Source: a virus. From it: a stretch of DNA of 57,719 bases. Shown here one piece after another: positions 1 through 57,719 of this stretch. Position 1 is the stretch's first letter; every line of letters begins with the position of its first letter. The stretch covers positions 1 to 57,719 of IMG/VR virus record IMGVR_UViG_3300030389_002117. One strand, given 5' to 3'. The notes beneath the pieces were generated by a model. It saw only the letters and a program-made list of their open reading frames with translations, made no database searches and had not been told where the DNA came from. The position numbers and the translations under genes are program-made.

Positions 1-450
1 CTACAGGTGCTACTACAGGTGTTCCTGCTGGTGCTACAGGTACTACTACAGGTACTACTACAGGTACTACTACAGGTACTACTACAGGTACTACTACAGG
101 TGCTACTACAGGTGTTCCTGCTGGTGCTACAGGTACTACTACAGGTGCTCCTGCTACTACTACAGGCACTACTACAGGTGTTCCTGCTACTACTACAGGC
201 ACTACTACAGGTGTTCCTGCTACTACTACAGGCACTGCTACAGGTGTTCCTGCTACTACTACAGGCACTACTACAACTACTGTTCCTACAATTACAACTA
301 CTGCCCCTACAACTACAACTACTGTTCCTACAACTACAACTACTGTTCCTACAACTACAACTACTGTTCCTACAACTACAACTACTGTTCCTACAACTAC
401 AGATACTACTACGGGTACTACTACGGGTACTACTACAGGTACTACAACCA
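1..450 (+). repeat. Coding minisatellite, 12-, 33- and 21-bp units
   Basis: Three repeat types follow each other. The first is the 12-bp unit GGTACTACTACA (Gly-Thr-Thr-Thr) in tandem around 42-110. Next come roughly 33-bp units starting GGTGTTCCTGCT (Gly-Val-Pro-Ala-Thr3-Gly-Thr3) around 110-270. Last are 21-bp units of the type GTTCCTACAACTACAACTACT (Val-Pro-Thr5) around 280-400. All units are multiples of three, so copy-number change keeps the frame. The window edge falls in this block, so the true copy number is uncertain. Confidence 0.9.
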
Positions 451-713
451 CGCCTACGCCAACACCTACGCCTACGCCTACGCCAACACCTACAACTACA
501 CCACAACCAGGAACACTTGATTTTCCTGATAGGTTAAACCAAGTATTATATGGAAGAAATGTAACTTTGAAAGAACCAGAATACGCAGATATAGGTCGAC
601 CCTATGACTTTAGAAGTATATTTGGTAATATTGATACACAAAATAGGTTTACTGGTACGCCTCAATATGGTACAACAGATCAACTTATTAGTCTTTTAAG
701 GAGTATATCGTAA
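1..713 (+). CDS. C-terminal part of giant Thr/Gly/Pro repeat virion protein (5' end lies at the right edge)
   Basis: The open frame has codons beginning at base 3, has no internal start, and ends at TAA 711-713. Translation gives long runs of Gly-Thr-Thr-Thr, then Val-Pro-Thr5 units, then a Thr-Pro run (about residues 140-165 of this part), then a non-repetitive tail of about 65 residues ending in LLRSIS. It continues the frame of the gene starting at 54338: joining base 57719 to base 1 completes a Thr codon and gives 1365 codons in all. The repeat stalk probably projects or spaces a C-terminal domain in the virion, but no enzymatic function is visible. The stop overlaps the next start (TAATG). 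The reading frame is certain here; the role is inferred from context. Confidence 0.8.
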   Translation, partial: TGATTGVPAGATGTTTGTTTGTTTGTTTGTTTGATTGVPAGATGTTTGAPATTTGTTTGVPATTTGTTTGVPATTTGTATGVPATTTGTTTTTVPTITTTAPTTTTTVPTTTTTVPTTTTTVPTTTTTVPTTTDTTTGTTTGTTTGTTTTPTPTPTPTPTPTPTTTPQPGTLDFPDRLNQVLYGRNVTLKEPEYADIGRPYDFRSIFGNIDTQNRFTGTPQYGTTDQLISLLRSIS

Positions 714-1561
714 TGCTTTCGTTTATCCAAGAACCCATATCTTCTTTTAACGATTTTTTGTCTGATTTAGCTTTTAATAAAAGCACACCTGCTTCTACTG
801 AACAAACCACTGAACAAAGTTTACAAACTAAAGACCCTTTTGCCGGTATTAACCCAAACTTTTTCTTGGGTGCTAGTGCGTTAGGAGGTGTAGGTCAACT
901 AATGGGGTTACCTGGTTTTACAAGACCTAGCAATGTAGGGTATCAAGGAAGTGTGCCAGATTATACAGCAGTGAGAGCAAGAGTTCCGAATACGTATGAC
1001 CCAAACCGTAGACCTGGAAGTGGAGGTTTGCGTTATTTTTCCGACACCACTTTTGTGCCATCAGATTCAGACGGTATTGCTGCAGCAAGAGCTGCTGCTG
1101 AAGAACAAGCAAAAAATATAGCAGCGACGAACTTAGCAAACCCGGCTAGAGCAGGTATTTCTTCTACATTACCCACTCCAGCTCCAGCTCCAGCCATTAC
1201 CCCTGCTATGGGTGCTAGCCCTGCATCAGGAGTTATAAATCTTCTTCCCGTGCCTAAACCCGAAGATTTAACAACCATGGCGGAGGGAGGCATAGCTGAA
1301 CTTCAAGAAGGGCGTTATTTACGAGGGAATACAGATGGTATGGCAGATGAGGTGCCTGCTATGATAGATAAAGAACAACCTGCCGCTTTGAGTGACGGTG
1401 AATATGTTATACCTGCAGATGTGGTTAGCCATTTAGGAAACGGTAATTCTGATGCGGGAGCAAAAGTTTTAGATAATATGATGGAAAAAGTTAGAAAAGC
1501 TCGAACAGGCAATAAAAAACAGGGTAAAGAAATAGACCCTAAAAAATTTCTACCGGTATAG
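713..1561 (+). CDS. Virion-associated protein with 'LSDGEYVIPADVV' motif
   Basis: A 282-residue protein whose ATG overlaps the stop of the preceding repeat protein. The N-terminal half is Ala/Pro-rich and low in complexity. The C-terminal part (about residues 190-265) holds a compact conserved-looking block: a Met-Ala-Glu-Gly-Gly segment, then YLRGNTDGMADEVPAMID and LSDGEYVIPADVVSHLGNGN, ending in a basic tail. I recognise this block from marine podovirus structural regions, where it sits in uncharacterised virion proteins. It lies in the run leading to the polyvalent protein at 3755, so a role in the virion or DNA-delivery machinery is likely. No catalytic motif is seen. Confidence 0.75.
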   Translation: MLSFIQEPISSFNDFLSDLAFNKSTPASTEQTTEQSLQTKDPFAGINPNFFLGASALGGVGQLMGLPGFTRPSNVGYQGSVPDYTAVRARVPNTYDPNRRPGSGGLRYFSDTTFVPSDSDGIAAARAAAEEQAKNIAATNLANPARAGISSTLPTPAPAPAITPAMGASPASGVINLLPVPKPEDLTTMAEGGIAELQEGRYLRGNTDGMADEVPAMIDKEQPAALSDGEYVIPADVVSHLGNGNSDAGAKVLDNMMEKVRKARTGNKKQGKEIDPKKFLPV

Positions 1562-1570
1562 GAGATAAGC

Positions 1571-2410
1571 ATGAGTAATGGTATAGAAGATTTGGGAGAT
1601 TTAGCAGATCAGCAAACAGGAACTGTTGGTTCCTTATCTCCTTTCGCAGGGGAATATGTTACCGACATGTTGGGTAGAGGACAAGCTCTGTCAGAAATGC
1701 CTTTTGAACCTTACACAGGTCCTCTTGTAGCGGGTGCATCGGATTTACAACAAAAAGCTTTTGAGGGTCTTGGAAGTTTAAATATTCCTACAGACGAAAT
1801 TGGTCAATTTACACCTCAAGATTTCACTGCTGAAGCAGCTCAAGGGCTAATGAATCCGTACATACAAGCAGCGTTACAACCACAAATAGATGAAGCTAGA
1901 AGACAATCAGAGATATCCAGAGTTGCAGACGCAAGCAGACTTACAGAAGCCGGAGCTTTTGGGGGTGGTCGTCAAGCAATAATGGATGCGGAAAGGCAAA
2001 GAAATTTACTACAAAATCTTGCTGCTATAACAAGCACGGGATACAGAGATGCTTTTGACACTGCTAGACAACAATTTAATATTCAACAAGATAGAGATTT
2101 TAAGGCTGATGAAGCTAGAACTAGATTTGGGCTAGAAGCATTAGCTGACCAATCAGGTGTGGGAGCTATTCAACGTTCTATAGAGCAACAAGGTATTACT
2201 GCTGATAAATTACAATTTGATGAAGAACGAATGGACCCATATAAACAAGTTCAATTTTTACAATCCTTGTTACAAGGTTTACCTATAGGTACAAAAGAAA
2301 TAACATACACACAGCCCACAGGAATAGAATCTTTTAGACAAGGTGCTGGAAATATAATGGATATTCTTCAACAATTTGGTGCACTTAGACAAGCCATTCC
2401 AACAGGTTAG
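1571..2410 (+). CDS. Alpha-helical virion protein (marine phage structural family)
   Basis: A 279-residue protein preceded by GGAGATAAGC, a good ribosome site. The centre (about residues 95-200) is rich in Ala, Gln and Arg and predicted helical, with phrases such as NPYIQAALQPQIDEARRQ and AGAFGGGRQAIMDAERQRN, typical of an uncharacterised structural family in marine phages. An N-terminal phrase YTGPLVAGASDLQQKAF belongs to the same family. It sits between two other virion-type genes in the same operon. Its exact place in the particle cannot be told from sequence. Confidence 0.75.
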   Translation: MSNGIEDLGDLADQQTGTVGSLSPFAGEYVTDMLGRGQALSEMPFEPYTGPLVAGASDLQQKAFEGLGSLNIPTDEIGQFTPQDFTAEAAQGLMNPYIQAALQPQIDEARRQSEISRVADASRLTEAGAFGGGRQAIMDAERQRNLLQNLAAITSTGYRDAFDTARQQFNIQQDRDFKADEARTRFGLEALADQSGVGAIQRSIEQQGITADKLQFDEERMDPYKQVQFLQSLLQGLPIGTKEITYTQPTGIESFRQGAGNIMDILQQFGALRQAIPTG

Positions 2411-2418
2411 GGTATAAA

Positions 2419-3753
2419 ATGAATTTAGGTTTAGGAAGTTTAAACAACGATATTAGCAAAAAAGAAACAGCTTTTACAGGTATGAGTCCTCAAGCTTTAC
2501 AAACAATAAAACAAGTGGGCACTCCAAGTATGAAATCTCCTACTAATCTTGCTAGCACAACAAGACCTATGCTTGGAGGTGTAACACCATCTCTTCTTGA
2601 CGCTCTTGTTGCAGAAAAAATTTTAAAAAATTATAAAGCAGCTGAGAGGGATATGATTTTAAAAACTAGTAACGATGCTCGAAGTGTTAAAGATAAAAAT
2701 ATAGAAGAAGTGTTTAGTAAAACTTTACTTGAAACTACGGAAGAAATAGCAAAAACAAATAGAGCACAAAAAGCAAAAGCAGACAAAAGATTACTAAATT
2801 TACTTAATCCTGAAGTTAGAAGTAAAGGTATAGCTAAAGCACCTATAAAAAAGCCTATGAAAATGTCGGCTCAAGGAGGTATTGTAGGGTATGCTTCAGG
2901 TGGATCACTTTCAGAAGAAGAAATATTACAACAACAAATAGAGAATATTAAAAAATTCGGGTCTCCAGGGACAGGAGCAGGAGCAAGCTTGTTTAAGTTT
3001 AGCGATTTTGCTAGGACGGCACCTGCACCAACGGCACCTGCACCAAAAGAATTTCAGTTATTAGAACGAAAGTTGCCTGTTGAGGTTGCGGCTGCACCTG
3101 TGGCTACACCTGCAACTACACCTGTGGCTACGCCTGCAACTACACCTGCAACTACACCTCGTTCAGTGATAGATGAATTTAACCTTAGACCATTTATAGA
3201 ATACAATCCTGTTACAGAAGCTGCCAGAGCTTTTAGTGCACCCATAGGACCTGGAAATGTGGGTAGAGCGGCACAAGCATATCGAGATAGTATTCTTGCT
3301 AAAAGGTTAGATGTTGCAGATAGGGCATTAAGAGAAGACGACCTAGAAGTGCGAAAAGACGAAGTTGCACTGAATAATGAACTAAAAAATTTACAAATTA
3401 ACTCACTTAATTATGATAAAATAAACCAAAGAAAATTTCAAGTTGATGAAACTTTGCAAGCGATATATCAAAATGTACTGACAACCACACTGGAGGGACA
3501 AACTCTTAGTAAATTACAAAAAGAAAGGGATGAACTGGTGGCTAACGGTCGTGAACCTTCAACTAAACTATTAAAACGGTTACAAAACGCCCAAGAAAGA
3601 TTTAATGAGAAGTTTAATGAAGCAGCTGGTGAAGGTCGAGAGTTTAATCTTATTGCTGAATCAAAAGCTCTTGGGACTGCTAGGAAAAATTTAGAGGAAA
3701 AATTAGGCTTCAATATGTTTGACCCAAATATGGGTGTTAAAAAATTAGATTAA
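2419..3753 (+). CDS. Virion-associated protein with Gly-rich 'AQGGIVGYASGG' motif
   Basis: A 444-residue protein. Around residues 148-165 lies AQGGIVGYASGG, a Gly-rich motif recurrent in marine phage virion proteins and related in style to the MAAGG motifs encoded at 39.7 kb. Residues about 195-250 are a Pro/Ala/Thr linker with direct repeats (ATPATTPVATPATTPATTP). The C-terminal 180 residues are charged and predicted helical or coiled coil. It lies just upstream of the polyvalent protein and probably acts with it in the particle or during DNA delivery. The function is inferred from position only. Confidence 0.7.
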   Translation: MNLGLGSLNNDISKKETAFTGMSPQALQTIKQVGTPSMKSPTNLASTTRPMLGGVTPSLLDALVAEKILKNYKAAERDMILKTSNDARSVKDKNIEEVFSKTLLETTEEIAKTNRAQKAKADKRLLNLLNPEVRSKGIAKAPIKKPMKMSAQGGIVGYASGGSLSEEEILQQQIENIKKFGSPGTGAGASLFKFSDFARTAPAPTAPAPKEFQLLERKLPVEVAAAPVATPATTPVATPATTPATTPRSVIDEFNLRPFIEYNPVTEAARAFSAPIGPGNVGRAAQAYRDSILAKRLDVADRALREDDLEVRKDEVALNNELKNLQINSLNYDKINQRKFQVDETLQAIYQNVLTTTLEGQTLSKLQKERDELVANGREPSTKLLKRLQNAQERFNEKFNEAAGEGREFNLIAESKALGTARKNLEEKLGFNMFDPNMGVKKLD

Positions 3754-3754
3754 T

Positions 3755-6700
3755 ATGCCAATATATGAAATATATAAAAAAGATGGAACCCCTGTTAGAG
3801 TAGAAGGTCCCGAAGGAGCTACTTTTAATCAGCTGCGAGATATTGCTTTAGGAACTGCTCCTGCCCCTAAACCCACACTTGAAGAACAACAAGAACGACT
3901 TCGTTACCAAGCTTCTTTAGCCCCTAGAACAACTTTAGGAACTATTGGATCTGTTGGTCAAGGTATTGCTAGCGGACTTTTAGGAACTTTTGAAACAGGA
4001 TTGATTGGAGCAGCGACAGTTCTCCCTGAAGAAAGAGAAACTAAACTTAGAGGAGGAATAAAAAGATTAGCTGAAACTATCAGAGGTGCCGCTCCCAGAT
4101 TAACTTCGGCACCGTTGCAATATGAAGATAAAATACCTAAAAAATTTGGAGAAGCACTTGGTTCTTTTGGGGCTGTTTTAGGGACAGCTCTCATTCCAGG
4201 GGTGGGGCTTCCTGGAGCGATTGGGTTATCTGTTGGTCTTGGAGCTGGTGAAGCAAGTGAAAGAGCAAGAGCTGCTGGGGCTACACCTGAACAACGGACA
4301 CGAGCAGCTCGATACGGAGTTATTCCAGGGTTTCTTGAGGTGCTCCCGGCTGCTAGATTAACAAATAGAATTCGAAAAGGTTTAGGAGACAAAGCTTTTG
4401 AAGGAATGAAAGGTGCTGGATTACGTGTGCTAGGACAAGCAGGGGTTGAAGGGCTCCAAGAATTTGCATCTGGTGTAGCTCAAAATCTTATCGAACAAGG
4501 AATATATAATCCAGAAAAAGGCACGTTTACAAATACGGGGGAAGATCTTGGGCTCGGTGCGGGTGTAGGAGGGTTTGTACAAGCTATTGTTGAAGTAATC
4601 GCACCCGGTAGAGCTAGAGGAGGTGTAGACGCACCACAAGTGCCCCCTCCAGAGGAAACGGGTCCTGTAGAAACAACTAGAGCACAAGAAGAACAATTAT
4701 TGTTACCTGGTCCTCCACGACAGTTGCCGGGTCCTGTGGAAGATCGCCCATTCACAGTAACTCCAGAAGGTGTAGCAGAAAGAACAGACGATTTAACTCG
4801 TAGAAGTCAGTTTCTTAGAGATCAACTTGGACAAGAAGCAGCTAATCTAACCCCTAACAAGTTACAGATGATTAAAGACATAGATGAAGATATAAGATTG
4901 GTTGCGGCTAAAATCACTGAAACAGAAAAAAGCATGGCAAACGCTAGTGTGGCTGACCGTGTAAATGCTACAAATGAAGACGTAAACAAGATTAATGTTT
5001 TACGAAGACAGAAAGCGGGTATTCTATCGGGTATACCTGGTTCAAAAGAAGAAAAAGCAACTATAGAAGACGGTCCAAAGTTAATAAAAGAAAAAGATCG
5101 CCCAAAGTTAATAGAGGATCAAACAAAGCTAGACGTGCCAATAGTTACTTATGATGGTATAGTTATTCTTAGCGATCTTGATGGTAAAAAAGCTGAATTT
5201 AAAAAGAAAATAGGTGCTCCACTAACAAAGAAAAAACCCGAAGAAATTTTTGCTCCTCTTTCTAACGGCGTTGCATTCCAAAGTATTTTAAGATCTAACG
5301 TGGATAGCGGTTTTGGACCTTTTATCCCTACTTTAACAGAAAACGTAGATCCAGTTAAAGAAATTGCTAAGACTCCTAGTGGAAAAATACTAGCTGCAGG
5401 GATGGGACCAGAGGATATAAAGCGTATTGCTCAAGATGGTAGTAAAGAGAGAAGAGAATACACAAAAAATATACTTCAAAATCTTGGAAAAGAAGAAACA
5501 CAGGTTAAAGACGATATTCAAGAATCAGAACAAGATAGGCAACGAGAGGTAGATGAAAGACTTAAATTAACACAGCCTGAATTATCAAAAAGACAATTTG
5601 TTGACCTTAAAGATGATGTAATTAAACCTTTAACTACACAAGATTTTAATAAGACTGCAGACGGTGTGTATAAGTTTATAGTTGGAGAAGCAAAAGAATT
5701 AGACGTAAAATTACCGGCTAATTATTTAAACAATCTAAATAACTCAATTAACATCTTAAAAAATAAAAGAAAAAAATTAGGTGAAAAAGTTAATGATACA
5801 GAGTTGCAAAGAGAAGCTAGAAACTTATTAGATAAAAATTTAGAACGAATCCGAAATATTGCATTCAAAGATATTGACTTACTACCTTCCAGCCAAATAT
5901 CTAGTTTGGCAAACCCGTTGGTCCCTGAAGTGCAAGGTAATTTGAATGAAGGTAATTTGTTTAAGGCTCTATCAAATATGTCAAAAACTTCAAATTTATC
6001 CTCTGACATACTTAAATCACTAGCATACTTTTCTGGAGAGGTTGAGAAGAACAACACTAAAGTTGTTGTAAATCCGAACATGAACCCAAAAGTAGCGGGT
6101 AGTTTTAATAAATCTACAAATACAATAGAAATTAACCCTACCACAGGTTTTAATAACCACGTTCTTTTGCACGAAGTAATTCATTCTGTGGTGCAAAATA
6201 CTGTCAACAACAAATCTCACCCACTAAGATCTCAATTAAACACCCTTTTTAATGATGTAAAAAACAGTTTAAGCACAGCGTATGGCTCAACTTCTTTAGA
6301 TGAATTTATAGCAGAGACATTTAGTAACGTATCTTTTCAAAAAGAGTTAGCGACTATAAATTTAAAAGGTGAACCTGTTTCTGTATTACAACGGTTTTAC
6401 AACTCTATCGTAAATTTCCTTAACAACATTATATTTAAAAAGCCTAGTAAACCGTTAACAGCGTTAGATTCTGCAAATAGTGTCTTAGAGTCTCTAATAG
6501 TACCTACATCAAAAGACGTTGGTGCTAAAACTTTGTTACAAAACACTAGACTTTCTTCATTAAAAAATATATTCGACCCTATTTTACGTTCAAAAAAAAT
6601 TATTGAAGAAGATAATAGTTCATCAAAACCTAAATTTTTAGCTGATAAATTTCAGTTTTTAACTGATAACCAAGTTACAGAGTTAGCTAAAAACTTTTTA

Positions 6701-9649
6701 TTAGGGTTAGGTGATGGAGCTACTACTGCTCAGCTAATGAAATTCCAAGGTTTGGGAGATATAGGGCTACGAATAGATGAAGCTATGAGATATGCAAGAG
6801 GTAGTGTTGAAAAAACAAGGAATAGGTATAGGACAGTAGAAAAGGATTTACTTAACTTAGCAAAAACAATCGAAAAAATAGACGAAAATGGAATGAAAAT
6901 CTTAAATGATATTATTTATGGTGACGATTTTGGAGCCACCCTTTACCAGGTTGACCCGACTAAGCCGAGAGCAGAATATTTAAAAGAGAAAGATGGAACC
7001 CCTGTTACTGACACGAGTGGTAACGTTAAGGTAGAAATATGGGATAAAATACATGCGTATTTAGATGAAAATACTAAGTCTAAAAACCAAAAAAATCTTA
7101 CTCTTGCTATGTTTAACAAAATGAAAAATCATTATAGAGATGAGTATAGAAGACTATTAGATGTTATAAAAGGGCAATTAATAGAGCAAGATTTAAGCAC
7201 TGTTTCTCCAGAAGGAAGAAAAACAAAAAAAAGTTTAATTGAAAAAATATTAAACGATAGAGAACTTGAAGTATATTTTCCATTGGTGCGTCAGGGTAAA
7301 TTTGGTATAGCATACAGAATAGCAAACCCAGGACAAAATATTGTAAAAGAAGATGTAAATTATACAGCTGACCCGAATATATTCATAAAAGTAGACTCTC
7401 TAGCTTCAAAAAGAAGAATATTAGATGAACTAAGAGAAAGAGAAAGAAAGGGTGAAATAGAAAAAGACAGCATTCAAGACTTTGGAAGAGATAATGAATT
7501 ATTTCAAAAAGTAAATTTTAGAGAATCTGCCCCCACAAGTTTTGTGGCTAATCTATTAACATCAATAGAACAAAGTGAAAATTTGAATGTTCAAACAAAA
7601 GAAAGTTTAAAAAGAGATGTTCAAGACTTATACATGAACACGTTACCAGAAACATCTTTGGCTAGACAAGTACGAGAAAGAAAACAGATTGTAGGTTTTG
7701 AAAGAGATGCTTTAGCAGCTTTTAGAACAAAGGGTCTTGATTTAACTTTGAAAACAGACCAATTAAAAGGAAACGCACAACTAAGAGAGTTACAATCTGA
7801 GCTACTAAACAAAATAAGAAAGTTTAAACCAGAGGCACGGAGGGTTGGAACTGTAGCTTCTGTGGCAAAAACTGCCGCCCCAACAGCTACTCGACTTGCA
7901 AATGATATGCTCCTGCGTATGGATTTTGCCATGAACGGTGCAGCTAATAAATCTTTTGAAAAAGCTGTAAAAAGTTTAAACCAATCAGCTTTCCTTTTTA
8001 CTCTGGGGTTTAATGTTTCTTCTGCAATGGTGAATCTTAGTCAAATACCTTTAGTTGTATTCCCTTATTTCGGAGCAAGGTATGGTTATTCTAACACTGT
8101 GAGAGAAATAGGCAAAGCTAGTAAACTTGTATCCGGATCAAATATGTCCATAAGTAAATATTTTGATGAAAATAATAATTTAGAACCTAAATATGAAAAC
8201 CTTATAAGAAGAAGGTATAAAAATTATGGAGAAGAAAGAATACAAGAGGAGCTTGATAACATAAGAGAATACAATACGTTGGTGAGGGTTGCTGCAGATC
8301 AAGGGCAACTTACAAACTCTTACATTTTTGATGCTTTGGGGTTACAAGAAAAAAGAAATTTGCTTGATAAAATAACAGCACTTTCTGCTTTTGTTTTTAA
8401 TTATGCAGAACGTTTTAATAGACAATCAATTCTCATGGCAAGTTATAAATTAAATCTTCAACGATACAAAGACGCAAAAAATATGAGTGCTAGTGAATTT
8501 AAAAAGAAATATAAGCTAACACCGTTACCTGGAGTTTCAATTAACCCTCAAGATGTAATTAAAAAATATGGCGATAAACCAATCGAAGATGTGAAAGAGA
8601 TGATTGCCAAAGAGGCTATAGTTGAAACTCAAAAAGTTAATGCGGGCACACAGTTAGAAACAGGTCCAAGAGTTGCACAACAAGGAGTTGGTCGTTTAGC
8701 TTTTATGTATAAAGCTTTTGGGTTAAGAATGTATACAACTTTATGGACTTCTGTGCTTAAAACTATAAAGGCTGATCCAGATTTAACCAAAGAAGAAAGA
8801 ATAGTGGCGGCAAAAGAATTAGCAGGGGTATTAGGTACGTCTAGTATTTTTGCTGGGATACAAGGTGTGCCCATCTATGGAGCAATACAACTCTTTGCTA
8901 ACTTATTTTTGGACGACGAAGAAGATGATTTTGATACTCTTGTAAGACGACATTTTGGCGAGTTAGCGTATAAAGGTCCTATAAACCATCTAACAGGTTT
9001 AAATTTATCCGACAGAATACGTTTATCTGAGTTACTTATACAAGAAAATAAATTTAATACTAACCAAGGTTTAGAAGATTCTTTATTTAGGTATCTTGGT
9101 GGACCTTCTGCTAGCGTCCTAAAAAAAGGAGAACGTGCTGTTACACAGTTTTTAGACAAAGAGTATTTAGAATCGCTTGAAGCTTTACTTCCAGCATCAT
9201 TATTAGGCATTTTTAGAAGTAGTAATCTTGTATTTGGTGACGGAGCTTATAAAACTCAAAGAGGAGATATTATATATGATGATGTAACAGCCACAGAAGC
9301 TATTGGACAACTTTTGGGTTTTCCTCCAGCAGAGTATACCAGAATACAAGAGATGAATTTATACAGAAAAAGAATAGACAAAGCTGTTTCAAGAAGAAGA
9401 ACAAAGTTATTAAAGAAATATTATCTTTCTTTTAGAGAAGGAAAATATGACGAAATGCAAGATGCTTTGAATGATATAAGAAAATTTAACACAGATTATG
9501 CAAGGTTCCCAGATATAATTATTGACGATGATGCGATTGAGAGATCGGTAAAACGTCACGAAGAAACATCTGCCCAAATGAAAAAATATAACGGAGTCAC
9601 GATAACAAACAAACAACTTATTGATGACCTAACACTTTTCAGTCAATAA
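3755..9649 (+). CDS. 1964-residue polyvalent / internal virion protein with zincin-like metallopeptidase motif
   Basis: The largest complete gene in the window. The N-terminus (MPIYEIYKKDGTPV) matches the usual start of large internal virion proteins of marine podoviruses. Residues about 40-200 contain Gly/Ala-rich hydrophobic segments that may be membrane-active. HEVIH at residues 806-810 fits the zincin motif HExxH, and the acidic stretch DEFIAE about 45 residues later could supply a third ligand. The region from about 960 to 1964 is helical, with hydrophobic segments near 1410 and 1690 and an acidic patch (DDEEDDF). This layout matches phage polyvalent proteins, which are packaged and enter the host with the DNA. 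The metallopeptidase call rests on one motif and needs profile support. The gene is the last of the rightward operon and ends at a terminator hairpin. Confidence 0.8.
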   Translation: MPIYEIYKKDGTPVRVEGPEGATFNQLRDIALGTAPAPKPTLEEQQERLRYQASLAPRTTLGTIGSVGQGIASGLLGTFETGLIGAATVLPEERETKLRGGIKRLAETIRGAAPRLTSAPLQYEDKIPKKFGEALGSFGAVLGTALIPGVGLPGAIGLSVGLGAGEASERARAAGATPEQRTRAARYGVIPGFLEVLPAARLTNRIRKGLGDKAFEGMKGAGLRVLGQAGVEGLQEFASGVAQNLIEQGIYNPEKGTFTNTGEDLGLGAGVGGFVQAIVEVIAPGRARGGVDAPQVPPPEETGPVETTRAQEEQLLLPGPPRQLPGPVEDRPFTVTPEGVAERTDDLTRRSQFLRDQLGQEAANLTPNKLQMIKDIDEDIRLVAAKITETEKSMANASVADRVNATNEDVNKINVLRRQKAGILSGIPGSKEEKATIEDGPKLIKEKDRPKLIEDQTKLDVPIVTYDGIVILSDLDGKKAEFKKKIGAPLTKKKPEEIFAPLSNGVAFQSILRSNVDSGFGPFIPTLTENVDPVKEIAKTPSGKILAAGMGPEDIKRIAQDGSKERREYTKNILQNLGKEETQVKDDIQESEQDRQREVDERLKLTQPELSKRQFVDLKDDVIKPLTTQDFNKTADGVYKFIVGEAKELDVKLPANYLNNLNNSINILKNKRKKLGEKVNDTELQREARNLLDKNLERIRNIAFKDIDLLPSSQISSLANPLVPEVQGNLNEGNLFKALSNMSKTSNLSSDILKSLAYFSGEVEKNNTKVVVNPNMNPKVAGSFNKSTNTIEINPTTGFNNHVLLHEVIHSVVQNTVNNKSHPLRSQLNTLFNDVKNSLSTAYGSTSLDEFIAETFSNVSFQKELATINLKGEPVSVLQRFYNSIVNFLNNIIFKKPSKPLTALDSANSVLESLIVPTSKDVGAKTLLQNTRLSSLKNIFDPILRSKKIIEEDNSSSKPKFLADKFQFLTDNQVTELAKNFLLGLGDGATTAQLMKFQGLGDIGLRIDEAMRYARGSVEKTRNRYRTVEKDLLNLAKTIEKIDENGMKILNDIIYGDDFGATLYQVDPTKPRAEYLKEKDGTPVTDTSGNVKVEIWDKIHAYLDENTKSKNQKNLTLAMFNKMKNHYRDEYRRLLDVIKGQLIEQDLSTVSPEGRKTKKSLIEKILNDRELEVYFPLVRQGKFGIAYRIANPGQNIVKEDVNYTADPNIFIKVDSLASKRRILDELRERERKGEIEKDSIQDFGRDNELFQKVNFRESAPTSFVANLLTSIEQSENLNVQTKESLKRDVQDLYMNTLPETSLARQVRERKQIVGFERDALAAFRTKGLDLTLKTDQLKGNAQLRELQSELLNKIRKFKPEARRVGTVASVAKTAAPTATRLANDMLLRMDFAMNGAANKSFEKAVKSLNQSAFLFTLGFNVSSAMVNLSQIPLVVFPYFGARYGYSNTVREIGKASKLVSGSNMSISKYFDENNNLEPKYENLIRRRYKNYGEERIQEELDNIREYNTLVRVAADQGQLTNSYIFDALGLQEKRNLLDKITALSAFVFNYAERFNRQSILMASYKLNLQRYKDAKNMSASEFKKKYKLTPLPGVSINPQDVIKKYGDKPIEDVKEMIAKEAIVETQKVNAGTQLETGPRVAQQGVGRLAFMYKAFGLRMYTTLWTSVLKTIKADPDLTKEERIVAAKELAGVLGTSSIFAGIQGVPIYGAIQLFANLFLDDEEDDFDTLVRRHFGELAYKGPINHLTGLNLSDRIRLSELLIQENKFNTNQGLEDSLFRYLGGPSASVLKKGERAVTQFLDKEYLESLEALLPASLLGIFRSSNLVFGDGAYKTQRGDIIYDDVTATEAIGQLLGFPPAEYTRIQEMNLYRKRIDKAVSRRRTKLLKKYYLSFREGKYDEMQDALNDIRKFNTDYARFPDIIIDDDAIERSVKRHEETSAQMKKYNGVTITNKQLIDDLTLFSQ

Positions 9650-9653
9650 AAAA

Positions 9654-9673
9654 ATACCGCCCGAAGGCGGTAT
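9654..9673 (-). terminator. Intrinsic terminator for the leftward operon
   Basis: An 8-bp perfect GC-rich stem, ATACCGCC / GGCGGTAT, closes a CGAA tetraloop. On the minus strand it is followed by a U-rich tract (the A run at 9648-9654 on the plus strand), so it best terminates leftward transcripts from the 9715/9914 genes. Read rightward it lacks a U tract but may still slow transcription. It lies exactly where the two transcription directions converge. Confidence 0.8.
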
Positions 9674-9714
9674 GAGAAGAGAGAATGTGCAGAATACACT
9701 GCATATCCCTCATA

Positions 9715-9948
9715 TCACATAATTCTCCACATGCGAACCCCTAATTTACCATTTTCTATACGAACATGCGTTTCTACTTGCCATTTTTTGTTTTTTGCAG
9801 TTGTTTGTAGCTGTTCAACTGCTTTACTTGTGTTGATACAAGGAATAAACACAGAAGAACTTGTTACCATACGGTCCCAGTTTACTATGATCCGAATGCC
9901 GTCGGGGTTCAAATCATGTATCTTTAATATTCCCTGCCTTATTCTCAT
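9715..9948 (-). CDS. Small hypothetical phage protein, last gene of leftward operon
   Basis: A 77-residue protein starting inside the 3' end of the primase-helicase gene (35-base overlap), which suggests translational coupling. The fold looks alpha/beta with a basic C-terminal half (KNKKWQVETHVRIENGKLGVRMW). I do not recognise a family. The overlap, position and uninterrupted frame support it over the opposite-strand frame that covers the same bases. It could be a small nucleic-acid-binding accessory to the primase, which is a guess from location. Confidence 0.55.
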   Translation of the reverse strand: MRIRQGILKIHDLNPDGIRIIVNWDRMVTSSSVFIPCINTSKAVEQLQTTAKNKKWQVETHVRIENGKLGVRMWRIM

Positions 9949-12670
9949 TATCTATTGAACAATCTACTACAATTACATGAGTTACGGGGAGTTTCATGCT
10001 AGTTCCTTTACTTAATCGCATCCTTGTTCTTTTAGCTCCAAATTTTGTTTTAAGATCTTGAACAAAAGCACTATAGTTAATCTGTTGCTCTCCACACCAG
10101 GCTTTGAGTGGTTTAGGTATTAAGTATGCACGCTGTAAATCAGTTTCGTATCGAGCAACAAGTTTTCCCCTCGGCAAAGATTCAGGGATAACGAGTTCTG
10201 CTGTGCCATCTTCTTGCCCACGAAGATCGTCCGTGCTTTTTATCCACAGCACGTTACCCCAATGTTCGTGTATGTAATCATTTAAAGTTTCTTCCACAGA
10301 TATGCTCATGTCTTCTACTTGCAACTTATTGTCTTTTAACCTCTGTATTGCCCAAGTAAATATTTTTTTGGTATCATAATTTATAAGTCCTACACGTTTG
10401 GCAATGATTAAACCTGTTAAAGTTGCAGATACAAGAATTGACCAGTATCTATTCTCAGCTGTAAGTCCTGCTTTTTCATCAACTCGTATCTGCACATCGG
10501 ATAAAAGTTTTTTCACCGTTTCTAAATTATTCATAATGTATTTCACATATATTTTCCCTGCGTGCCCATAGTTGTTTTTTAGGCAGGCACTAAACACATC
10601 TGTTTCTCCTTTTGTGTCAAAATAAGCACGATTTACACGACACTCCATAATTCTTTGAGCCTCTGCTTTTGGCATTGCTTTTATAATACTTATGCGTTCT
10701 ACCATGCTTGTGTTTCCGGTTGTTACAGCAAGTAAACTCCAAGGTTTACCTCTATGTCGTTCAACATTACTACTTGACGTCATACGACCACGCTGTCTAC
10801 CCCCTGTAAGTTGATATGCTAAATTAGATAATTCTTTACCACTCGTGTTAGTAAGTTCATCCATATAGAGTGGTAGGTTATGATAAACTTCGCCCCTATT
10901 CATCTTTGTGTTATACGTATCCCTCTCGATCATAACTAATTCTTCTGGGCTACCCCACACGGATACGGCGGCTAACATAGCTGTTGTTTTACCCACACCT
11001 GATTCTTTACTATAAATGTGAAGACCCGCACAGTTTATAGGGGACATCTCCATCAGGGGTGACCCGAAAGATGTACCCACTACAAATTGATGGAGTTCAA
11101 ACCCATCTCTGTTATAAAAATTAAGAGTGTCTTTCCAATCTTCTAAAGTTCCCTTGGGTTCAAACGAAGAAAATAAACCCGTTGTAGCCGCAGAGGGCGG
11201 GTTAAACTTCACGTCATCCTTACTAATCTCTTCGTTACCTAATACAAAACTATCAAAATTATCGTCCGTCCACCCGAACTGCCGACGTGCTTCATCAGCT
11301 TTATCTGTCATCTGTAAATGATTCACCCATGTTGTCGTGTATTTCATTATTTCTTCCATTCTCGTTACTGCTATGCCTTGTTCAGACAATTTCTTTCTAA
11401 GTTCTTCTTTTGAAGTAACAGCGGTTAGTTGCACTGTAAACTCCCTGACGCCGTCTTTTGGTAGATGTAATCGCATCACAATCGACTCTCCTAGTTCGAC
11501 ATCATGTGTACGTTTTACAACATATAAATCATTATGATATATTAATTTATCTTCGGGGTCACCATCTGCGTTAAGAAATCTTACATATACCCCTCCATTT
11601 GCTCCTCTGAAATAGGGTTGCGGGTATTTAGGCACTTGGTCACCTGATGATTTTTTTATAGTCTGTCCAAGCATTATCGGAGATGTAATTTTATCACTTT
11701 TATGGTGCATACAATTTTCGCAAAGGTCGGGGTTGTGTTCAAAAAAACGCTCACACCGATAAGGTCCTTTTATCAAATCAACCTTCTCTTGTGTTAATTG
11801 TTTATCGTAACCCTCGTGACCTATAGATATAATGTCTATTGCTTTTTTACTATCTTTACAAAACTTTGCTATAGATAAACCCGCTCTCCAAAGAGGTTCG
11901 CTTACATTTTCTTTGTTTTGAACAATATTCAATAGCTGGGCACAGCCGGTTCCTTTGATTGTTTTTTGTAGTATTTGTTTAAAAGAGTTTTCGTAGTTGC
12001 TATATAGTGCTTCTCGAAAAGCATTTTCTGCTGAATCCACTTTAACAGGTGTAGGTATAATGTTTCCACATATTAATTTAGAAAAATGTTCAAAACCCAC
12101 ACATTTAACATCTTCTTTACCTAATATAGTAACCTGTTTGGGTGTACCCCCTTTGTGGTTGTGTGTTCCAGGCACACGCAACACCCTTGCTGTATCTGCT
12201 GTAACTGCAGGGTCTGCCCTCAACCCATGAGTCACGCATACTTTTTTCAGTTGATTTGCAACGGGTAACCACTCATCAGGGTGAACAGCTTCTTTTAAAA
12301 CCCAGTACACATGTATGCCGTTACCTGAGTTTATCATAACAGGTTTAGGTAAAGATAGTTTAGCTACAAAACTTCGTAAGTCTTTTATAGCGTCTGTTTG
12401 GTTTTCGTAATCTTTGCCTTGCCCACAATCTAAATCTAAGAAAAAAGATTTAAGGCACTTTACATTCTCTTGTTTGCGGTTTTTGTTTGTGCTTAAAGTG
12501 GCTAAACCAAAAAAAGCATTTAATCCTCGGTTATCTAAATTAGTGGTTGCGTGAATAATAGAATCTATTGAGTCATATATTTTCTGAGTACCTCTTCCAC
12601 CATTAAACGCTAAAACACTATAAAACCCATCTTCTCCAAGCACACTCTCCAAAAATGTTTTTGTCTCCAT
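9914..12670 (-). CDS. Primase-helicase: AEP-type primase with C-terminal DUF927-like ATPase
   Basis: A 918-residue protein. The N-terminal 200 residues show AEP primase signatures: FFLDLDCG with metal-binding Asp residues, SGNGIHVYW with a catalytic-type His, and TARVLRVPGTHNHK. A Cys cluster (CERFFEHNPDLCENCMHHK, about residues 300-325) may bind zinc. The C-terminal half has Walker A SGVGKTT near residue 560 and a downstream acidic LYMDEL that fits Walker B, as in DUF927-type helicases. Such fusions prime and unwind DNA at the phage fork. It follows the ssDNA-binding gene, separated by a hairpin at 12692-12727. Domain order is seen; strand polarity and primer type are not known. Confidence 0.85.
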   Translation of the reverse strand: METKTFLESVLGEDGFYSVLAFNGGRGTQKIYDSIDSIIHATTNLDNRGLNAFFGLATLSTNKNRKQENVKCLKSFFLDLDCGQGKDYENQTDAIKDLRSFVAKLSLPKPVMINSGNGIHVYWVLKEAVHPDEWLPVANQLKKVCVTHGLRADPAVTADTARVLRVPGTHNHKGGTPKQVTILGKEDVKCVGFEHFSKLICGNIIPTPVKVDSAENAFREALYSNYENSFKQILQKTIKGTGCAQLLNIVQNKENVSEPLWRAGLSIAKFCKDSKKAIDIISIGHEGYDKQLTQEKVDLIKGPYRCERFFEHNPDLCENCMHHKSDKITSPIMLGQTIKKSSGDQVPKYPQPYFRGANGGVYVRFLNADGDPEDKLIYHNDLYVVKRTHDVELGESIVMRLHLPKDGVREFTVQLTAVTSKEELRKKLSEQGIAVTRMEEIMKYTTTWVNHLQMTDKADEARRQFGWTDDNFDSFVLGNEEISKDDVKFNPPSAATTGLFSSFEPKGTLEDWKDTLNFYNRDGFELHQFVVGTSFGSPLMEMSPINCAGLHIYSKESGVGKTTAMLAAVSVWGSPEELVMIERDTYNTKMNRGEVYHNLPLYMDELTNTSGKELSNLAYQLTGGRQRGRMTSSSNVERHRGKPWSLLAVTTGNTSMVERISIIKAMPKAEAQRIMECRVNRAYFDTKGETDVFSACLKNNYGHAGKIYVKYIMNNLETVKKLLSDVQIRVDEKAGLTAENRYWSILVSATLTGLIIAKRVGLINYDTKKIFTWAIQRLKDNKLQVEDMSISVEETLNDYIHEHWGNVLWIKSTDDLRGQEDGTAELVIPESLPRGKLVARYETDLQRAYLIPKPLKAWCGEQQINYSAFVQDLKTKFGAKRTRMRLSKGTSMKLPVTHVIVVDCSIDNENKAGNIKDT

Positions 12671-12691
12671 AATTATTTCCTAAATTAAAGA

Positions 12692-12727
12692 CACCACGAC
12701 TAAGCTCCCACTTACCCAGTCGTGGTG
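12692..12727 (-). terminator. Hairpin between ssDNA-binding and primase genes (terminator or attenuator)
   Basis: Perfect 10-bp arms CACCACGACT and AGTCGTGGTG enclose a 16-base loop. On the minus strand the hairpin is followed by TCTTTAATTT, only moderately U-rich, so termination is probably partial. That would lower primase-helicase expression relative to the upstream ssDNA-binding protein, which is needed in larger amounts. Confidence 0.6.
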
Positions 12728-12738
12728 AGGTGCTAGTT

Positions 12739-13434
12739 TTATTCGTCGTCATCGTCCCATTCGTCTACAATTTTCGATATTTCATCATCTGTAGATTTTG
12801 TTTCTGGGGGAGGTGTTTTCTTTGCGACCTTTTTTGGTTCTTCTATTTCCTCCTCTTCCACTGCGGTTGATTCGTTACTCTTAAACATATCGGAGTCGTT
12901 TTCCATAGTAAAGCCATCTTCAACAACATCGAATGGATTTTTGTCTTCTAATGGAATATACTTAACAACTTGCACACCTTTTAATCGAAGATTCACACTC
13001 TCTTTCCCATACCCTTTATAAGGATTAAAAGTTACGGCAATGTTTACAGTGCTACCTGTTGTTAATAGAAAATCTTCCGGCAATCTTGTACCTTTAGAAT
13101 CTACTTGCAGTGGAGGTGACGTTTTTTGTTTGTTATACGCACCTTTTAAGTTTGCTTTGTACAAATATGTGCCTTCGTCTTCTTTAGTAAAAAGACCTTG
13201 CCTTTCCAACCTATCACCCCATTTTTCTTTTTTATTGGCTTGATAAGAAGCTTGCATTGCTTTGTACAAAGCTTTTGCAGTGGGTTCGTCCATACGAAAA
13301 GAAATCGAATAACTTGCTCCGTCATCTAAAGCGTTGCAAGGCATTGATCGGTTTAATTTTTCGTCAAACTTGTACGGCTGGTTTATTTTTGGATATAAAG
13401 CCGTTACATTTTTTATTATATATGATTCCATCAC
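12739..13434 (-). CDS. Single-stranded DNA-binding protein (DUF2815 / T7 gp2.5-like)
   Basis: A 231-residue protein. The N-terminal two thirds fit an OB-fold phage ssDNA-binding protein of the DUF2815/gp2.5 type, with phrases such as FNPYKGYGKESVNLRLKGVQ. The last 60 residues are a flexible acidic region ending in DEWDDDDE. Acidic C-terminal tips like this recruit polymerase and helicase in known phage SSBs. It coats ssDNA at the fork and in recombination. The next gene downstream is the primase-helicase. The family call is from sequence style and tail, not a profile search. Confidence 0.75.
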   Translation of the reverse strand: MMESYIIKNVTALYPKINQPYKFDEKLNRSMPCNALDDGASYSISFRMDEPTAKALYKAMQASYQANKKEKWGDRLERQGLFTKEDEGTYLYKANLKGAYNKQKTSPPLQVDSKGTRLPEDFLLTTGSTVNIAVTFNPYKGYGKESVNLRLKGVQVVKYIPLEDKNPFDVVEDGFTMENDSDMFKSNESTAVEEEEIEEPKKVAKKTPPPETKSTDDEISKIVDEWDDDDE

Positions 13435-13446
13435 ATTCTCCTTTTA

Positions 13447-13719
13447 TTATATATTTTCATCTAAGGCTTCAAAAAAATCTGGTTGTTCTGATTCTTTTTT
13501 AACTAAAACTGTATCCATAGATGTATCTATTTTACTATCTTCACTTTTTACTTTTACTAAAGCAGAGGTTACATCACTAATCCTAAAACGTAACACGTTG
13601 TTAATAGATATGTATGTATCTTCTGGTATATATTTCTGACGTATCCAACCACGCACGGTCGAAATGGACACACTAAAGTGTTTAGCTACGTCTTCAATCG
13701 TTACATAAGGTTCATTCAT
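13447..13719 (-). CDS. Small MerR/excisionase-like helix-turn-helix protein
   Basis: A 90-residue protein with an N-terminal winged-HTH of the excisionase/MerR class (residues about 5-50: VTIEDVAKHFSVSISTVRGW followed by RQKYIP). The rest is a charged, likely disordered tail (residues 50-90). It is the clearest small HTH regulator of this class in the window, so it is a candidate for binding the repeated GTAAC palindromes, but nothing in the sequence proves that. Such proteins act as transcription regulators, or as excisionases when an integrase is present; none is seen here. Its stop-start junction with the upstream gene is tight. Confidence 0.75.
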   Translation of the reverse strand: MNEPYVTIEDVAKHFSVSISTVRGWIRQKYIPEDTYISINNVLRFRISDVTSALVKVKSEDSKIDTSMDTVLVKKESEQPDFFEALDENI

Positions 13720-14114
13720 TATTTCTTCCTAACACTTACGACACGTTCCTTTTCAATATTAAGTGAGTTTGGAACTCTGTCTGGGTTTTCTTCTAAGAAC
13801 TGTTTCATGTTACTTTTGTTTATACGCTTATCGAGAAGCTCTGGCACGTCATGCTCTTTAATAAAATTGTGCATGGATTCCCAGTCATCTACCCAATAAT
13901 TCGTTTTCTCTGAAACAAAAAATATACCTTCAACAGTCTTTACACTTGTTTGTCTTGTTTCGTCACAAAAGTCTAACATTGCATGTTTAATCTTTTCTTG
14001 TTGACGTAACAAAACGCCGTCCTCTTCTTTATACTTACTCGATAAAGCGGCACGTTCTGCTCGTATTTTGATGTAAGCTTTTGTTAGCTTATCTGGCGTT
14101 ATATTCTTTTTCAT
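13719..14114 (-). CDS. Conserved-looking phage protein of unknown function
   Basis: A 131-residue protein, mostly helical and charged. The N-terminal half looks like a coiled coil (KAYIKIRAERAALSSKYKEE). The C-terminal half has the phrase YWVDDWESMHNFIKEHDVPE followed by LLDKRINKSNMKQFLEE, a pattern I associate with small replication-region proteins of podoviruses without an assigned role. It lies between the SNF2 helicase and the HTH gene, behind a possible internal promoter at 14140-14168. No catalytic motif is seen. Confidence 0.65.
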   Translation of the reverse strand: MKKNITPDKLTKAYIKIRAERAALSSKYKEEDGVLLRQQEKIKHAMLDFCDETRQTSVKTVEGIFFVSEKTNYWVDDWESMHNFIKEHDVPELLDKRINKSNMKQFLEENPDRVPNSLNIEKERVVSVRKK

Positions 14115-14139
14115 AACATTCTCCCGTTTTATATAATTA

Positions 14140-14168
14140 TATATAAGGGTGTTTAATTACTTAGTCAA
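14140..14168 (-). promoter_or_regulatory. Possible internal sigma70-type promoter for the SSB/primase genes
   Basis: On the minus strand TTGACT (14168-14163) is followed after 17 bases by TATATA (14145-14140), with further TATAAT-like sequence just downstream. It overlaps the end of the helicase gene and lies 26 bases before the start of the gene at 14114. The spacing and -35 match are good but the region is AT-rich, so chance matches are possible. Confidence 0.35.
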
Positions 14169-15696
14169 GTATTTCTTTGTATAAATCTATTAATTTTGTG
14201 TGTACGTCTATTCTTCTATCTAATAACCTGTAAACGTGTTTTTCTGCAGCAGATCCTTGTAACTGAACAACTGTACACTTATGTTTCTGTCCTGACCTAT
14301 GCACTCTGGCATTTGCTTGGTCGTATGTTTCTAAAGAACTTGTTGGACCCCACCACACAACTGTATTGGCGGCGGTCAAAGTTACTCCATGCGATGCGGC
14401 TTGCGGTTGAATAACTAAGACTTTTGGGTCTGATGATTCTTGAAAACTTTTAAATATGGCTGTTCTTTTATGAGCTGACACGTCTCCTCGAATAACATCA
14501 GTAGTTATTCCCTCTAGTCTTAACTTCTTTGTAAGTATATCTATGACGTGCTTAAAAGGCACAAACACTAATATCTTTTGGCTTGACTCATCAATCACTT
14601 CTCGCAAGACTTTATATCGGTGCTTTATGTCGAACTCTAACACGTCGCCGTCATCCGTGTATACGGCACCCGCAGATAGTTGTAGTAACTTGTTAAGGCT
14701 TACTGCGGCATTCATAGCTGTAACTTGTTCTCCTGTGATGTCCATGACCATTTTATCTTTGAGTTGTTTATAATATTTTTTCTGTTGAGCTGTCAGCTCC
14801 ACAGACCGTTTGGAAAAAACCATATCGGGTAAGTCCAAGCACTCTTCTTTTGTAAAACGTATAGCGGGTTGTAAAGCTCTAAACACCGTGTCTGTTGCTG
14901 TTTCACGCACCTTCCATGTAAATTGAGATACTTTAAACATTAACATGTCTTTAAATGACCCAAAGAACCGAGGTACACCGTTTGGGTTAACAAGTTTAGC
15001 TAAACCGTATGCGTCCACGGGACTTTGTGCAGCCGGTGTACCCGTCATCATCCACAACCACGTATTCTCGGACATAAGTAATCTTAAATTTTTCCAACGA
15101 GTTGTTCGAACATTTTTATAGTGTGTAGCTTCATCTACAATAATTAAATCAAAGCCTCCTTTTTGTAGCTCATCACGCACAACACCTATGCCATCATAAT
15201 TAATAATCACATATTCTTTGCCTTCTTTAATTATGTTCTTTCTCTTTTCAGATGAGCCATACGCAACAGAAACAGTTCTATGCGTTGCAAAAGTAAACAA
15301 GTCATCACGCCAAGCACTATCCATAATTGATAAGGGGCAGACCACTAGCACCCGTTTGATTGCACCTTGCTTCAGTAAATAGTCAGACGCCCAGATTGCA
15401 CTCGCTGTTTTACCTGTGCCTTGCTCGTTAAAACAAAACGCTCTTTTGTTTAAAGTAAGAAACGAAGCTGTTGATATTTGGTGTTTAAAAGGTTTGTGTT
15501 GACCTGTCCACACGTAGTTTTTTTCTATAGGTGAAGGAGCTTTAATATTCAATGCGTTAAGGCTCATTGCTTCATGTAGTCCCCAGTTTACAAGCACATT
15601 GTTATTACTTATTATTTTACTTTTTGGGATATTGTTTACAACTCTGTCAGGGTCACGTAGTTTGAATAACAAAGCTTTGTTATCTATAATCTGCAT
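14161..15696 (-). CDS. SNF2-family DEAD-like helicase/translocase
   Basis: A 511-residue protein with the full SF2/SNF2 motif series: motif I NEQGTGKT (about residues 86-93), motif II DEAT (about 188), motif III MTGTP (about 218), and motif VI QANARVHRSGQ near residue 470. It should couple ATP hydrolysis to translocation on double-stranded DNA. Phage SNF2 proteins of this length often sit in replication modules and may aid replication, recombination or removal of host proteins from DNA. Its start follows GAGAGAGA at good spacing, and a small basic gene lies directly upstream. Confidence 0.9.
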   Translation of the reverse strand: MQIIDNKALLFKLRDPDRVVNNIPKSKIISNNNVLVNWGLHEAMSLNALNIKAPSPIEKNYVWTGQHKPFKHQISTASFLTLNKRAFCFNEQGTGKTASAIWASDYLLKQGAIKRVLVVCPLSIMDSAWRDDLFTFATHRTVSVAYGSSEKRKNIIKEGKEYVIINYDGIGVVRDELQKGGFDLIIVDEATHYKNVRTTRWKNLRLLMSENTWLWMMTGTPAAQSPVDAYGLAKLVNPNGVPRFFGSFKDMLMFKVSQFTWKVRETATDTVFRALQPAIRFTKEECLDLPDMVFSKRSVELTAQQKKYYKQLKDKMVMDITGEQVTAMNAAVSLNKLLQLSAGAVYTDDGDVLEFDIKHRYKVLREVIDESSQKILVFVPFKHVIDILTKKLRLEGITTDVIRGDVSAHKRTAIFKSFQESSDPKVLVIQPQAASHGVTLTAANTVVWWGPTSSLETYDQANARVHRSGQKHKCTVVQLQGSAAEKHVYRLLDRRIDVHTKLIDLYKEILD

Positions 15697-15712
15697 TTTC
15701 TCTCTCTTAAAT

Positions 15713-15841
15713 TTATTTTTTCTTTTTCTTTTTTGCTTTGCTAGGAAGAATGCCTTTGTTTACTGCTCTGGCTCTTTCACTAAAACCTAACTTCTTACCT
15801 TGCTTTACTTTTTTTCTAATTGTTTCTAATTTAGCGACCAT
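15713..15841 (-). CDS. 42-residue Lys-rich small protein
   Basis: The minus-strand frame reads MVAKLETIRKKVKQGKK, then LGFSERARAVNKGI and a C-terminal run of Lys, ending at TAA 15713-15715. It fits the 17-base-offset gap between the SNF2 helicase and the next basic gene without large overlap. It is one of a set of small, very basic proteins in this genome that probably bind nucleic acid. No family is recognised, and existence is supported only by position and coding style. Confidence 0.55.
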   Translation of the reverse strand: MVAKLETIRKKVKQGKKLGFSERARAVNKGILPSKAKKKKKK

Positions 15842-15842
15842 A

Positions 15843-16130
15843 TTATTTTTTCCCTCGTTTTGCCCTCAACCTCTCTTTTGCCCTCTTGGCTATTTGTGCT
15901 TGTTCGGTTTTACCAGATACTTTTGCTCTTTGTTCCATAACCGTAAGTATCTGTATTTTCCGTGCAAAAGGTTTGTTTACGTTCATCACCTTCCTTGCCG
16001 TATCTCTTGCGTCTTGAACAGTTGCATATTTAATACCTACTGTATCTTTAGGATTCTCGTCTGTATAAAGTCTGCGACCAGAACCTTTGGGTTTTTTACC
16101 CGTACCTACTTTTGGGTCTTTTTTCTTCAT
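15843..16130 (-). CDS. Small basic phage protein (DUF6321-like)
   Basis: A 95-residue protein. It contains the phrases KPKGSGRRLYTDENPKDTVG and ARKIQILTVMEQRAKVSG, which I recognise from small basic proteins of marine phages in the DUF6321 style. It is rich in Lys and Arg at both ends and predicted helical in the second half. It belongs to a run of three basic genes (15713-16375) between helicase and RecB-like nuclease. DNA binding is likely; the role is unknown. Confidence 0.7.
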   Translation of the reverse strand: MKKKDPKVGTGKKPKGSGRRLYTDENPKDTVGIKYATVQDARDTARKVMNVNKPFARKIQILTVMEQRAKVSGKTEQAQIAKRAKERLRAKRGKK

Positions 16131-16375
16131 TTTTTCTTTTTCCTTCCATTTCTGGCACGGTTCTTTGAAGGACTTTCTAGCCTTGTGCCGTCCTTGTTAG
16201 AACCACCTTTACTTAACATCTTATTGTGTGATACATCTTTACCTTTTCGGCTAATTCCCTTTTTATCGTATGCACGTCTAGCACGTTGACGCTCCATGCG
16301 ATCTGGATGTTCACCACGTTTTTTCTGTTGTTGATATTCTTTTTTGTAGGGTCTAGGGGATTTAGTGTATGCCAT
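16127..16375 (-). CDS. 82-residue basic protein with HNH-like pattern
   Basis: A Lys/Arg-rich protein overlapping both neighbours by a few bases. The C-terminal half reads VSHNKMLSKGGSNKDGTRLE and then SPSKNRARNG. The order His, Gly-Gly-Ser-Asn, Leu, Asn-Arg follows the layout of an HNH beta-beta-alpha metal module, but the usual first His/Asp pair and the zinc Cys residues are missing. It may be a degenerate HNH fold or a plain DNA-binding protein. The gene call is firm from the tight overlaps; the HNH reading is inference. Confidence 0.65.
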   Translation of the reverse strand: MAYTKSPRPYKKEYQQQKKRGEHPDRMERQRARRAYDKKGISRKGKDVSHNKMLSKGGSNKDGTRLESPSKNRARNGRKKKK

Positions 16376-17040
16376 CAGTTACTCCCATTATGTACACATT
16401 CGAGAACGGCACAATGGTTTCTACATAAACCACTTGGACGTGCGTTCCATATATCTTCTTCGTAAGCGACTTCCATGCGTTTATAATTCGCTATCCATTT
16501 ATCGCACAAATCTTGAATCATGTCATCTGTATATTTATGTTTGATGAGTTTTTTTGCGACAACGAACAACAACCCCGCATGTATTTTTGTTACTTGAGGG
16601 AAGTGTTTAAACGTGGCAATCGCCATCAATTCTAACTGCCCTTTATCTGCATACTTTGCAGATTTACTTGTTTTATAGTCTACAACAAATGCTTTACTAT
16701 TATTTATAATTATCAGGTCTGCTATCCCCCTCCACCAAACTTCTTTCGCTTTAAAGGTGCATGGTTCTAAATCGTCCGTAAGTCCCATGCGAACTTCTGT
16801 TAACTTCTTACCTTGCTTTGAATTTAGTGGTTTTAACAGCTTATCCATAAAGATGTATTTGTCAGGAACTGGTTTCCCATCACGAATATATTCTTCAGCA
16901 ACGAGATGAACTTTTGTTCCGTAGTCCATAGCTTCAGTATACCCTTGTTTATAATCTTTTGCTATTCGCAAATGATAAAACTGTTTGGGACATTGCTCAA
17001 ACGACTTTATAGAACTATATGACCATGGAGTTATACTCAT
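16375..17040 (-). CDS. RecB/Cas4-like PD-(D/E)XK exonuclease
   Basis: A 221-residue protein with the hallmarks of the PDDEXK_1/Cas4 group. SSIKSFEQCPKQFYH lies near the N-terminus (Cys17), GTKVHLVAEEYI is the RecB-type helix, and GIADLIII followed by VVDYKTSK holds the catalytic Asp and Asp-x-Lys. Three more Cys lie near the C-terminus (206, 210, 215), so with Cys17 an iron-sulfur cluster as in Cas4 and AddB is possible. Likely substrate is DNA ends, for recombination or host DNA degradation. It is translationally coupled to its neighbours by 1-4 base overlaps. Confidence 0.85.
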   Translation of the reverse strand: MSITPWSYSSIKSFEQCPKQFYHLRIAKDYKQGYTEAMDYGTKVHLVAEEYIRDGKPVPDKYIFMDKLLKPLNSKQGKKLTEVRMGLTDDLEPCTFKAKEVWWRGIADLIIINNSKAFVVDYKTSKSAKYADKGQLELMAIATFKHFPQVTKIHAGLLFVVAKKLIKHKYTDDMIQDLCDKWIANYKRMEVAYEEDIWNARPSGLCRNHCAVLECVHNGSN

Positions 17041-17252
17041 GTACCTTTTGGTCTCCCATATATTTTTTTCCTGACATCAACCACATCACGCCTTCTACCT
17101 TTTTTATTGCAGTAAACTTCGTCATACTCCCTTCTTTCAAAAGGAGCAGGTATATTTAAACGATAAAGCCAATCATCAACTTCTTCGTCTAAAATTGATA
17201 TGTCTTGCCACCCAGTTTCGTATTCGTCATTTGCTTCTTTAAAAGTGCTCAT
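17037..17252 (-). CDS. 71-residue hypothetical protein next to DNA polymerase
   Basis: An acidic N-terminal half (WQDISILDEEVDDWLYRLN) and a basic C-terminal half (KKGRRRDVVDVRKKIYGRPK). It overlaps the polymerase stop and the nuclease start by four bases on each side, strong support for a real, translationally coupled gene. No family is recognised. A polymerase or nuclease accessory role is possible from location only. Confidence 0.65.
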   Translation of the reverse strand: MSTFKEANDEYETGWQDISILDEEVDDWLYRLNIPAPFERREYDEVYCNKKGRRRDVVDVRKKIYGRPKGT

Positions 17253-19054
17253 TCACAGCCTCCGTATGATTTACCTATACCCGATTCGCAATCAATCGGC
17301 AAACCTTTTGCCCAATCGGGTGTCCAACGCATACTCTCTTCTATAAATTTTCGAGCCTTTTCTGATTCGTTATCTTCAACGCAACATACTATCGAATCGT
17401 GAACTGTTAAAACTACTCTATATCTTTTTGCTATCTTCAACATCTGCTCACCAATAATACAACGTGCAATCGCTTGGCATACATTTTCTATTATCTTACC
17501 ACCATAAATACGGTTACGTCCACGTCTAACTTTATAAGTAAACTCTAAACCTTTCTCCCCTTGTATGTACTGCAAGTCATCATATTTTAAATACAATCCT
17601 GATGGTAACAATAACATGTTACCCTGTGCTTTTAATACACCAGGTAGACCAAAACAAATACCTGTTGATAAAAACTGTTGTGCATCTCTCCACAACTTAT
17701 TTATCTTATAATTTGTTTCTCTGTATATCTTAATGACCCGCCGTGCTTCATGTAAGTCCATAGCAAAACCAAAAGACTGAAGTTGGTCTTGAAACTTCAA
17801 AGCACCCATACCATACCCCGCCCCCAAGATTGTGGTTTTACCTACAAATCTCTGTTCTTTAGTCACATTTTCTTCGGCAACATTATAAATACGAGATGCC
17901 ATTTTTTTATAAACATCTTCTCCATTTCGAAAAGATTTTGTCAAATCATTTTGCTCTGCGAGCCAAGATAAAACCCGTGCTTCAATTTGAGAAGAGTCAG
18001 CATCTATAAGAACATGACCTTCAGGAGCGAGAATACTTTGTTTTAATTTGTTACCATTTAATCCACGGCTAGGTAAATTTTGTAAATTAATTTTGTCGTC
18101 ACCACCCCAACGTCCCGTATGAGCAGAATAATATCTTATGGGAACAGGGAGTAAACCTCTGTTACCAATGTCTATAAATCGTTGAGTTCTTGTTTCTTCT
18201 AATGTGCTTTTGTTTGCTAGTCGAGCTTCTATAAGTTTACGCACCTTTGCATTAGAGTGTTTTTCTAAATTCTTAAATCCTTCATCAGACTTAGCAAAGG
18301 CATAGGCTTCCTTGCCTGTCGTTGGACTTATTTTTGTTGGGGGTTCTACACCAAGACCTCTAAGCAATTCAGCAAATTTATCATTGCTCATCAAATCTTC
18401 TCGTTTGGTATTTGACTCCTGTAACAACTTTGCCTTACGTTCACACGTTTCCTTGTGATGTTGTCTTAACAAGTCCATGTCTAAATCTAGTTTAGGTTCT
18501 ACAAACATTCGCAACGTCAAGTCTATCAGCTTAAGTTCTTTCTTTGGAAAGCCTTTTACCATTTTAAGGAATAGTTTGTAAGTTAACTCGACATCGTTTA
18601 TACAATAATCTCCAAACTTAGACAGTTCTTCTTCCGTAAAATCTATACGTTTTTTACCCGACGTATTTGTAACCTCGTCACCTTTTTGCCCAAGGGCATA
18701 CATCTCGGATAAAGCATCTAAACTCAAAGAAACTTCAACACCATGTATAGCTCTAGCAATACATAAAGTGTCAGTAAAAGCACGTGGACAAATACCAAAA
18801 TGCCAATTAAGTATAGCAAAATCAAAGATGCCGTTGTGAGCGACAACCATTGCATCTGCCCAATTATAAGTTTGTAAATAGTTTTTAATTTCTGAAAATG
18901 TACCACTCGCCCACTCCACCTCTCCACCATTTAGTTTAACACCAACCCCAATCACTTCAAACATAGGGTCACGCACATATTCTTCTGTTGTCATCTTTTT
19001 TAAAGAAACATCTTTGTCGTAGTACGTTTCGAAGTCGAGGGTAATTAAATCCAT
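17249..19054 (-). CDS. polA: Family A DNA polymerase with 3'-5' exonuclease domain
   Basis: A 601-residue phage replicative polymerase. The start at 19054 (MDLITLDFETYY) is chosen over the upstream in-frame start at 19078 because it overlaps the preceding stop as TAATG and begins right at the exonuclease domain. Exo motifs: Asp7/Glu9 (ExoI), NGIFD (ExoII) and YCINDVELT (ExoIII). Polymerase motif A is DSSQIEAR near residue 350. Motif B has Arg402, Lys406, Leu410 and Tyr414, placing Leu at the position of E. coli Pol I Phe762. Motif C is VHDSIV (Asp553), with Ser where most have Glu. Leu at this position has been linked to slower polymerases and temperate or slow-cycling phages. No DnaJ-type Cys insert is seen. 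Confidence 0.95.
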   Translation of the reverse strand: MDLITLDFETYYDKDVSLKKMTTEEYVRDPMFEVIGVGVKLNGGEVEWASGTFSEIKNYLQTYNWADAMVVAHNGIFDFAILNWHFGICPRAFTDTLCIARAIHGVEVSLSLDALSEMYALGQKGDEVTNTSGKKRIDFTEEELSKFGDYCINDVELTYKLFLKMVKGFPKKELKLIDLTLRMFVEPKLDLDMDLLRQHHKETCERKAKLLQESNTKREDLMSNDKFAELLRGLGVEPPTKISPTTGKEAYAFAKSDEGFKNLEKHSNAKVRKLIEARLANKSTLEETRTQRFIDIGNRGLLPVPIRYYSAHTGRWGGDDKINLQNLPSRGLNGNKLKQSILAPEGHVLIDADSSQIEARVLSWLAEQNDLTKSFRNGEDVYKKMASRIYNVAEENVTKEQRFVGKTTILGAGYGMGALKFQDQLQSFGFAMDLHEARRVIKIYRETNYKINKLWRDAQQFLSTGICFGLPGVLKAQGNMLLLPSGLYLKYDDLQYIQGEKGLEFTYKVRRGRNRIYGGKIIENVCQAIARCIIGEQMLKIAKRYRVVLTVHDSIVCCVEDNESEKARKFIEESMRWTPDWAKGLPIDCESGIGKSYGGCE

Positions 19055-19485
19055 TATTCTTCTTCCTTCATGGCACATTCATATTCTATCCCAACGTATG
19101 CCATGTTATCAACGTAATGGTCTTTAACTTTAGGACTCGTTTGCCTTCTTGCTAACTTTGTGGCTTGGTGCAATATCGCTACATCTCTTGCCGTAATATC
19201 TTTACCTGTGATTGCATTAAATATTTCCGCAATATGTTTATGGTTATCGACAGGGTTGCCATAGTTTTTTAACCTTGTCCCATTCGTAAGGCTCAATGCT
19301 TCCCGTAGTAAGTCACAACGGTTTTCTATTGCTTCTTTCTCAAAAACTTGTTTTGGTGTGCCTATCTTTGTTATTAATTTTTTAGCATAACTTGTTGACA
19401 CGTTACAATTTTCTGCCACTTCTTTTGCAGTTGCTAATTTATTATTTACTAAGTATCTCCAAACTTTCTCTTCTTTCGTTCCCAT
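19054..19485 (-). CDS. DUF6378-like protein with N-terminal HTH
   Basis: A 143-residue protein with two parts. Residues 1-45 look like a winged HTH (KVWRYLVNNKLATAKEVAEN, then CNVSTSYAKKLITKIG). Residues about 65-140 match the DUF6378 pattern, with YGNPVDNHKHIAEIF, DVAILHQATKLARRQTSP and DHYVDNMAYVGI. DUF6378 resembles all-alpha nucleotide pyrophosphohydrolase-like proteins and is common in phages, but its activity is not established. It is coupled to the polymerase gene by TAATG, suggesting a nucleotide-pool or replication role. Confidence 0.75.
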   Translation of the reverse strand: MGTKEEKVWRYLVNNKLATAKEVAENCNVSTSYAKKLITKIGTPKQVFEKEAIENRCDLLREALSLTNGTRLKNYGNPVDNHKHIAEIFNAITGKDITARDVAILHQATKLARRQTSPKVKDHYVDNMAYVGIEYECAMKEEE

Positions 19486-19945
19486 TCTCTTCTTCTTTCT
19501 TTATTAATTGTTCAAAATTATCAGGACGTGGCAACGGTTTACCAGAAAAATTCCTGTAAAATACATGGTTGCCCACTATGTTTATAAATTCATAATTGTC
19601 TTTCCAATAAGGACTAACCTCAAGAGTATGATAATGTAAGGCATCATTCCCTATGACTGTGATATAATCCCCATCTCGTAACATTAGTTCCGCTATGGCT
19701 TTTGCTCTTTGGAAAGCAAAGTCGTCAGTAACTATATCTGGTTTTCCATCGCACCACCACGAAAACTGACAACCTTCAGAGTTCTCTTGAAGAACCACTG
19801 AACAAACGTCGTCTGGGTAGTCGTCACTCCTCACTCTATTTAACGTCACCTCTGCTACTGCAATTTGACCGTCCACCTTTTCACTTCTAGCTTCAAAGTA
19901 GATATTTGCCGACAGACATAGTAGTGCAGTTGTTTCTAATATCAT
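19442..19945 (-). CDS. SleB-type cell wall hydrolase (Hydrolase_2 family)
   Basis: A 167-residue protein. The core NIYFEARSEKVDGQIAVAEV followed by TLNRV matches the SleB/CwlJ hydrolase family, with Glu18 the expected catalytic acid. CQFSWWCDG and ALHYHT further along also fit. The first 15 residues (MILETTALLCLSANI) are hydrophobic but merge with the catalytic segment, so a cleaved signal is doubtful. It lies in the replication operon, far from the holin/endolysin pair at 50.2-51.2 kb, and overlaps the DUF6378 gene by 44 bases. It may be a virion lysin, an early wall-modifying enzyme or a second lysin. Confidence 0.85.
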   Translation of the reverse strand: MILETTALLCLSANIYFEARSEKVDGQIAVAEVTLNRVRSDDYPDDVCSVVLQENSEGCQFSWWCDGKPDIVTDDFAFQRAKAIAELMLRDGDYITVIGNDALHYHTLEVSPYWKDNYEFINIVGNHVFYRNFSGKPLPRPDNFEQLIKKEEENGNERRESLEILSK

Positions 19946-20162
19946 GTTCTCTCCTTAACTATTTTTATTGTCGCTCCCCACAATGAGGTCAGACATCGTG
20001 AGGAGCTTTGAAAGTTAACGTGTTTCTACACGGTTAGGTCACAAATGAGGTAGTTTCAATGAAACATGAAAGGAAATTTTTGCCCTAACGGTAGTGGATA
20101 ATGGCACAATGTTAAATACCGACGCTCTCACTACTTACGCCCCAACAAGCCAAAAACAACAA
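19946..20162 (-). other. 217-base gap with weak hairpin, no clear gene
   Basis: No convincing ORF above 20 codons. On the minus strand a 13-codon frame (MSDLIVGSDNKNS) ends just before the GGAGAG site of the SleB gene and could be a leader peptide. A small stem CGTGT/ACACG near 20018-20033 contains the TAACGTGTT sequence related to the GTAAC sites elsewhere. The gap is long for this genome and may hold a promoter or 5' leader for the polymerase-side genes. Confidence 0.35.
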
Positions 20163-20465
20163 CTAAAAAACTTGTTGGTTATCCTCTAATATTTGTTTTA
20201 TGTTTTTCATATTTTCCTCGTTTACAACGACGGCAATGCCGTCAGATAATTTAATGTCTGTTAAGTTCTTTTGTTGTAGTGCCGTAGGCACATTGCGACC
20301 CGCTTTACATTCAATACCAAAAAATTTACTTTTGTAGCAACCCACAATGTCAGGCACTCCAGATGCACCATAACCACTCGTCACTGGATAAAAGTAATAA
20401 GCTCCAAGCTCTTTAAGTTGAGCCACAACGACTTTTTTTACTTTTGCTTCAGGTGTCATAGGCAT
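20163..20465 (-). CDS. VRR-NUC domain nuclease
   Basis: A 100-residue protein. GYGASGVPDIVGCYKSKFFG followed by IECKAGR contains the VRR-NUC core of the PD-(D/E)XK superfamily: Asp of GVPDIVG and the Glu-x-Lys of IECKAG. Stand-alone phage VRR-NUC proteins cut branched DNA and are often linked to replication or recombination. I take the ATG at 20465 (MPMTPEAKVKK) rather than the upstream TTG at 20495, since family members usually begin close to MTPEAK. It overlaps the next small gene upstream by 17 bases. Confidence 0.85.
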   Translation of the reverse strand: MPMTPEAKVKKVVVAQLKELGAYYFYPVTSGYGASGVPDIVGCYKSKFFGIECKAGRNVPTALQQKNLTDIKLSDGIAVVVNEENMKNIKQILEDNQQVF

Positions 20466-20622
20466 CTCTAAAATTTCCTCTCTCTTCGGTATCAATTTCC
20501 CACGTCCCGTCGTAGATGTCTACATGTCTTTTTCCATATTTAGCAATCCACTCATCTCGTGCCATGTATTCGGCATCTCCTTGCATATCAATTAACAAAT
20601 CTTTAAGCCTTCCCATTTTCAT
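20449..20622 (-). CDS. 57-residue small hypothetical protein
   Basis: The minus-strand frame starts MKMGRLKDLLIDMQGDAEYM and continues ARDEWIAKYGKRHVDIYDGT, ending at TGA (20449-20451). Both ends overlap neighbours (VRR-NUC downstream, the gene at 20603 upstream), the usual style of this operon. It is predicted helical with no recognised family. Support is from continuous frame, overlap and length. Confidence 0.6.
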   Translation of the reverse strand: MKMGRLKDLLIDMQGDAEYMARDEWIAKYGKRHVDIYDGTWEIDTEERGNFRDAYDT

Positions 20623-20770
20623 TCTCCATCTCAGTTAAATAATTATCTATTGTGTCAGCCACGTCATTAGGAATATCGACAATGTCCTCGTCAATATTAT
20701 TATCCCATGTGACTACAATTTTCCACGCAATTATGTTTTTCTTTTCTGTTTTATTTTTTAGCAAATCCAT
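20603..20770 (-). CDS. 55-residue small acidic hypothetical protein
   Basis: Starts MDLLKNKTEKKNIIAWKIVV and has an acidic helical C-terminus. The ATG at 20770 is preceded by GAAAGGAGA, an excellent ribosome site. An in-frame extension to 20830 is rejected because it would read through the perfect palindrome at 20804-20821. No family is recognised. It is the first gene after that palindrome, so it may be under its control. Confidence 0.6.
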   Translation of the reverse strand: MDLLKNKTEKKNIIAWKIVVTWDNNIDEDIVDIPNDVADTIDNYLTEMENENGKA

Positions 20771-20803
20771 TCTCCTTTCAAAAAAACTGGTATCTTGAGC
20801 AAA

Positions 20804-20821
20804 GGGGTAACATGTTACCCC
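20804..20821. promoter_or_regulatory. 18-bp perfect palindrome GGGGTAACATGTTACCCC (operator candidate)
   Basis: Perfect dyad in the short gap between the genes at 20770 and 20840, 33 bases before the ATG at 20770. It shares the GTAAC half-site and 6-9 bp arms with sites at 23086, 25932, 26829, 27089, 27682, 27740 and 27803. Unlike three of these it lacks the conserved flank ATTAACCAA. It is most likely a dimeric repressor or activator site. An RNA stem with a CATG loop is the alternative. Confidence 0.75.
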
Positions 20822-20839
20822 GATACCCAAAACTTTAAT

Positions 20840-21079
20840 TCACTCTTCTACATAATATCTTCCATTAAACTTATAGCCTAATCCTTTAATCAATGAACTA
20901 TCTGCGTCCATACAATGTAAAGCATAAACTTTATTTTGTAACCACGTCGGCAAATCGTCAAGACTATCATAGCTATCATTTAATTGGTTGTCAACACAAT
21001 CTATTCCTATACATTGTAAACTAACTTGTCCACTATGTTTATCTATGTCAACACAGTATAACTTGTTATAGTATGACAT
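20840..21079 (-). CDS. 79-residue hypothetical protein with 'LPTWLQNKVYAL' module
   Basis: The C-terminal 40 residues (DDLPTWLQNKVYALHCMD, then GLGYKFNGRYYVEE) resemble the end of the neighbouring 356-residue protein (DALPEEILNRVYALSVLP, then GIYYVIL). The two genes overlap by 14 bases. This may be a partial duplication or a small shared module. The N-terminal half contains YNKLYCVDIDKHSGQVSLQC, predicted beta-rich. No function is recognised. Confidence 0.65.
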   Translation of the reverse strand: MSYYNKLYCVDIDKHSGQVSLQCIGIDCVDNQLNDSYDSLDDLPTWLQNKVYALHCMDADSSLIKGLGYKFNGRYYVEE

Positions 21080-22136
21080 AGTATATTCCTTCGCCTATGT
21101 GTAAACCCATACTACTACTAAAACAATCTGCAAATGTTTCTTCTGCTTTCCACGGGGACACATTACTAAATTCTTTATGCCAATGACTATCTTTCCTTTT
21201 TGAAATAACAGAAGGAAGAACAGATAAAGCATAAACACGATTTAATATTTCTTCTGGTAACGCATCAACAGAATAAATTGTTTTGGGTTCAACAAATTTC
21301 CAAGAGGTTTCTGTGAACTCTATCTGTTGCGTTTGAAACCTTTGAAAATTGTTTTGGTCAGTTTTTGTATAAACTAGAAAACTTTTAAGGTTTGTAAGAT
21401 TCGTGCTACAATTATCATAATCGTTAAAAGCATCAATATATTCTCTTATCGCAACGTGTTGTGCTGAATGGTGTATATCATTCTCCAAAATATTTTTGAA
21501 AGTATCCATCAAAGGGTGTGACTCAACAATACTCGATACTTTACGACGGAAACCAATATTTTCTTCTGCACGTTTTAATTTTACATAGGCAACATCAATT
21601 ATATCTCTCGCACACAGTTTATGAAAACACCTTATGCCGTCCCAAAGCCTAGACATATCTGTTAACGTGTACTCACGCAAACAATCTTTCATCTTGGTTA
21701 TGACACGAGAAGTGTGTTTTGAATAATGCCCACCCAAATGAGTAAAAGCTGAATCAAATTGTTTGTTTATAACTGTAGGTTTTTCGTGGTGGGTTTGAAC
21801 ATCTACACTAACATTGACAACAGGGAAAGGGTCATTATTAATACATAAAAACACCTTACTTGTGCTCAAGTTTCCAATATTTTTCTTTGCAGATTCTAAA
21901 CTATCTTTATCAAAACCACAAAACTTTAACCCACTAACTTTAAATTGCAATTTATCTTCTATGGCACGTATGTAGTTTTTAAACTCTATATTTATGTCAT
22001 CGTCTAAATGATGAGCAAAAGTTTCGTCATACATTTTGCATATTGTTTCTGCATCACAAGGTTGTGATAACTTGTTCATATGTAGTAGTTCGCTAGTTGT
22101 GTAAGGGACAAAGTCCCAATTTACTTCTGTATACAT
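21066..22136 (-). CDS. 356-residue hypothetical protein
   Basis: I do not recognise a family. The protein has many His, Cys and aromatic residues, a central segment with RDIIDVAYVKLKRAEENIGF, and the C-terminal module DALPEEILNRVYAL shared with the 79-residue neighbour. No Walker, nuclease or protease motif is seen. It forms a tight pair (one-base gap) with the 308-residue gene upstream, so both probably act together and respond to the leader palindrome at 23086. Confidence 0.65.
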   Translation of the reverse strand: MYTEVNWDFVPYTTSELLHMNKLSQPCDAETICKMYDETFAHHLDDDINIEFKNYIRAIEDKLQFKVSGLKFCGFDKDSLESAKKNIGNLSTSKVFLCINNDPFPVVNVSVDVQTHHEKPTVINKQFDSAFTHLGGHYSKHTSRVITKMKDCLREYTLTDMSRLWDGIRCFHKLCARDIIDVAYVKLKRAEENIGFRRKVSSIVESHPLMDTFKNILENDIHHSAQHVAIREYIDAFNDYDNCSTNLTNLKSFLVYTKTDQNNFQRFQTQQIEFTETSWKFVEPKTIYSVDALPEEILNRVYALSVLPSVISKRKDSHWHKEFSNVSPWKAEETFADCFSSSMGLHIGEGIYYVIL

Positions 22137-22137
22137 T

Positions 22138-23064
22138 TTATTTCCCTTTCTTTACAGGTTCAGGGTAAGTTGTTTTCACGAGATTTAAATACTTGTTAAC
22201 AAAATCGTTCCATTGTCTTTTAAGTTTAGACATGTCGTCGGGTCTTTCCTGTATTCGATACAAAAACTCTACCATCAATACTTCAGCAAGGTCATGTTCA
22301 AAACCTTTCTTAAATATTTCACCAACGAGAGAAAATGTAGGTATTGGAAAGTTTTTAGCTTTTCTTATTCCGTTGTAGTGAGAAAATGGGAGAATGGGTT
22401 TATCCTTCCAACGGTGTTCCTCGTAAGGTTGCAGTGGGATAAGAGGTAGCATCCACTCAAAGAAAGCATCTGCGTAAGGTTTCCATGTAGCTTTCTCTTT
22501 TTTGTTAACACGTTTTTGTGGAAACTTATGTTGGTACGTATGCCCAAGAACTGTCCAAGTTCTAGTTCCAACTTTTCTTCCGAACTTTAAGAAATAGTCA
22601 TTTTTATCTGTAGTTTTTGGTAGGTAATGACCATCAATAAATTGTCTACCTCCATGATAAGATTGTTCAAATCGTAAATTACTTGGTAATATGTTATCAA
22701 GGAATGTGTACCTCGACGTGTTTGCTCCTTGCCCTCCGTTCCGAATAGTTATTGTTTCGTGGTCTTTTAGAGGTGATAACTCCCATATGATTGCAGAATA
22801 ATTAGTGTCGGAAGCGATACCATTTCTTGTAAATCTATTATAATAGCTATCCGAATCATAATCATGGATTACAATTTTTCTTGGGTTAACTTGTTTTATT
22901 ATCTCCCAATACCGATACCTCTCTCCAACAGGTATTGTACCATATACTTTAATATATGCTTTTTCTCTATCATTGGGGTTTCTTCTATTGAGTGGCTTTA
23001 CTGTGTCGCATCTCTTTTTTGCGTCTGCAAAACTTTCTACTCTGTGCTTTGTATGTCTATACAT
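22138..23064 (-). CDS. 308-residue hypothetical protein under the repeated palindromic leader
   Basis: Begins MYRHTKHRVESFADAKKRCD. Basic and rich in Arg, Tyr and His, with phrases such as PNDREKAYIKVYGTIPVGER and RFTRNGIASDTNYSAIIWEL. I associate this style with an uncharacterised marine phage family but cannot name it. It is the first gene downstream of a leader identical in design to those of the MoxR and zinc-finger genes: palindrome, ATTAACCAAAGGAG, then AAAACA before ATG. That places it in the same regulon. Confidence 0.7.
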   Translation of the reverse strand: MYRHTKHRVESFADAKKRCDTVKPLNRRNPNDREKAYIKVYGTIPVGERYRYWEIIKQVNPRKIVIHDYDSDSYYNRFTRNGIASDTNYSAIIWELSPLKDHETITIRNGGQGANTSRYTFLDNILPSNLRFEQSYHGGRQFIDGHYLPKTTDKNDYFLKFGRKVGTRTWTVLGHTYQHKFPQKRVNKKEKATWKPYADAFFEWMLPLIPLQPYEEHRWKDKPILPFSHYNGIRKAKNFPIPTFSLVGEIFKKGFEHDLAEVLMVEFLYRIQERPDDMSKLKRQWNDFVNKYLNLVKTTYPEPVKKGK

Positions 23065-23104
23065 TGTTTTCTCCTTTGGTTAATAGGGTAACGTGTTACC
23101 CCGT
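23065..23104 (-). promoter_or_regulatory. Conserved palindromic leader, copy 1 (23086-23101 dyad)
   Basis: On the minus strand: CAAC, then GGGTAACACGTTACCC (7-bp arms, 2-base centre), then TATTAACCAAAGGAGAAAACA directly before the ATG at 23064. The purine-rich GGAG is the ribosome site, so the palindrome ends only about 20 bases before the start codon. The same arrangement recurs before 25909 and 27065. Confidence 0.75.
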
Positions 23105-23107
23105 TGA

Positions 23108-24289
23108 TTAATTTTTTATGTGAATTGTTTTTCCAATAGGTGCGATACATCTTTTATTGTTGAGTATACACCAGAGAGTTGGGCAGTTCCAATTACCGAA
23201 TGAACCACCCAAGTAACCATCAGTAAAGATAATTGTGGCTTCGGGTTTGATGCCATGTTGTGACATATATTGTGGAACACATTCAACAAGTGTACCTCCA
23301 CCACCCATGGGTTTAGTAGATTTAGTAATGTCGTCAAAGTTGTTATCATATATTTCTTCTCGACAAACTTGTGTATCCCAATACAACAACCTAACACGTT
23401 TAGGTGTAACTGCTCGGCATATAGATGATATCTCCGTTAAGAATAAAGTTAATTCTCTTTGACCGATTAGACATGATGCTGATGCGTCGCCTGCAAGGAC
23501 AAGTTCTTCCACCGACTCTGAAAAAGAACTTGGCATATAAATGCCATCACCGATAAAACGTCTGTTAGGTTTTGCCCATGTCGAATAATCTTTACCAGAA
23601 CATTTATTAGTAACAAAATCTCTGAGTTGGTCTTGCCATCTAACTTGTGGTTCTAATAAAGCATCAATGTTTCGGTTGATGCCACCCGAACCTGTTTTAC
23701 CCGCCATGATTGTACCTTGTCGCAAGTGTCCATCAATCTGCTCTTCAAGTTCTTGCACCTCTGCATCGGTGAGTTCTTGTGCTTTATCCCAATCATGTTC
23801 ATCAAAACCACCTGTGCCACCTTGTTTGTCTTGGTCTTGTTTAATGATGTCATAGACTTGTTTAGTATCCATACCAAGATACTTCGTATCATAACACCCC
23901 TTAACAAGTTCACCTGTCATGGTCGCAAAATTGTCGGGTTTGTTTTCTTCGACAAGCAACCCATTGATAACATAATCCATCGCCATGTTACTTGTTTGTG
24001 GGTTTTCTTTGGCAATATCTCGCCACGTTGTGAAGTGTCTTAACATCTTATGGTAACACTCGTGTAAGATAAGAAAGCGTAGTTCTGCATCATTGAGTTT
24101 TGATACAAACTCTCGACCATAAAATTCATCAATACCATTAGTACAAGCGGTTGGCATATCGTCAGTGACTTCTTTCTTACCCATCATCAACACACCTGTT
24201 AACGCAACATAACGTGGGTGGTTTAGGATATCGACAACACATTTATGTAGTCGTTGTTCTTCGGTTAGTGGTTTAAATAACATTTTCAT
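23108..24289 (-). CDS. VWA-like protein with putative metallopeptidase domain (DUF2201-like)
   Basis: A 393-residue protein. The N-terminal domain has HECYH at residues 76-80, fitting HExxH, in a helical context (AELRFLILHECYHKMLRHF) typical of the DUF2201 putative metallopeptidase domain. The C-terminal domain has a MIDAS-type DASAS starting at Asp268, with TDGYLGG near residue 360, fitting a von Willebrand A-like fold. In bacteria this class pairs with MoxR AAA+ ATPases, which is what is seen here (24821-25909). The pair probably works as a chaperone or metal-insertion-like machine; the substrate is unknown. It starts ATGAAAATG, overlapping the stop of the preceding small gene. Confidence 0.85.
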   Translation of the reverse strand: MKMLFKPLTEEQRLHKCVVDILNHPRYVALTGVLMMGKKEVTDDMPTACTNGIDEFYGREFVSKLNDAELRFLILHECYHKMLRHFTTWRDIAKENPQTSNMAMDYVINGLLVEENKPDNFATMTGELVKGCYDTKYLGMDTKQVYDIIKQDQDKQGGTGGFDEHDWDKAQELTDAEVQELEEQIDGHLRQGTIMAGKTGSGGINRNIDALLEPQVRWQDQLRDFVTNKCSGKDYSTWAKPNRRFIGDGIYMPSSFSESVEELVLAGDASASCLIGQRELTLFLTEISSICRAVTPKRVRLLYWDTQVCREEIYDNNFDDITKSTKPMGGGGTLVECVPQYMSQHGIKPEATIIFTDGYLGGSFGNWNCPTLWCILNNKRCIAPIGKTIHIKN

Positions 24290-24501
24290 TCCTCCTTAGT
24301 TGTTTTCTTTCTACAAGAACTTATTTTACAATTAGCTATGGCTTGTTCAGTTCTTTCCATTACATTCATTACAGTTTTTGAATGATAACCATCTTCCTCA
24401 AATTGATTAATCACTAGCAATCCATATTCATGCATGGCTTCATTTACAAAATCATATTGTGCTTCTGTTAGTGTTATTGTGTAGTACTTAGCCATTTTCA
24501 T
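24286..24501 (-). CDS. 71-residue 'MAKYYTI' protein, paralog A
   Basis: Reads MKMAKYYTITLTEAQYDFVN and ends in a basic SSCRKKTTKEE. It is a paralog of the next upstream gene, sharing MAKYYTI-LT--Q, a central helical part and a C-terminal S-RK motif. The two overlap by 14 bases, indicating tandem duplication. It may be a small helical regulator or adaptor of the MoxR/VWA module. No known family. Confidence 0.65.
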   Translation of the reverse strand: MKMAKYYTITLTEAQYDFVNEAMHEYGLLVINQFEEDGYHSKTVMNVMERTEQAIANCKISSCRKKTTKEE

Positions 24502-24736
24502 TCTTCTTTCTTAGTTGTTCTCTTTCAAATAGATTAACCAGCTTTCTTTCTTCTGCTTGTAACATCTTTCTACGAGAACTTACTTCATAGTTATCTACAG
24601 CTTTAACTGTTGCATTATGTAACTGTATTTCCCCAGGTAATTTATTTTTTTCAACATCATACCCATAAAAATCCAAAGCATTACTAATATGCTCTAGTTG
24701 TTTTCCTGTTAATTCTATTGTGTAGTATTTAGCCAT
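24488..24736 (-). CDS. 82-residue 'MAKYYTI' protein, paralog B
   Basis: Reads MAKYYTIELTGKQLEHISNA with a charged helical C-terminus (KMLQAEERKLVNLFEREQ). GGAGAGAG lies 4-11 bases upstream of the ATG, a strong ribosome site. It is a paralog of the gene at 24286-24501. Together they separate the VWA and MoxR genes, a place where small partner proteins would be expected. No known family. Confidence 0.65.
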   Translation of the reverse strand: MAKYYTIELTGKQLEHISNALDFYGYDVEKNKLPGEIQLHNATVKAVDNYEVSSRRKMLQAEERKLVNLFEREQLRKKNENG

Positions 24737-24746
24737 TTCTCTCTCC

Positions 24747-24818
24747 TTATAAAAACATTACTACGATTATTATGGCAACAAGGACTAATGTTGCCACGAG
24801 GTCTTTTAATAATTCCAT
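24747..24818 (-). CDS. 23-residue single-pass membrane peptide
   Basis: The minus-strand frame MELLKDLVATLVLVAIIIVV ends in MFL and TAA. It begins two bases after the MoxR stop and ends just before the strong ribosome site of the next gene. Almost the whole peptide after residue 6 is hydrophobic, so it should span the membrane once. Such peptides can be holin-like, toxin-like or anchors for a partner. No homology can be judged at this length, and the gene call rests on tight packing. Confidence 0.5.
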   Translation of the reverse strand: MELLKDLVATLVLVAIIIVVMFL

Positions 24819-24820
24819 GA

Positions 24821-25909
24821 TTACACCTTATCTGCTTGGAACATATAGTTGTTCTCTCTTGCCCATTCTCCAAACTTTGGGTGCTTGAAAACAAGTTCTC
24901 TTGCGTGATACTTCGCAGGCATAACACCTTTGATAAACATGGCTTGAAACTCTTTGTCTAGTCTTATGAAGTAGTCAAACCATGGGGTCACAAACTCTTT
25001 ACTCATTGATGCCAACGCATTGAACACCACCATCGCCTTGATGCTTGGGTTGTCGGGGACAATCGTTTCTTTTGGTTTGGCAATAATATCTGCACGTCTA
25101 GGCATCTGGTCTGCAAGTTCAATAAATGCCATCAAGTCAACTGCGCCACGTTGACCGATTGTACCCATCAATACTATCTTCATAACACCTTTTGGTATGT
25201 TATATTCTTCGCATCTGGTGATAACTTTACTTGCCATTTCTAAACTACGACCTGTTACAAAACATTCTCTTTGTAGGTTTGGGTGGTAGATGTACGGGTT
25301 GTCATTTGCTTCTTTTACTTCCTCATGTGCTTGGAAGATTTGTGGAAACTCTTTGGCAAATCCTAATACCGAGGAATGAATATTGTTGCTTATTGCCCAA
25401 TCTATCCATTCTTCGTTGGTGGGTTTTCTTAGATTGATAACCACAACCCTATCTCGGTGGTGGTCTTGTAGTAAATCGCCAATACCTTCGTTGGCTTTGT
25501 TGGTCGTTGCAAACACGATACTGCCTTCTGGTAACTTGTAACCACCTATTTGTCGTTCCAACATTATTCGCATCAACGCATTTTTAACTGACGTGTTTGC
25601 CTTGCCTATCTCGTCTAACATCAAGATAATCGGTTTGCCTGTGTGCAATCCAAACTCTTCGTTTGGTGCAAAACTTACATAGTCAACCTCTGATTGACTT
25701 TTTATCTTGGGTATCAACATATCGCCAACATCTTTTGTTGTGCAATCAAAGTATGCAAGGTGGTGACTAGGAAATGCTTCCCCCAACTCTTTGAGTGCTG
25801 ACGTTTTGCCAAACCCTTTGTCACCTACTACCAACGGTGTGACTTGGTCACCAACTGCTCTGGTAAATTCAATCGCTTGTGGTAAATTTATTGTTGTATT
25901 GTTTTCCAT
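24821..25909 (-). CDS. MoxR-type AAA+ ATPase
   Basis: A 362-residue protein. Start at 25909 (MENNTTINLPQAIEF) is chosen because it follows the conserved leader and GAGGATAAAACA; the longer frame to 26047 would read through the palindrome and into the upstream gene. Walker A is GDKGFGKT (residues 29-36), Walker B is ILMLDEIGKA, and sensor 1 is FATTNKANEG. The fold fits MoxR ATPases, which remodel proteins together with VWA partners; the VWA protein lies three small genes downstream and a DUF3150-like gene directly upstream. The three form a recognisable phage module whose target is unknown. Confidence 0.9.
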   Translation of the reverse strand: MENNTTINLPQAIEFTRAVGDQVTPLVVGDKGFGKTSALKELGEAFPSHHLAYFDCTTKDVGDMLIPKIKSQSEVDYVSFAPNEEFGLHTGKPIILMLDEIGKANTSVKNALMRIMLERQIGGYKLPEGSIVFATTNKANEGIGDLLQDHHRDRVVVINLRKPTNEEWIDWAISNNIHSSVLGFAKEFPQIFQAHEEVKEANDNPYIYHPNLQRECFVTGRSLEMASKVITRCEEYNIPKGVMKIVLMGTIGQRGAVDLMAFIELADQMPRRADIIAKPKETIVPDNPSIKAMVVFNALASMSKEFVTPWFDYFIRLDKEFQAMFIKGVMPAKYHARELVFKHPKFGEWARENNYMFQADKV

Positions 25910-25951
25910 TGTTTTATCCTCTTGGTTAATGGGGTAACATGTTACCCTGTT
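25910..25951 (-). promoter_or_regulatory. Conserved palindromic leader, copy 2 (25932-25947 dyad)
   Basis: On the minus strand: CAACA, then the perfect 16-bp dyad GGGTAACATGTTACCC, then CATTAACCAAGAGGATAAAACA before the ATG of the MoxR gene. Same design and spacing as the leaders at 23065 and 27066. It also lies directly after the stop of the DUF3150-like gene, so it could act on DNA as an operator or on RNA as an intercistronic hairpin. Confidence 0.75.
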
Positions 25952-25958
25952 GTTTAAA

Positions 25959-26867
25959 TTAGAAGTCAAGTGTTTTGATTTGCTTGATTGCTTCGTCAAC
26001 CTTTGTCTTAACTTGTTTGCGTAAGGTTGCATCTTTACGTAACCCATCAGGTGTTACGTCCTTAAATAACTCTTGTAAACTTTTACGTAACTTTGTTATC
26101 TCAGGGTCATCTGTTATACCCAGAAGAGAGATTGCATTGGTCACATTCGATACAAGAGTATCTCGGAAAGTCTTTTTGGATTCGTTGTCCTTGAAATCCA
26201 GACGTTCCGACATTCTTTGCAAAGGGTCAACCATGGATATGATTGCCTTTGTGAACATACGATTATAATATTCCTCGAAATTTTTCTTTATAGCATCTTC
26301 TTGCTCTTTGCCTATATCAACTCTGAAGTCTGGTGCTGACGGCAAAGCCATGACGTTTAGTCGCCAACTAAATTTATCTCGTAACGTGTTTGCGTCGGGA
26401 TAATCGTTTTGGTTGAACAAGTCACCGAGTTTTGTTTGTGCTTCGATAACTGCCCAATCGTATGACTTCAAAAATGTCTCGACTAATTTCCAATATTTTT
26501 GTTCAAGTTCTGACAGTTTGTTTGTAAAAGATAAAAACTCGCCGTTGGGTATTATACGCAATCCGTTGTCTGACCATGGCAAAGTTAATTGATAAACTGT
26601 ACTGCGTGCTAAACCTACAAACTTTTTTATTGCATCTAAGTTTGGGTTATTACCGAGTAATGACTTGTAAACACTCGCCACGTTGACATCTGCGTTATTA
26701 CTTGCCGTGACTTGAGAACTTGCTCCTTTATCTTGGCAACGTCCTGTCCATTGTGAGATATTAAACTCAACCAAAGAACAAGCTCCTGTTAAACTTGGGT
26801 ATGTGTTTTGTTGTGTTGTTGAGTAATCGGGTAACGTGTTACCCTGTTGTGTTGTTGTATCTTTCAT
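25959..26867 (-). CDS. DUF3150-like protein of the MoxR/VWA module
   Basis: A 302-residue protein. The body is helical with phrases typical of phage DUF3150 proteins, such as FSWRLNVMALPSAPDFRVD and a C-terminal KVDEAIKQIKTL. DUF3150 genes commonly sit beside phage MoxR ATPases, as here. The start at 26867 follows AGGAGAATAAA. Its first codons are unusual: codons 8-13 (QGNTLP) are encoded by a GGGTAAC/GTTACCC palindrome, and residues 5-25 are Thr/Gln-rich. The N-terminus may thus be shaped by an embedded operator rather than by protein function. Confidence 0.75.
   Translation of the reverse strand: MKDTTTQQGNTLPDYSTTQQNTYPSLTGACSLVEFNISQWTGRCQDKGASSQVTASNNADVNVASVYKSLLGNNPNLDAIKKFVGLARSTVYQLTLPWSDNGLRIIPNGEFLSFTNKLSELEQKYWKLVETFLKSYDWAVIEAQTKLGDLFNQNDYPDANTLRDKFSWRLNVMALPSAPDFRVDIGKEQEDAIKKNFEEYYNRMFTKAIISMVDPLQRMSERLDFKDNESKKTFRDTLVSNVTNAISLLGITDDPEITKLRKSLQELFKDVTPDGLRKDATLRKQVKTKVDEAIKQIKTLDF
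26829..26844. promoter_or_regulatory. Palindrome inside the start of the DUF3150-like gene
   Basis: GGGTAACGTGTTACCC, 7-bp arms with a 2-base centre, lies 23-39 bases inside the coding sequence. It belongs to the same site family as the intergenic leaders but lacks the ATTAACCAA flank. Binding here would act as a roadblock just after transcription start, or the RNA stem would affect early translation. Confidence 0.7.
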
Positions 26868-26876
26868 TTTATTCTC

Positions 26877-27065
26877 CTATTGTTTGTTAAGTTGTTGTAG
26901 TTCTTTTGTATTGCTGATACGTGTGTACCCTTGCTTGTGTGCAATCGGTGCAATCGTCCAACCTTGCCTTGTTTCTTGTGCTAACGTGTCACCACAAGAT
27001 AGACAAGTTTTGTATCCTAACTCGTAACGTCTTGGGTTAATATCTTCGCCACATTTACATAACAT
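26877..27065 (-). CDS. 62-residue small zinc-finger protein
   Basis: Begins MLCKCGEDINPRRYELGYKT followed by CLSCGDTLAQ. The CxC...CxxC set, with the phrase INPRRYELGYKTCLSCGD, matches small treble-clef or DksA/TraR-like zinc proteins common in phages. The C-terminus (HKQGYTRISNTKELQQLNKQ) is polar. It is the first leftward gene after the repeat-rich origin-like region and carries the conserved palindromic leader. It may be a transcription or RNA polymerase-binding factor, which is inference from family style. Confidence 0.75.
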   Translation of the reverse strand: MLCKCGEDINPRRYELGYKTCLSCGDTLAQETRQGWTIAPIAHKQGYTRISNTKELQQLNKQ

Positions 27066-27111
27066 ATTGTTTTACCTCTTTGGTTAATGGGGTAACACGT
27101 TACCCCGTTGG
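27066..27111 (-). promoter_or_regulatory. Conserved palindromic leader, copy 3 (27089-27106 dyad)
   Basis: On the minus strand: CAAC, then an 18-bp dyad of GGGGTAAC/GTTACCCC arms with a 2-base centre, then ATTAACCAAAGAGGTAAAACAA before the ATG at 27065. A degenerate second site, GTAACGTGTTATC, follows at 27125-27137. This copy borders the origin-like region. Confidence 0.75.
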
Positions 27112-27257
27112 TTAAATCTTTGTAGTAACGTGTTATCATATGACGTTATACGATAACTTGAAACCACTTACAGTATAGCAAATTACAGGGCTTGTGTCAA
27201 GAAGTGTTACTCAAGAGTTTTTAGTATCACATGGTGTTACATAAGTTTTTTGAGTAT

Positions 27258-27290
27258 AATGTTACCCTAATGTTACCCTAATGTTACCTT
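27258..27290 (+). repeat. Iteron array A: three 11-bp AATGTTACCCT units
   Basis: Units at 27258-27268, 27269-27279 and 27280-27290; the third ends in CTT instead of CCT. They have exact 11-bp periodicity, about one DNA helical turn, so sites lie on one face of the helix. The array is the reverse complement of array B. Confidence 0.9.
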
Positions 27291-27419
27291 TTATTTTAGT
27301 GTAAGTCATTGAAAATAAAAGAATGTTACTTTGTTACCTTTTTATCGGATAGGAGAGAGTTTTAAAAAAGCGGTGGTTGTGGTGGTGGAAAAGGTAACAA
27401 AACCCTAACAAACTAAAAT

Positions 27420-27530
27420 GTTTCTTTATAATTTTTAAAAAGGTAACATTATAAAAAATATAGTAAAAATAATAAAATTCTTATGCTTATAAATAACTAT
27501 ATACAACTATATACAACTAGGTACAACCAA
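27420..27530. other. AT-rich core between iteron arrays (candidate unwinding element)
   Basis: Nearly all A/T with short direct repeats (ACTATATACAACTATATACA, 10-bp period) and an isolated AAGGTAACATT site at 27440-27450. It lies between the two oppositely oriented iteron arrays, the position expected for an unwinding element. Confidence 0.45.
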
Positions 27531-27535
27531 AATCA

Positions 27536-27569
27536 AATGTTACCTTTTGCCTGAAAAAAAGGTAACATT
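27536..27569. repeat. 13-bp inverted repeat beside iteron array B
   Basis: AATGTTACCTTTT at 27536-27548 and its reverse complement AAAAGGTAACATT at 27557-27569, separated by 8 bases. The right arm is also the first iteron of array B. It could form a cruciform or place two initiator molecules face to face. Confidence 0.8.
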
Positions 27570-27602
27570 AGGGTAACATTAGGGTAACATTAGGGTAACA
27601 TT
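27559..27602 (-). repeat. Iteron array B: four 11-bp AGGGTAACATT units
   Basis: Units at 27559-27569 (AAGGTAACATT), 27570-27580, 27581-27591 and 27592-27602. Exact 11-bp period. Inverted relative to array A, about 300 bp away. Confidence 0.9.
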
Positions 27603-27612
27603 ATAAAACTAC

Positions 27613-27666
27613 GTCATAACGTGTTATCACAAGATTATCATGTCATAACGTGTTGTCACAAGATTA
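27613..27666. repeat. 25-bp direct repeat pair, 29-bp period
   Basis: GTCATAACGTGTT, then A or G, then TCACAAGATTA: copies at 27613-27637 and 27642-27666 differ by one base. Each contains TAACGTGTTA or TAACGTGTTG, a degenerate form of the palindromic site. Confidence 0.8.
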
Positions 27667-27667
27667 C

Positions 27668-27870
27668 TTGGTTACTCAACGGTGTAACATGTTACACAGA
27701 AGCTCAACGCAGACCAAAAAACTGGTTTCGATTAAACGGGTAACATGTTACACAGATACTCAAAGCACAATGCGGAAGTAAAAGACTTGTTTAATCAAAC
27801 GGGTAACGTGTTACACTGTGAGTAGCTAAGTAACATCAAGGCATATTATCTGAGGCACAACGCAGAACAT
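27668..27870. repeat. Three ~60-bp degenerate repeats each with a GTAAC palindrome
   Basis: Palindromes lie at 27682-27697 (GTGTAACATGTTACAC, perfect 16 bp), 27740-27751 (GTAACATGTTAC) and 27803-27814 (GTAACGTGTTAC), spaced about 56 and 63 bp. The stretches between share degenerate words such as CTCAACGCAGA, CACAATGCGGAA, CACAACGCAGAA and AACTGG. The regular spacing of about 5-6 helical turns would let bound proteins loop or wrap the DNA. Confidence 0.75.
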
Positions 27871-27898
27871 ACAACTGGCATCATAAAAAATTTTTAGA

Positions 27899-27918
27899 GG
27901 TGACTCCTTAGAGCCACC
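27899..27918 (-). terminator. Terminator downstream of the 27931-28518 gene
   Basis: On the minus strand GGTGGCTC and GAGTCACC form an 8-bp stem (one G-U pair) with a 4-base loop, followed within a few bases by TAAAAATTTTTT. It ends leftward transcription before the repeat-rich region, insulating the candidate origin from the 195-residue gene. Confidence 0.7.
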
Positions 27919-27930
27919 CCTTGTTTTTTG

Positions 27931-28518
27931 TTAAGACATATCTTTTATCTGTTTGATTATATCTTGTAGTGTTTTGATAACTTTTGAATAATCAGCATTG
28001 TTATCACTTTCTTTAGTAGCCCTTGTTTTTGCTTTAGTTAGAAGATTGAGCAAATATTCACTGGCTGGTTTATTTGCACCTTTTTTAGTCTTTCTTTCTA
28101 CACCTTGTACAATCATTAAAGCGTTTCTTATTCTAGTAAAGTAACTAGTGTAACTTCTAACTTCCTTTACTTTATCGATGCCTGCTGGGTATACTTTAGC
28201 AATAGCTTTGTTTCTTTTAGCCGGGTCAGATATTGTATTAAATATTTGACACAAAGATACTTTAACCTCTTCTGGTGTATGACCTTTAAATAACTTAGGG
28301 AATTTACTAGCTTGTATTCCAATCCTATGTAAATGTACCGCTTTAGTCATAGCATTAGTTGCTTCCTTATTAACACTATCAGCGGGTTTTACTGCCATAT
28401 CATGTGTAAAACCTGCCTCAAAAAGCGCTTGGGCATTATCCAAAACTTGCGAGTCCGCTTTATCAAATGTTTTTAAAAGCTTATTTGCGTTAGTAGTTAT
28501 TTTTTCAAGATTTAACAT
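27931..28518 (-). CDS. 195-residue hypothetical early protein, single-gene unit
   Basis: Basic, mostly helical, beginning MLNLEKITTNANKLLKTFDK. Phrases include TPEEVKVSLCQIFNTISDPA and a Lys-rich segment ERKTKKGANKPA. No family recognised. It has its own promoter candidate with a perfect TTGACA -35 (28599-28604) and its own terminator, so it is transcribed alone as the first leftward gene. This isolation next to the origin-like region makes it a candidate early regulator or initiator binding the GTAAC sites, an inference only. Confidence 0.7.
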   Translation of the reverse strand: MLNLEKITTNANKLLKTFDKADSQVLDNAQALFEAGFTHDMAVKPADSVNKEATNAMTKAVHLHRIGIQASKFPKLFKGHTPEEVKVSLCQIFNTISDPAKRNKAIAKVYPAGIDKVKEVRSYTSYFTRIRNALMIVQGVERKTKKGANKPASEYLLNLLTKAKTRATKESDNNADYSKVIKTLQDIIKQIKDMS

Positions 28519-28575
28519 ATTTTTTCCTTTATGTTTAAGTTTGTTTACACAAATCGTTATTGATTTGATGAATTA

Positions 28576-28604
28576 TTTATGGCATATCTATTTACATTTG
28601 TCAA
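28576..28604 (-). promoter_or_regulatory. Leftward sigma70-type promoter
   Basis: On the minus strand a perfect TTGACA (28604-28599), a 17-base spacer and CATAAA (28581-28576). It lies about 60 bases before the ATG at 28518. Its -35 overlaps that of the rightward promoter. Confidence 0.55.
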
Positions 28605-28626
28605 GTACCTAATAATACTTTATGAT
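28598..28626 (+). promoter_or_regulatory. Rightward sigma70-type promoter of the late operon
   Basis: TTGTCA (28598-28603), 17-base spacer, TATGAT (28621-28626), with a second TATGAT at 28631-28636 from a tandem repeat. It is the best match upstream of the terminase operon, and shares bases with the leftward -35, so the two promoters should compete. Confidence 0.5.
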
Positions 28627-28647
28627 ACTTTATGATACTATAGGCAC

Positions 28648-28663
28648 GGGGGGTGTACCCCCC
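28648..28663 (+). terminator. G6/C6 hairpin just downstream of the rightward promoter (attenuator candidate)
   Basis: Six G, loop TGTA, six C, then TTTGTG. The stem is all G-C and sits about 20 bases past the -10, so nearly every rightward transcript would begin with it. The short T tract makes it a weak terminator; pausing, antitermination or 5'-end protection are alternatives. Confidence 0.4.
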
Positions 28664-28911
28664 TTTGTGTGTGTAGCTGTGTGCTATATGTATATATATT
28701 ATTTTCCATAAATAAATTCAGTTTTCTTCAGTTTAGACCCCCCACCCCCCTATATATAGAAACACCCCCCTTTGGAGTCCCAAACTACTTTACAAAATAT
28801 TTTTTTGTGCTATATAATGGTTTTGCGTGGTCGCACATAACGGATTCCCAATAATGTACTCATACTTGTCCTGCGGCTACGCCCCAACCGGTTTAGAACC
28901 TGCGAGTTTAT

Positions 28912-29505
28912 ATGACGATGATAGTAGAGCCCGAACTGGGCGTACCGATGAAAAAAGAAAAGGCACCGATTGATTTTAAAGATCGGGTCGAGTCGGCTGC
29001 AAATACAGCGAGTGAGCTCGAAGAACATGGGCTTGATCTTGAACCGTCTAAAGAAGATAAAGATATTGCAGCTAAACTTGTGACCTCCTATGCAGAAAAC
29101 TCTGAAAAAACATCAAATAAAGTAACAGATAAGAAGATTGCGACTCTTACACCGGCTTCTTTGAGGCTCACAGATAGTATTTTAAAAGAATTTGGACGCT
29201 CTGTTGTCGAAAGTTCGGTGCAAATACGTCATTTGGTGACCAACAAACTTCTTTTAGAAACTGATAACCCTGATCCACGGGTAAGAATCCGTGCTTTGGA
29301 GCTTTTAGGAAAGATTTCTGACGTCGGATTGTTCACAGATAAGTCAGAAGTTACTATAACACATCAATCTACAGCCGATTTACGTGAAAAACTTCGTTCG
29401 AAGTTGTCAAAACTTGTTAATCCGCCAGAAGAAGCGGTAATTTTGGACGGAGAACCCGTAAATGTGGACGAAGAACTCGGATTAAACGAGGAAAAAGATG
29501 AATAA
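28912..29505 (+). CDS. terS: Terminase small subunit (probable)
   Basis: A 197-residue protein directly upstream of, and overlapping by 8 bases, the large terminase. It is helical and charged, with RIRALELLGKISDVGLFTD followed by a helical stretch near residues 160-175, in the usual style of small terminases that bind the packaging site. The start is not certain: ATG at 28912, 28918 or 28948 are all possible and none has a strong ribosome site. The small-subunit call is from size, position and style. Confidence 0.7.
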   Translation: MTMIVEPELGVPMKKEKAPIDFKDRVESAANTASELEEHGLDLEPSKEDKDIAAKLVTSYAENSEKTSNKVTDKKIATLTPASLRLTDSILKEFGRSVVESSVQIRHLVTNKLLLETDNPDPRVRIRALELLGKISDVGLFTDKSEVTITHQSTADLREKLRSKLSKLVNPPEEAVILDGEPVNVDEELGLNEEKDE

Positions 29506-31051
29506 ACCCGTTTTAGACTTCACGGAGGAGGAAATACAGCTGATGTTGGACAATTTAGACCAATATACTCCTGAAGAAGTTGCAGAAATTGACAGAATGG
29601 TCGATGAATTGGCTATTCGCAATAAAAATCAGGCATCTTACGACGATTTAATTGCTTTTTGTAGAGCGATGCAGCCTGATTACATCGTAGGTAAGCATCA
29701 TCGCATGCTGGCAGATATGCTCATGGGGATTGAAAGAGGAGAAAAGGACCGTATTTGCGTGAATATTCCTCCTCGACATGGCAAATCTCAGCTTGTTTCG
29801 ATTATGTTTCCTGCATGGTTTCTTGGACGAAACCCAACAAAAAAGGTTATGATGGTGTCCCATACGACTGATCTTGCAGTCGATTTTGGGCGTAAAGTTC
29901 GTAACTTAATAGCCACAGAGGCTTATGAGGCAATCTTTCCAACCGTTAAATTAGCAGTAGACTCAAAATCAGCAGGACGGTGGAATACAAATACAGGAGG
30001 TGAATATTATGCGTGTGGTATTGGTTCTTCTATTGCTGGGCGGGGGGCTGATCTCTTGCTCGTCGACGACCCACACTCTGAACAAGACGTCATTAATGGA
30101 AACTTTGAAGTGTTCGAAAAAGCTTACGACTGGTTCACTTTCGGGGCTCGTACCCGTCTTATGCCAGGAGGTAGCGTTGCCATAATCCAAACCCGTTGGC
30201 ACATGGACGACTTGACAGGACGTGTTGTAAAAGACATGTCACAGAATGATCGGTCTGATCAGTATGAAGTTGTAGAGTTTCCAGCGATTATAGACACAGT
30301 AGATAAAGAAACAGGACTATCTGTTCAAAAACCTTTATGGGCTGAGTTTTTTGACCTGGAAGCTCTACTACGTACAAAAGCATCTATGCCGGTGTTTCAG
30401 TGGAATGCTCAGTATCAACAAGAGCCAACCGCTGAAGAAGCAGCTTTGGTTAAACGAGAGTGGTGGCAAAGATGGAAGAAAGAAAACCCACCCCTTTGCG
30501 AATATATTATCATGTCTTTGGATGCTGCAGCTGAAACGCACAACCGGGCAGACTACACTGCTTTGACGACTTGGGGCGTTTTTTTGAACGAAGAGGTAGA
30601 CAACTACAATATTATTCTGTTAAATAGTATAAAGAAGCGGTTAGAGTTTCCTGAGCTTAAACAAACAGCGATGGATCAGTACAGTGAATGGGAGCCCGAC
30701 TCGTTTATCGTAGAAAAGAAAAGTGCAGGTACAGCCCTGTACCAAGAAATGAGGAGAATGGGAATCCCTGTATCAGAGTTTACTCCACACAGAGGTTCTG
30801 GAGATAAGATGGCAAGACTTAATTCTGTGACAGATATCGTAGCATCAGGGCTTGTATGGATACCTGAAACACGTTGGGCAGAAGAAGTCGTAGAAGAAAT
30901 AGCAGGATTCCCGTTTATGAGTAATGATGACCTCGTAGACGCAACCGTCATGGCTCTTATGCGATTTAGGCAGGGCGGCTTTATAAGACTACCAAACGAT
31001 GAACCAGACGAGGTTCAATATTTTAAACGTAGAAAAAATGGATTTTACTAA
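29498..31051 (+). CDS. terL: Terminase large subunit
   Basis: A 517-residue packaging motor. The N-terminal ATPase has Walker A-like PPRHGKS near residue 91 and Walker B LLLVDDPHS near residue 190. The C-terminal nuclease has MSLDAAAE (RNase H-like first Asp) near residue 340 and NDDLVDATVMALM near the end with further acidic residues. It translocates DNA into the prohead and cuts it. Genes before and after overlap or abut by single bases (ATGA, TAATGG). The Walker A form GRHGKS-type is usual for phage terminases. Confidence 0.95.
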   Translation: MNKPVLDFTEEEIQLMLDNLDQYTPEEVAEIDRMVDELAIRNKNQASYDDLIAFCRAMQPDYIVGKHHRMLADMLMGIERGEKDRICVNIPPRHGKSQLVSIMFPAWFLGRNPTKKVMMVSHTTDLAVDFGRKVRNLIATEAYEAIFPTVKLAVDSKSAGRWNTNTGGEYYACGIGSSIAGRGADLLLVDDPHSEQDVINGNFEVFEKAYDWFTFGARTRLMPGGSVAIIQTRWHMDDLTGRVVKDMSQNDRSDQYEVVEFPAIIDTVDKETGLSVQKPLWAEFFDLEALLRTKASMPVFQWNAQYQQEPTAEEAALVKREWWQRWKKENPPLCEYIIMSLDAAAETHNRADYTALTTWGVFLNEEVDNYNIILLNSIKKRLEFPELKQTAMDQYSEWEPDSFIVEKKSAGTALYQEMRRMGIPVSEFTPHRGSGDKMARLNSVTDIVASGLVWIPETRWAEEVVEEIAGFPFMSNDDLVDATVMALMRFRQGGFIRLPNDEPDEVQYFKRRKNGFY

Positions 31052-33435
31052 TGGCAGTTGAAAAAGGGTTATACCAAGCACCAGAAGGTTTATCAGAAGC
31101 ATCTGTTTCTGAATTAGAAGTTGAAATCGTTAATCCTGAAAGTGTTACACTTGATGATGGCAGTATGGAAATTACTCTCGTACCTGAACCCGAAGGGAAA
31201 ACAACAGGTAACTTTGATGAGAATATTGCTGAAATTATTGATGAGTCTGTTCTTGGTACTCTTGCCGATGATATTTTAGCAGCTGTTGACTCTGATACAT
31301 ACAGTCGGAAAGACTGGGCGGATACATTCGTTAAGGGACTCGATGTGTTGGGTTTTAGATACGAAGAACGCACAGAACCCTGGGAGGGAGCTTGTGGAGT
31401 TTATTCTACAGTGCTTGCTGAAGCAGCAATCCGGTTCCAAGCAGAAACCATGAGCGAAACATTTCCGTCAGCTGGACCGGTTAAAACTAAGATATTAGGT
31501 GAAGACACAAGGGAGAAAGAAGAATCAGCAAAACGTGTACAAGCAGACATGAATTATCAGCTGACAGAGAACATGGTTGAGTATAGACCAGAACATGAAA
31601 GACTGCTTTACAGCCTAGGACTCGCCGGGTCAGCATTTAAAAAAGTATATTACGACCCAAACATGGGACGACAGATGGCAGTATTTATTCCTGCCGAAGA
31701 TGTAATTGTGCCTTACGGGGCTTCGCATGTTGAGACAGCCGAGCGGGTTACTCATGTCATGCGTAAAACAAAGAACGAACTAAAGAAATTACAGGCTAAC
31801 GGGTTTTACCGTGATGTTGAACTTGGAGAGCCTGAAGCTTATCACAGTGACATTGAGAAAAGAAAAGCAGAAGAAGGTGGGTACTCTCTTACAAGTGATG
31901 ACCGCTATAGTATATACGAAGTACATGCTGATCTTGTTATTGAAGGAGTTGATGATTCCGACGAAGGAATCGCTAAACCCTACGTGGTGACTATTGAACG
32001 TGGGTCATACGAAGTTTTAGCCATCCGTAGAAACTGGAACGCTGATGATGAGTTGATGTTGAAACGACAGCATTTCGTGCACTACGTCTATGTGCCGGGA
32101 TTTGGTTTCTATGGGCTTGGGCTTATTCACATTATTGGGGGGTATGCGAGAGCCGGGACATCTCTTATCCGTCAACTCGTAGACGCAGGAACTTTGGCAA
32201 ACTTGCCTGGAGGTCTAAAAGCTCGTGGGTTACGTATCAAAGGAGATGACACACCCATAGAACCAGGATCATTTAGAGATGTTGATGTACCGTCAGGCAG
32301 TATTAAAGATAACATTATGACTTTGCCTTATAAAGAGCCAAGTCAAACACTCTTACAACTTCTCGATAGAATAACAAAAGAGGGGCGAAGACTTGGAGCA
32401 ATCAGCGATATAAACGTCTCCGATATGTCTGCAAACGCCCCCGTAGGAACAACACTTGCTTTATTAGAGCGAACACTTAAACCCATGGCGGCGGTACAGG
32501 CTCGTGTTCACTATGCGATGAAGCAAGAGTTTAAATTATTAAAGACTTTGATGGCTGAGTATGCACCGATGAATTATTCTTACTCTCCCATCAGAGGCGA
32601 GGTAGATGCACGTCGGTCGGATTACATGACCACCGATGTCATTCCTGTGTCAGACCCTAATAGTTCTACTATGGCACAGAGAGTGGTGCAGTATCAGGCA
32701 GTTCTCCAGATGTCCCAGACTGCACCACAGATATATGACCTGCCACAATTACATAGGCAGATGGTAGAGGTATTAGGTGTGAAGAATGCAGAAAAACTAA
32801 TACCACTAAAAGAAGATATGCGTCCGCAAGACCCGATAAGCGAGAACATGGCAGCTTTGAGAGCCAAGCCAATGAGAGCGTTTATATATCAAGATCACGA
32901 GTCACATATTGCAACGCACATGTCTTTTATACAAGATCCGATGGTTATGCAGATGATAGGGCAAAACCCACAAGCCAAACAAATTATAGCGTCTTTACAG
33001 GCACATATAGCTGAACATCTAGGGTTTAAATATCGTAAAGATATTGAAGAACGTTTGGGTGTTGAGCTCCCAGCACCAGAGTCTGAATTACCTGAAGAGA
33101 TTGAAGTTAATCTTTCAAGCCTCGTAGCAAAAGCTGCAAGAGAACTTACACAATCAAATAAAAAACAAGCGGCTCAACAAGAGGCAATGAAAAAAGCACA
33201 AGACCCTGTTGTTCAAATGCAGCAAGCTGAATTGCAGATAAAGAAAGCAGAAGTAGATCGTAAAGCTCAAAAAGATAAAACAGATGCTTTACTTGATTTG
33301 GAAAAGTTGAAGTTAGATAAAGCTGAGTTAGAAATTAAAACACAGCGAGATAATGTAAAACTAGCAGCTGAAAAGAGACAAGCAGATAATAAATTAGATT
33401 TAGATGTGTTTAAAACAACGACAGGTAAAAAATAA
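31051..33435 (+). CDS. Portal protein
   Basis: A 794-residue protein right after the large terminase, the standard portal position. The N-terminal 100 residues are acidic; the core contains segments such as YEERTEPWEGACGVYSTVLA and GLGLIHIIGGYARAGTSLIR. The C-terminal 110 residues are a long Lys/Gln-rich coiled coil (KKAQDPVVQMQQAELQIKKA onward), which fits a barrel extension as in podovirus portals. It forms the ring through which DNA passes. The length is typical of large podovirus portals. Confidence 0.9.
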   Translation: MAVEKGLYQAPEGLSEASVSELEVEIVNPESVTLDDGSMEITLVPEPEGKTTGNFDENIAEIIDESVLGTLADDILAAVDSDTYSRKDWADTFVKGLDVLGFRYEERTEPWEGACGVYSTVLAEAAIRFQAETMSETFPSAGPVKTKILGEDTREKEESAKRVQADMNYQLTENMVEYRPEHERLLYSLGLAGSAFKKVYYDPNMGRQMAVFIPAEDVIVPYGASHVETAERVTHVMRKTKNELKKLQANGFYRDVELGEPEAYHSDIEKRKAEEGGYSLTSDDRYSIYEVHADLVIEGVDDSDEGIAKPYVVTIERGSYEVLAIRRNWNADDELMLKRQHFVHYVYVPGFGFYGLGLIHIIGGYARAGTSLIRQLVDAGTLANLPGGLKARGLRIKGDDTPIEPGSFRDVDVPSGSIKDNIMTLPYKEPSQTLLQLLDRITKEGRRLGAISDINVSDMSANAPVGTTLALLERTLKPMAAVQARVHYAMKQEFKLLKTLMAEYAPMNYSYSPIRGEVDARRSDYMTTDVIPVSDPNSSTMAQRVVQYQAVLQMSQTAPQIYDLPQLHRQMVEVLGVKNAEKLIPLKEDMRPQDPISENMAALRAKPMRAFIYQDHESHIATHMSFIQDPMVMQMIGQNPQAKQIIASLQAHIAEHLGFKYRKDIEERLGVELPAPESELPEEIEVNLSSLVAKAARELTQSNKKQAAQQEAMKKAQDPVVQMQQAELQIKKAEVDRKAQKDKTDALLDLEKLKLDKAELEIKTQRDNVKLAAEKRQADNKLDLDVFKTTTGKK

Positions 33436-33632
33436 TGGCTAAAACCGTCTTTGACGTGCTAAAAGAAAAAATCGAAGCTGACAAAGCTTCTGCAACAGAT
33501 TTTCTTGCTGGAGGGGGAGCAAAAGACTTTCCGCAGTATAGAGAAACGGCTGGCTTGATCCGAGGTCTTGAAGCTAGCTTGTCACACATAGAAGACCTTT
33601 CGCAAAATTATTTGAGAGAAGATGATGACTAA
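33435..33632 (+). CDS. 65-residue hypothetical head-region protein
   Basis: Helical small protein reading MAKTVFDVLKEKIEADKASA and ending in an acidic DDD. Its start overlaps the portal stop (TAATGG) and its end overlaps the GroES-like gene by 11 bases. I recognise the style from the same place in marine podovirus maps, but no function is assigned. It may be an assembly factor. Confidence 0.7.
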   Translation: MAKTVFDVLKEKIEADKASATDFLAGGGAKDFPQYRETAGLIRGLEASLSHIEDLSQNYLREDDD

Positions 33633-33999
33633 AATAGAAAAATTAACTGACCAAGAACTTGAAGTACAATTACCCAAACCTGTGGGGTATAGAGTGCTTG
33701 TTGCATTACCACAAATCGAAGAAAACTACGAAAATACTAGCGTGTTGAAAACGGCAAAGGAAATGCAGAACGAACATATTATGTCAATTATTGGACTTGT
33801 TGTCGATATGGGCGACCAAGCGTATGTTGACAAAGAACGATTTGGCGATACACCTTGGTGTAAAGCAGGTGATTACGTGATGTTTCGTGCAAATACGGGC
33901 ACACGTTTTAAAATTGACGGTGTTGAGTATCGTTTGATGAACGATGATTCAATCGAAGCAGTTGTAGCAGACCCTCGTGGCGTAACGAGAGCAATTTAA
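33622..33999 (+). CDS. GroES/Cpn10-like co-chaperonin
   Basis: A 125-residue protein. After a short N-terminal extension it has PKPVGYRVLVALPQ, then a mobile-loop-like polar stretch, a glycine-containing GLVVDMGDQAY, and GDYVMFRANTGTRFKIDGVE followed by YRLMNDDSIEAVV. This order fits the Cpn10 beta-barrel, as in T4 gp31-type proteins that replace GroES with host GroEL. Its place between portal and scaffold suggests a role in capsid protein folding. The start may be the second ATG (33625). Confidence 0.8.
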   Translation: MMTKIEKLTDQELEVQLPKPVGYRVLVALPQIEENYENTSVLKTAKEMQNEHIMSIIGLVVDMGDQAYVDKERFGDTPWCKAGDYVMFRANTGTRFKIDGVEYRLMNDDSIEAVVADPRGVTRAI

Positions 34000-34009
34000 G
34001 GATTAAAAT

Positions 34010-35071
34010 ATGACATTTCAAAAAGTTGAGTATACTTTTCCTGATGAAAAGAAAGAATTAGATACAAATATAGACGTAGAAAAATCAAGTGCATTAGAAG
34101 TCGATATTTCCGGGGATAAAAATGGTGCTAAAAATATTGAAGAAAAAGTTGAAGCCAAAGCAACTACCCCTGTTAATGGAAGTACATCTGATAAAAGTGA
34201 TATTGAAATTGAGGTATATGATGATACACCAGAAGCTGACAGAAATAGGAAACCTTCTAAACCGCCTGAAGACATCACTGATGAAGAACTTGAAGATTAT
34301 TCTGAAAAAGTTCGAAAGCGAATCCAACACTTCAGCAAAGGTTACCACGACGAAAGAAGAGCCAAAGAAGCGGCGTTCCGTGAAAAAACGGAACTCGAAA
34401 ACTTCTCAAAAAAGCTCGTCGAAGAAAACAAAAAATTAAAATCTGACGTTAGTAAAAATCAAGAAGCTTTGCTTGAACAAGCAAAGAAAACAGTGGCAGC
34501 TGAACTTGCTCAAGCTAAAAAGGTATATAAAGAAGCCTATGAAGCAGGAGATTCGGAAGCAATCATAGCCGCTCAAGAAAGTTTAACAAATGCTAACATT
34601 AAGACAGATAAGTTAAATGATTTTAAAATATCTCCTTTACAGGAACAAGAAACTACTGTAGAAGAGAATAAAGAGGTTCCTGCTACTCAACCACCTAAGG
34701 TGGACCCAAAAGCAGCAGCATGGGCTCAAAAGAATACTTGGTTCGGGCAAGATGACGAAATGACAAGTCTTGCGATGGGCATACATAATAAGCTAGCAAA
34801 TCAAGGAATTGATTTGCAAAGCGATGAATACTACGAGAAAATAGATACTCGTATGCGTCAAGTTTTTCCAGACTATTTTGGAGAAGCTGAAGAATCAGAG
34901 GCTGAAAAGCCAAAAAGACAAGCTAATGTGGTTGCACCAGCGACTCGGAGCACAGCTCCAAAAAAAATACGGTTGACCAAAACTCAGTTAGCTTTAGCGA
35001 AGAGATTAGGAGTAACACCCGAACAATACGCCAGACAGGTTGCAATAGACATGGGGAAAGAAAATGGCTGA
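34010..35071 (+). CDS. Scaffolding protein (probable)
   Basis: A 353-residue, highly charged protein upstream of the capsid gene. Residues about 85-200 form a long coiled coil (FSKKLVEENKKLKSDVSKNQ, then QAKKTVAAELAQAKKVYKEA). The N-terminal 80 residues are acidic and disordered. The C-terminus has a basic helical segment (RLTKTQLALAKRLGVTPEQY) that could contact the capsid protein. Size, charge and position fit a scaffold that leaves after prohead assembly. No protease gene is seen nearby. Confidence 0.75.
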   Translation: MTFQKVEYTFPDEKKELDTNIDVEKSSALEVDISGDKNGAKNIEEKVEAKATTPVNGSTSDKSDIEIEVYDDTPEADRNRKPSKPPEDITDEELEDYSEKVRKRIQHFSKGYHDERRAKEAAFREKTELENFSKKLVEENKKLKSDVSKNQEALLEQAKKTVAAELAQAKKVYKEAYEAGDSEAIIAAQESLTNANIKTDKLNDFKISPLQEQETTVEENKEVPATQPPKVDPKAAAWAQKNTWFGQDDEMTSLAMGIHNKLANQGIDLQSDEYYEKIDTRMRQVFPDYFGEAEESEAEKPKRQANVVAPATRSTAPKKIRLTKTQLALAKRLGVTPEQYARQVAIDMGKENG

Positions 35072-35513
35072 AAATAGAATAAATAGAGAACTTGAAACTC
35101 GTGAAAAAAATGTGCGAAAGCGTGCTTGGCAACGTCCTGAAGTTTTACCTTCACCAAATCCGGAGCCAGGATACACATACCGTTGGATACGAACAAGTAA
35201 TCAAGGTCTAGTTGATGCTACGAATGTTTCCTCAAAATTACGTGAAGGTTGGGAACCTGTAAAAGCAAGCGACCACCCAGAAATAAGTCTTGTTACCATA
35301 GAGAATGAACGCTTTAAGGATAACATCGTTATTGGTGGTTTAATGTTGTGTAAGGCTCCTGTTGAGTTAGTCAATGAACGTTCTGAATATTATAAAACTC
35401 AGTCCGAGAATCAGATGAACTCAGTTGATAACAACCTCATGCGAGAAAACGATCCTAGAATGCCGTTATTTAATGATCGGAAGTCTAAGGTCACTTTTGG
35501 AAAAGGTAATTAA
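35064..35513 (+). CDS. 149-residue conserved structural protein
   Basis: Overlaps the scaffold stop by 8 bases. Contains PNPEPGYTYRWIRTSNQGLV and VSSKLREGWEPVKASDHPEI, a phrase pattern I know from marine phage head modules between scaffold and capsid. The C-terminus is polar and probably disordered. It may be a head completion or assembly protein; the role is unknown. Confidence 0.7.
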   Translation: MAENRINRELETREKNVRKRAWQRPEVLPSPNPEPGYTYRWIRTSNQGLVDATNVSSKLREGWEPVKASDHPEISLVTIENERFKDNIVIGGLMLCKAPVELVNERSEYYKTQSENQMNSVDNNLMRENDPRMPLFNDRKSKVTFGKGN

Positions 35514-35536
35514 TATAGATCAAAGGAGAACTGGAT

Positions 35537-36172
35537 ATGGCTTATCCAAATTTAGACGCCCCTTATGGGCTCGTTCCCGTTGGCTTGATTGGTGGTCGTA
35601 CTTTTACAGGTGCTACTCGACAAATGAAAATAGCTAGTAACTACGGCACAGCTATTGGAAAAGGCGATTTAGTAAAGCGTGTAAATGACGGGACTATCGA
35701 GCGTGACGGAAGTACATCTGCTCTTCCCGCTACTGGCACATTAGGTGTCTTTATGGGATGCCGATATACTGATCCGAACACTAACCAACTAACATTTAAC
35801 AACCAGTATCCTGGAAGTATTGTAGCTAGTGACATTCATGCGTTTGTCGCTGATGACCCTGATTTAATAATGAAGGTAGCTATATGCTCATCAGGCACAA
35901 CAATGGCAACATTGGGAAGAACTGCGATTGGTAATAAAACAGCTATTATTAGTAACACGTTAAATACTACTAATGGCACATCGAAGTTAGCTGCTAATAA
36001 TAGTGTAGCCACAACTTCAACATTACCACTTCAGGTTATTGATGTAGTTGATAGTACAGCGACTGGAAGTGATACCTTCCAAGAACTGTTAGTTATATTT
36101 AGTACGCATACTGATAACGGTAGTAACGTGTTCATCGGCGGACATGCTTACCGTAACCCAGTTGGCATATAA
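35537..36172 (+). CDS. Head structural protein, possible decoration protein
   Basis: A 211-residue protein after a strong AAAGGAGAAC site. Begins MAYPNLDAPYGLVPVGLIGG, rich in Thr, Gly and Asn and predicted mostly beta. Directly precedes the capsid gene with a 12-base gap and a GGAGATAA ribosome site. Its content fits a capsid decoration or minor head protein, abundant in the particle. It is unlikely to be the main capsid because the next gene fits that better. Confidence 0.7.
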   Translation: MAYPNLDAPYGLVPVGLIGGRTFTGATRQMKIASNYGTAIGKGDLVKRVNDGTIERDGSTSALPATGTLGVFMGCRYTDPNTNQLTFNNQYPGSIVASDIHAFVADDPDLIMKVAICSSGTTMATLGRTAIGNKTAIISNTLNTTNGTSKLAANNSVATTSTLPLQVIDVVDSTATGSDTFQELLVIFSTHTDNGSNVFIGGHAYRNPVGI

Positions 36173-36184
36173 AGGAGATAAATA

Positions 36185-37093
36185 ATGGCAATATCAAGAG
36201 CACAACTCCTTAAAGAACTACTTCCTGGGTTAAACGCATTATTCGGTTTAGAGTATGCAAAATATACCGAGGAGCACGCAGAAATTTTTGAAGCAGAAAC
36301 TTCTGACCGTTCTTTTGAAGAAGAAACCAAGCTGTCAGGCTTTTCAGCGGCACCAGTCAAAGACGAAGGTACAGCCATCGAATATGACAATGCACAAGAA
36401 GCTTTTACAGCTCGTTATAACCATGAAACAGTGGCAATGGGTTTTTCAATTACTGAAGAAGCTATTGAGGATAACCTGTATGATTCTTTATCTGCACGTT
36501 ATACAAAAGCACTCGCTCGTGCTATGGCGTATACAAAACAAGTTAAGGCAGCTTCTATTTTGAACAATGCCTTTGACTCAGGCACTACCTACGGCGATGG
36601 AGTAGAACTTTGCTCTACTGCACACCCGCTTGTAAGTGGTGGCACAAACTCCAACGAACCAGCAACAGGGGCTGACTTAAATGAGACTTCTCTCGAAGCT
36701 GCGATCATACAGATTTCGCAGTGGACTGATGAGAGAGGACTTTTGATTGCATCAAGAGCTCGTAAGCTGATTGTTCCACCCGACCTACAATTTGTAGCAA
36801 CAAGACTGCTTCAGACTGAAGGAAGAACCGGAACAGCAGACAACGACCTCAATGCGATACGTACTATGAGCTCGGTGCCTGAAGGATTTTCTGTTAACCA
36901 TTATTTAACAGATACTGACGCATGGTTCTTAATGACAGACATTCCTAACGGTCTGAAACACTTTACACGTACACCAATGTCAACATCTATGGACGCTGAC
37001 TTTGATACTGGTAATAGTCGTTATAAGGCTAGAGAAAGATACTCATTTGGTGTATCTGATCCTCTAGGAATATTTGGCTCACCAGGAGCGTAA
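36185..37093 (+). CDS. Major capsid protein (Mu gpT-like / HK97 fold)
   Basis: A 302-residue protein. The C-terminal part HYLTDTDAWFLMTDIPNGLK, with KARERYSFGVSDPLGIFGSP, and the middle AHPLVSGGTNSNEPATGADL are characteristic of gpT-type capsid proteins of the HK97 fold. Earlier residues (AMGFSITEEAIEDNLYDSLS) fit the extended helix region. It is the last gene before a strong terminator, which is typical for the most expressed head gene. No N-terminal protease-cleaved delta domain is evident. Confidence 0.85.
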   Translation: MAISRAQLLKELLPGLNALFGLEYAKYTEEHAEIFEAETSDRSFEEETKLSGFSAAPVKDEGTAIEYDNAQEAFTARYNHETVAMGFSITEEAIEDNLYDSLSARYTKALARAMAYTKQVKAASILNNAFDSGTTYGDGVELCSTAHPLVSGGTNSNEPATGADLNETSLEAAIIQISQWTDERGLLIASRARKLIVPPDLQFVATRLLQTEGRTGTADNDLNAIRTMSSVPEGFSVNHYLTDTDAWFLMTDIPNGLKHFTRTPMSTSMDADFDTGNSRYKARERYSFGVSDPLGIFGSPGA

Positions 37094-37100
37094 AAAAATT

Positions 37101-37130
37101 AAAGGGGTGGCTTGAAAACCGCCCCTTTTT
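37101..37130 (+). terminator. Strong intrinsic terminator after the capsid gene
   Basis: Stem AAAGGGGTGG (37101-37110) with CCGCCCCTTT (37119-37128), one G-U pair, loop CTTGAAAA, followed by a run of five T. It lies 8 bases after the capsid stop. Confidence 0.85.
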
Positions 37131-37149
37131 ACTTTATACTAGAGATACC

Positions 37150-37172
37150 TTGACAGTTACACAGTGTAACTG
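37150..37172. promoter_or_regulatory. Everted GTAAC palindrome overlapping a TTGACA box
   Basis: CAGTTACAC (37154-37162), A, GTGTAACTG (37164-37172): 9-bp arms. TTGACA at 37150-37155 overlaps the left arm; no clear -10 follows at 17 bases (ACATTT). The half-site GTGTAAC is the same as in the operator at 27682-27697 but turned outward. It lies between the capsid terminator and the next gene, so a promoter controlled by the same factor is possible. Confidence 0.5.
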
Positions 37173-37198
37173 ACATTTGCCAAGACAAGGAGATTAAC

Positions 37199-37933
37199 AT
37201 GGGCAATACAACATTTAACGGTGCAGTCCGCTCCGAAAACGGATTTAAAACAATTTCAAGAGCTACAGGGACCGGCATAGATACTGAGCATATCGTTGCT
37301 ACAAGCGGCGGTGTTTTAGAAGTTCAGAAGGTAGCAACATCTGGAAGAGATAATATTGTTGCTGCAGGTACAACTGTAGGTTCTAATAATGCAAGTCTTG
37401 GTACAGCAGCTACAATTTTTAACATTACTCCGAACGCACATGGTTCTGGAATAGCTGACGCCGCAATCAATACTTTTGTCAACAAGATTGGTGGCGATAT
37501 TGTTACTACTATTTTAGTTGACTTACATGGTGGGTTGGCTTCTGGTGGTTCAGCCGATGATGTTATTGGTACAGATGGTGGAGCTGCAAATGCTTATATT
37601 GCAGAACTTACAAGTGCCGTAAACGGTATCCCGTACAAGCTAGAGTTCATTTGTTTAGAAGTTCCGACAGGTGGTGACCCAGACATCAATTTAGTTTGTT
37701 CTGCAACGGGAACAACTGCTGAAAATGCTGCTGTGACAAGTGGAACTGTTTTGTTTAATAATGGAGATTTGACATTAGGTCTTCATAATGAAGCAGATGC
37801 AGGGGCTACTTTAGCAGCTTTAAGTAAAAAGTTTCTATATTTAACTAGTGGAGACGCTACTGAAGCAGCGTATACTGCAGGTAAACTTGTTATTAAGATA
37901 CATGGTGCAGCCTTTGATTTTGAAAATGGCTAA
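37199..37933 (+). CDS. 244-residue structural protein, beta-rich
   Basis: Begins MGNTTFNGAVRSENGFKTIS after AAGGAGATTAAC, a strong ribosome site. Rich in Gly, Ala, Thr and Asn, predicted beta. The opening phrase is common in marine phage virion proteins near the capsid gene. It follows the capsid terminator and an everted palindrome, so expression may be set separately. It may be a minor head or fibre-like protein. Confidence 0.7.
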   Translation: MGNTTFNGAVRSENGFKTISRATGTGIDTEHIVATSGGVLEVQKVATSGRDNIVAAGTTVGSNNASLGTAATIFNITPNAHGSGIADAAINTFVNKIGGDIVTTILVDLHGGLASGGSADDVIGTDGGAANAYIAELTSAVNGIPYKLEFICLEVPTGGDPDINLVCSATGTTAENAAVTSGTVLFNNGDLTLGLHNEADAGATLAALSKKFLYLTSGDATEAAYTAGKLVIKIHGAAFDFENG

Positions 37934-37942
37934 TTAACCAGG

Positions 37943-37959
37943 TGGGGCTAACGCCCCAC
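37943..37959 (+). terminator. Stable hairpin in the 37.9-kb gap (processing or partial terminator)
   Basis: GTGGGGC, loop TAAC, GCCCCAC: 7-bp perfect GC stem, with no T tract after it (TCCCTAAAATAGGAG). It is more likely an mRNA stability or processing element than an intrinsic terminator. Confidence 0.45.
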
Positions 37960-37980
37960 TCCCTAAAATAGGAGATTAAT

Positions 37981-38583
37981 ATGGGATTATCAGACGTACA
38001 AGCACTTACCATAAATGATGAAAACGCATCTGACGATGACAGAATTGTTACGGCAGCAAGACCAAATACAACAGCCACTTTAGCAAACACGACGTTTGCG
38101 GGAGGTGCGGCTAGAAACATTATTGTTACAACGACTGGCACTGGCGATAATAGTAAAACAACTACAATTACCGGCACCGATGTTTTTGGAGATTCTTTGA
38201 GTGAAACAATCACTTCAACTGGATCAGCAGAAGCTGTTGCAGGTACAAAGTTATTTTTAACTGTTTCAGCCGTAGAGTGTTCTGAACAGTATGCAGCTAA
38301 TATTAAAGTTGGTTCTGGTACATTGTGTGCTCAAGCTGTCAATGGTAGTAATCGTGTTAGATTAAAAGGCATGTCTATTACATCTGGTGGCACAGCTGGA
38401 GATGTAGAGTTTATTGATGGAGCACCTGAAGATGGAACAACTTTATTTAAGTCTCGCACGATTGGGACAGCTAATACAGTAATTGACAGGACAATACCAT
38501 CAGAAGGAGTTGTTTTTAGGAGCGGGTTATCTGTTAAGTACACGGTAGATGTAGCTGACATGATAACAATTTTCCATGCGTAA
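37981..38583 (+). CDS. 200-residue beta-rich structural protein
   Basis: Preceded by AGGAGATTAAT. Very Thr/Gly/Ala/Ser-rich, with a beta-sandwich-like pattern (IIVTTTGTGDNSKTTTITGT) and two Cys in the middle (VECSEQ, GTLCAQ). It resembles phage head fibre or decoration proteins in composition. The stop overlaps the next start by 8 bases. No defined family. Confidence 0.65.
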   Translation: MGLSDVQALTINDENASDDDRIVTAARPNTTATLANTTFAGGAARNIIVTTTGTGDNSKTTTITGTDVFGDSLSETITSTGSAEAVAGTKLFLTVSAVECSEQYAANIKVGSGTLCAQAVNGSNRVRLKGMSITSGGTAGDVEFIDGAPEDGTTLFKSRTIGTANTVIDRTIPSEGVVFRSGLSVKYTVDVADMITIFHA

Positions 38584-38887
38584 GTATTACAAAAGCGGTC
38601 GCAGAGTAAAAGGAAAAGGCATGAAAGGCATGTCCATCAGAAGTGGAGACAAAAGACCCACAAAAGCTGGTGCGGGCATGACCGCTAAAGGTGTAGCTAA
38701 ATATAGGAGACAAAATCCTGGGTCAAAACTTCAAACAGCTGTAACTGAGAAGAAACCCACAGGCAAACGAGCTGCTCGCAGGAAGTCTTTTTGTGCACGA
38801 TCAGCGGGGCAAATGAAAAAGTTTCCAAAGGCAGCTAAAGATCCAAATAGTCGTTTAAGACAAGCCCGAAGAAGGTGGAGATGTTAA
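38576..38887 (+). CDS. 103-residue Arg/Lys-rich protein (DUF6321/DUF5872-like)
   Basis: Contains AGAGMTAKGVAKYRRQNPGS, RAARRKSFCARSAGQMKKFP and a C-terminal SRLRQARRRWRC, phrases well known from small basic proteins of marine phages and large DNA viruses. Strongly basic, two Cys. Likely DNA-condensing or virion-packaged, but its role is not established. First of a run of seven small basic genes up to 41033. Confidence 0.8.
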   Translation: MRKYYKSGRRVKGKGMKGMSIRSGDKRPTKAGAGMTAKGVAKYRRQNPGSKLQTAVTEKKPTGKRAARRKSFCARSAGQMKKFPKAAKDPNSRLRQARRRWRC

Positions 38888-39007
38888 GTGGCAATATCGA
38901 GAGCACAAATGGGAAAACAAATAGCAAATCCTCCTCAAAAGAGGAAGTTTTCCAAATTATCACAACAAAGAAAAAAAGTAGCAAAAAAGAAGAGAGAGAA
39001 AAAGTAA
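38888..39007 (+). CDS. 39-residue basic protein, GTG start
   Basis: Begins directly after the preceding stop: GTG then AISRAQMGKQIANPPQKRKF, Lys-rich tail, stop TAA at 39005-39007, which overlaps the next ATG. GGTGGAG lies about 10 bases before the GTG. An internal ATG (38909, MGKQI) is an alternative start. Existence is supported by the TAATG junction and by basic composition like its neighbours. Confidence 0.6.
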   Translation: MAISRAQMGKQIANPPQKRKFSKLSQQRKKVAKKKREKK

Positions 39008-39711
39008 TGGCATATTTAATAAGTAATATACCGCATTTTAAATGCTGGGTTCGAAAAGAATACACAAATAATCACGAGAACTATCATGGAGATTATATAC
39101 ATGGTTTGGCGATTGCTGTTAACACGATACCAGACAGATGTTTAAGTTTTCAAGTTGTCTTTACGGGTTGCGAATCAGATGACACTGATGAAGAAAATGT
39201 ACATGGAGGAGCTATGTGGGCTCGTATGCCTATCACAGCTTTAGTTGCTGACCAATGGTATGAAGAGTTCCCTGAAAGAATGGAGACACACTTAGCACAG
39301 CCCTGGGATTGTAGTTCTCATCACCATTCTGTGGTTGTTTTAGAGCGTGTAAGTTCTAGCCCATGGATATGTAAAATAGATGGAGAATTTTATCAAGGTA
39401 AATACTTATTTACCGTAGACTACACAGAGAATCACATAGCTGATGATCCTGCTCAACACAAACAAAGTCATGTGTTGCAGTTAACAGATGCAGGAGAATG
39501 GACAGGCAATATTGTTGCCTTGCCCAATAATAGAGTCAGGGCGACAAGTCCTGCGTTATGGGAGACTGGCGAGGGACCACCAGACTTTAAACCAAGTCAA
39601 TATCTACACGCCGCAGAAATACACAGTAGTTACCTTGACCCAAGTGTAACTTTTGATAATCTATACGCATCACAAGAAGGAGACTCAGAAGATGAAAATG
39701 AAGAAGGATGA
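39007..39711 (+). CDS. 234-residue hypothetical virion-region protein
   Basis: Start at 39007 (MAYLISNIPHFKCWVRKEYT) is chosen because it forms TAATG with the previous stop; the longer frame from 38875 would read across the 39-residue gene. The protein is acidic, rich in His and Trp, and has beta-type phrases (LSFQVVFTGCESDDTDEENV, ADQWYEEFPERMETHLAQPW). The ending is very acidic (EGDSEDENEEG), and the next gene starts inside it. Unknown function; it stands out as an acidic protein among basic neighbours and could bind one of them. Confidence 0.7.
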   Translation: MAYLISNIPHFKCWVRKEYTNNHENYHGDYIHGLAIAVNTIPDRCLSFQVVFTGCESDDTDEENVHGGAMWARMPITALVADQWYEEFPERMETHLAQPWDCSSHHHSVVVLERVSSSPWICKIDGEFYQGKYLFTVDYTENHIADDPAQHKQSHVLQLTDAGEWTGNIVALPNNRVRATSPALWETGEGPPDFKPSQYLHAAEIHSSYLDPSVTFDNLYASQEGDSEDENEEG

Positions 39712-40204
39712 AAAAAAGAAAAAAAATAAAAAAGGCATGGCTGCCGGTGGTAAAACAAAAAAAGGTTTTGCTATGGGTAAAACTGTTAACATGAAGAAAA
39801 AAGGCATGGCTGCTGGAGGTGAATTAAAAAATGTTGATTCCTCTAAAAACCCTGGGTTAGCCAAGTTACCTGAAGATGTTAGAAATAAAATGGGTTTTAA
39901 GAAAGCAGGGGGTTCTATTAAAAAGAAAAAAGGCATGGCTGCTGGAGGCATGATGAAGAAAAAAGGCATGGCTGCCGGTGGTAAAACGAAAAAAGGTTTT
40001 GCCATGGGTAAAACAGTCAACATGAAGAAAAAAGGCATGGCTGCTGGCGGTAAGATGAAGAAAGGTTTTGCCATGGGCAAAGCTGTTAATATGAAGAAAA
40101 AAGGTATGGCTGCTGGTGGTAGAATGAAGAAAGGCTACGCTAATGGAGGTCAGATCCGGGGAGCTGGTATGGCTCGTGGGGTTAAACCTACATTAATGAG
40201 GTAA
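39692..40204 (+). CDS. 170-residue Lys-rich 'KKKGMAAGG' repeat protein
   Basis: Start at 39692 follows AAGGAG with 9-base spacing, inside the acidic tail of the previous gene. After a Lys-rich head it contains five or more copies of KKKGMAAGG alternating with KKGFAMGKTVNM or KKGYANGG, the units being partly direct DNA repeats. It ends in ARGVKPTLMR. MAAGG repeats are common in marine phage structural clusters. Very basic, low complexity, likely bound to DNA or particle. A middle insert (SSKNPGLAKLPEDVRNKMGF) is non-repetitive. Confidence 0.8.
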   Translation: MKMKKDEKKKKNKKGMAAGGKTKKGFAMGKTVNMKKKGMAAGGELKNVDSSKNPGLAKLPEDVRNKMGFKKAGGSIKKKKGMAAGGMMKKKGMAAGGKTKKGFAMGKTVNMKKKGMAAGGKMKKGFAMGKAVNMKKKGMAAGGRMKKGYANGGQIRGAGMARGVKPTLMR

Positions 40205-40206
40205 TC

Positions 40207-40380
40207 ATGCGTAGGTATTACAAAGGTGGAGGTAAGATTTGCCCAGCAGGAAAAGCCTGGGCAAAACGAACCTTCGATACGTATCCTAGTGCTTATGCAA
40301 ATATGGCTGCGTCTAAGTATTGTAAGGACCCTAACTATGCTAAAGGTAGCAAAAAGAAAAAAAAGAAAAAGAGGAGCTAA
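40207..40380 (+). CDS. 57-residue basic protein
   Basis: Reads MRRYYKGGGKICPAGKAWAK, then RTFDTYPSAYANMAASKYCK, ending in a Lys run and RS. The ICPAGKAWAKRTFDTYPSAYAN phrase is recurrent in small marine viral proteins. Two Cys. It begins two bases after the MAAGG gene stop and overlaps the next start (TAATG). Confidence 0.75.
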   Translation: MRRYYKGGGKICPAGKAWAKRTFDTYPSAYANMAASKYCKDPNYAKGSKKKKKKKRS

Positions 40381-40547
40381 TGCCACATTATACTAAGAAA
40401 TTAACTAAAGTAATTAAAGGTCTAAAGAAAGCATCTAAATTACATGCAGGACAAGCTAAAACTTTAAGTGGTATAAAAAAAGACCAAAAGACTAGATATA
40501 CTATGAATAAACATACCGCTAAAAAACCTGCAAAGAAAAAAAGGTGA
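40380..40547 (+). CDS. 55-residue basic protein
   Basis: Begins MPHYTKKLTKVIKGLKKASK, continuing LHAGQAKTLSGIKKDQKTRY, and ends in KKKR before TGA. The ATG overlaps the previous stop. Helical, strongly basic, no Cys. A further member of the basic cluster. Confidence 0.75.
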   Translation: MPHYTKKLTKVIKGLKKASKLHAGQAKTLSGIKKDQKTRYTMNKHTAKKPAKKKR

Positions 40548-40551
40548 TCTC

Positions 40552-40821
40552 ATGGGGGCACTTAAAGATTGGGTTAAACAAGATTGGGTTCGTATTGGAA
40601 CTGACGGTAAAATAAAAGGTAAATGCGGGACTTCTAAAGATAAAAAGAACCCTGATAGATGTTTGCCTAGGAGTAAAGCTAATAGTTTGACAAAATCTCA
40701 AAGAGCTCAAACTGCTCGAAAAAAGAAGCGAGAGGGAGCAAAAGGAAAAACTGTGGTAAAAAATACAAAACCTGCTACAGTAAAAATGCGTATAGGTGGA
40801 TTAGCAAGGAGAAAAAGATGA
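40552..40821 (+). CDS. 89-residue basic protein (DUF5872-like)
   Basis: Contains WVRIGTDGKIKGKCGTSKDK followed by KNPDRCLPRSKANSLTKSQR, a signature of small basic DUF5872-type proteins found in marine viruses. Two Cys, very basic tail. The stop overlaps the next start by four bases. A role in DNA condensation or capsid interior is plausible but not established. Confidence 0.8.
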   Translation: MGALKDWVKQDWVRIGTDGKIKGKCGTSKDKKNPDRCLPRSKANSLTKSQRAQTARKKKREGAKGKTVVKNTKPATVKMRIGGLARRKR

Positions 40822-41033
40822 CGCAAAAAGAGATAGCAGACTTGAGAGCAGAATATTTTGATGGTCCTGCTTCTGATTTTCAGGGGTTTTTTGATTTTTT
40901 AAAGTCTAAAGGAGTTGACCCTAAAGATTTTAAAAAATTTAAAAGTGGTGAGCTTGTTAGAAAAAAACGTAAGATTGCTAGAGGTTGTGGTGCGATCATG
41001 GAAAAAAGAAGAAAGAAAACTTTATATATTTAG
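40818..41033 (+). CDS. 71-residue small protein with basic tail
   Basis: N-terminal half helical and acidic (MTQKEIADLRAEYFDGPASD, then FQGFFDFLKSKG), C-terminal half basic with KKRKIARGCGAIMEKRRKKT. GCGAIMEKRRKKT resembles the end motif of several marine phage proteins. Starts ATGA-overlapped with the preceding gene. Confidence 0.7.
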   Translation: MTQKEIADLRAEYFDGPASDFQGFFDFLKSKGVDPKDFKKFKSGELVRKKRKIARGCGAIMEKRRKKTLYI

Positions 41034-41041
41034 GAGATGGT

Positions 41042-41374
41042 ATGGCAGATTTAAAAATGGTAGAAGTAGGCACGGATAAAAATGGTAATTCTTTATACAA
41101 TGTTCGTGATAATAGTAGGGGTGGTGAGTTAGTAACCACTGATAAATTAACAGAGTCTGAAGCACTTAGTATGATTATGGGTAGCAACCCAGATAGAAGT
41201 GTTGTTAATACAGAAGTCGCAGAACCCGCTAAAAAAGTTACAATTACCCCAAAATATAAATACATGTCTAAATTAGAGTTAGAGGCTATGATGCGAACTC
41301 ATGGTGTAGAATTAGATAGACGTAAAAGCAAAAAAGCTTTATTAGAAGAAGTAGATAATTATTTTAAAGGATAA
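41042..41374 (+). CDS. 110-residue hypothetical protein with SAP-like C-terminus
   Basis: Start at 41042 is preceded by AGGAG and chosen over an earlier frame start at 40985 that overlaps the previous gene. The C-terminal part MSKLELEAMMRTHGVELDRR followed by KSKKALLEEVDNYF looks like a helix-extended-helix SAP/LEM-type module for nucleic-acid or protein binding. The N-terminal part (DKNGNSLYNVRDNSRGGELV) is polar. Function unknown. Confidence 0.65.
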   Translation: MADLKMVEVGTDKNGNSLYNVRDNSRGGELVTTDKLTESEALSMIMGSNPDRSVVNTEVAEPAKKVTITPKYKYMSKLELEAMMRTHGVELDRRKSKKALLEEVDNYFKG

Positions 41375-41377
41375 GTT

Positions 41378-42067
41378 ATGACCACTTCTGGCACTACCGC
41401 ATTTGACATGGACTTTACAGAGATTGCAGAGGAAGCATGGGAACGTGCGGGACGAGAAATGCGATCAGGTTATGATTTAAGAACAGCTCGTAGGTCTATG
41501 AATTTATTAACTATAGAGTGGCAAAACAGAGGTATTAATCTTTGGACTATAGACAGTCAAAGTCAAACTTTAACTGCGGGCACAGGTCAATATACTTTAC
41601 CTGCAGATACGATTGATTTACTCGACCAAGTTATACGAACAAATGCGGGTAATGCTGCTACACAATCTGATCTTACAATTAGTCGTATAGGAGTTACTAC
41701 TTATTCTTCTATCCCTAATAAATTAGTTCAAGGACGACCCATACAAGTTTTTATCGAACGTTTGCGAGACGCTCCTCGAATTAATCTTTACCCTGTACCT
41801 GATTCTTCTACTACATATACATTTGTGTATTTTAGATTACGTAGAATCGAAGACGCAGGGAATGGGGTTGAAACAGCTGATATGAATTTTCGTTTTTTAC
41901 CCTGTTTAGTAGCAGGGCTTGCTTACAACATTGCTATGAAAACACCCGAACTCACTGATCGTGTTGCTATGTTAAAAGCTGATTATGAAGAACAGTATAA
42001 TTTAGCGGCAGGAGAGGACAGAGAAAAAGTATCTGAACGTTTTGTTCCTCGTGTTGGGAGAATCTAA
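41378..42067 (+). CDS. Head-tail connector / adaptor (P22 gp4-like)
   Basis: A 229-residue protein. Begins with FDMDFTEIAEEAWERAGREM and RTARRSMNLLTIEWQNRGIN, the pattern of podovirus adaptor proteins that sit below the portal. The middle is beta (TLTAGTGQYTLPADTIDLLD) and the C-terminus helical. It precedes a second connector-type gene (42424), as in P22-like maps. Its identification is by sequence style and position. Confidence 0.75.
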   Translation: MTTSGTTAFDMDFTEIAEEAWERAGREMRSGYDLRTARRSMNLLTIEWQNRGINLWTIDSQSQTLTAGTGQYTLPADTIDLLDQVIRTNAGNAATQSDLTISRIGVTTYSSIPNKLVQGRPIQVFIERLRDAPRINLYPVPDSSTTYTFVYFRLRRIEDAGNGVETADMNFRFLPCLVAGLAYNIAMKTPELTDRVAMLKADYEEQYNLAAGEDREKVSERFVPRVGRI

Positions 42068-42420
42068 TGTCTATGAGATTTGCATCAAATAAAAGAGCCA
42101 TAGCTGAGTGTGATATTTGTGGTTTTCAATATAAATTAAAAGAGTTAAGAAGTTTAATTGTTCGGGGAAGAGATACAAATATTCTTGCATGCCCTACTTG
42201 TTGGGGTCCTGACCACCCTCAAAATAAACAAGGTCTTTTTCCTGTGCACGACCCTCAAGCTATACGAAACCCTAGACCAGATTTTGCTGGACGTGCTAGT
42301 AGTAGGAATATACAGTGGGGGTGGAATCCCGTAGGAGATGCTAAAAACTTTTATGGGTTGTCGGTCAATAATCTACAAGCCGTTGGTTCGGTTGGCGAAG
42401 TAACAGTGAGCACGAGTTAA
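42067..42420 (+). CDS. 117-residue zinc-ribbon structural protein
   Basis: Starts TAATG-coupled. Contains CDICGF and CPTCWGPDHPQNKQGLFPVH: two Cys pairs about 35 residues apart, a zinc ribbon. The rest includes DPQAIRNPRPDFAGRASSRN and WGWNPVGDAK, seen in marine phage connector regions. It may be a small neck or adaptor component. Confidence 0.75.
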   Translation: MSMRFASNKRAIAECDICGFQYKLKELRSLIVRGRDTNILACPTCWGPDHPQNKQGLFPVHDPQAIRNPRPDFAGRASSRNIQWGWNPVGDAKNFYGLSVNNLQAVGSVGEVTVSTS

Positions 42421-42423
42421 AAT

Positions 42424-43068
42424 ATGAATTACACATCTTTAAAAGCTAATATACAAGATATATGCGAAACAACTTTCACAGACGATCAACTTGCGTTATT
42501 TACACAGCAGGCAGAACAAAAAATATATAATTCCGTACAGTTTCCTGCTTTACGAAAAATAGATAGTGGACCTATAACAGCAACTAATAAATTATATACT
42601 ACCCCAAGCGATTATCTTTATACTTTTAGCATAGCTATAATTGATAGTAACACAACACATTATTTATTAAATAAAGATGTTAACTTTTTGCGGGACGCAT
42701 ACCCTATAACTACAAGTGCAAAACAAGGTCGCCCTAAGTTTTATGCTTACCATACAACAACAGGGTCTACTGTTAATTTAATGTTTGCCCCTACACCAGA
42801 CCAAAACTATGAAATAGAACATATATACGGACACTACCCTACTTCTATTGTTACTTCTGGAGGGACTTATCTGGGGGATCATTTTGATTCTGCGTTATTA
42901 AACGGAGCTTTGGTTGAAGCCATACGGTTTCAAAAAGGAGAACCAGACGTTGTTGCTATGTATAAAGAACAATATGTTTTATCCATGAGCTTGTTAAAAC
43001 AATTTGGTGATGGTAAATTAAGACAAGATTATTATCGTTCAGGGCAGTTTAGAACAGATGTTGGTTAA
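42424..43068 (+). CDS. Tail/neck adaptor protein
   Basis: A 214-residue protein with an N-terminal helical block (DDQLALFTQQAEQKIYNSVQ) and a beta/aromatic middle (PTPDQNYEIEHIYGHYPTSI), then LLNGALVEAIRFQKGEPDVV and a helical end. The phrase pattern fits phage adaptor families (head completion or tail connector). With the gene at 41378 it probably links portal and tail. Confidence 0.7.
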   Translation: MNYTSLKANIQDICETTFTDDQLALFTQQAEQKIYNSVQFPALRKIDSGPITATNKLYTTPSDYLYTFSIAIIDSNTTHYLLNKDVNFLRDAYPITTSAKQGRPKFYAYHTTTGSTVNLMFAPTPDQNYEIEHIYGHYPTSIVTSGGTYLGDHFDSALLNGALVEAIRFQKGEPDVVAMYKEQYVLSMSLLKQFGDGKLRQDYYRSGQFRTDVG

Positions 43069-43077
43069 GGAGATAAA

Positions 43078-43518
43078 GTGGCTTTTACAGGTAATTTTTT
43101 ATGCACATCTTTTAAGGTAGCTCTTTTAAATGGAGAGATGGACTTCAGCAGTGATACCTCTCAAACATTTAAAATTGCTTTGTATACCAATAGTGCAAGT
43201 TTTGATGCATCTACTACAGCCTATACAACAACAAATGAAATAAGTGGCACAGGATATACTGCGGGTGGAAATACTTTAACCATAGCAACTAACCCTACAA
43301 GCGATACTGGCGGCACTGTAGCATATTTAGATTTTTCTGATACAACTTGGACGAGTGCAACTATTACAGCTAGAGGAGCTTTAATATATAAATCAGGAGG
43401 TACAAATCCAGCCATAGCTGTTTTAGATTTTGGAGCCGACAAGTCAACAATTTCTGGAACGTTTAAGGTTGAATTTCCTGTTTCAAACGCCACCACCGCA
43501 ATATTACGAATAGCTTAG
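43078..43518 (+). CDS. 146-residue beta-rich structural protein, GTG start
   Basis: GTG start after AAGGAGATAAA. Contains FKVALLNGEMDFSSDTSQTF, YTAGGNTLTIATNPTSDTGG and ALIYKSGGTNPAIAVLDFGA, well known from marine phage tail regions. Beta-sandwich composition. Probably a small tail or fibre-base protein; no enzyme motif. Confidence 0.75.
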   Translation: MAFTGNFLCTSFKVALLNGEMDFSSDTSQTFKIALYTNSASFDASTTAYTTTNEISGTGYTAGGNTLTIATNPTSDTGGTVAYLDFSDTTWTSATITARGALIYKSGGTNPAIAVLDFGADKSTISGTFKVEFPVSNATTAILRIA

Positions 43519-43529
43519 AGGAATAAAAT

Positions 43530-45506
43530 ATGGCAAGTGTATATACAAATGACCTTAGATTAGAAGAGATAGGCACTGGAGAACAGTCCGGTACATGGGG
43601 TGATACAACAAATACAAATTTAGAACTTATTGCAGAGGGATTTAGTTACGGAGCTGAAGCCATAGCAAATGCTTCTACACATACAATTACACTCGCAGAC
43701 GGGACAAGTGACGAAGCACGTTCTTTATTTTTAAAATGCACTGGTGGTGGACAAGCGTGCACAGTTACTTTAGCCCCTAATACAATATCTAAGGTTTGGA
43801 TCGTTGAAAATGCTACAAGTGCTACGTTAACTTTTACCCAAGGTTCTGGTGCGAATGTGGCTGTTGCGGCAGGTAAAGTAAAAGCTATAGCGACGGATGG
43901 TGGAGGTTCAGGGGCTATTGTTTACGATTTATTTACTGATTTATCATTAGCAGGATCTACTAGTTCAGCTACATCCATACAGACTCCTTTAATAGAATTT
44001 ACAGATGGTGATGATGCGATTACAATAGCTGATGGTGGTGGCGTAACCATGGCAAACGGGATTACATCTACAGCCGCAGCCAATACATTTGGTGCTACTA
44101 GTTTTAATGATGCAGACATTACAAATGTTGGAAGTATACAGCTAGATTCGATAGCCGGTGATGGAGATACGAATACAAGTATTACTTTTTCAGGTTCAGA
44201 TGTTATTACGGTTGCAACAGGCGGTACAACTGCCATGACTATAGATGCTTCTCAAAACGTGACAATCGCTGGGGACTTAACAATAACTGGCGATGATCTT
44301 GTTATGGGCACTAACACAGCAGGACACTTACTTATTGCTGACGGCACAAACTTCAACCCAACAGGTGTAGGTGATTTATCAGAAATATCTACTGTTGCAA
44401 ATGATGACGTGTTATTAGCCGTTGACACGTCTGGTGGTGGTTTGAAAAAGGTAACTCGTAGCACGTTAGTCGCAGGGCTTGCGACTTCTTCTGGAATATC
44501 TAATATTGTGGAGGATACTTCTCCTCAGCTTGGAGCTAATTTAGACACTAATTCTCATAATATTTTAATTGACGATGCACATTTTATAGGTGATGAGAAT
44601 GGTAACGAACAGATAATATTTCAAACTACAAGTTCTGCGGTTAATCAGTTTGATGTTACAAACGCTGCCACAGGTAGCCCACCAAAAATATCTGCTACCG
44701 GTGGGGACTCTAATATTGATTTTGATTTAGAAGCAAAAGGCACAGGACATGTAACGGTTAGAGGTAACTCTAATTCTGGGGCAATACAGTTTAATTGTGA
44801 AGCTAATACTCACGGTCAAATTGTTATAGCTCAACCTCATTCTGCTGGCGTTACTAACACACTTACCTTACCTGCAGGAAGCAGTTCTACTTTGGTATCT
44901 CTTGTTTCTACAGATACACTAACAAACAAAACTTTAACAGAACCTAAATTTGCTGATGGTGGCTTTATTGCTGACGCCAACGGGGCAGAAATGTTAGTGT
45001 TTCAAACAGTTAGTTCAGCAGCTAATGCCGTTGAAATAACAAACGCAGCAGCAAGTGGTGCAGTTGTTATAGGAGCCATGGGTAGTGACAGTAATGTAGA
45101 TATTGATATTACACCAAAAGGCACAGGTGAGATAAATATTGCAGCAGGTAATTTAAACTATGCAAGCACCGCTATAACTTCTACAGGTGCTGAACTCAAT
45201 TTAGTAGACGGATCAAGTGCAGGGACGATTGTTAATAGTAAAGCAGTTATTTATGGTTCTTCTGGTGAAGTAAACGCTACAACATTACAGATAGGTGGCA
45301 CGTCAATCACAACCACAGCAGCCGAGATAAATCTAATCGACGGCGGTACATCCAGGGGTACGACTGCATTGGCTGACGGGGACGGTATACTTGTTAATGA
45401 TGCAGGCACAATGAGAATGACCACCGTAGAAACAGTAAGGACTTATATGTCAGCTAATTCAGCAACAACAGGAAAAGCAATCGCTATGGCTTTGGTTTTT
45501 GGATAA
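43530..45506 (+). CDS. Tail fibre / appendage protein
   Basis: A 658-residue protein. Begins with SVYTNDLRLEEIGTGEQSGT followed by WGDTTNTNLELIAEGF, the standard start of many marine phage tail fibres. Contains repeated modules: DANGAEMLVFQTVSSAANAV and a related DENGNEQIIFQTTSSA, and AELNLVDGSSAGT with AEINLIDGGTSRGT, typical of beta-helical fibre shafts. The last 40 residues (LVNDAGTMRMTTVETVRTYM) are a recognisable fibre tip/trimerisation element. It binds the host or carries other receptor-binding parts. No chaperone domain or peptidase seen. Confidence 0.8.
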   Translation: MASVYTNDLRLEEIGTGEQSGTWGDTTNTNLELIAEGFSYGAEAIANASTHTITLADGTSDEARSLFLKCTGGGQACTVTLAPNTISKVWIVENATSATLTFTQGSGANVAVAAGKVKAIATDGGGSGAIVYDLFTDLSLAGSTSSATSIQTPLIEFTDGDDAITIADGGGVTMANGITSTAAANTFGATSFNDADITNVGSIQLDSIAGDGDTNTSITFSGSDVITVATGGTTAMTIDASQNVTIAGDLTITGDDLVMGTNTAGHLLIADGTNFNPTGVGDLSEISTVANDDVLLAVDTSGGGLKKVTRSTLVAGLATSSGISNIVEDTSPQLGANLDTNSHNILIDDAHFIGDENGNEQIIFQTTSSAVNQFDVTNAATGSPPKISATGGDSNIDFDLEAKGTGHVTVRGNSNSGAIQFNCEANTHGQIVIAQPHSAGVTNTLTLPAGSSSTLVSLVSTDTLTNKTLTEPKFADGGFIADANGAEMLVFQTVSSAANAVEITNAAASGAVVIGAMGSDSNVDIDITPKGTGEINIAAGNLNYASTAITSTGAELNLVDGSSAGTIVNSKAVIYGSSGEVNATTLQIGGTSITTTAAEINLIDGGTSRGTTALADGDGILVNDAGTMRMTTVETVRTYMSANSATTGKAIAMALVFG

Positions 45507-45519
45507 AAAGGAGTAAAAA

Positions 45520-45894
45520 ATGTCAGCACCAAATTTAGTCAATGTAGCAACGATAACAGCCAAATCAGATTCTCTGTTACTAACTGGAACAAGTGCTACA
45601 AAATTATTAGAAAACACGGCAAGTTCAGGAAAAGTAATTAAAGTAAATTCACTTGTTGTAGCAAACGTAGATGGCTCAAGCGCAGCTACGATTACAGTTG
45701 GGATTTATCCCCAAGATGATATAGCAGGTACACCTGTTCTTATTGCTTCAACAATATCTGTCCCTGCTGATGCTACTTTAGTTGTTATTGATAAAAACAT
45801 GGGTTATTATTTAGAAGAAGACACTTCAATAGGTGTCACAGCAAGTGCAGCAAATGATTTAACTTGTCACGTTACATATGAAGAGTTGTCCTAA
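45520..45894 (+). CDS. 124-residue beta-rich tail protein
   Basis: Preceded by AAAAGGAGTAAAAA. Begins MSAPNLVNVATITAKSDSLL. Similar in style to the protein at 53552 (short, Thr/Ser/Val-rich, single domain with a 'TGTSATKLLENTASSGK' opening). Probably a small beta-sandwich in the tail or fibre. Confidence 0.7.
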   Translation: MSAPNLVNVATITAKSDSLLLTGTSATKLLENTASSGKVIKVNSLVVANVDGSSAATITVGIYPQDDIAGTPVLIASTISVPADATLVVIDKNMGYYLEEDTSIGVTASAANDLTCHVTYEELS

Positions 45895-45905
45895 AGGAGC
45901 AATAA

Positions 45906-46931
45906 ATGGGAACTCGTTATCTAGGTGGATACATAACAGCTACCGAACAAACACCTTCATCATCTTCTGCCACTGGAGTGTGGGATTTAAGAACTCATTC
46001 TAAAGAACTTGTAGCAGACGCTTGGCAAAACCCTACCCCAGCTGGTAGAGCTTTATTTGGTGGTGGTTACGAGTCTGCTGTGGTTAATACAATAGATTTT
46101 GTTGACATAGCCACAACAGGAAACGCTGCTGATTTTGGAGATTTATCAACTGCTGTTTATTACATGGATGCTGTTTCCTCTTCAACAAGAGGAGTTTGGG
46201 GTGGAGGATTTAATGCTGCTGGTTCAACGGTAAACGAGTTGCAATATGTTTCTTTGGGAAGTGCTGGCAATTCACAAGATTTTGGAGATTTAGAAGCAGC
46301 AAATAGACAGCCTATGGCACTTAGTAACAGTACTAGAGGAGTATTTGCCGGTGGACTAAACCCAGGATACTCTAATATTATTCAATATATTACTATAGCA
46401 AACACTGGCAACACTACAGATTTTGGTGATTTAACAGCGTCAAGATTTGGTGGAGCTGGAACAAGTTCATCTACAAGAGGATTATTTATGGGTGGTTGGG
46501 TAGGAGATGCTACTAATGTAATAGATTACATTACGATAGGATCGACAGGAAATGCTACTGACTTTGGTGATTTAACAACTGGTAAGGGTACTTATTTTGG
46601 TGCAACAGGTTCAAGCACTAGAGGTTTAAGCATGGGTGCAATGAGAAGTTCTACTTATTCATACGATAAAGTTGATGTAATTGATTATGTCACAATAGCT
46701 TCAACTGGAAATGCTTCTGATTTTGGAGATTTAAGTTCAGCAAGACACTATAACAGTGCAACTTCTAATAATACAAGAGGTTTGTCAGTTGGAGGTTCAG
46801 ATAGTTCAAATGTTGATATTGTTGAATATGTAACTATAGCGTCTACTGGAAATGCAACAGATTTTGGTAATTTATCAGCTGCTCGAAATGGTTTAGCAGC
46901 TGTTTCAGCAAGTCACGGAGGACTTCAATAA
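45906..46931 (+). CDS. Beta-propeller-like tail protein, copy 1
   Basis: A 341-residue protein built from six or seven repeats of about 48 residues; each has a core of the type VIDYVTIASTGNATDFGDLS followed by STRGLSMGG. The first unit opens with PAGRALFGGG. Kelch-like spacing suggests a beta-propeller or a repeated beta-blade fibre head. It is a tandem paralog of the next gene (shared N-terminus, core and ending SASHGGL). These are likely receptor-binding or tail-tip parts. Function is inferred from repeats and place after the fibre gene. Confidence 0.8.
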   Translation: MGTRYLGGYITATEQTPSSSSATGVWDLRTHSKELVADAWQNPTPAGRALFGGGYESAVVNTIDFVDIATTGNAADFGDLSTAVYYMDAVSSSTRGVWGGGFNAAGSTVNELQYVSLGSAGNSQDFGDLEAANRQPMALSNSTRGVFAGGLNPGYSNIIQYITIANTGNTTDFGDLTASRFGGAGTSSSTRGLFMGGWVGDATNVIDYITIGSTGNATDFGDLTTGKGTYFGATGSSTRGLSMGAMRSSTYSYDKVDVIDYVTIASTGNASDFGDLSSARHYNSATSNNTRGLSVGGSDSSNVDIVEYVTIASTGNATDFGNLSAARNGLAAVSASHGGLQ

Positions 46932-47926
46932 TGGTCAGATATGTTGGAGGAATTATTACAACAGCAAATACTGACCCTACTACTTCTGCATCTAGTGGAG
47001 TGTGGCAGATACAAGAAGCGTTAACGAATATTCAAGGAGAAACTTGGCAAGTTCCTTTACCAGCAGGTAGAGCATTATTTGGTGGTGCTGTTCCAAACGC
47101 ACATAAAACTGATATTGATTATATTGATATCAACACTACTGGTAATGCTCAAGATTTTGGAAACTTAACAGAGGGTGCTTATTATATTACGGCTGTTTCT
47201 TCTTCTACTAGAGGTGTTTGGGCAGGTGGATATCATCCTAGCCGTAAAGACGTTATTCAATATGTTACGATCGCAAGCACTGGTGATTCAACTGATTTTG
47301 GAGATTTAAGTGAAACTGCTTATCTTGGAAATGGTTTTTCAAATACCACAAGAGGAGTGATGGCTCTTGGAAATACTGGTAGTGCTACCAATATCATAGA
47401 ATATATTACGATCGCAAGCACTGGTAATTCAACTGACTTTGGAGATACCACTGAGGCTCGTTTTGGTATGGGTGGCTTTAGCTCACCAACAAGGGGTATA
47501 TTTTCAGGTGGTAATTCTGGTAGTAGAGTTAATACTATTGATTATGTCACTATTGCTTCAGCAGGTAATGCAACTGACTTTGGCGATTTATTAGCAGTAA
47601 ACAGTAGAGGTGATGGAACAAGTTCTAGCACCAGAGGGTTACATCTAGGAGGAAATACTGGAAGTTATTCAAACGTAATACAATATGTAACGATTGCTTC
47701 TACTGGTGATGCCACCGACTTTGGTGATTTAAGTGCAGCAAAAGAAGAAAACTCAGCAACATCTAATGGAATAAGAGCTGTAAATGCAGGTGGTGAATAT
47801 GCTTACACTAGAACAATCGATTATGTGACAATCGCTTCAACAGGAAATGCTCAAGATTTTGGTGATTTAACAACAGATAAAAGTTCGCATGGAGCTTGTT
47901 CAGAAGGTCATGGAGGATTAGGATAA
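46931..47926 (+). CDS. Beta-propeller-like tail protein, copy 2
   Basis: A 331-residue paralog of the previous protein, starting in the junction TAATGG. It has six core repeats (for example YVTIASTGDSTDFGDLS) and first unit PAGRALFGGAVPN. Ends in SEGHGGLG. Keeping two diverged tandem copies fits two receptor specificities or a hetero-complex. Repeat DNA is partly conserved between copies, which gives material for recombination. Confidence 0.8.
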   Translation: MVRYVGGIITTANTDPTTSASSGVWQIQEALTNIQGETWQVPLPAGRALFGGAVPNAHKTDIDYIDINTTGNAQDFGNLTEGAYYITAVSSSTRGVWAGGYHPSRKDVIQYVTIASTGDSTDFGDLSETAYLGNGFSNTTRGVMALGNTGSATNIIEYITIASTGNSTDFGDTTEARFGMGGFSSPTRGIFSGGNSGSRVNTIDYVTIASAGNATDFGDLLAVNSRGDGTSSSTRGLHLGGNTGSYSNVIQYVTIASTGDATDFGDLSAAKEENSATSNGIRAVNAGGEYAYTRTIDYVTIASTGNAQDFGDLTTDKSSHGACSEGHGGLG

Positions 47927-48270
47927 TGGCGTATAAAGTGATAAAATATAGATTAGAAGCAGATGGTACGATACCAACTTATTTAAAGTTTGGTGTCACT
48001 CAATTAACAGGAGGAATGTACCCTGTTTTTGATAGTGGCACGGCTAGTCCAAGAGATTATGTTATGCTTGGTATAGCAGATGATGGAGCTGATATATCAA
48101 CATCAGAAGGAGAGATAGCTAGTAAAGATGACTTAACAAGTTACCTTACAACAGCAAGTAATGGCAAAGGTTGGAAGCAAATCGCAAGCGATGGAAGTGA
48201 AGAAAATTTTGTACCTGCTGATGCTTCTACAGCAATATGGAACGATTTAACAACCTTAAATGGTGGATAG
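47926..48270 (+). CDS. 114-residue hypothetical tail-region protein
   Basis: Start at 47926 (MAYKVIKYRLEADGTIPTYL) is chosen because it overlaps the previous stop (TAATGG). Beta-rich and acidic with DYVMLGIADDGADISTSEGE. Recognisable style in the tail-fibre regions of marine phages, sometimes as a fibre accessory. Function unknown. Confidence 0.7.
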   Translation: MAYKVIKYRLEADGTIPTYLKFGVTQLTGGMYPVFDSGTASPRDYVMLGIADDGADISTSEGEIASKDDLTSYLTTASNGKGWKQIASDGSEENFVPADASTAIWNDLTTLNGG

Positions 48271-48271
48271 T

Positions 48272-49099
48272 ATGAAAAATAGTTTAACTGTTAAAAATTT
48301 AGAAAACACACTTACAGATGTAAAACCTGAATATAGAACTATGTTGAAAAACATAGAAGATAAAATGCCTGCCGTGCAACAAGCATCAAGTAATTTTTAT
48401 AAATCCCACTCACAGTTTATGAATGTTATGCTTGACGTTACAGCTATCACACCAATACGTTCAATCAAACATTCTTTAGCTGAAATAGAAAAAACAAAAA
48501 GTGCTTTGCAAGAAGCTCAAATTAATATGGAAAAACAAAAGATAAAAATTAAAAAGAAACAAAGAAAATTATTAAAGTGTAAAGATGATTTAGATAGAGA
48601 GATGCTACAGGTTAAAATATTTGAAGCTCAAACAGGTTTGGCAAACTCTCAAAATAATGTTCAAGCTGCAATAAGAAAGTTGAACTTTTTTGTTAATCAA
48701 TATGAAAGTTTGCTTGAGCATCTTGGGGTTACAGAAATTACAGAAGAAATGTACGAAAAAGAGGAATATAAATATCATATTATGACTTGCATGAAACAAG
48801 CCTTAAACTCAGCTCGACCAAGAGGAGGTATGATTGACGAAGGTAATATGATTTATATATTTGATTTAGGTATTAATGGTGCTCAAGCACAACTTGAAGT
48901 TATAAATTATTTAGAAGCTGAAAACGAAATTGTTAAGAGTGGCAAAGAGCCAACACATGAAATGACGATGAAATGGTTAGAAGCTTGTGCAGAGAGATGG
49001 GCAAATGATTCTAAAGTATTTGCAGAACGTAGGGGATTTAAACTACTTGACGAAGAATCTTTAACTAATAAACCGAAAATAACATATGCAGCTGAATAA
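48272..49099 (+). CDS. 275-residue helical coiled-coil protein
   Basis: Start at 48272 (MKNSLTVKNLENTLTDVKPE) follows GGTGG; a GTG-type upstream start at 48260 is less likely. Residues about 70-140 are a Lys/Glu/Gln-rich coiled coil (EKTKSALQEAQINMEKQKIK onward). The C-terminal third has EEYKYHIMTCMKQALNSARP and an acidic helix. A recurrent uncharacterised protein in this gene order. It may be a minor virion or assembly protein. Confidence 0.65.
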   Translation: MKNSLTVKNLENTLTDVKPEYRTMLKNIEDKMPAVQQASSNFYKSHSQFMNVMLDVTAITPIRSIKHSLAEIEKTKSALQEAQINMEKQKIKIKKKQRKLLKCKDDLDREMLQVKIFEAQTGLANSQNNVQAAIRKLNFFVNQYESLLEHLGVTEITEEMYEKEEYKYHIMTCMKQALNSARPRGGMIDEGNMIYIFDLGINGAQAQLEVINYLEAENEIVKSGKEPTHEMTMKWLEACAERWANDSKVFAERRGFKLLDEESLTNKPKITYAAE

Positions 49100-49107
49100 G
49101 GAGTATT

Positions 49108-49539
49108 ATGCCTGATCCATTAACAATAGGACTCGCTGCATTTGCAGCCATAAAAAAAGGTATTGAGATAGGAAAAGACCTTTCTCAAATGTCCAAAGAT
49201 TTTGGGCAGCTGTATGATTTCATTGATGAACAAAAAGAAATAAAGAAAAAAGGTAGCAAGAACGATGTCTTAGCTAATTACATCGCTTATGAAAAAGCAA
49301 TGGATATGGAGAGGGAGCTTACTCGAATTATACAACAAACGAGAGGAGCTTCTGGTCTTAGAAAATTTAAACAAATGCAACAACAGGCAAAAGAGCAAGA
49401 AAGACAAAGTAAATATGCAGCTATGCAACGTGCAGAAAATATTAAACAAATTTTAGGAATTACTTTTGGTGCGTTATTATTTATAGGAGCTTTGGCTGCA
49501 TTAATATATTTTGCTGTTAAATATAGTGATAAGGTATGA
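49108..49539 (+). CDS. 143-residue C-terminal-anchored membrane protein
   Basis: Gly/Ala N-terminus (TIGLAAFAAIKKGIEIG), charged central coiled coil, and a C-terminal membrane span (ITFGALLFIGALAALIYFAV) followed by KYSDKV. Topology fits a tail-anchored protein. It opens the lysis-area cluster and may be a holin accessory, a spanin-like or an assembly factor. Preceded by AAGGAGTATT. Confidence 0.7.
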   Translation: MPDPLTIGLAAFAAIKKGIEIGKDLSQMSKDFGQLYDFIDEQKEIKKKGSKNDVLANYIAYEKAMDMERELTRIIQQTRGASGLRKFKQMQQQAKEQERQSKYAAMQRAENIKQILGITFGALLFIGALAALIYFAVKYSDKV

Positions 49540-49631
49540 TTAATAATATTAACATATTTCTAGTAATGATTTTAGCCGCCGCTTGGCTTGTTGCTATTTA
49601 TTTTCCCCCTAAATGGTTAATAATAAAATGA
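49536..49631 (+). CDS. 31-residue membrane peptide
   Basis: Frame MINNINIFLVMILAAAWLVA then IYFPPKWLIIK. Its ATG overlaps the previous TGA (ATGA) and its TGA overlaps the start of the next gene in the same way. One membrane span (residues 7-23). The double ATGA coupling supports a real gene; size suggests a holin or antiholin partner. Confidence 0.6.
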   Translation: MINNINIFLVMILAAAWLVAIYFPPKWLIIK

Positions 49632-50035
49632 TAGATAGTTTTCATGTTGATAGAAGAAAAAATAAAATGAAAAAATTAGATCCCGATAGCGAGTTTAACA
49701 AAGCAGATAAAAATGGTGACGATGTAATAAGTCATCAAGAATTAGAAGATGAAATCCTTCGAAAGAATGCTTCTCTTGATAGAGAAGAGCGTAGAATACG
49801 CATGGAAAATGCTGACAAGAAAGAAGATCAGCAACGCTACATGGTTTGGTTTTCTATGCTTACAGTAACAATTTTAATTATTGTCGTTCTTATACCAGGT
49901 TTAATACCTGTTGAAAGGCTCGATCATATTGGACCGATACTAAGTACATTTTTAATTTCGAATATGGGTGTGATTGGCACATTCTTTGGTCTTTCTGCAT
50001 GGACTAAAAATAAAACAATGGAAAATGGTAAATGA
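49628..50035 (+). CDS. EF-hand plus two-span membrane protein
   Basis: A 135-residue protein. Start at 49628 is chosen by ATGA overlap with the preceding stop; the in-frame 49613 start is inside that peptide gene. Residues 27-38 (DKNGDDVISHQE) match a canonical 12-residue EF-hand loop: Asp27, Asn29, Asp31, Val33, Ser35 and Glu38. A charged helix follows, then two hydrophobic spans (about 83-103 and 112-128). A calcium-sensing membrane protein in the lysis cluster is unusual; a role in timing of lysis or membrane attachment is inference. Confidence 0.75.
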   Translation: MIDSFHVDRRKNKMKKLDPDSEFNKADKNGDDVISHQELEDEILRKNASLDREERRIRMENADKKEDQQRYMVWFSMLTVTILIIVVLIPGLIPVERLDHIGPILSTFLISNMGVIGTFFGLSAWTKNKTMENGK

Positions 50036-50196
50036 GATGTTGGCATTGTAAAACAGAACTAATTTGGGGTGGAGATCACGATATTGAGGAAGAAGAAGAT
50101 TACTATGAGATGGTAACAAATTTAAGCTGCCCAAAATGTGATACTCATGTTGACGTTTATTTACCTAAAAAACACTTTAGGGAGAGAGAAGAATGA
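50032..50196 (+). CDS. 54-residue zinc-ribbon protein
   Basis: Frame MRCWHCKTELIWGGDHDIEE ... NLSCPKCDTHVDVY. Two CxxC pairs (residues 3/6 and 33/36) form a zinc ribbon, with an acidic loop between. ATGA overlaps at both ends with the EF-hand gene and the holin gene. Function unknown. Confidence 0.7.
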   Translation: MRCWHCKTELIWGGDHDIEEEEDYYEMVTNLSCPKCDTHVDVYLPKKHFREREE

Positions 50197-50594
50197 GTTT
50201 GATAGGACAACTAGTAGGACCAGTAAGTAGCATTCTTGATAAAGTTATTGAGGATAAAGATCAGAAAGCAAAACTCGCACATGAGATTGCAACGATGTCT
50301 GATACTCATGCTCAACAAGCTTTACTGGCACAACTTGAAATTAATAAAGCTGAAGCACAATCAGGTAGTTTATTTAAGGGCGGCTGGCGCCCCGCAGTTG
50401 GTTGGATTTCTGCGCTTGCGTTCCTGTACCATTTTATACTACAACCTTGTATTATTTTTTTAGCTACTTTATTTGGTGCAGAAATACCTGAACTTCCAGA
50501 GTTTGAAATGGGAACTCTCTTAACTGTATTGGGAGGGATGCTTGGTATCGGTGGTTTGAGGACCTATGAAAAACAAAAAAAACTTACAAAGTAA
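50193..50594 (+). CDS. Holin (3-TM, GTA/phage holin family)
   Basis: A 133-residue protein. Amphipathic N-terminus with HEIATMSDTHAQQALLAQLE, then SLFKGGWRPAVGWISALAFL and two more hydrophobic segments (YHFILQPCIIFLATLFGAEI, GTLLTVLGGMLGIGG). SGSLFKGGWRPAVGW is the signature of the three-transmembrane holin family. It makes the membrane hole that releases the endolysin encoded 100 bases further on. Confidence 0.85.
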   Translation: MSLIGQLVGPVSSILDKVIEDKDQKAKLAHEIATMSDTHAQQALLAQLEINKAEAQSGSLFKGGWRPAVGWISALAFLYHFILQPCIIFLATLFGAEIPELPEFEMGTLLTVLGGMLGIGGLRTYEKQKKLTK

Positions 50595-50730
50595 AAGTGT
50601 TTGCGAGGTATGTAAAACAGAAAAAAATAAATATTGGGTTTATAAAATAAATAAAACTTGGGTAGAAATGGATGAAGTTTGTCTAGCGTGTTTAAAAAAA
50701 GAAAGAGAAAAAAATGGAAAAAAACTTTAA
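50566..50730 (+). CDS. 54-residue zinc-ribbon protein between holin and endolysin
   Basis: Starts inside the holin 3' end (CTATGAAA) in another frame and ends inside the endolysin start. Reads MKNKKNLQSKSVCEVCKTEK and later DEVCLACLKKEREK. Two CxxC pairs (13/16, 39/42). Long overlaps on both sides, Lys-rich. A second zinc ribbon beside that at 50032 suggests a paired function or merely similar small folds. Confidence 0.6.
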   Translation: MKNKKNLQSKSVCEVCKTEKNKYWVYKINKTWVEMDEVCLACLKKEREKNGKKL

Positions 50731-51223
50731 TTTATCTCTAAGAATGTTATTAAAACATGAGGGAGGTTATGTTAATCACCCACGAGACCCTGGAGGAGAA
50801 ACTAATCATGGCGTGACTCGTAACGTGTGGGAACGATGGGTAGGACGACCCGTAAAAGATGGAGAGATGAAAAATTTAACGCAAGAAGATGTTGCACCTG
50901 TGTATAAAGAGCAATACTGGAATCGACTCAAAGGAGATTTACTTCCTGGCGGGTTAGACTTTTTTCTTTTTGATTGGGGCGTAAACAGCGGAACAAGTCG
51001 TAGTGCAAAAGCTTTGCAGGGGATTATAGGGGCAACTCAAGATGGAGGAATAGGTCCTAATACGTTGAAAAAGCTAAGTGACTATGATACAAAAGAAGTA
51101 TTACACAAGATGCACGACAAAAGACAGGGGTTTTATGAGGGATTAAACACATTTGATACCTTTGGAAAAGGTTGGACAAGACGTAACAAAGAAGCATTAG
51201 AACAATCACTTGAATTAATTTAG
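50714..51223 (+). CDS. Endolysin, glycoside hydrolase 108 family
   Basis: A 169-residue muramidase-type endolysin. LLKHEGGYVNHPRDPGGETN with GVT matches the GH108 N-terminal domain; Glu16 is the expected catalytic residue. The C-terminal half (LFDWGVNSGTSRSAKALQGI, GGIGPNTLKKL) matches the peptidoglycan-binding domain usually fused to it. No signal peptide, so release depends on the holin. Cuts the glycan strand of the host wall. Confidence 0.92.
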   Translation: MEKNFNLSLRMLLKHEGGYVNHPRDPGGETNHGVTRNVWERWVGRPVKDGEMKNLTQEDVAPVYKEQYWNRLKGDLLPGGLDFFLFDWGVNSGTSRSAKALQGIIGATQDGGIGPNTLKKLSDYDTKEVLHKMHDKRQGFYEGLNTFDTFGKGWTRRNKEALEQSLELI

Positions 51224-51231
51224 AGAATACT

Positions 51232-53367
51232 ATGCCCATAAGAAAGTTAACATTTAGACCTGGAGTTAATAGAGAAAACACTCGGTATGCTAGTGAGAAT
51301 GGTTGGTACGAGTGCAATAATGTTAGGTTTAGACAGGGTAGTCCTGAGAAAATAGGTGGTTGGAAACAGATAAATTCTACTACATTTGATGGGATAGCAA
51401 GATCTCTTCATAATTGGATTACGTTAACAGGGCAAAACTTAATAGGTGTGGGCACTAACCTTAAATTTGTTATTGAAAATGGTGGAGCTTACAATGATGT
51501 TACTCCTATACGAACAACGACATCTGCAGGCGATGTAACTTTTAGTGCTTCGAATACAACATTAAGTGCAGACGTTACTTCCGCCAGTGCAACCACCATA
51601 GCGATAACAGATGCTACGGGGTTTCCTATATCTGGGAAAGTTTTAATAGGTAGTGAAATTGTAGATTACACAGGTATAACTGATAACACGTTAACAGGCT
51701 GCACAAGAGGGGCATCTAAGTTGGTTGATGATGTGTCAACAAGTACAACTGCAGCTACGCACAGTTCTGGAGCAGCTGTAACGTGTTTTACTATATTAGT
51801 AACAGATTCAAATCATGGGGCAACTGAAAATGATTTTGTAACTTTTAGTGGGGCAGCTACTTTGGGTGGTAACTTCACAGCTTCTGTTTTAAATCAAAAT
51901 TATCAAGTTGTAGCTGTGGAAACAGCAGACACATACACTATAACCGCTAAAAGTTTTAGTGAAGATACTTTAAAATTTACAAACGTGGCTTCTACTTCGT
52001 CAGACTCAGGGAACGGAGGAAGCAGTGTAGTTGGAGCGTATGAATTAACAACAACGGCAACGTCATCTACAGAGTTGACGGGTTGGGGTGCCGGTGGCTG
52101 GGGTGCAGGACCTTGGAGTTCTGGAGAACAAAGCACAGAAGTTCTTCGTTTATGGGCACAAACTAATTTTGGAGAAGATTTAATTTTTGGTCCAAGAGGA
52201 GGACGTTTATATTATTGGGACGCAAGTGTAGAAACTCCGTTTAGCACAAGAGCTGTCGAGCTATCTACACGAGCAGGTGCTTCAGACGTACCTGTGGTGC
52301 AGAATAACATTCTTGTATCTGATATAAATAGATTTGTTTTTTGTTTTGGAACAAATAGTATTGGTTCCTCTACTCGTGACCCCATGTTAATACGTTGGTC
52401 AGACCAAGAAAGTGCTGTAAACTGGACACCGGCTGCTACAAACCAAGCAGGTAGTTTACGTTTATCTCGTGGAACAGAGATAGTAACAGCATCACAAGCT
52501 CGACAAGAGGTTCTTGTCTGGACGGATTCTTCTTTATATTCTTTACAATATGTGGGTATAGGTTCAGGTGTATGGGGCGCTCAACTCGTAGGTGAAAAGA
52601 TATCCATAGCTTCTCAAAACTCTGTTGCTTATGCTAACGGTGTTGCGTATTGGATGGGCACAGATAAATTTTATCAGTATGATGGTCGTACACGCACACT
52701 GCCTTGTGATATTCGTAGGTATATTTTTACCGACATAAATGCAGAACAATACACTCAAGTTTTTGGAGGCAGTAACGAAGGGTTTAATGAAGTTTGGTGG
52801 TTTTATTGTTCGGCTAATTCTAGTAACATAGATAGATACGTTATCTATAATTACGCAGAAAACATTTGGTATTATGGAAATATGGCACGTTCTGCATGGT
52901 TAGACTCAGGGCTACGTGACTTTCCATTAGCAGCCACATATAACTCCAGATTAGTAAACCATGAAGAGGGTGTAGATGACAATGAAACAGGCACAGCAGC
53001 TGCCATATCCTCTTTTATTACTTCTGCTGAGTTTGATTTAGATGATGGGCACCAATTTATGTTGACTTCTCGCATGGTGCCTGATGTATCTTTTGAAGGG
53101 TCCACGGCATCAAACCCTGTCATAGATATGACTTTATTTGGTTTAAGTTTTTCAGGTTCTGGGTTCAATGACCCTGCCTCAGAGAGTGGAGTAAACACAG
53201 GTGCAGTAACTCGCACAGCTACGTCACCTGTAGAAGTTTATACTACGCAAATACACACGAGAGTTCGAGGTCGCCAAATGGCTATGAAGATTGAATCTTC
53301 TACCACAGGTGTACAATGGCAGTTGGGTAGTCCTCGAATAGATGTTCGTCCAGACGGGAGAAGATAA
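51232..53367 (+). CDS. Tail hub / DNA stabilisation protein (P22 gp10-like)
   Basis: A 711-residue protein. Begins PIRKLTFRPGVNRENTRYAS, then ENGWYECNNVRFRQGSPEKI GG, the standard start of the gp10-like stabilisation family in marine podoviruses. Contains beta-propeller-like repeats (for example SRDPMLIRWSDQESAVNWTP, KFYQYDGRTRTLPCDIRRYI). Residues about 100-200 form an extra beta domain with TDATGFPISGKVLIGSEIVD. It closes the portal and attaches fibres. The C-terminus is compact and basic. Confidence 0.85.
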   Translation: MPIRKLTFRPGVNRENTRYASENGWYECNNVRFRQGSPEKIGGWKQINSTTFDGIARSLHNWITLTGQNLIGVGTNLKFVIENGGAYNDVTPIRTTTSAGDVTFSASNTTLSADVTSASATTIAITDATGFPISGKVLIGSEIVDYTGITDNTLTGCTRGASKLVDDVSTSTTAATHSSGAAVTCFTILVTDSNHGATENDFVTFSGAATLGGNFTASVLNQNYQVVAVETADTYTITAKSFSEDTLKFTNVASTSSDSGNGGSSVVGAYELTTTATSSTELTGWGAGGWGAGPWSSGEQSTEVLRLWAQTNFGEDLIFGPRGGRLYYWDASVETPFSTRAVELSTRAGASDVPVVQNNILVSDINRFVFCFGTNSIGSSTRDPMLIRWSDQESAVNWTPAATNQAGSLRLSRGTEIVTASQARQEVLVWTDSSLYSLQYVGIGSGVWGAQLVGEKISIASQNSVAYANGVAYWMGTDKFYQYDGRTRTLPCDIRRYIFTDINAEQYTQVFGGSNEGFNEVWWFYCSANSSNIDRYVIYNYAENIWYYGNMARSAWLDSGLRDFPLAATYNSRLVNHEEGVDDNETGTAAAISSFITSAEFDLDDGHQFMLTSRMVPDVSFEGSTASNPVIDMTLFGLSFSGSGFNDPASESGVNTGAVTRTATSPVEVYTTQIHTRVRGRQMAMKIESSTTGVQWQLGSPRIDVRPDGRR

Positions 53368-53552
53368 TGCCTACAGAATATACAGTACAATTTAAAGCTC
53401 CGGCTTTACCATATCCTCCAGAAGAATATGACGCTGCTAGCTTTAATCAATTTAACAGTGTTTTACGTTTATATTTTGAACAGCTAGACAACACATTAAG
53501 AGATACTAGCATTATAGATAAATCAGATGCTCAAGGGTGGTTTTTAGGATAA
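53367..53552 (+). CDS. 61-residue small tail protein
   Basis: TAATG-coupled to the hub gene. Contains PALPYPPEEYDAASFNQFNS and LRLYFEQLDNTLRD, a recurrent small protein just after the hub gene in marine podoviruses. Probably part of the tail or a fibre adaptor. Confidence 0.75.
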   Translation: MPTEYTVQFKAPALPYPPEEYDAASFNQFNSVLRLYFEQLDNTLRDTSIIDKSDAQGWFLG

Positions 53553-53872
53553 TGGCAAACACATTTGTAAACGCAAAAGTAGATTTAACATCCACAAGTG
53601 TAACAACTTTATATACTTGTGCTGCGAGCACTACTGCTATCGTTAAATCTATACTTGTTTCAGAAGACTCAGGCAATGCAGATACAATAACAGTTACCTT
53701 AACAAGCGACTCGAACGTGTTTAGTCTGTTTAAAACTAAATCTGTGAGTGCAAACGGCACAGTTGAATTGCTATCTGCTCCTTTAGTTGTACAAGCAACT
53801 GAAATATTAAAAGTTACAGCCGCTTCAGCTAACAGGCTACATGTTGTTGCGAGTATATTGGAGCTGACATGA
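53552..53872 (+). CDS. 106-residue beta-rich tail protein
   Basis: Start at 53552 (MANTFVNAKVDLTSTSVTTL) overlaps the previous stop; the earlier in-frame start at 53537 lies within that gene. Contains AASTTAIVKSILVSEDSGNA and a Thr/Ser/Val pattern typical of small beta-sandwich phage proteins; similar in style to the gene at 45520. Possibly a fibre-base or tail spike accessory. Confidence 0.75.
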   Translation: MANTFVNAKVDLTSTSVTTLYTCAASTTAIVKSILVSEDSGNADTITVTLTSDSNVFSLFKTKSVSANGTVELLSAPLVVQATEILKVTAASANRLHVVASILELT

Positions 53873-54354
53873 CCCAGTTAATCGACAGTAAAAAACAAAA
53901 GTTAACGCTAAACCAAGTTATTCTTTTATCTTTGTCTAATTTAAGTAGTATAGGGGCATTAGAAACAGACATTAAAACAGCGAGCGATAGACTAATAGGG
54001 ATGCTTTCTAATAAAGAAATAAAAGGTATGCAAATAGGAAATACTTTATTTGTAATGGGTAAAGACGAGGGTAAAAATAATAAAAAGATGCAAGGTGAAG
54101 TTTATAACGCAGATGCAAGAATAAATTTTATGGATAATCTTGTTAAACACATGGCATATCTACAGGAAATGGGTGTGACTGATTATAGACTAGAGATAAA
54201 AAATAATAGATTAATTAGGGCGTACAAAGCTTTAAATAGTCGTCTTAAAAAATTTGGCACTCGATCAGCTGTGATGCCAGTTGAAGGTTTAAATAATCTT
54301 TTAGTAAAGTTTGGTAAAAAACCCATAAAGGTAGAAGATGGCAAACGTAGGTAA
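53869..54354 (+). CDS. 161-residue helical hypothetical protein
   Basis: Lys-rich and helical, starting MTQLIDSKKQKLTLNQVILL. Contains DNLVKHMAYLQEMGVTDYRL and NRLIRAYKALNSRLKKFGTR. It overlaps the beta-rich gene by four bases and the giant repeat protein by 17. No family. It may be a virion or assembly factor for the giant repeat protein. Confidence 0.65.
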   Translation: MTQLIDSKKQKLTLNQVILLSLSNLSSIGALETDIKTASDRLIGMLSNKEIKGMQIGNTLFVMGKDEGKNNKKMQGEVYNADARINFMDNLVKHMAYLQEMGVTDYRLEIKNNRLIRAYKALNSRLKKFGTRSAVMPVEGLNNLLVKFGKKPIKVEDGKRR

Positions 54355-57300
54355 ATTTACAAAAGCAGACCCAGAATATTTTTTAATTACCGAATATGGG
54401 TATGAGTTAGGTGATGATGGCGGAATAGTTGACCCGACCACCGGGGCTGTTTTTGGAGAAAAAGCTTTAGACGCCGCACTTGGTACCACACCCGCAACCA
54501 CTGTTGAAGATTTACAAGATGCTGTTGAAGAGCCTTACGCTCCTGAGTTGTATGAAAAACCTGATCCGGGCACTGGAAATATTTATTATTACTATAAAGA
54601 TGAATTTGGTGATGAGATAGACACCGGAACTAGAGATATAGATAGGGCAACTCAGTCTATGAATTCTTACGAAAACGTTGTTAATAATAATTTAACTCCT
54701 GTTATTAATTCAGAAGTATATAAAGAGTTAGCTAAAACAGATGACACTTATAAAATATCTGAGGACGGTGCTGTATTTAAAGATACAGGCAATACATGGA
54801 GTCAAGTATATCTTGGAAAGAATGCATCTGGAATTCCTACAGTAAATTTTGTTGACACGGGTAAAACAAAAATAGACCAAGCTGAAATTTGGGAAATAGG
54901 AGCAGAGGGAGCAAGAAATGAAGGTCTTGGGGGGTTAATAAACACAATTATTGGTAATCCAATTATTAGAGCAGGACTATCATTTATAGCTCCCGGAGCA
55001 ACACCTTTTTTACAAGCCGCATCGGCAGCACAAAATGTTTACAACGGACAAAATGCTTTCGCTGCTGCCGCTGGTCTAGGTCTTTTTGATGGACCTGCTC
55101 AAGTTATATCAGATAAACTATCAGACGCCGTTGGTAGCACAGCTGCGAATACAGTCGTGCAGTCAGGAGTTGATCTTTTAATAAGTGGGGGCGATATTGG
55201 AACTGTGGCACTAGGAGCAGCATACGACCAAGTGGGTGCTCCTGTAACAAAAAATATAGTGACAGATGCTTTGGGTTTATTAGGCATAGATTCTGGTAGT
55301 GCAGCAGGTCAAAATATAATAAATTCTTTTAATACTGGGATTAAAACAGAACTCCTTGGAGGAGATGGATTAACCACTGCAGCTGTCGCAGCGATAAATA
55401 CCGCAGCGGCACAAAACGCTGCAGCGGCGGCGGGAGGTGATGATGTGGCGGGCACAGATGAACTCCCTAAAATAAGTGAGACAGACCAAGTATTAGTTGA
55501 TATGTTAGGTTATACAATCAACCCTGACGGAACCGTATCTCCCCCAACAAACGTTGGATCAACAGGTGCAATGGGTCCTCCTCCCTCAGGTAAAGTTGAG
55601 TTTACAGGTGGTGCTCCATTTCCACCATCAACAGGAGGAGCGGATGGTACTATAACGGGAACTCCAATAATAAGTCCTGAAGGTAGCCCTGTGTTTGGAC
55701 CTAGCGGGTTAGCATCAGCTGAATCTCAAGACGTGTATGCAGGAGCTTTTGGAAATCAATCAACGGACACATTACCACCAGCAGGTGATGCTCAACCGTT
55801 GGGAGCTGCCGCTGCTAGTGATTTACCACCAGAACCGTCGCAAGAGAGTAAGAATTTAGTTAATAAAATATTGCAGGAAGAAACAGATTTTAACCAACCA
55901 GGTAACGTGATTTCAGGAGGGGAGGGAATGTTCCCTGAGAACCTTGGCGGGGCTCTACCTTCTGTCAGTGATACTTTAACTGATTCAAGTAAAAAGTTAT
56001 TTGCACACGTTGTAGATAAAACAGGTGTAACCAATACTGAACAGCTTGCAGAAGTTGCCCGCATTTTTCTTTCAGGCGGTTTCCAAGATGCTTCATCAGT
56101 AATAAATGCTAGCAATAGTCTTCTTGATAAATTTATAGATAATTTTGTAACAGATGATGAAGGTATAATAAAAAATAATTTAAAACTTCTTGATGCTGAA
56201 AAATGGCTTATAGATAACGCAGTAGAAATAAAATCAAATGTATCCCCTGAAACATTAGTAGCTATGGATAATGCACAACCTGCTCCAGGACAAAGTTTGA
56301 AGGACGTATTATCAGGTAATGCGATAACTAAAGATGGAAAACCTTTTGGGACGGATAAGTTTGCTACTTTTTTAAACGGCGTAGAGGAGTCTGGGGACAT
56401 ACTTGTTGACACGGCTATAATTGGTATAGCTAAGCTAGTGCGGTCTCCAGGCGCATTAGCTGTGGGCACGGGTGTTTCTGCTGGGCTGTCTTTTCTTGAG
56501 GGGTATGGAGCCACTTCACAACAAATAGAAGCTGAATTAAAAAATGCGTATAAGAATAATGAAGAGTTTCAAAATGTTCCTGAATTTAAAGCTTTAGTCG
56601 ATAAATATGGTTTAGATATAGCCGCAAAAAGTTTTGCTGATAAGGCTTCTACATATTTAGTAACTGGAGGGTTATCAGAATCAGCAACTGATACAGCAGC
56701 AGCCGTAATGACTAGTAAGGCGGCTAATAAAATAGTAACTACTATAGCATCTAATATGATTGCTGAAGGTGTTGGAGAGGCGCTTTCAGATGCAAATGCT
56801 ACAGCGGCTCTTAGATCATTAGGTTTTGAAATTGAAGGTTCTGAAATAGGTACAGCTGTTGTGAGAGGAGTAACAACAGGTGGAGTCGCATCAACAGCCA
56901 CTACAGCAGTCACTTCAACAAGTAACATACTTGCAAATTTATATAATAGAGGTTTTCTTACAGACTACCCTGGTGCTAAACAACATATGGAAAAAAATTA
57001 CCCTGATTTAATAAATACGGGGGTATATGTTGGGCAACCTGCTCTAGGTCCTGAGGCTACAACAGGTCCTCTACCACCGCCGCCGGGAGGTACAGGCACT
57101 TCACCTGTGACAGGGGGACCGGGTACAGGTGCTCCTACAAGTATCACAGAAATTTCAGGGTTAGTACCACCATTAGGAGGGACGGGCACGATACCTGCAA
57201 TAGGAGGACCGGGTACAGGTGCTCCTGCTACTACTACAGGCACTACTACAGGTGCTCCAGGCGGTGTTTCATTTTCTCAAAGTTCATCCTTTCCTTTACT

Positions 57301-57719
57301 CGGTGGTGCAACTAGCACTCCTGTTACTGTTACTGGTACTGGTACTGGTACAAATCTCGTTACAGGCACCACTCCCACAATAAGCCCAACAGACCAAGTG
57401 CTTATTGACTTGTTAGGTTACGAAATTGGTCCTGATGGAACCGTAAGACCGCCAGCGCCAGCTGCTAAAACTGGAATAAGTGAAACCGATCAGGTTTTAA
57501 TTGATTTATTAGGCTATAAAATTGGGTCTGATGGGAAAGTTTATGCTCCTGGGACTCAACCAGCAGGTGTGACTCTTGTGGATGCTCCTCCTCCTGCTGG
57601 TGCTACAGGTACTACAGATATTACTACGGGCACTATTACAGGTCCTCCTGCTGGTGCTACAGGTACTACAGATATTACTACGGGCACTATTACAGGTCCT
57701 CCTGCTGGTGCTACAGGTA
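54338..57719 (+). CDS. Giant repeat-rich virion protein, N-terminal 1127 residues (continues at base 1)
   Basis: Open frame from ATG 54338 (MANVGKFTKADPEYFLITEY) without a stop to the window end. It has an acidic, Asn-rich start, hydrophobic Gly/Ala segments near residues 210-260, and three copies of a motif of type ISETDQVLIDLLGYxIGPDG (DNA around 55471, 57379, 57473). Then come Gly/Pro/Thr linkers such as GTGAPATTTGTTTGAP and the 54-bp repeats. With the part at 1-713 it makes a 1364-residue protein. The repeated motif and Thr-rich stalk suggest a fibrous or surface-exposed structural protein. It overlaps the preceding gene by 17 bases. Function is inferred from place among tail genes. Confidence 0.85.
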   Translation, partial: MANVGKFTKADPEYFLITEYGYELGDDGGIVDPTTGAVFGEKALDAALGTTPATTVEDLQDAVEEPYAPELYEKPDPGTGNIYYYYKDEFGDEIDTGTRDIDRATQSMNSYENVVNNNLTPVINSEVYKELAKTDDTYKISEDGAVFKDTGNTWSQVYLGKNASGIPTVNFVDTGKTKIDQAEIWEIGAEGARNEGLGGLINTIIGNPIIRAGLSFIAPGATPFLQAASAAQNVYNGQNAFAAAAGLGLFDGPAQVISDKLSDAVGSTAANTVVQSGVDLLISGGDIGTVALGAAYDQVGAPVTKNIVTDALGLLGIDSGSAAGQNIINSFNTGIKTELLGGDGLTTAAVAAINTAAAQNAAAAAGGDDVAGTDELPKISETDQVLVDMLGYTINPDGTVSPPTNVGSTGAMGPPPSGKVEFTGGAPFPPSTGGADGTITGTPIISPEGSPVFGPSGLASAESQDVYAGAFGNQSTDTLPPAGDAQPLGAAAASDLPPEPSQESKNLVNKILQEETDFNQPGNVISGGEGMFPENLGGALPSVSDTLTDSSKKLFAHVVDKTGVTNTEQLAEVARIFLSGGFQDASSVINASNSLLDKFIDNFVTDDEGIIKNNLKLLDAEKWLIDNAVEIKSNVSPETLVAMDNAQPAPGQSLKDVLSGNAITKDGKPFGTDKFATFLNGVEESGDILVDTAIIGIAKLVRSPGALAVGTGVSAGLSFLEGYGATSQQIEAELKNAYKNNEEFQNVPEFKALVDKYGLDIAAKSFADKASTYLVTGGLSESATDTAAAVMTSKAANKIVTTIASNMIAEGVGEALSDANATAALRSLGFEIEGSEIGTAVVRGVTTGGVASTATTAVTSTSNILANLYNRGFLTDYPGAKQHMEKNYPDLINTGVYVGQPALGPEATTGPLPPPPGGTGTSPVTGGPGTGAPTSITEISGLVPPLGGTGTIPAIGGPGTGAPATTTGTTTGAPGGVSFSQSSSFPLLGGATSTPVTVTGTGTGTNLVTGTTPTISPTDQVLIDLLGYEIGPDGTVRPPAPAAKTGISETDQVLIDLLGYKIGSDGKVYAPGTQPAGVTLVDAPPPAGATGTTDITTGTITGPPAGATGTTDITTGTITGPPAGATG
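57599..57719 (+). repeat. Two perfect 54-bp coding repeats plus start of a third
   Basis: Units 57599-57652 and 57653-57706 are identical and encode an 18-residue block GATGTTDITTGTITGPPA; a third begins at 57707 and is cut by the window edge. It continues into the 12-bp repeats at the left edge when ends are joined. The identity of the copies suggests recent expansion or gene conversion, and copy number may be collapsed in assembly. Confidence 0.9.

Follow-up and report, generated by a model that had tools for sequence, protein, structure and literature searches.

A likely iteron-type replication origin and its candidate primase-helicase initiator in an uncultured lineage of marine tailed phages

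The window, meaning the whole 57,719-base virus record that was analysed, is the genome of a marine tailed phage from an uncultured lineage with genomes of about 58 to 62 kb. Minus-strand genes between 9.9 and 28.5 kb encode a primase-helicase, an ssDNA-binding protein, a SNF2-type helicase, an exonuclease, DNA polymerase A, an AAA ATPase and a VWA-like protein, and the genes for the large terminase and the portal are among those on the plus strand, which begin at 28.9 kb. The terminase is 78 to 82% identical to those of uncultured IMG/VR relatives, which have the same gene order, and about 46% identical to those of the GenBank pelagiphages HTVC027P and HTVC023P; the latter two do not share the layout of the replication module and were set aside. 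Both ends of the record (1-180 and 57540-57719) lie in a repeat of the GGTGCTACAGGTACTACTACAGGT type, and therefore the circle was probably cut within a repetitive gene.

Close to the switch in gene orientation is a noncoding stretch (27066-27930) that contains two repeat arrays with an 11-bp period. It is bordered by a terminator-like hairpin (27896-27921, minus strand) situated 3' of a gene for a 195-aa protein. A near-consensus sigma-70 promoter (TTGACA-17-TATACT, 11/12; minus strand, 27200-27172) is found at the edge of the proposed origin and points into the early genes, and equivalent sequences adjoin the arrays in the relatives L008, L009, L015, L026, L039 and L058. An Rfam search of the origin region found no family. 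Cumulative GC skew, which the first-pass annotation had suggested as a check on its proposal of an iteron-type origin, reaches its minimum at 28889; at that point early genes on the minus strand give way to late genes on the plus strand, and the skew is therefore uninformative about an origin.

The repeats are tightly confined. Every one of the nine AATGTTACC copies that the 57.7-kb window contains falls within 345 bp (27258-27602), compared with an expectation of 0.9 +/- 0.9 copies, and a maximum of 3, in shuffled sequences. Array 1 (about 27257-27290, plus strand) consists of three AATGTTACCYT units (TRF: 2.9 copies, 100% matches), while array 2 (27561-27603, minus strand) consists of four units facing the opposite way (TRF: 3.9 copies, 100%). 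The first-pass annotation had described these as exact 11-bp iterons, three and four in number and opposed in direction; the arrays are there as described, but the 11-mers are nearly rather than fully exact, as one end unit in each array deviates outside AATGTTACC. The two arrays face inward around a core with 79% AT against 62% for the window (27385-27535), a candidate DNA-unwinding element; an AT-rich core had also been noted in the first-pass annotation. A lone iteron lies within this core (27442-27450, minus strand); neither it nor the sigma-70 promoter figured in that annotation. A single inverted iteron (27536-27544, plus strand) forms one arm of the 13-bp inverted repeat that had likewise been noted and that can be placed at 27536-27548/27557-27569. 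Finally, two iteron-like copies, AATGTTACT and TTTGTTACC, are found at 27323-27338 on the plus strand.

Comparison across relatives was one of the checks that had been proposed for these repeats. Querying with the ATPase recovered 80 loci, of which L006 is nearly identical to the window and the others are 45-52% identical over the ATPase. In one of these, L080, the VWA-like and polymerase genes (11230-12481 and 14926-16766) are split into several frames, probably by sequencing errors or frameshifts. The equivalent regions of the relatives carry clustered repeats, usually AATGTTC and sometimes AATGTTACC, TGTTACA or TGTTCCA, and the word has changed in concert across the copies of a genome. When 49 regions were aligned on their most AT-rich iteron copy, forward copies were located mostly at about -182, -150, -140, -130 and -119 and reverse copies mostly at +113, +121, +163, +173 and +185. 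With the lone core iteron as position 0, the window has copies at -152, -141, -130, -119, 0, +121, +163, +174 and +185. Array 1 thus supplies the last three of these offsets, matching the relatives, and AATGTTACT and TTTGTTACC match the +121/+113 positions. The single inverted iteron is at -93 in the window, and about -104 is usual in those relatives that possess one. This spacing is shared by roughly 30 of the 49 related contigs, some of them closely related; the figure is about 30 rather than 49 because the automatic choice of core mis-registers L019, L033, L045, L070 and similar contigs. For L033, L045 and L065, which form a group, either the arrays are weak or the spacing could not be recovered. 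Tandem short repeats with an AT-rich region, as expected of an iteron origin, are therefore kept in most of the readable relatives, and the spacing is conserved even though the repeat word mostly differs.

The likely initiator is the 918-aa primase-helicase (9914-12670, minus strand), which combines a primase-like N-terminus, a DUF927 helicase and a predicted C-terminal winged helix. It matches Pfam DUF927 (2.8e-29), and its sequence matches SCCmec Cch (PDB 5dgk, 9e-12) and SaPI Rep (8tch, 2.7e-11), so its helicase is kin to those of both proteins. An alignment-based structure model of residues 640-918 contains a domain at about residues 839-904 (9959-10156, minus strand) with the order beta-beta-alpha-alpha-beta-beta, with modest confidence for the C-terminal model (mean pLDDT 68, with most of the domain at about 75-85). 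Foldseek placed SaPIbov1 Rep first (E 6e-4), followed by Cch and the winged helices of heat-shock factors, and a second aligner scored 5vfy, a small oriT-binding protein of a plasmid relaxosome, at Z 8.5, Cch at Z 8.3 and SaPIbov1 Rep at Z 7.6. The model thus predicts a C-terminal DNA-binding domain like that of Rep and Cch. None of the 37 proteins scanned against Pfam matched a Rep_3 or RepA_N initiator. Two other proteins, both evolving quickly when L008 is compared with the L009-type contig, were considered as initiators and set aside. For the 308-aa protein, zero columns track the iteron class, and in the case of the 284/356-aa protein the 356-aa version of the window matched no relatives in the column test. 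Distant homologues of the primase-helicase occur in Pseudomonas phage Rollin and Rhizobium phage RHph_TM3_14A, in neither of which a comparable iteron array was found.

The primase-helicase is tied to the iterons by co-variation. Both features could be read in 25 genomes, five with TGTTA iterons (the window, L008, L052, L183 and L214) and 20 with TGTTC iterons, the L033-type members of the latter group having few clear copies. Residue 896 is V or L in TGTTA genomes and P, A or S in TGTTC genomes; residue 898 is H or R in the former and D, W, E or S in the latter. These two positions, V896 and H898 in the window, fall within the predicted winged helix and are the only columns among the 904 tested that separate the classes, compared with one noisy column among 3,172 in 13 other early proteins. 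A 197-aa protein was left out of this test, as not all contigs with switched pairs extend to its gene. On a tree built by a quick search from the primase-helicase minus its C-terminal part, in which two long branches meet, the iteron class has changed at least five times, and all of these changes are forced by well-supported branches. The motif was first spotted on a subset of genomes and proved true of those added afterwards, L183 and L214 among them. When labels were swapped within five sister pairs, the true labelling and its complement gave four separating columns and all others 0-2, which makes them the top 2 of 32 labellings, or 1 in 16. Such statistics are suggestive, and the weight of the argument therefore rests on location, on the independence of the changes and on what was already known about this family of proteins. 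A finer code, in which residue 898 would set the base after TGTTC, was discarded, as L213 has D with TGTTCCA and L010 and L048 have W.

Taken together, the repeats with their conserved spacing and the initiator-type protein with its co-varying residues point most likely to an iteron origin of the SaPI/P4 kind together with its likely initiator. The original proposal of an iteron origin is well supported in this respect, by a geometry kept in most readable relatives and by two residues of an initiator-type protein that follow the repeat word. We put at roughly 80% the probability that 27258-27603 is the replication origin of the phage, that the primase-helicase is its initiator and that the GTAAC palindromes nearby belong to a separate control of early genes, a reading drawn from sequence comparison. 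The primase-helicase would bind AATGTTACC through its C-terminal winged helix, and its molecules would gather in two groups, on the pair of arrays that face inward. Melting of the intervening AT-rich core would follow, and the DUF927 helicase would load itself and start forks, with priming by its own primase-like N-terminal part, a scheme like that put forward for SaPI Rep proteins. The adjacent sigma-70 promoter would drive the early operon that encodes the initiator, and a different protein would act at the palindromes on early genes.

The same arrays could instead be clustered transcription-factor sites serving the strong early promoter at 27200, with no origin present. A near-consensus promoter does lie at the array edge, in an arrangement repeated in several relatives, but it sits outside the arrays, the layout extends over about 340 bp around an AT-rich core, and the residues that co-vary with the repeats belong to a helicase of the replication-initiator type. 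This explanation is thus unlikely.

A second alternative was raised by the first-pass annotation itself, which held that one DNA-binding protein links the origin and early gene control through a common half-site, and which had listed GTAAC palindromes beyond the arrays. Such palindromes are present, with GTAACNNGTTAC at 27092, 27684, 27740 and 27803, and further copies, beyond the range given in that annotation, occur at 20807, 23088, 25934 and 26831, so that all eight in the window lie within 20.8-27.8 kb. GGGTAACACGTTACCC (27090-27105) is 5' of the gene for a 62-aa protein; others fall inside the first codons of a DUF3150-like gene (26829-26844), ahead of the Shine-Dalgarno sequence and start of the AAA ATPase gene (25932-25947), 5' of the 308-aa gene (23086-23101) and 5' of an early gene (20805-20820). 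Three more, GTGTAACATGTTACAC (27682-27697), GGGTAACATGTTACAC (27738-27753) and GGGTAACGTGTTACAC (27801-27816), are upstream of the origin. In favour of a single reader, GGGTAAC/GTTACCC occurs in both types of element in the window and the AT-centred operators contain ATGTTAC, and L026/L034 form another group in which the iteron and operator words resemble each other. Across the relatives, however, the two words vary independently. Nearly every relative has its own palindrome word (TTAGGG-N4, TTAGTG-N3, TAGCCA-N1, TCGGGC-N4, TTTACG, GTCTAC, GTATAC, TAGTCC or GTAAC-N2), mostly in 5-11 copies where contigs are sufficiently long, and many of these palindromes are directly 5' of the Shine-Dalgarno sequences of early genes. 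For instance, L008 and L009 have the operator TAGCCANTGGCTA and near-identical flanks in common but differ in their iterons, one having TGTTAC and the other TGTTCC, and L008 shares about 90-95% identity in its core replication proteins with L010, a contig of the L009 type. Conversely, phages with the TGTTAC iteron of the window mostly have unrelated operators (TAGCCA, GTCTAC, GTATAC, TTAGGG). On the same tree the operator word has changed at least 11 times against five for the iteron class, with wholesale replacement of the word between relatives (L007-L085). A single protein reading both elements is therefore disfavoured and very unlikely, and the GTAAC that they have in common looks coincidental or secondary. 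The palindromes would then be operators for another protein that controls early genes, distinct from the iteron system.

That the arrays are a packaging (pac) site for the small terminase subunit is suggested by their closeness to the terminase genes, which begin about 1.3 kb away (large subunit, 29498-31051, plus strand, with a possible small subunit in the 197-aa gene immediately 5'). This reading is also hardly probable, as it leaves the co-variation with the primase-helicase and the AT-rich core unexplained.

As for the protein that would read the operators, the 195-aa protein adjoining the origin (27931-28518, minus strand) is a weak candidate. It is fast-evolving, has syntenic genes in about 45 relatives and often has an operator just upstream. 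Its model is all-helical (pLDDT 83), and a fold search with it gave no convincing match. Its partial correlation with operator similarity is weak, at 0.29 compared with 0.19-0.20 for two neighbours.

The proposed pair of primase-helicase and iterons can be compared with several known systems. SaPIbov1 Rep and SCCmec Cch are DUF927 self-loading initiator helicases with iteron origins, and the SaPI origin is directly downstream of rep. For SaPI Rep, recognition of the iterons is ascribed to the C-terminal domain (PMC7581432). The window protein resembles SaPIbov1 Rep and Cch detectably in helicase sequence and fold, and its C-terminal domain is likewise proposed to read short iterons; it differs in the primase-like part fused to its N-terminus and in its setting, a marine tailed phage instead of a staphylococcal island. 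Its proposed origin (27.3-27.6 kb) is moreover about 14.6 kb from the initiator gene (9.9-12.7 kb), at the early promoter, and not next to it as in SaPIs, a mismatch in layout which counts against the label of a SaPI replicon and not against the mechanism. The comparison indicates that a SaPI-type replication module is in use by a phage lineage of about 58-62 kb. In phage P4 alpha, too, primase and helicase share a single protein with a C-terminal domain for origin binding, and the iterons are short, but its helicase is of the D5/SF3 type and its origin is arranged differently. Iteron plasmids of the Rep_3 and RepA_N types have the tandem iterons and AT-rich region, whereas the proposed initiator here is a helicase. 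For the palindromes, the closest parallel is the stoperator, an asymmetric site oriented with transcription and read by a monomeric repressor. The window operators resemble stoperators in being multi-copy, near gene starts and diversifying in word between relatives, but are symmetric palindromes. Stoperators of Cluster A mycobacteriophages are described as having many genome-wide copies near gene starts with specificity that diverges between relatives (PMC9283540).

For most uncultured marine phages neither the origin nor the initiator is known. In this lineage both partners, and the residues that probably read the DNA, are indicated by comparison alone. A more tentative possibility is that initiator and origin act as a lock and key that can be switched, mainly through the two winged-helix residues. 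This lock and key may have flipped at least five times, each time with joint replacement of the repeats, and a second, independent network of about 10 palindromic operators per genome would have been rewritten separately. If so, the lock and key together with the operator sets would define groups of replication- and regulation-compatibility among co-infecting phages. The sister phages L008 and L009/L010 differ naturally in exactly the iteron type, which makes initiator-origin specificity, and the joint change of repeat copies, directly testable.

Further conserved elements were seen in the neighbourhood of the origin. Following the palindromes upstream of it are three copies of GA(A/T)ACCAGTT...GCG(T/G)TGAGC (window 27700-27860), with equivalents in L024, L044, L079, L048 and L039. 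A GTGATAACACGTTATGACG-like element is found in the window at 27126, 27617 and 27646, in L039 at 8405-8440 and in L009, and it occurs in relatives with different operator words. Lastly, RHph_TM3_14A has, in the stretch covered, 12 GTTACC-N6-GGTAAC palindromes between 1720 and 46370, together with shorter-armed variants; as a cultured phage with a shared replication module, it could serve as a laboratory model for the operator network.
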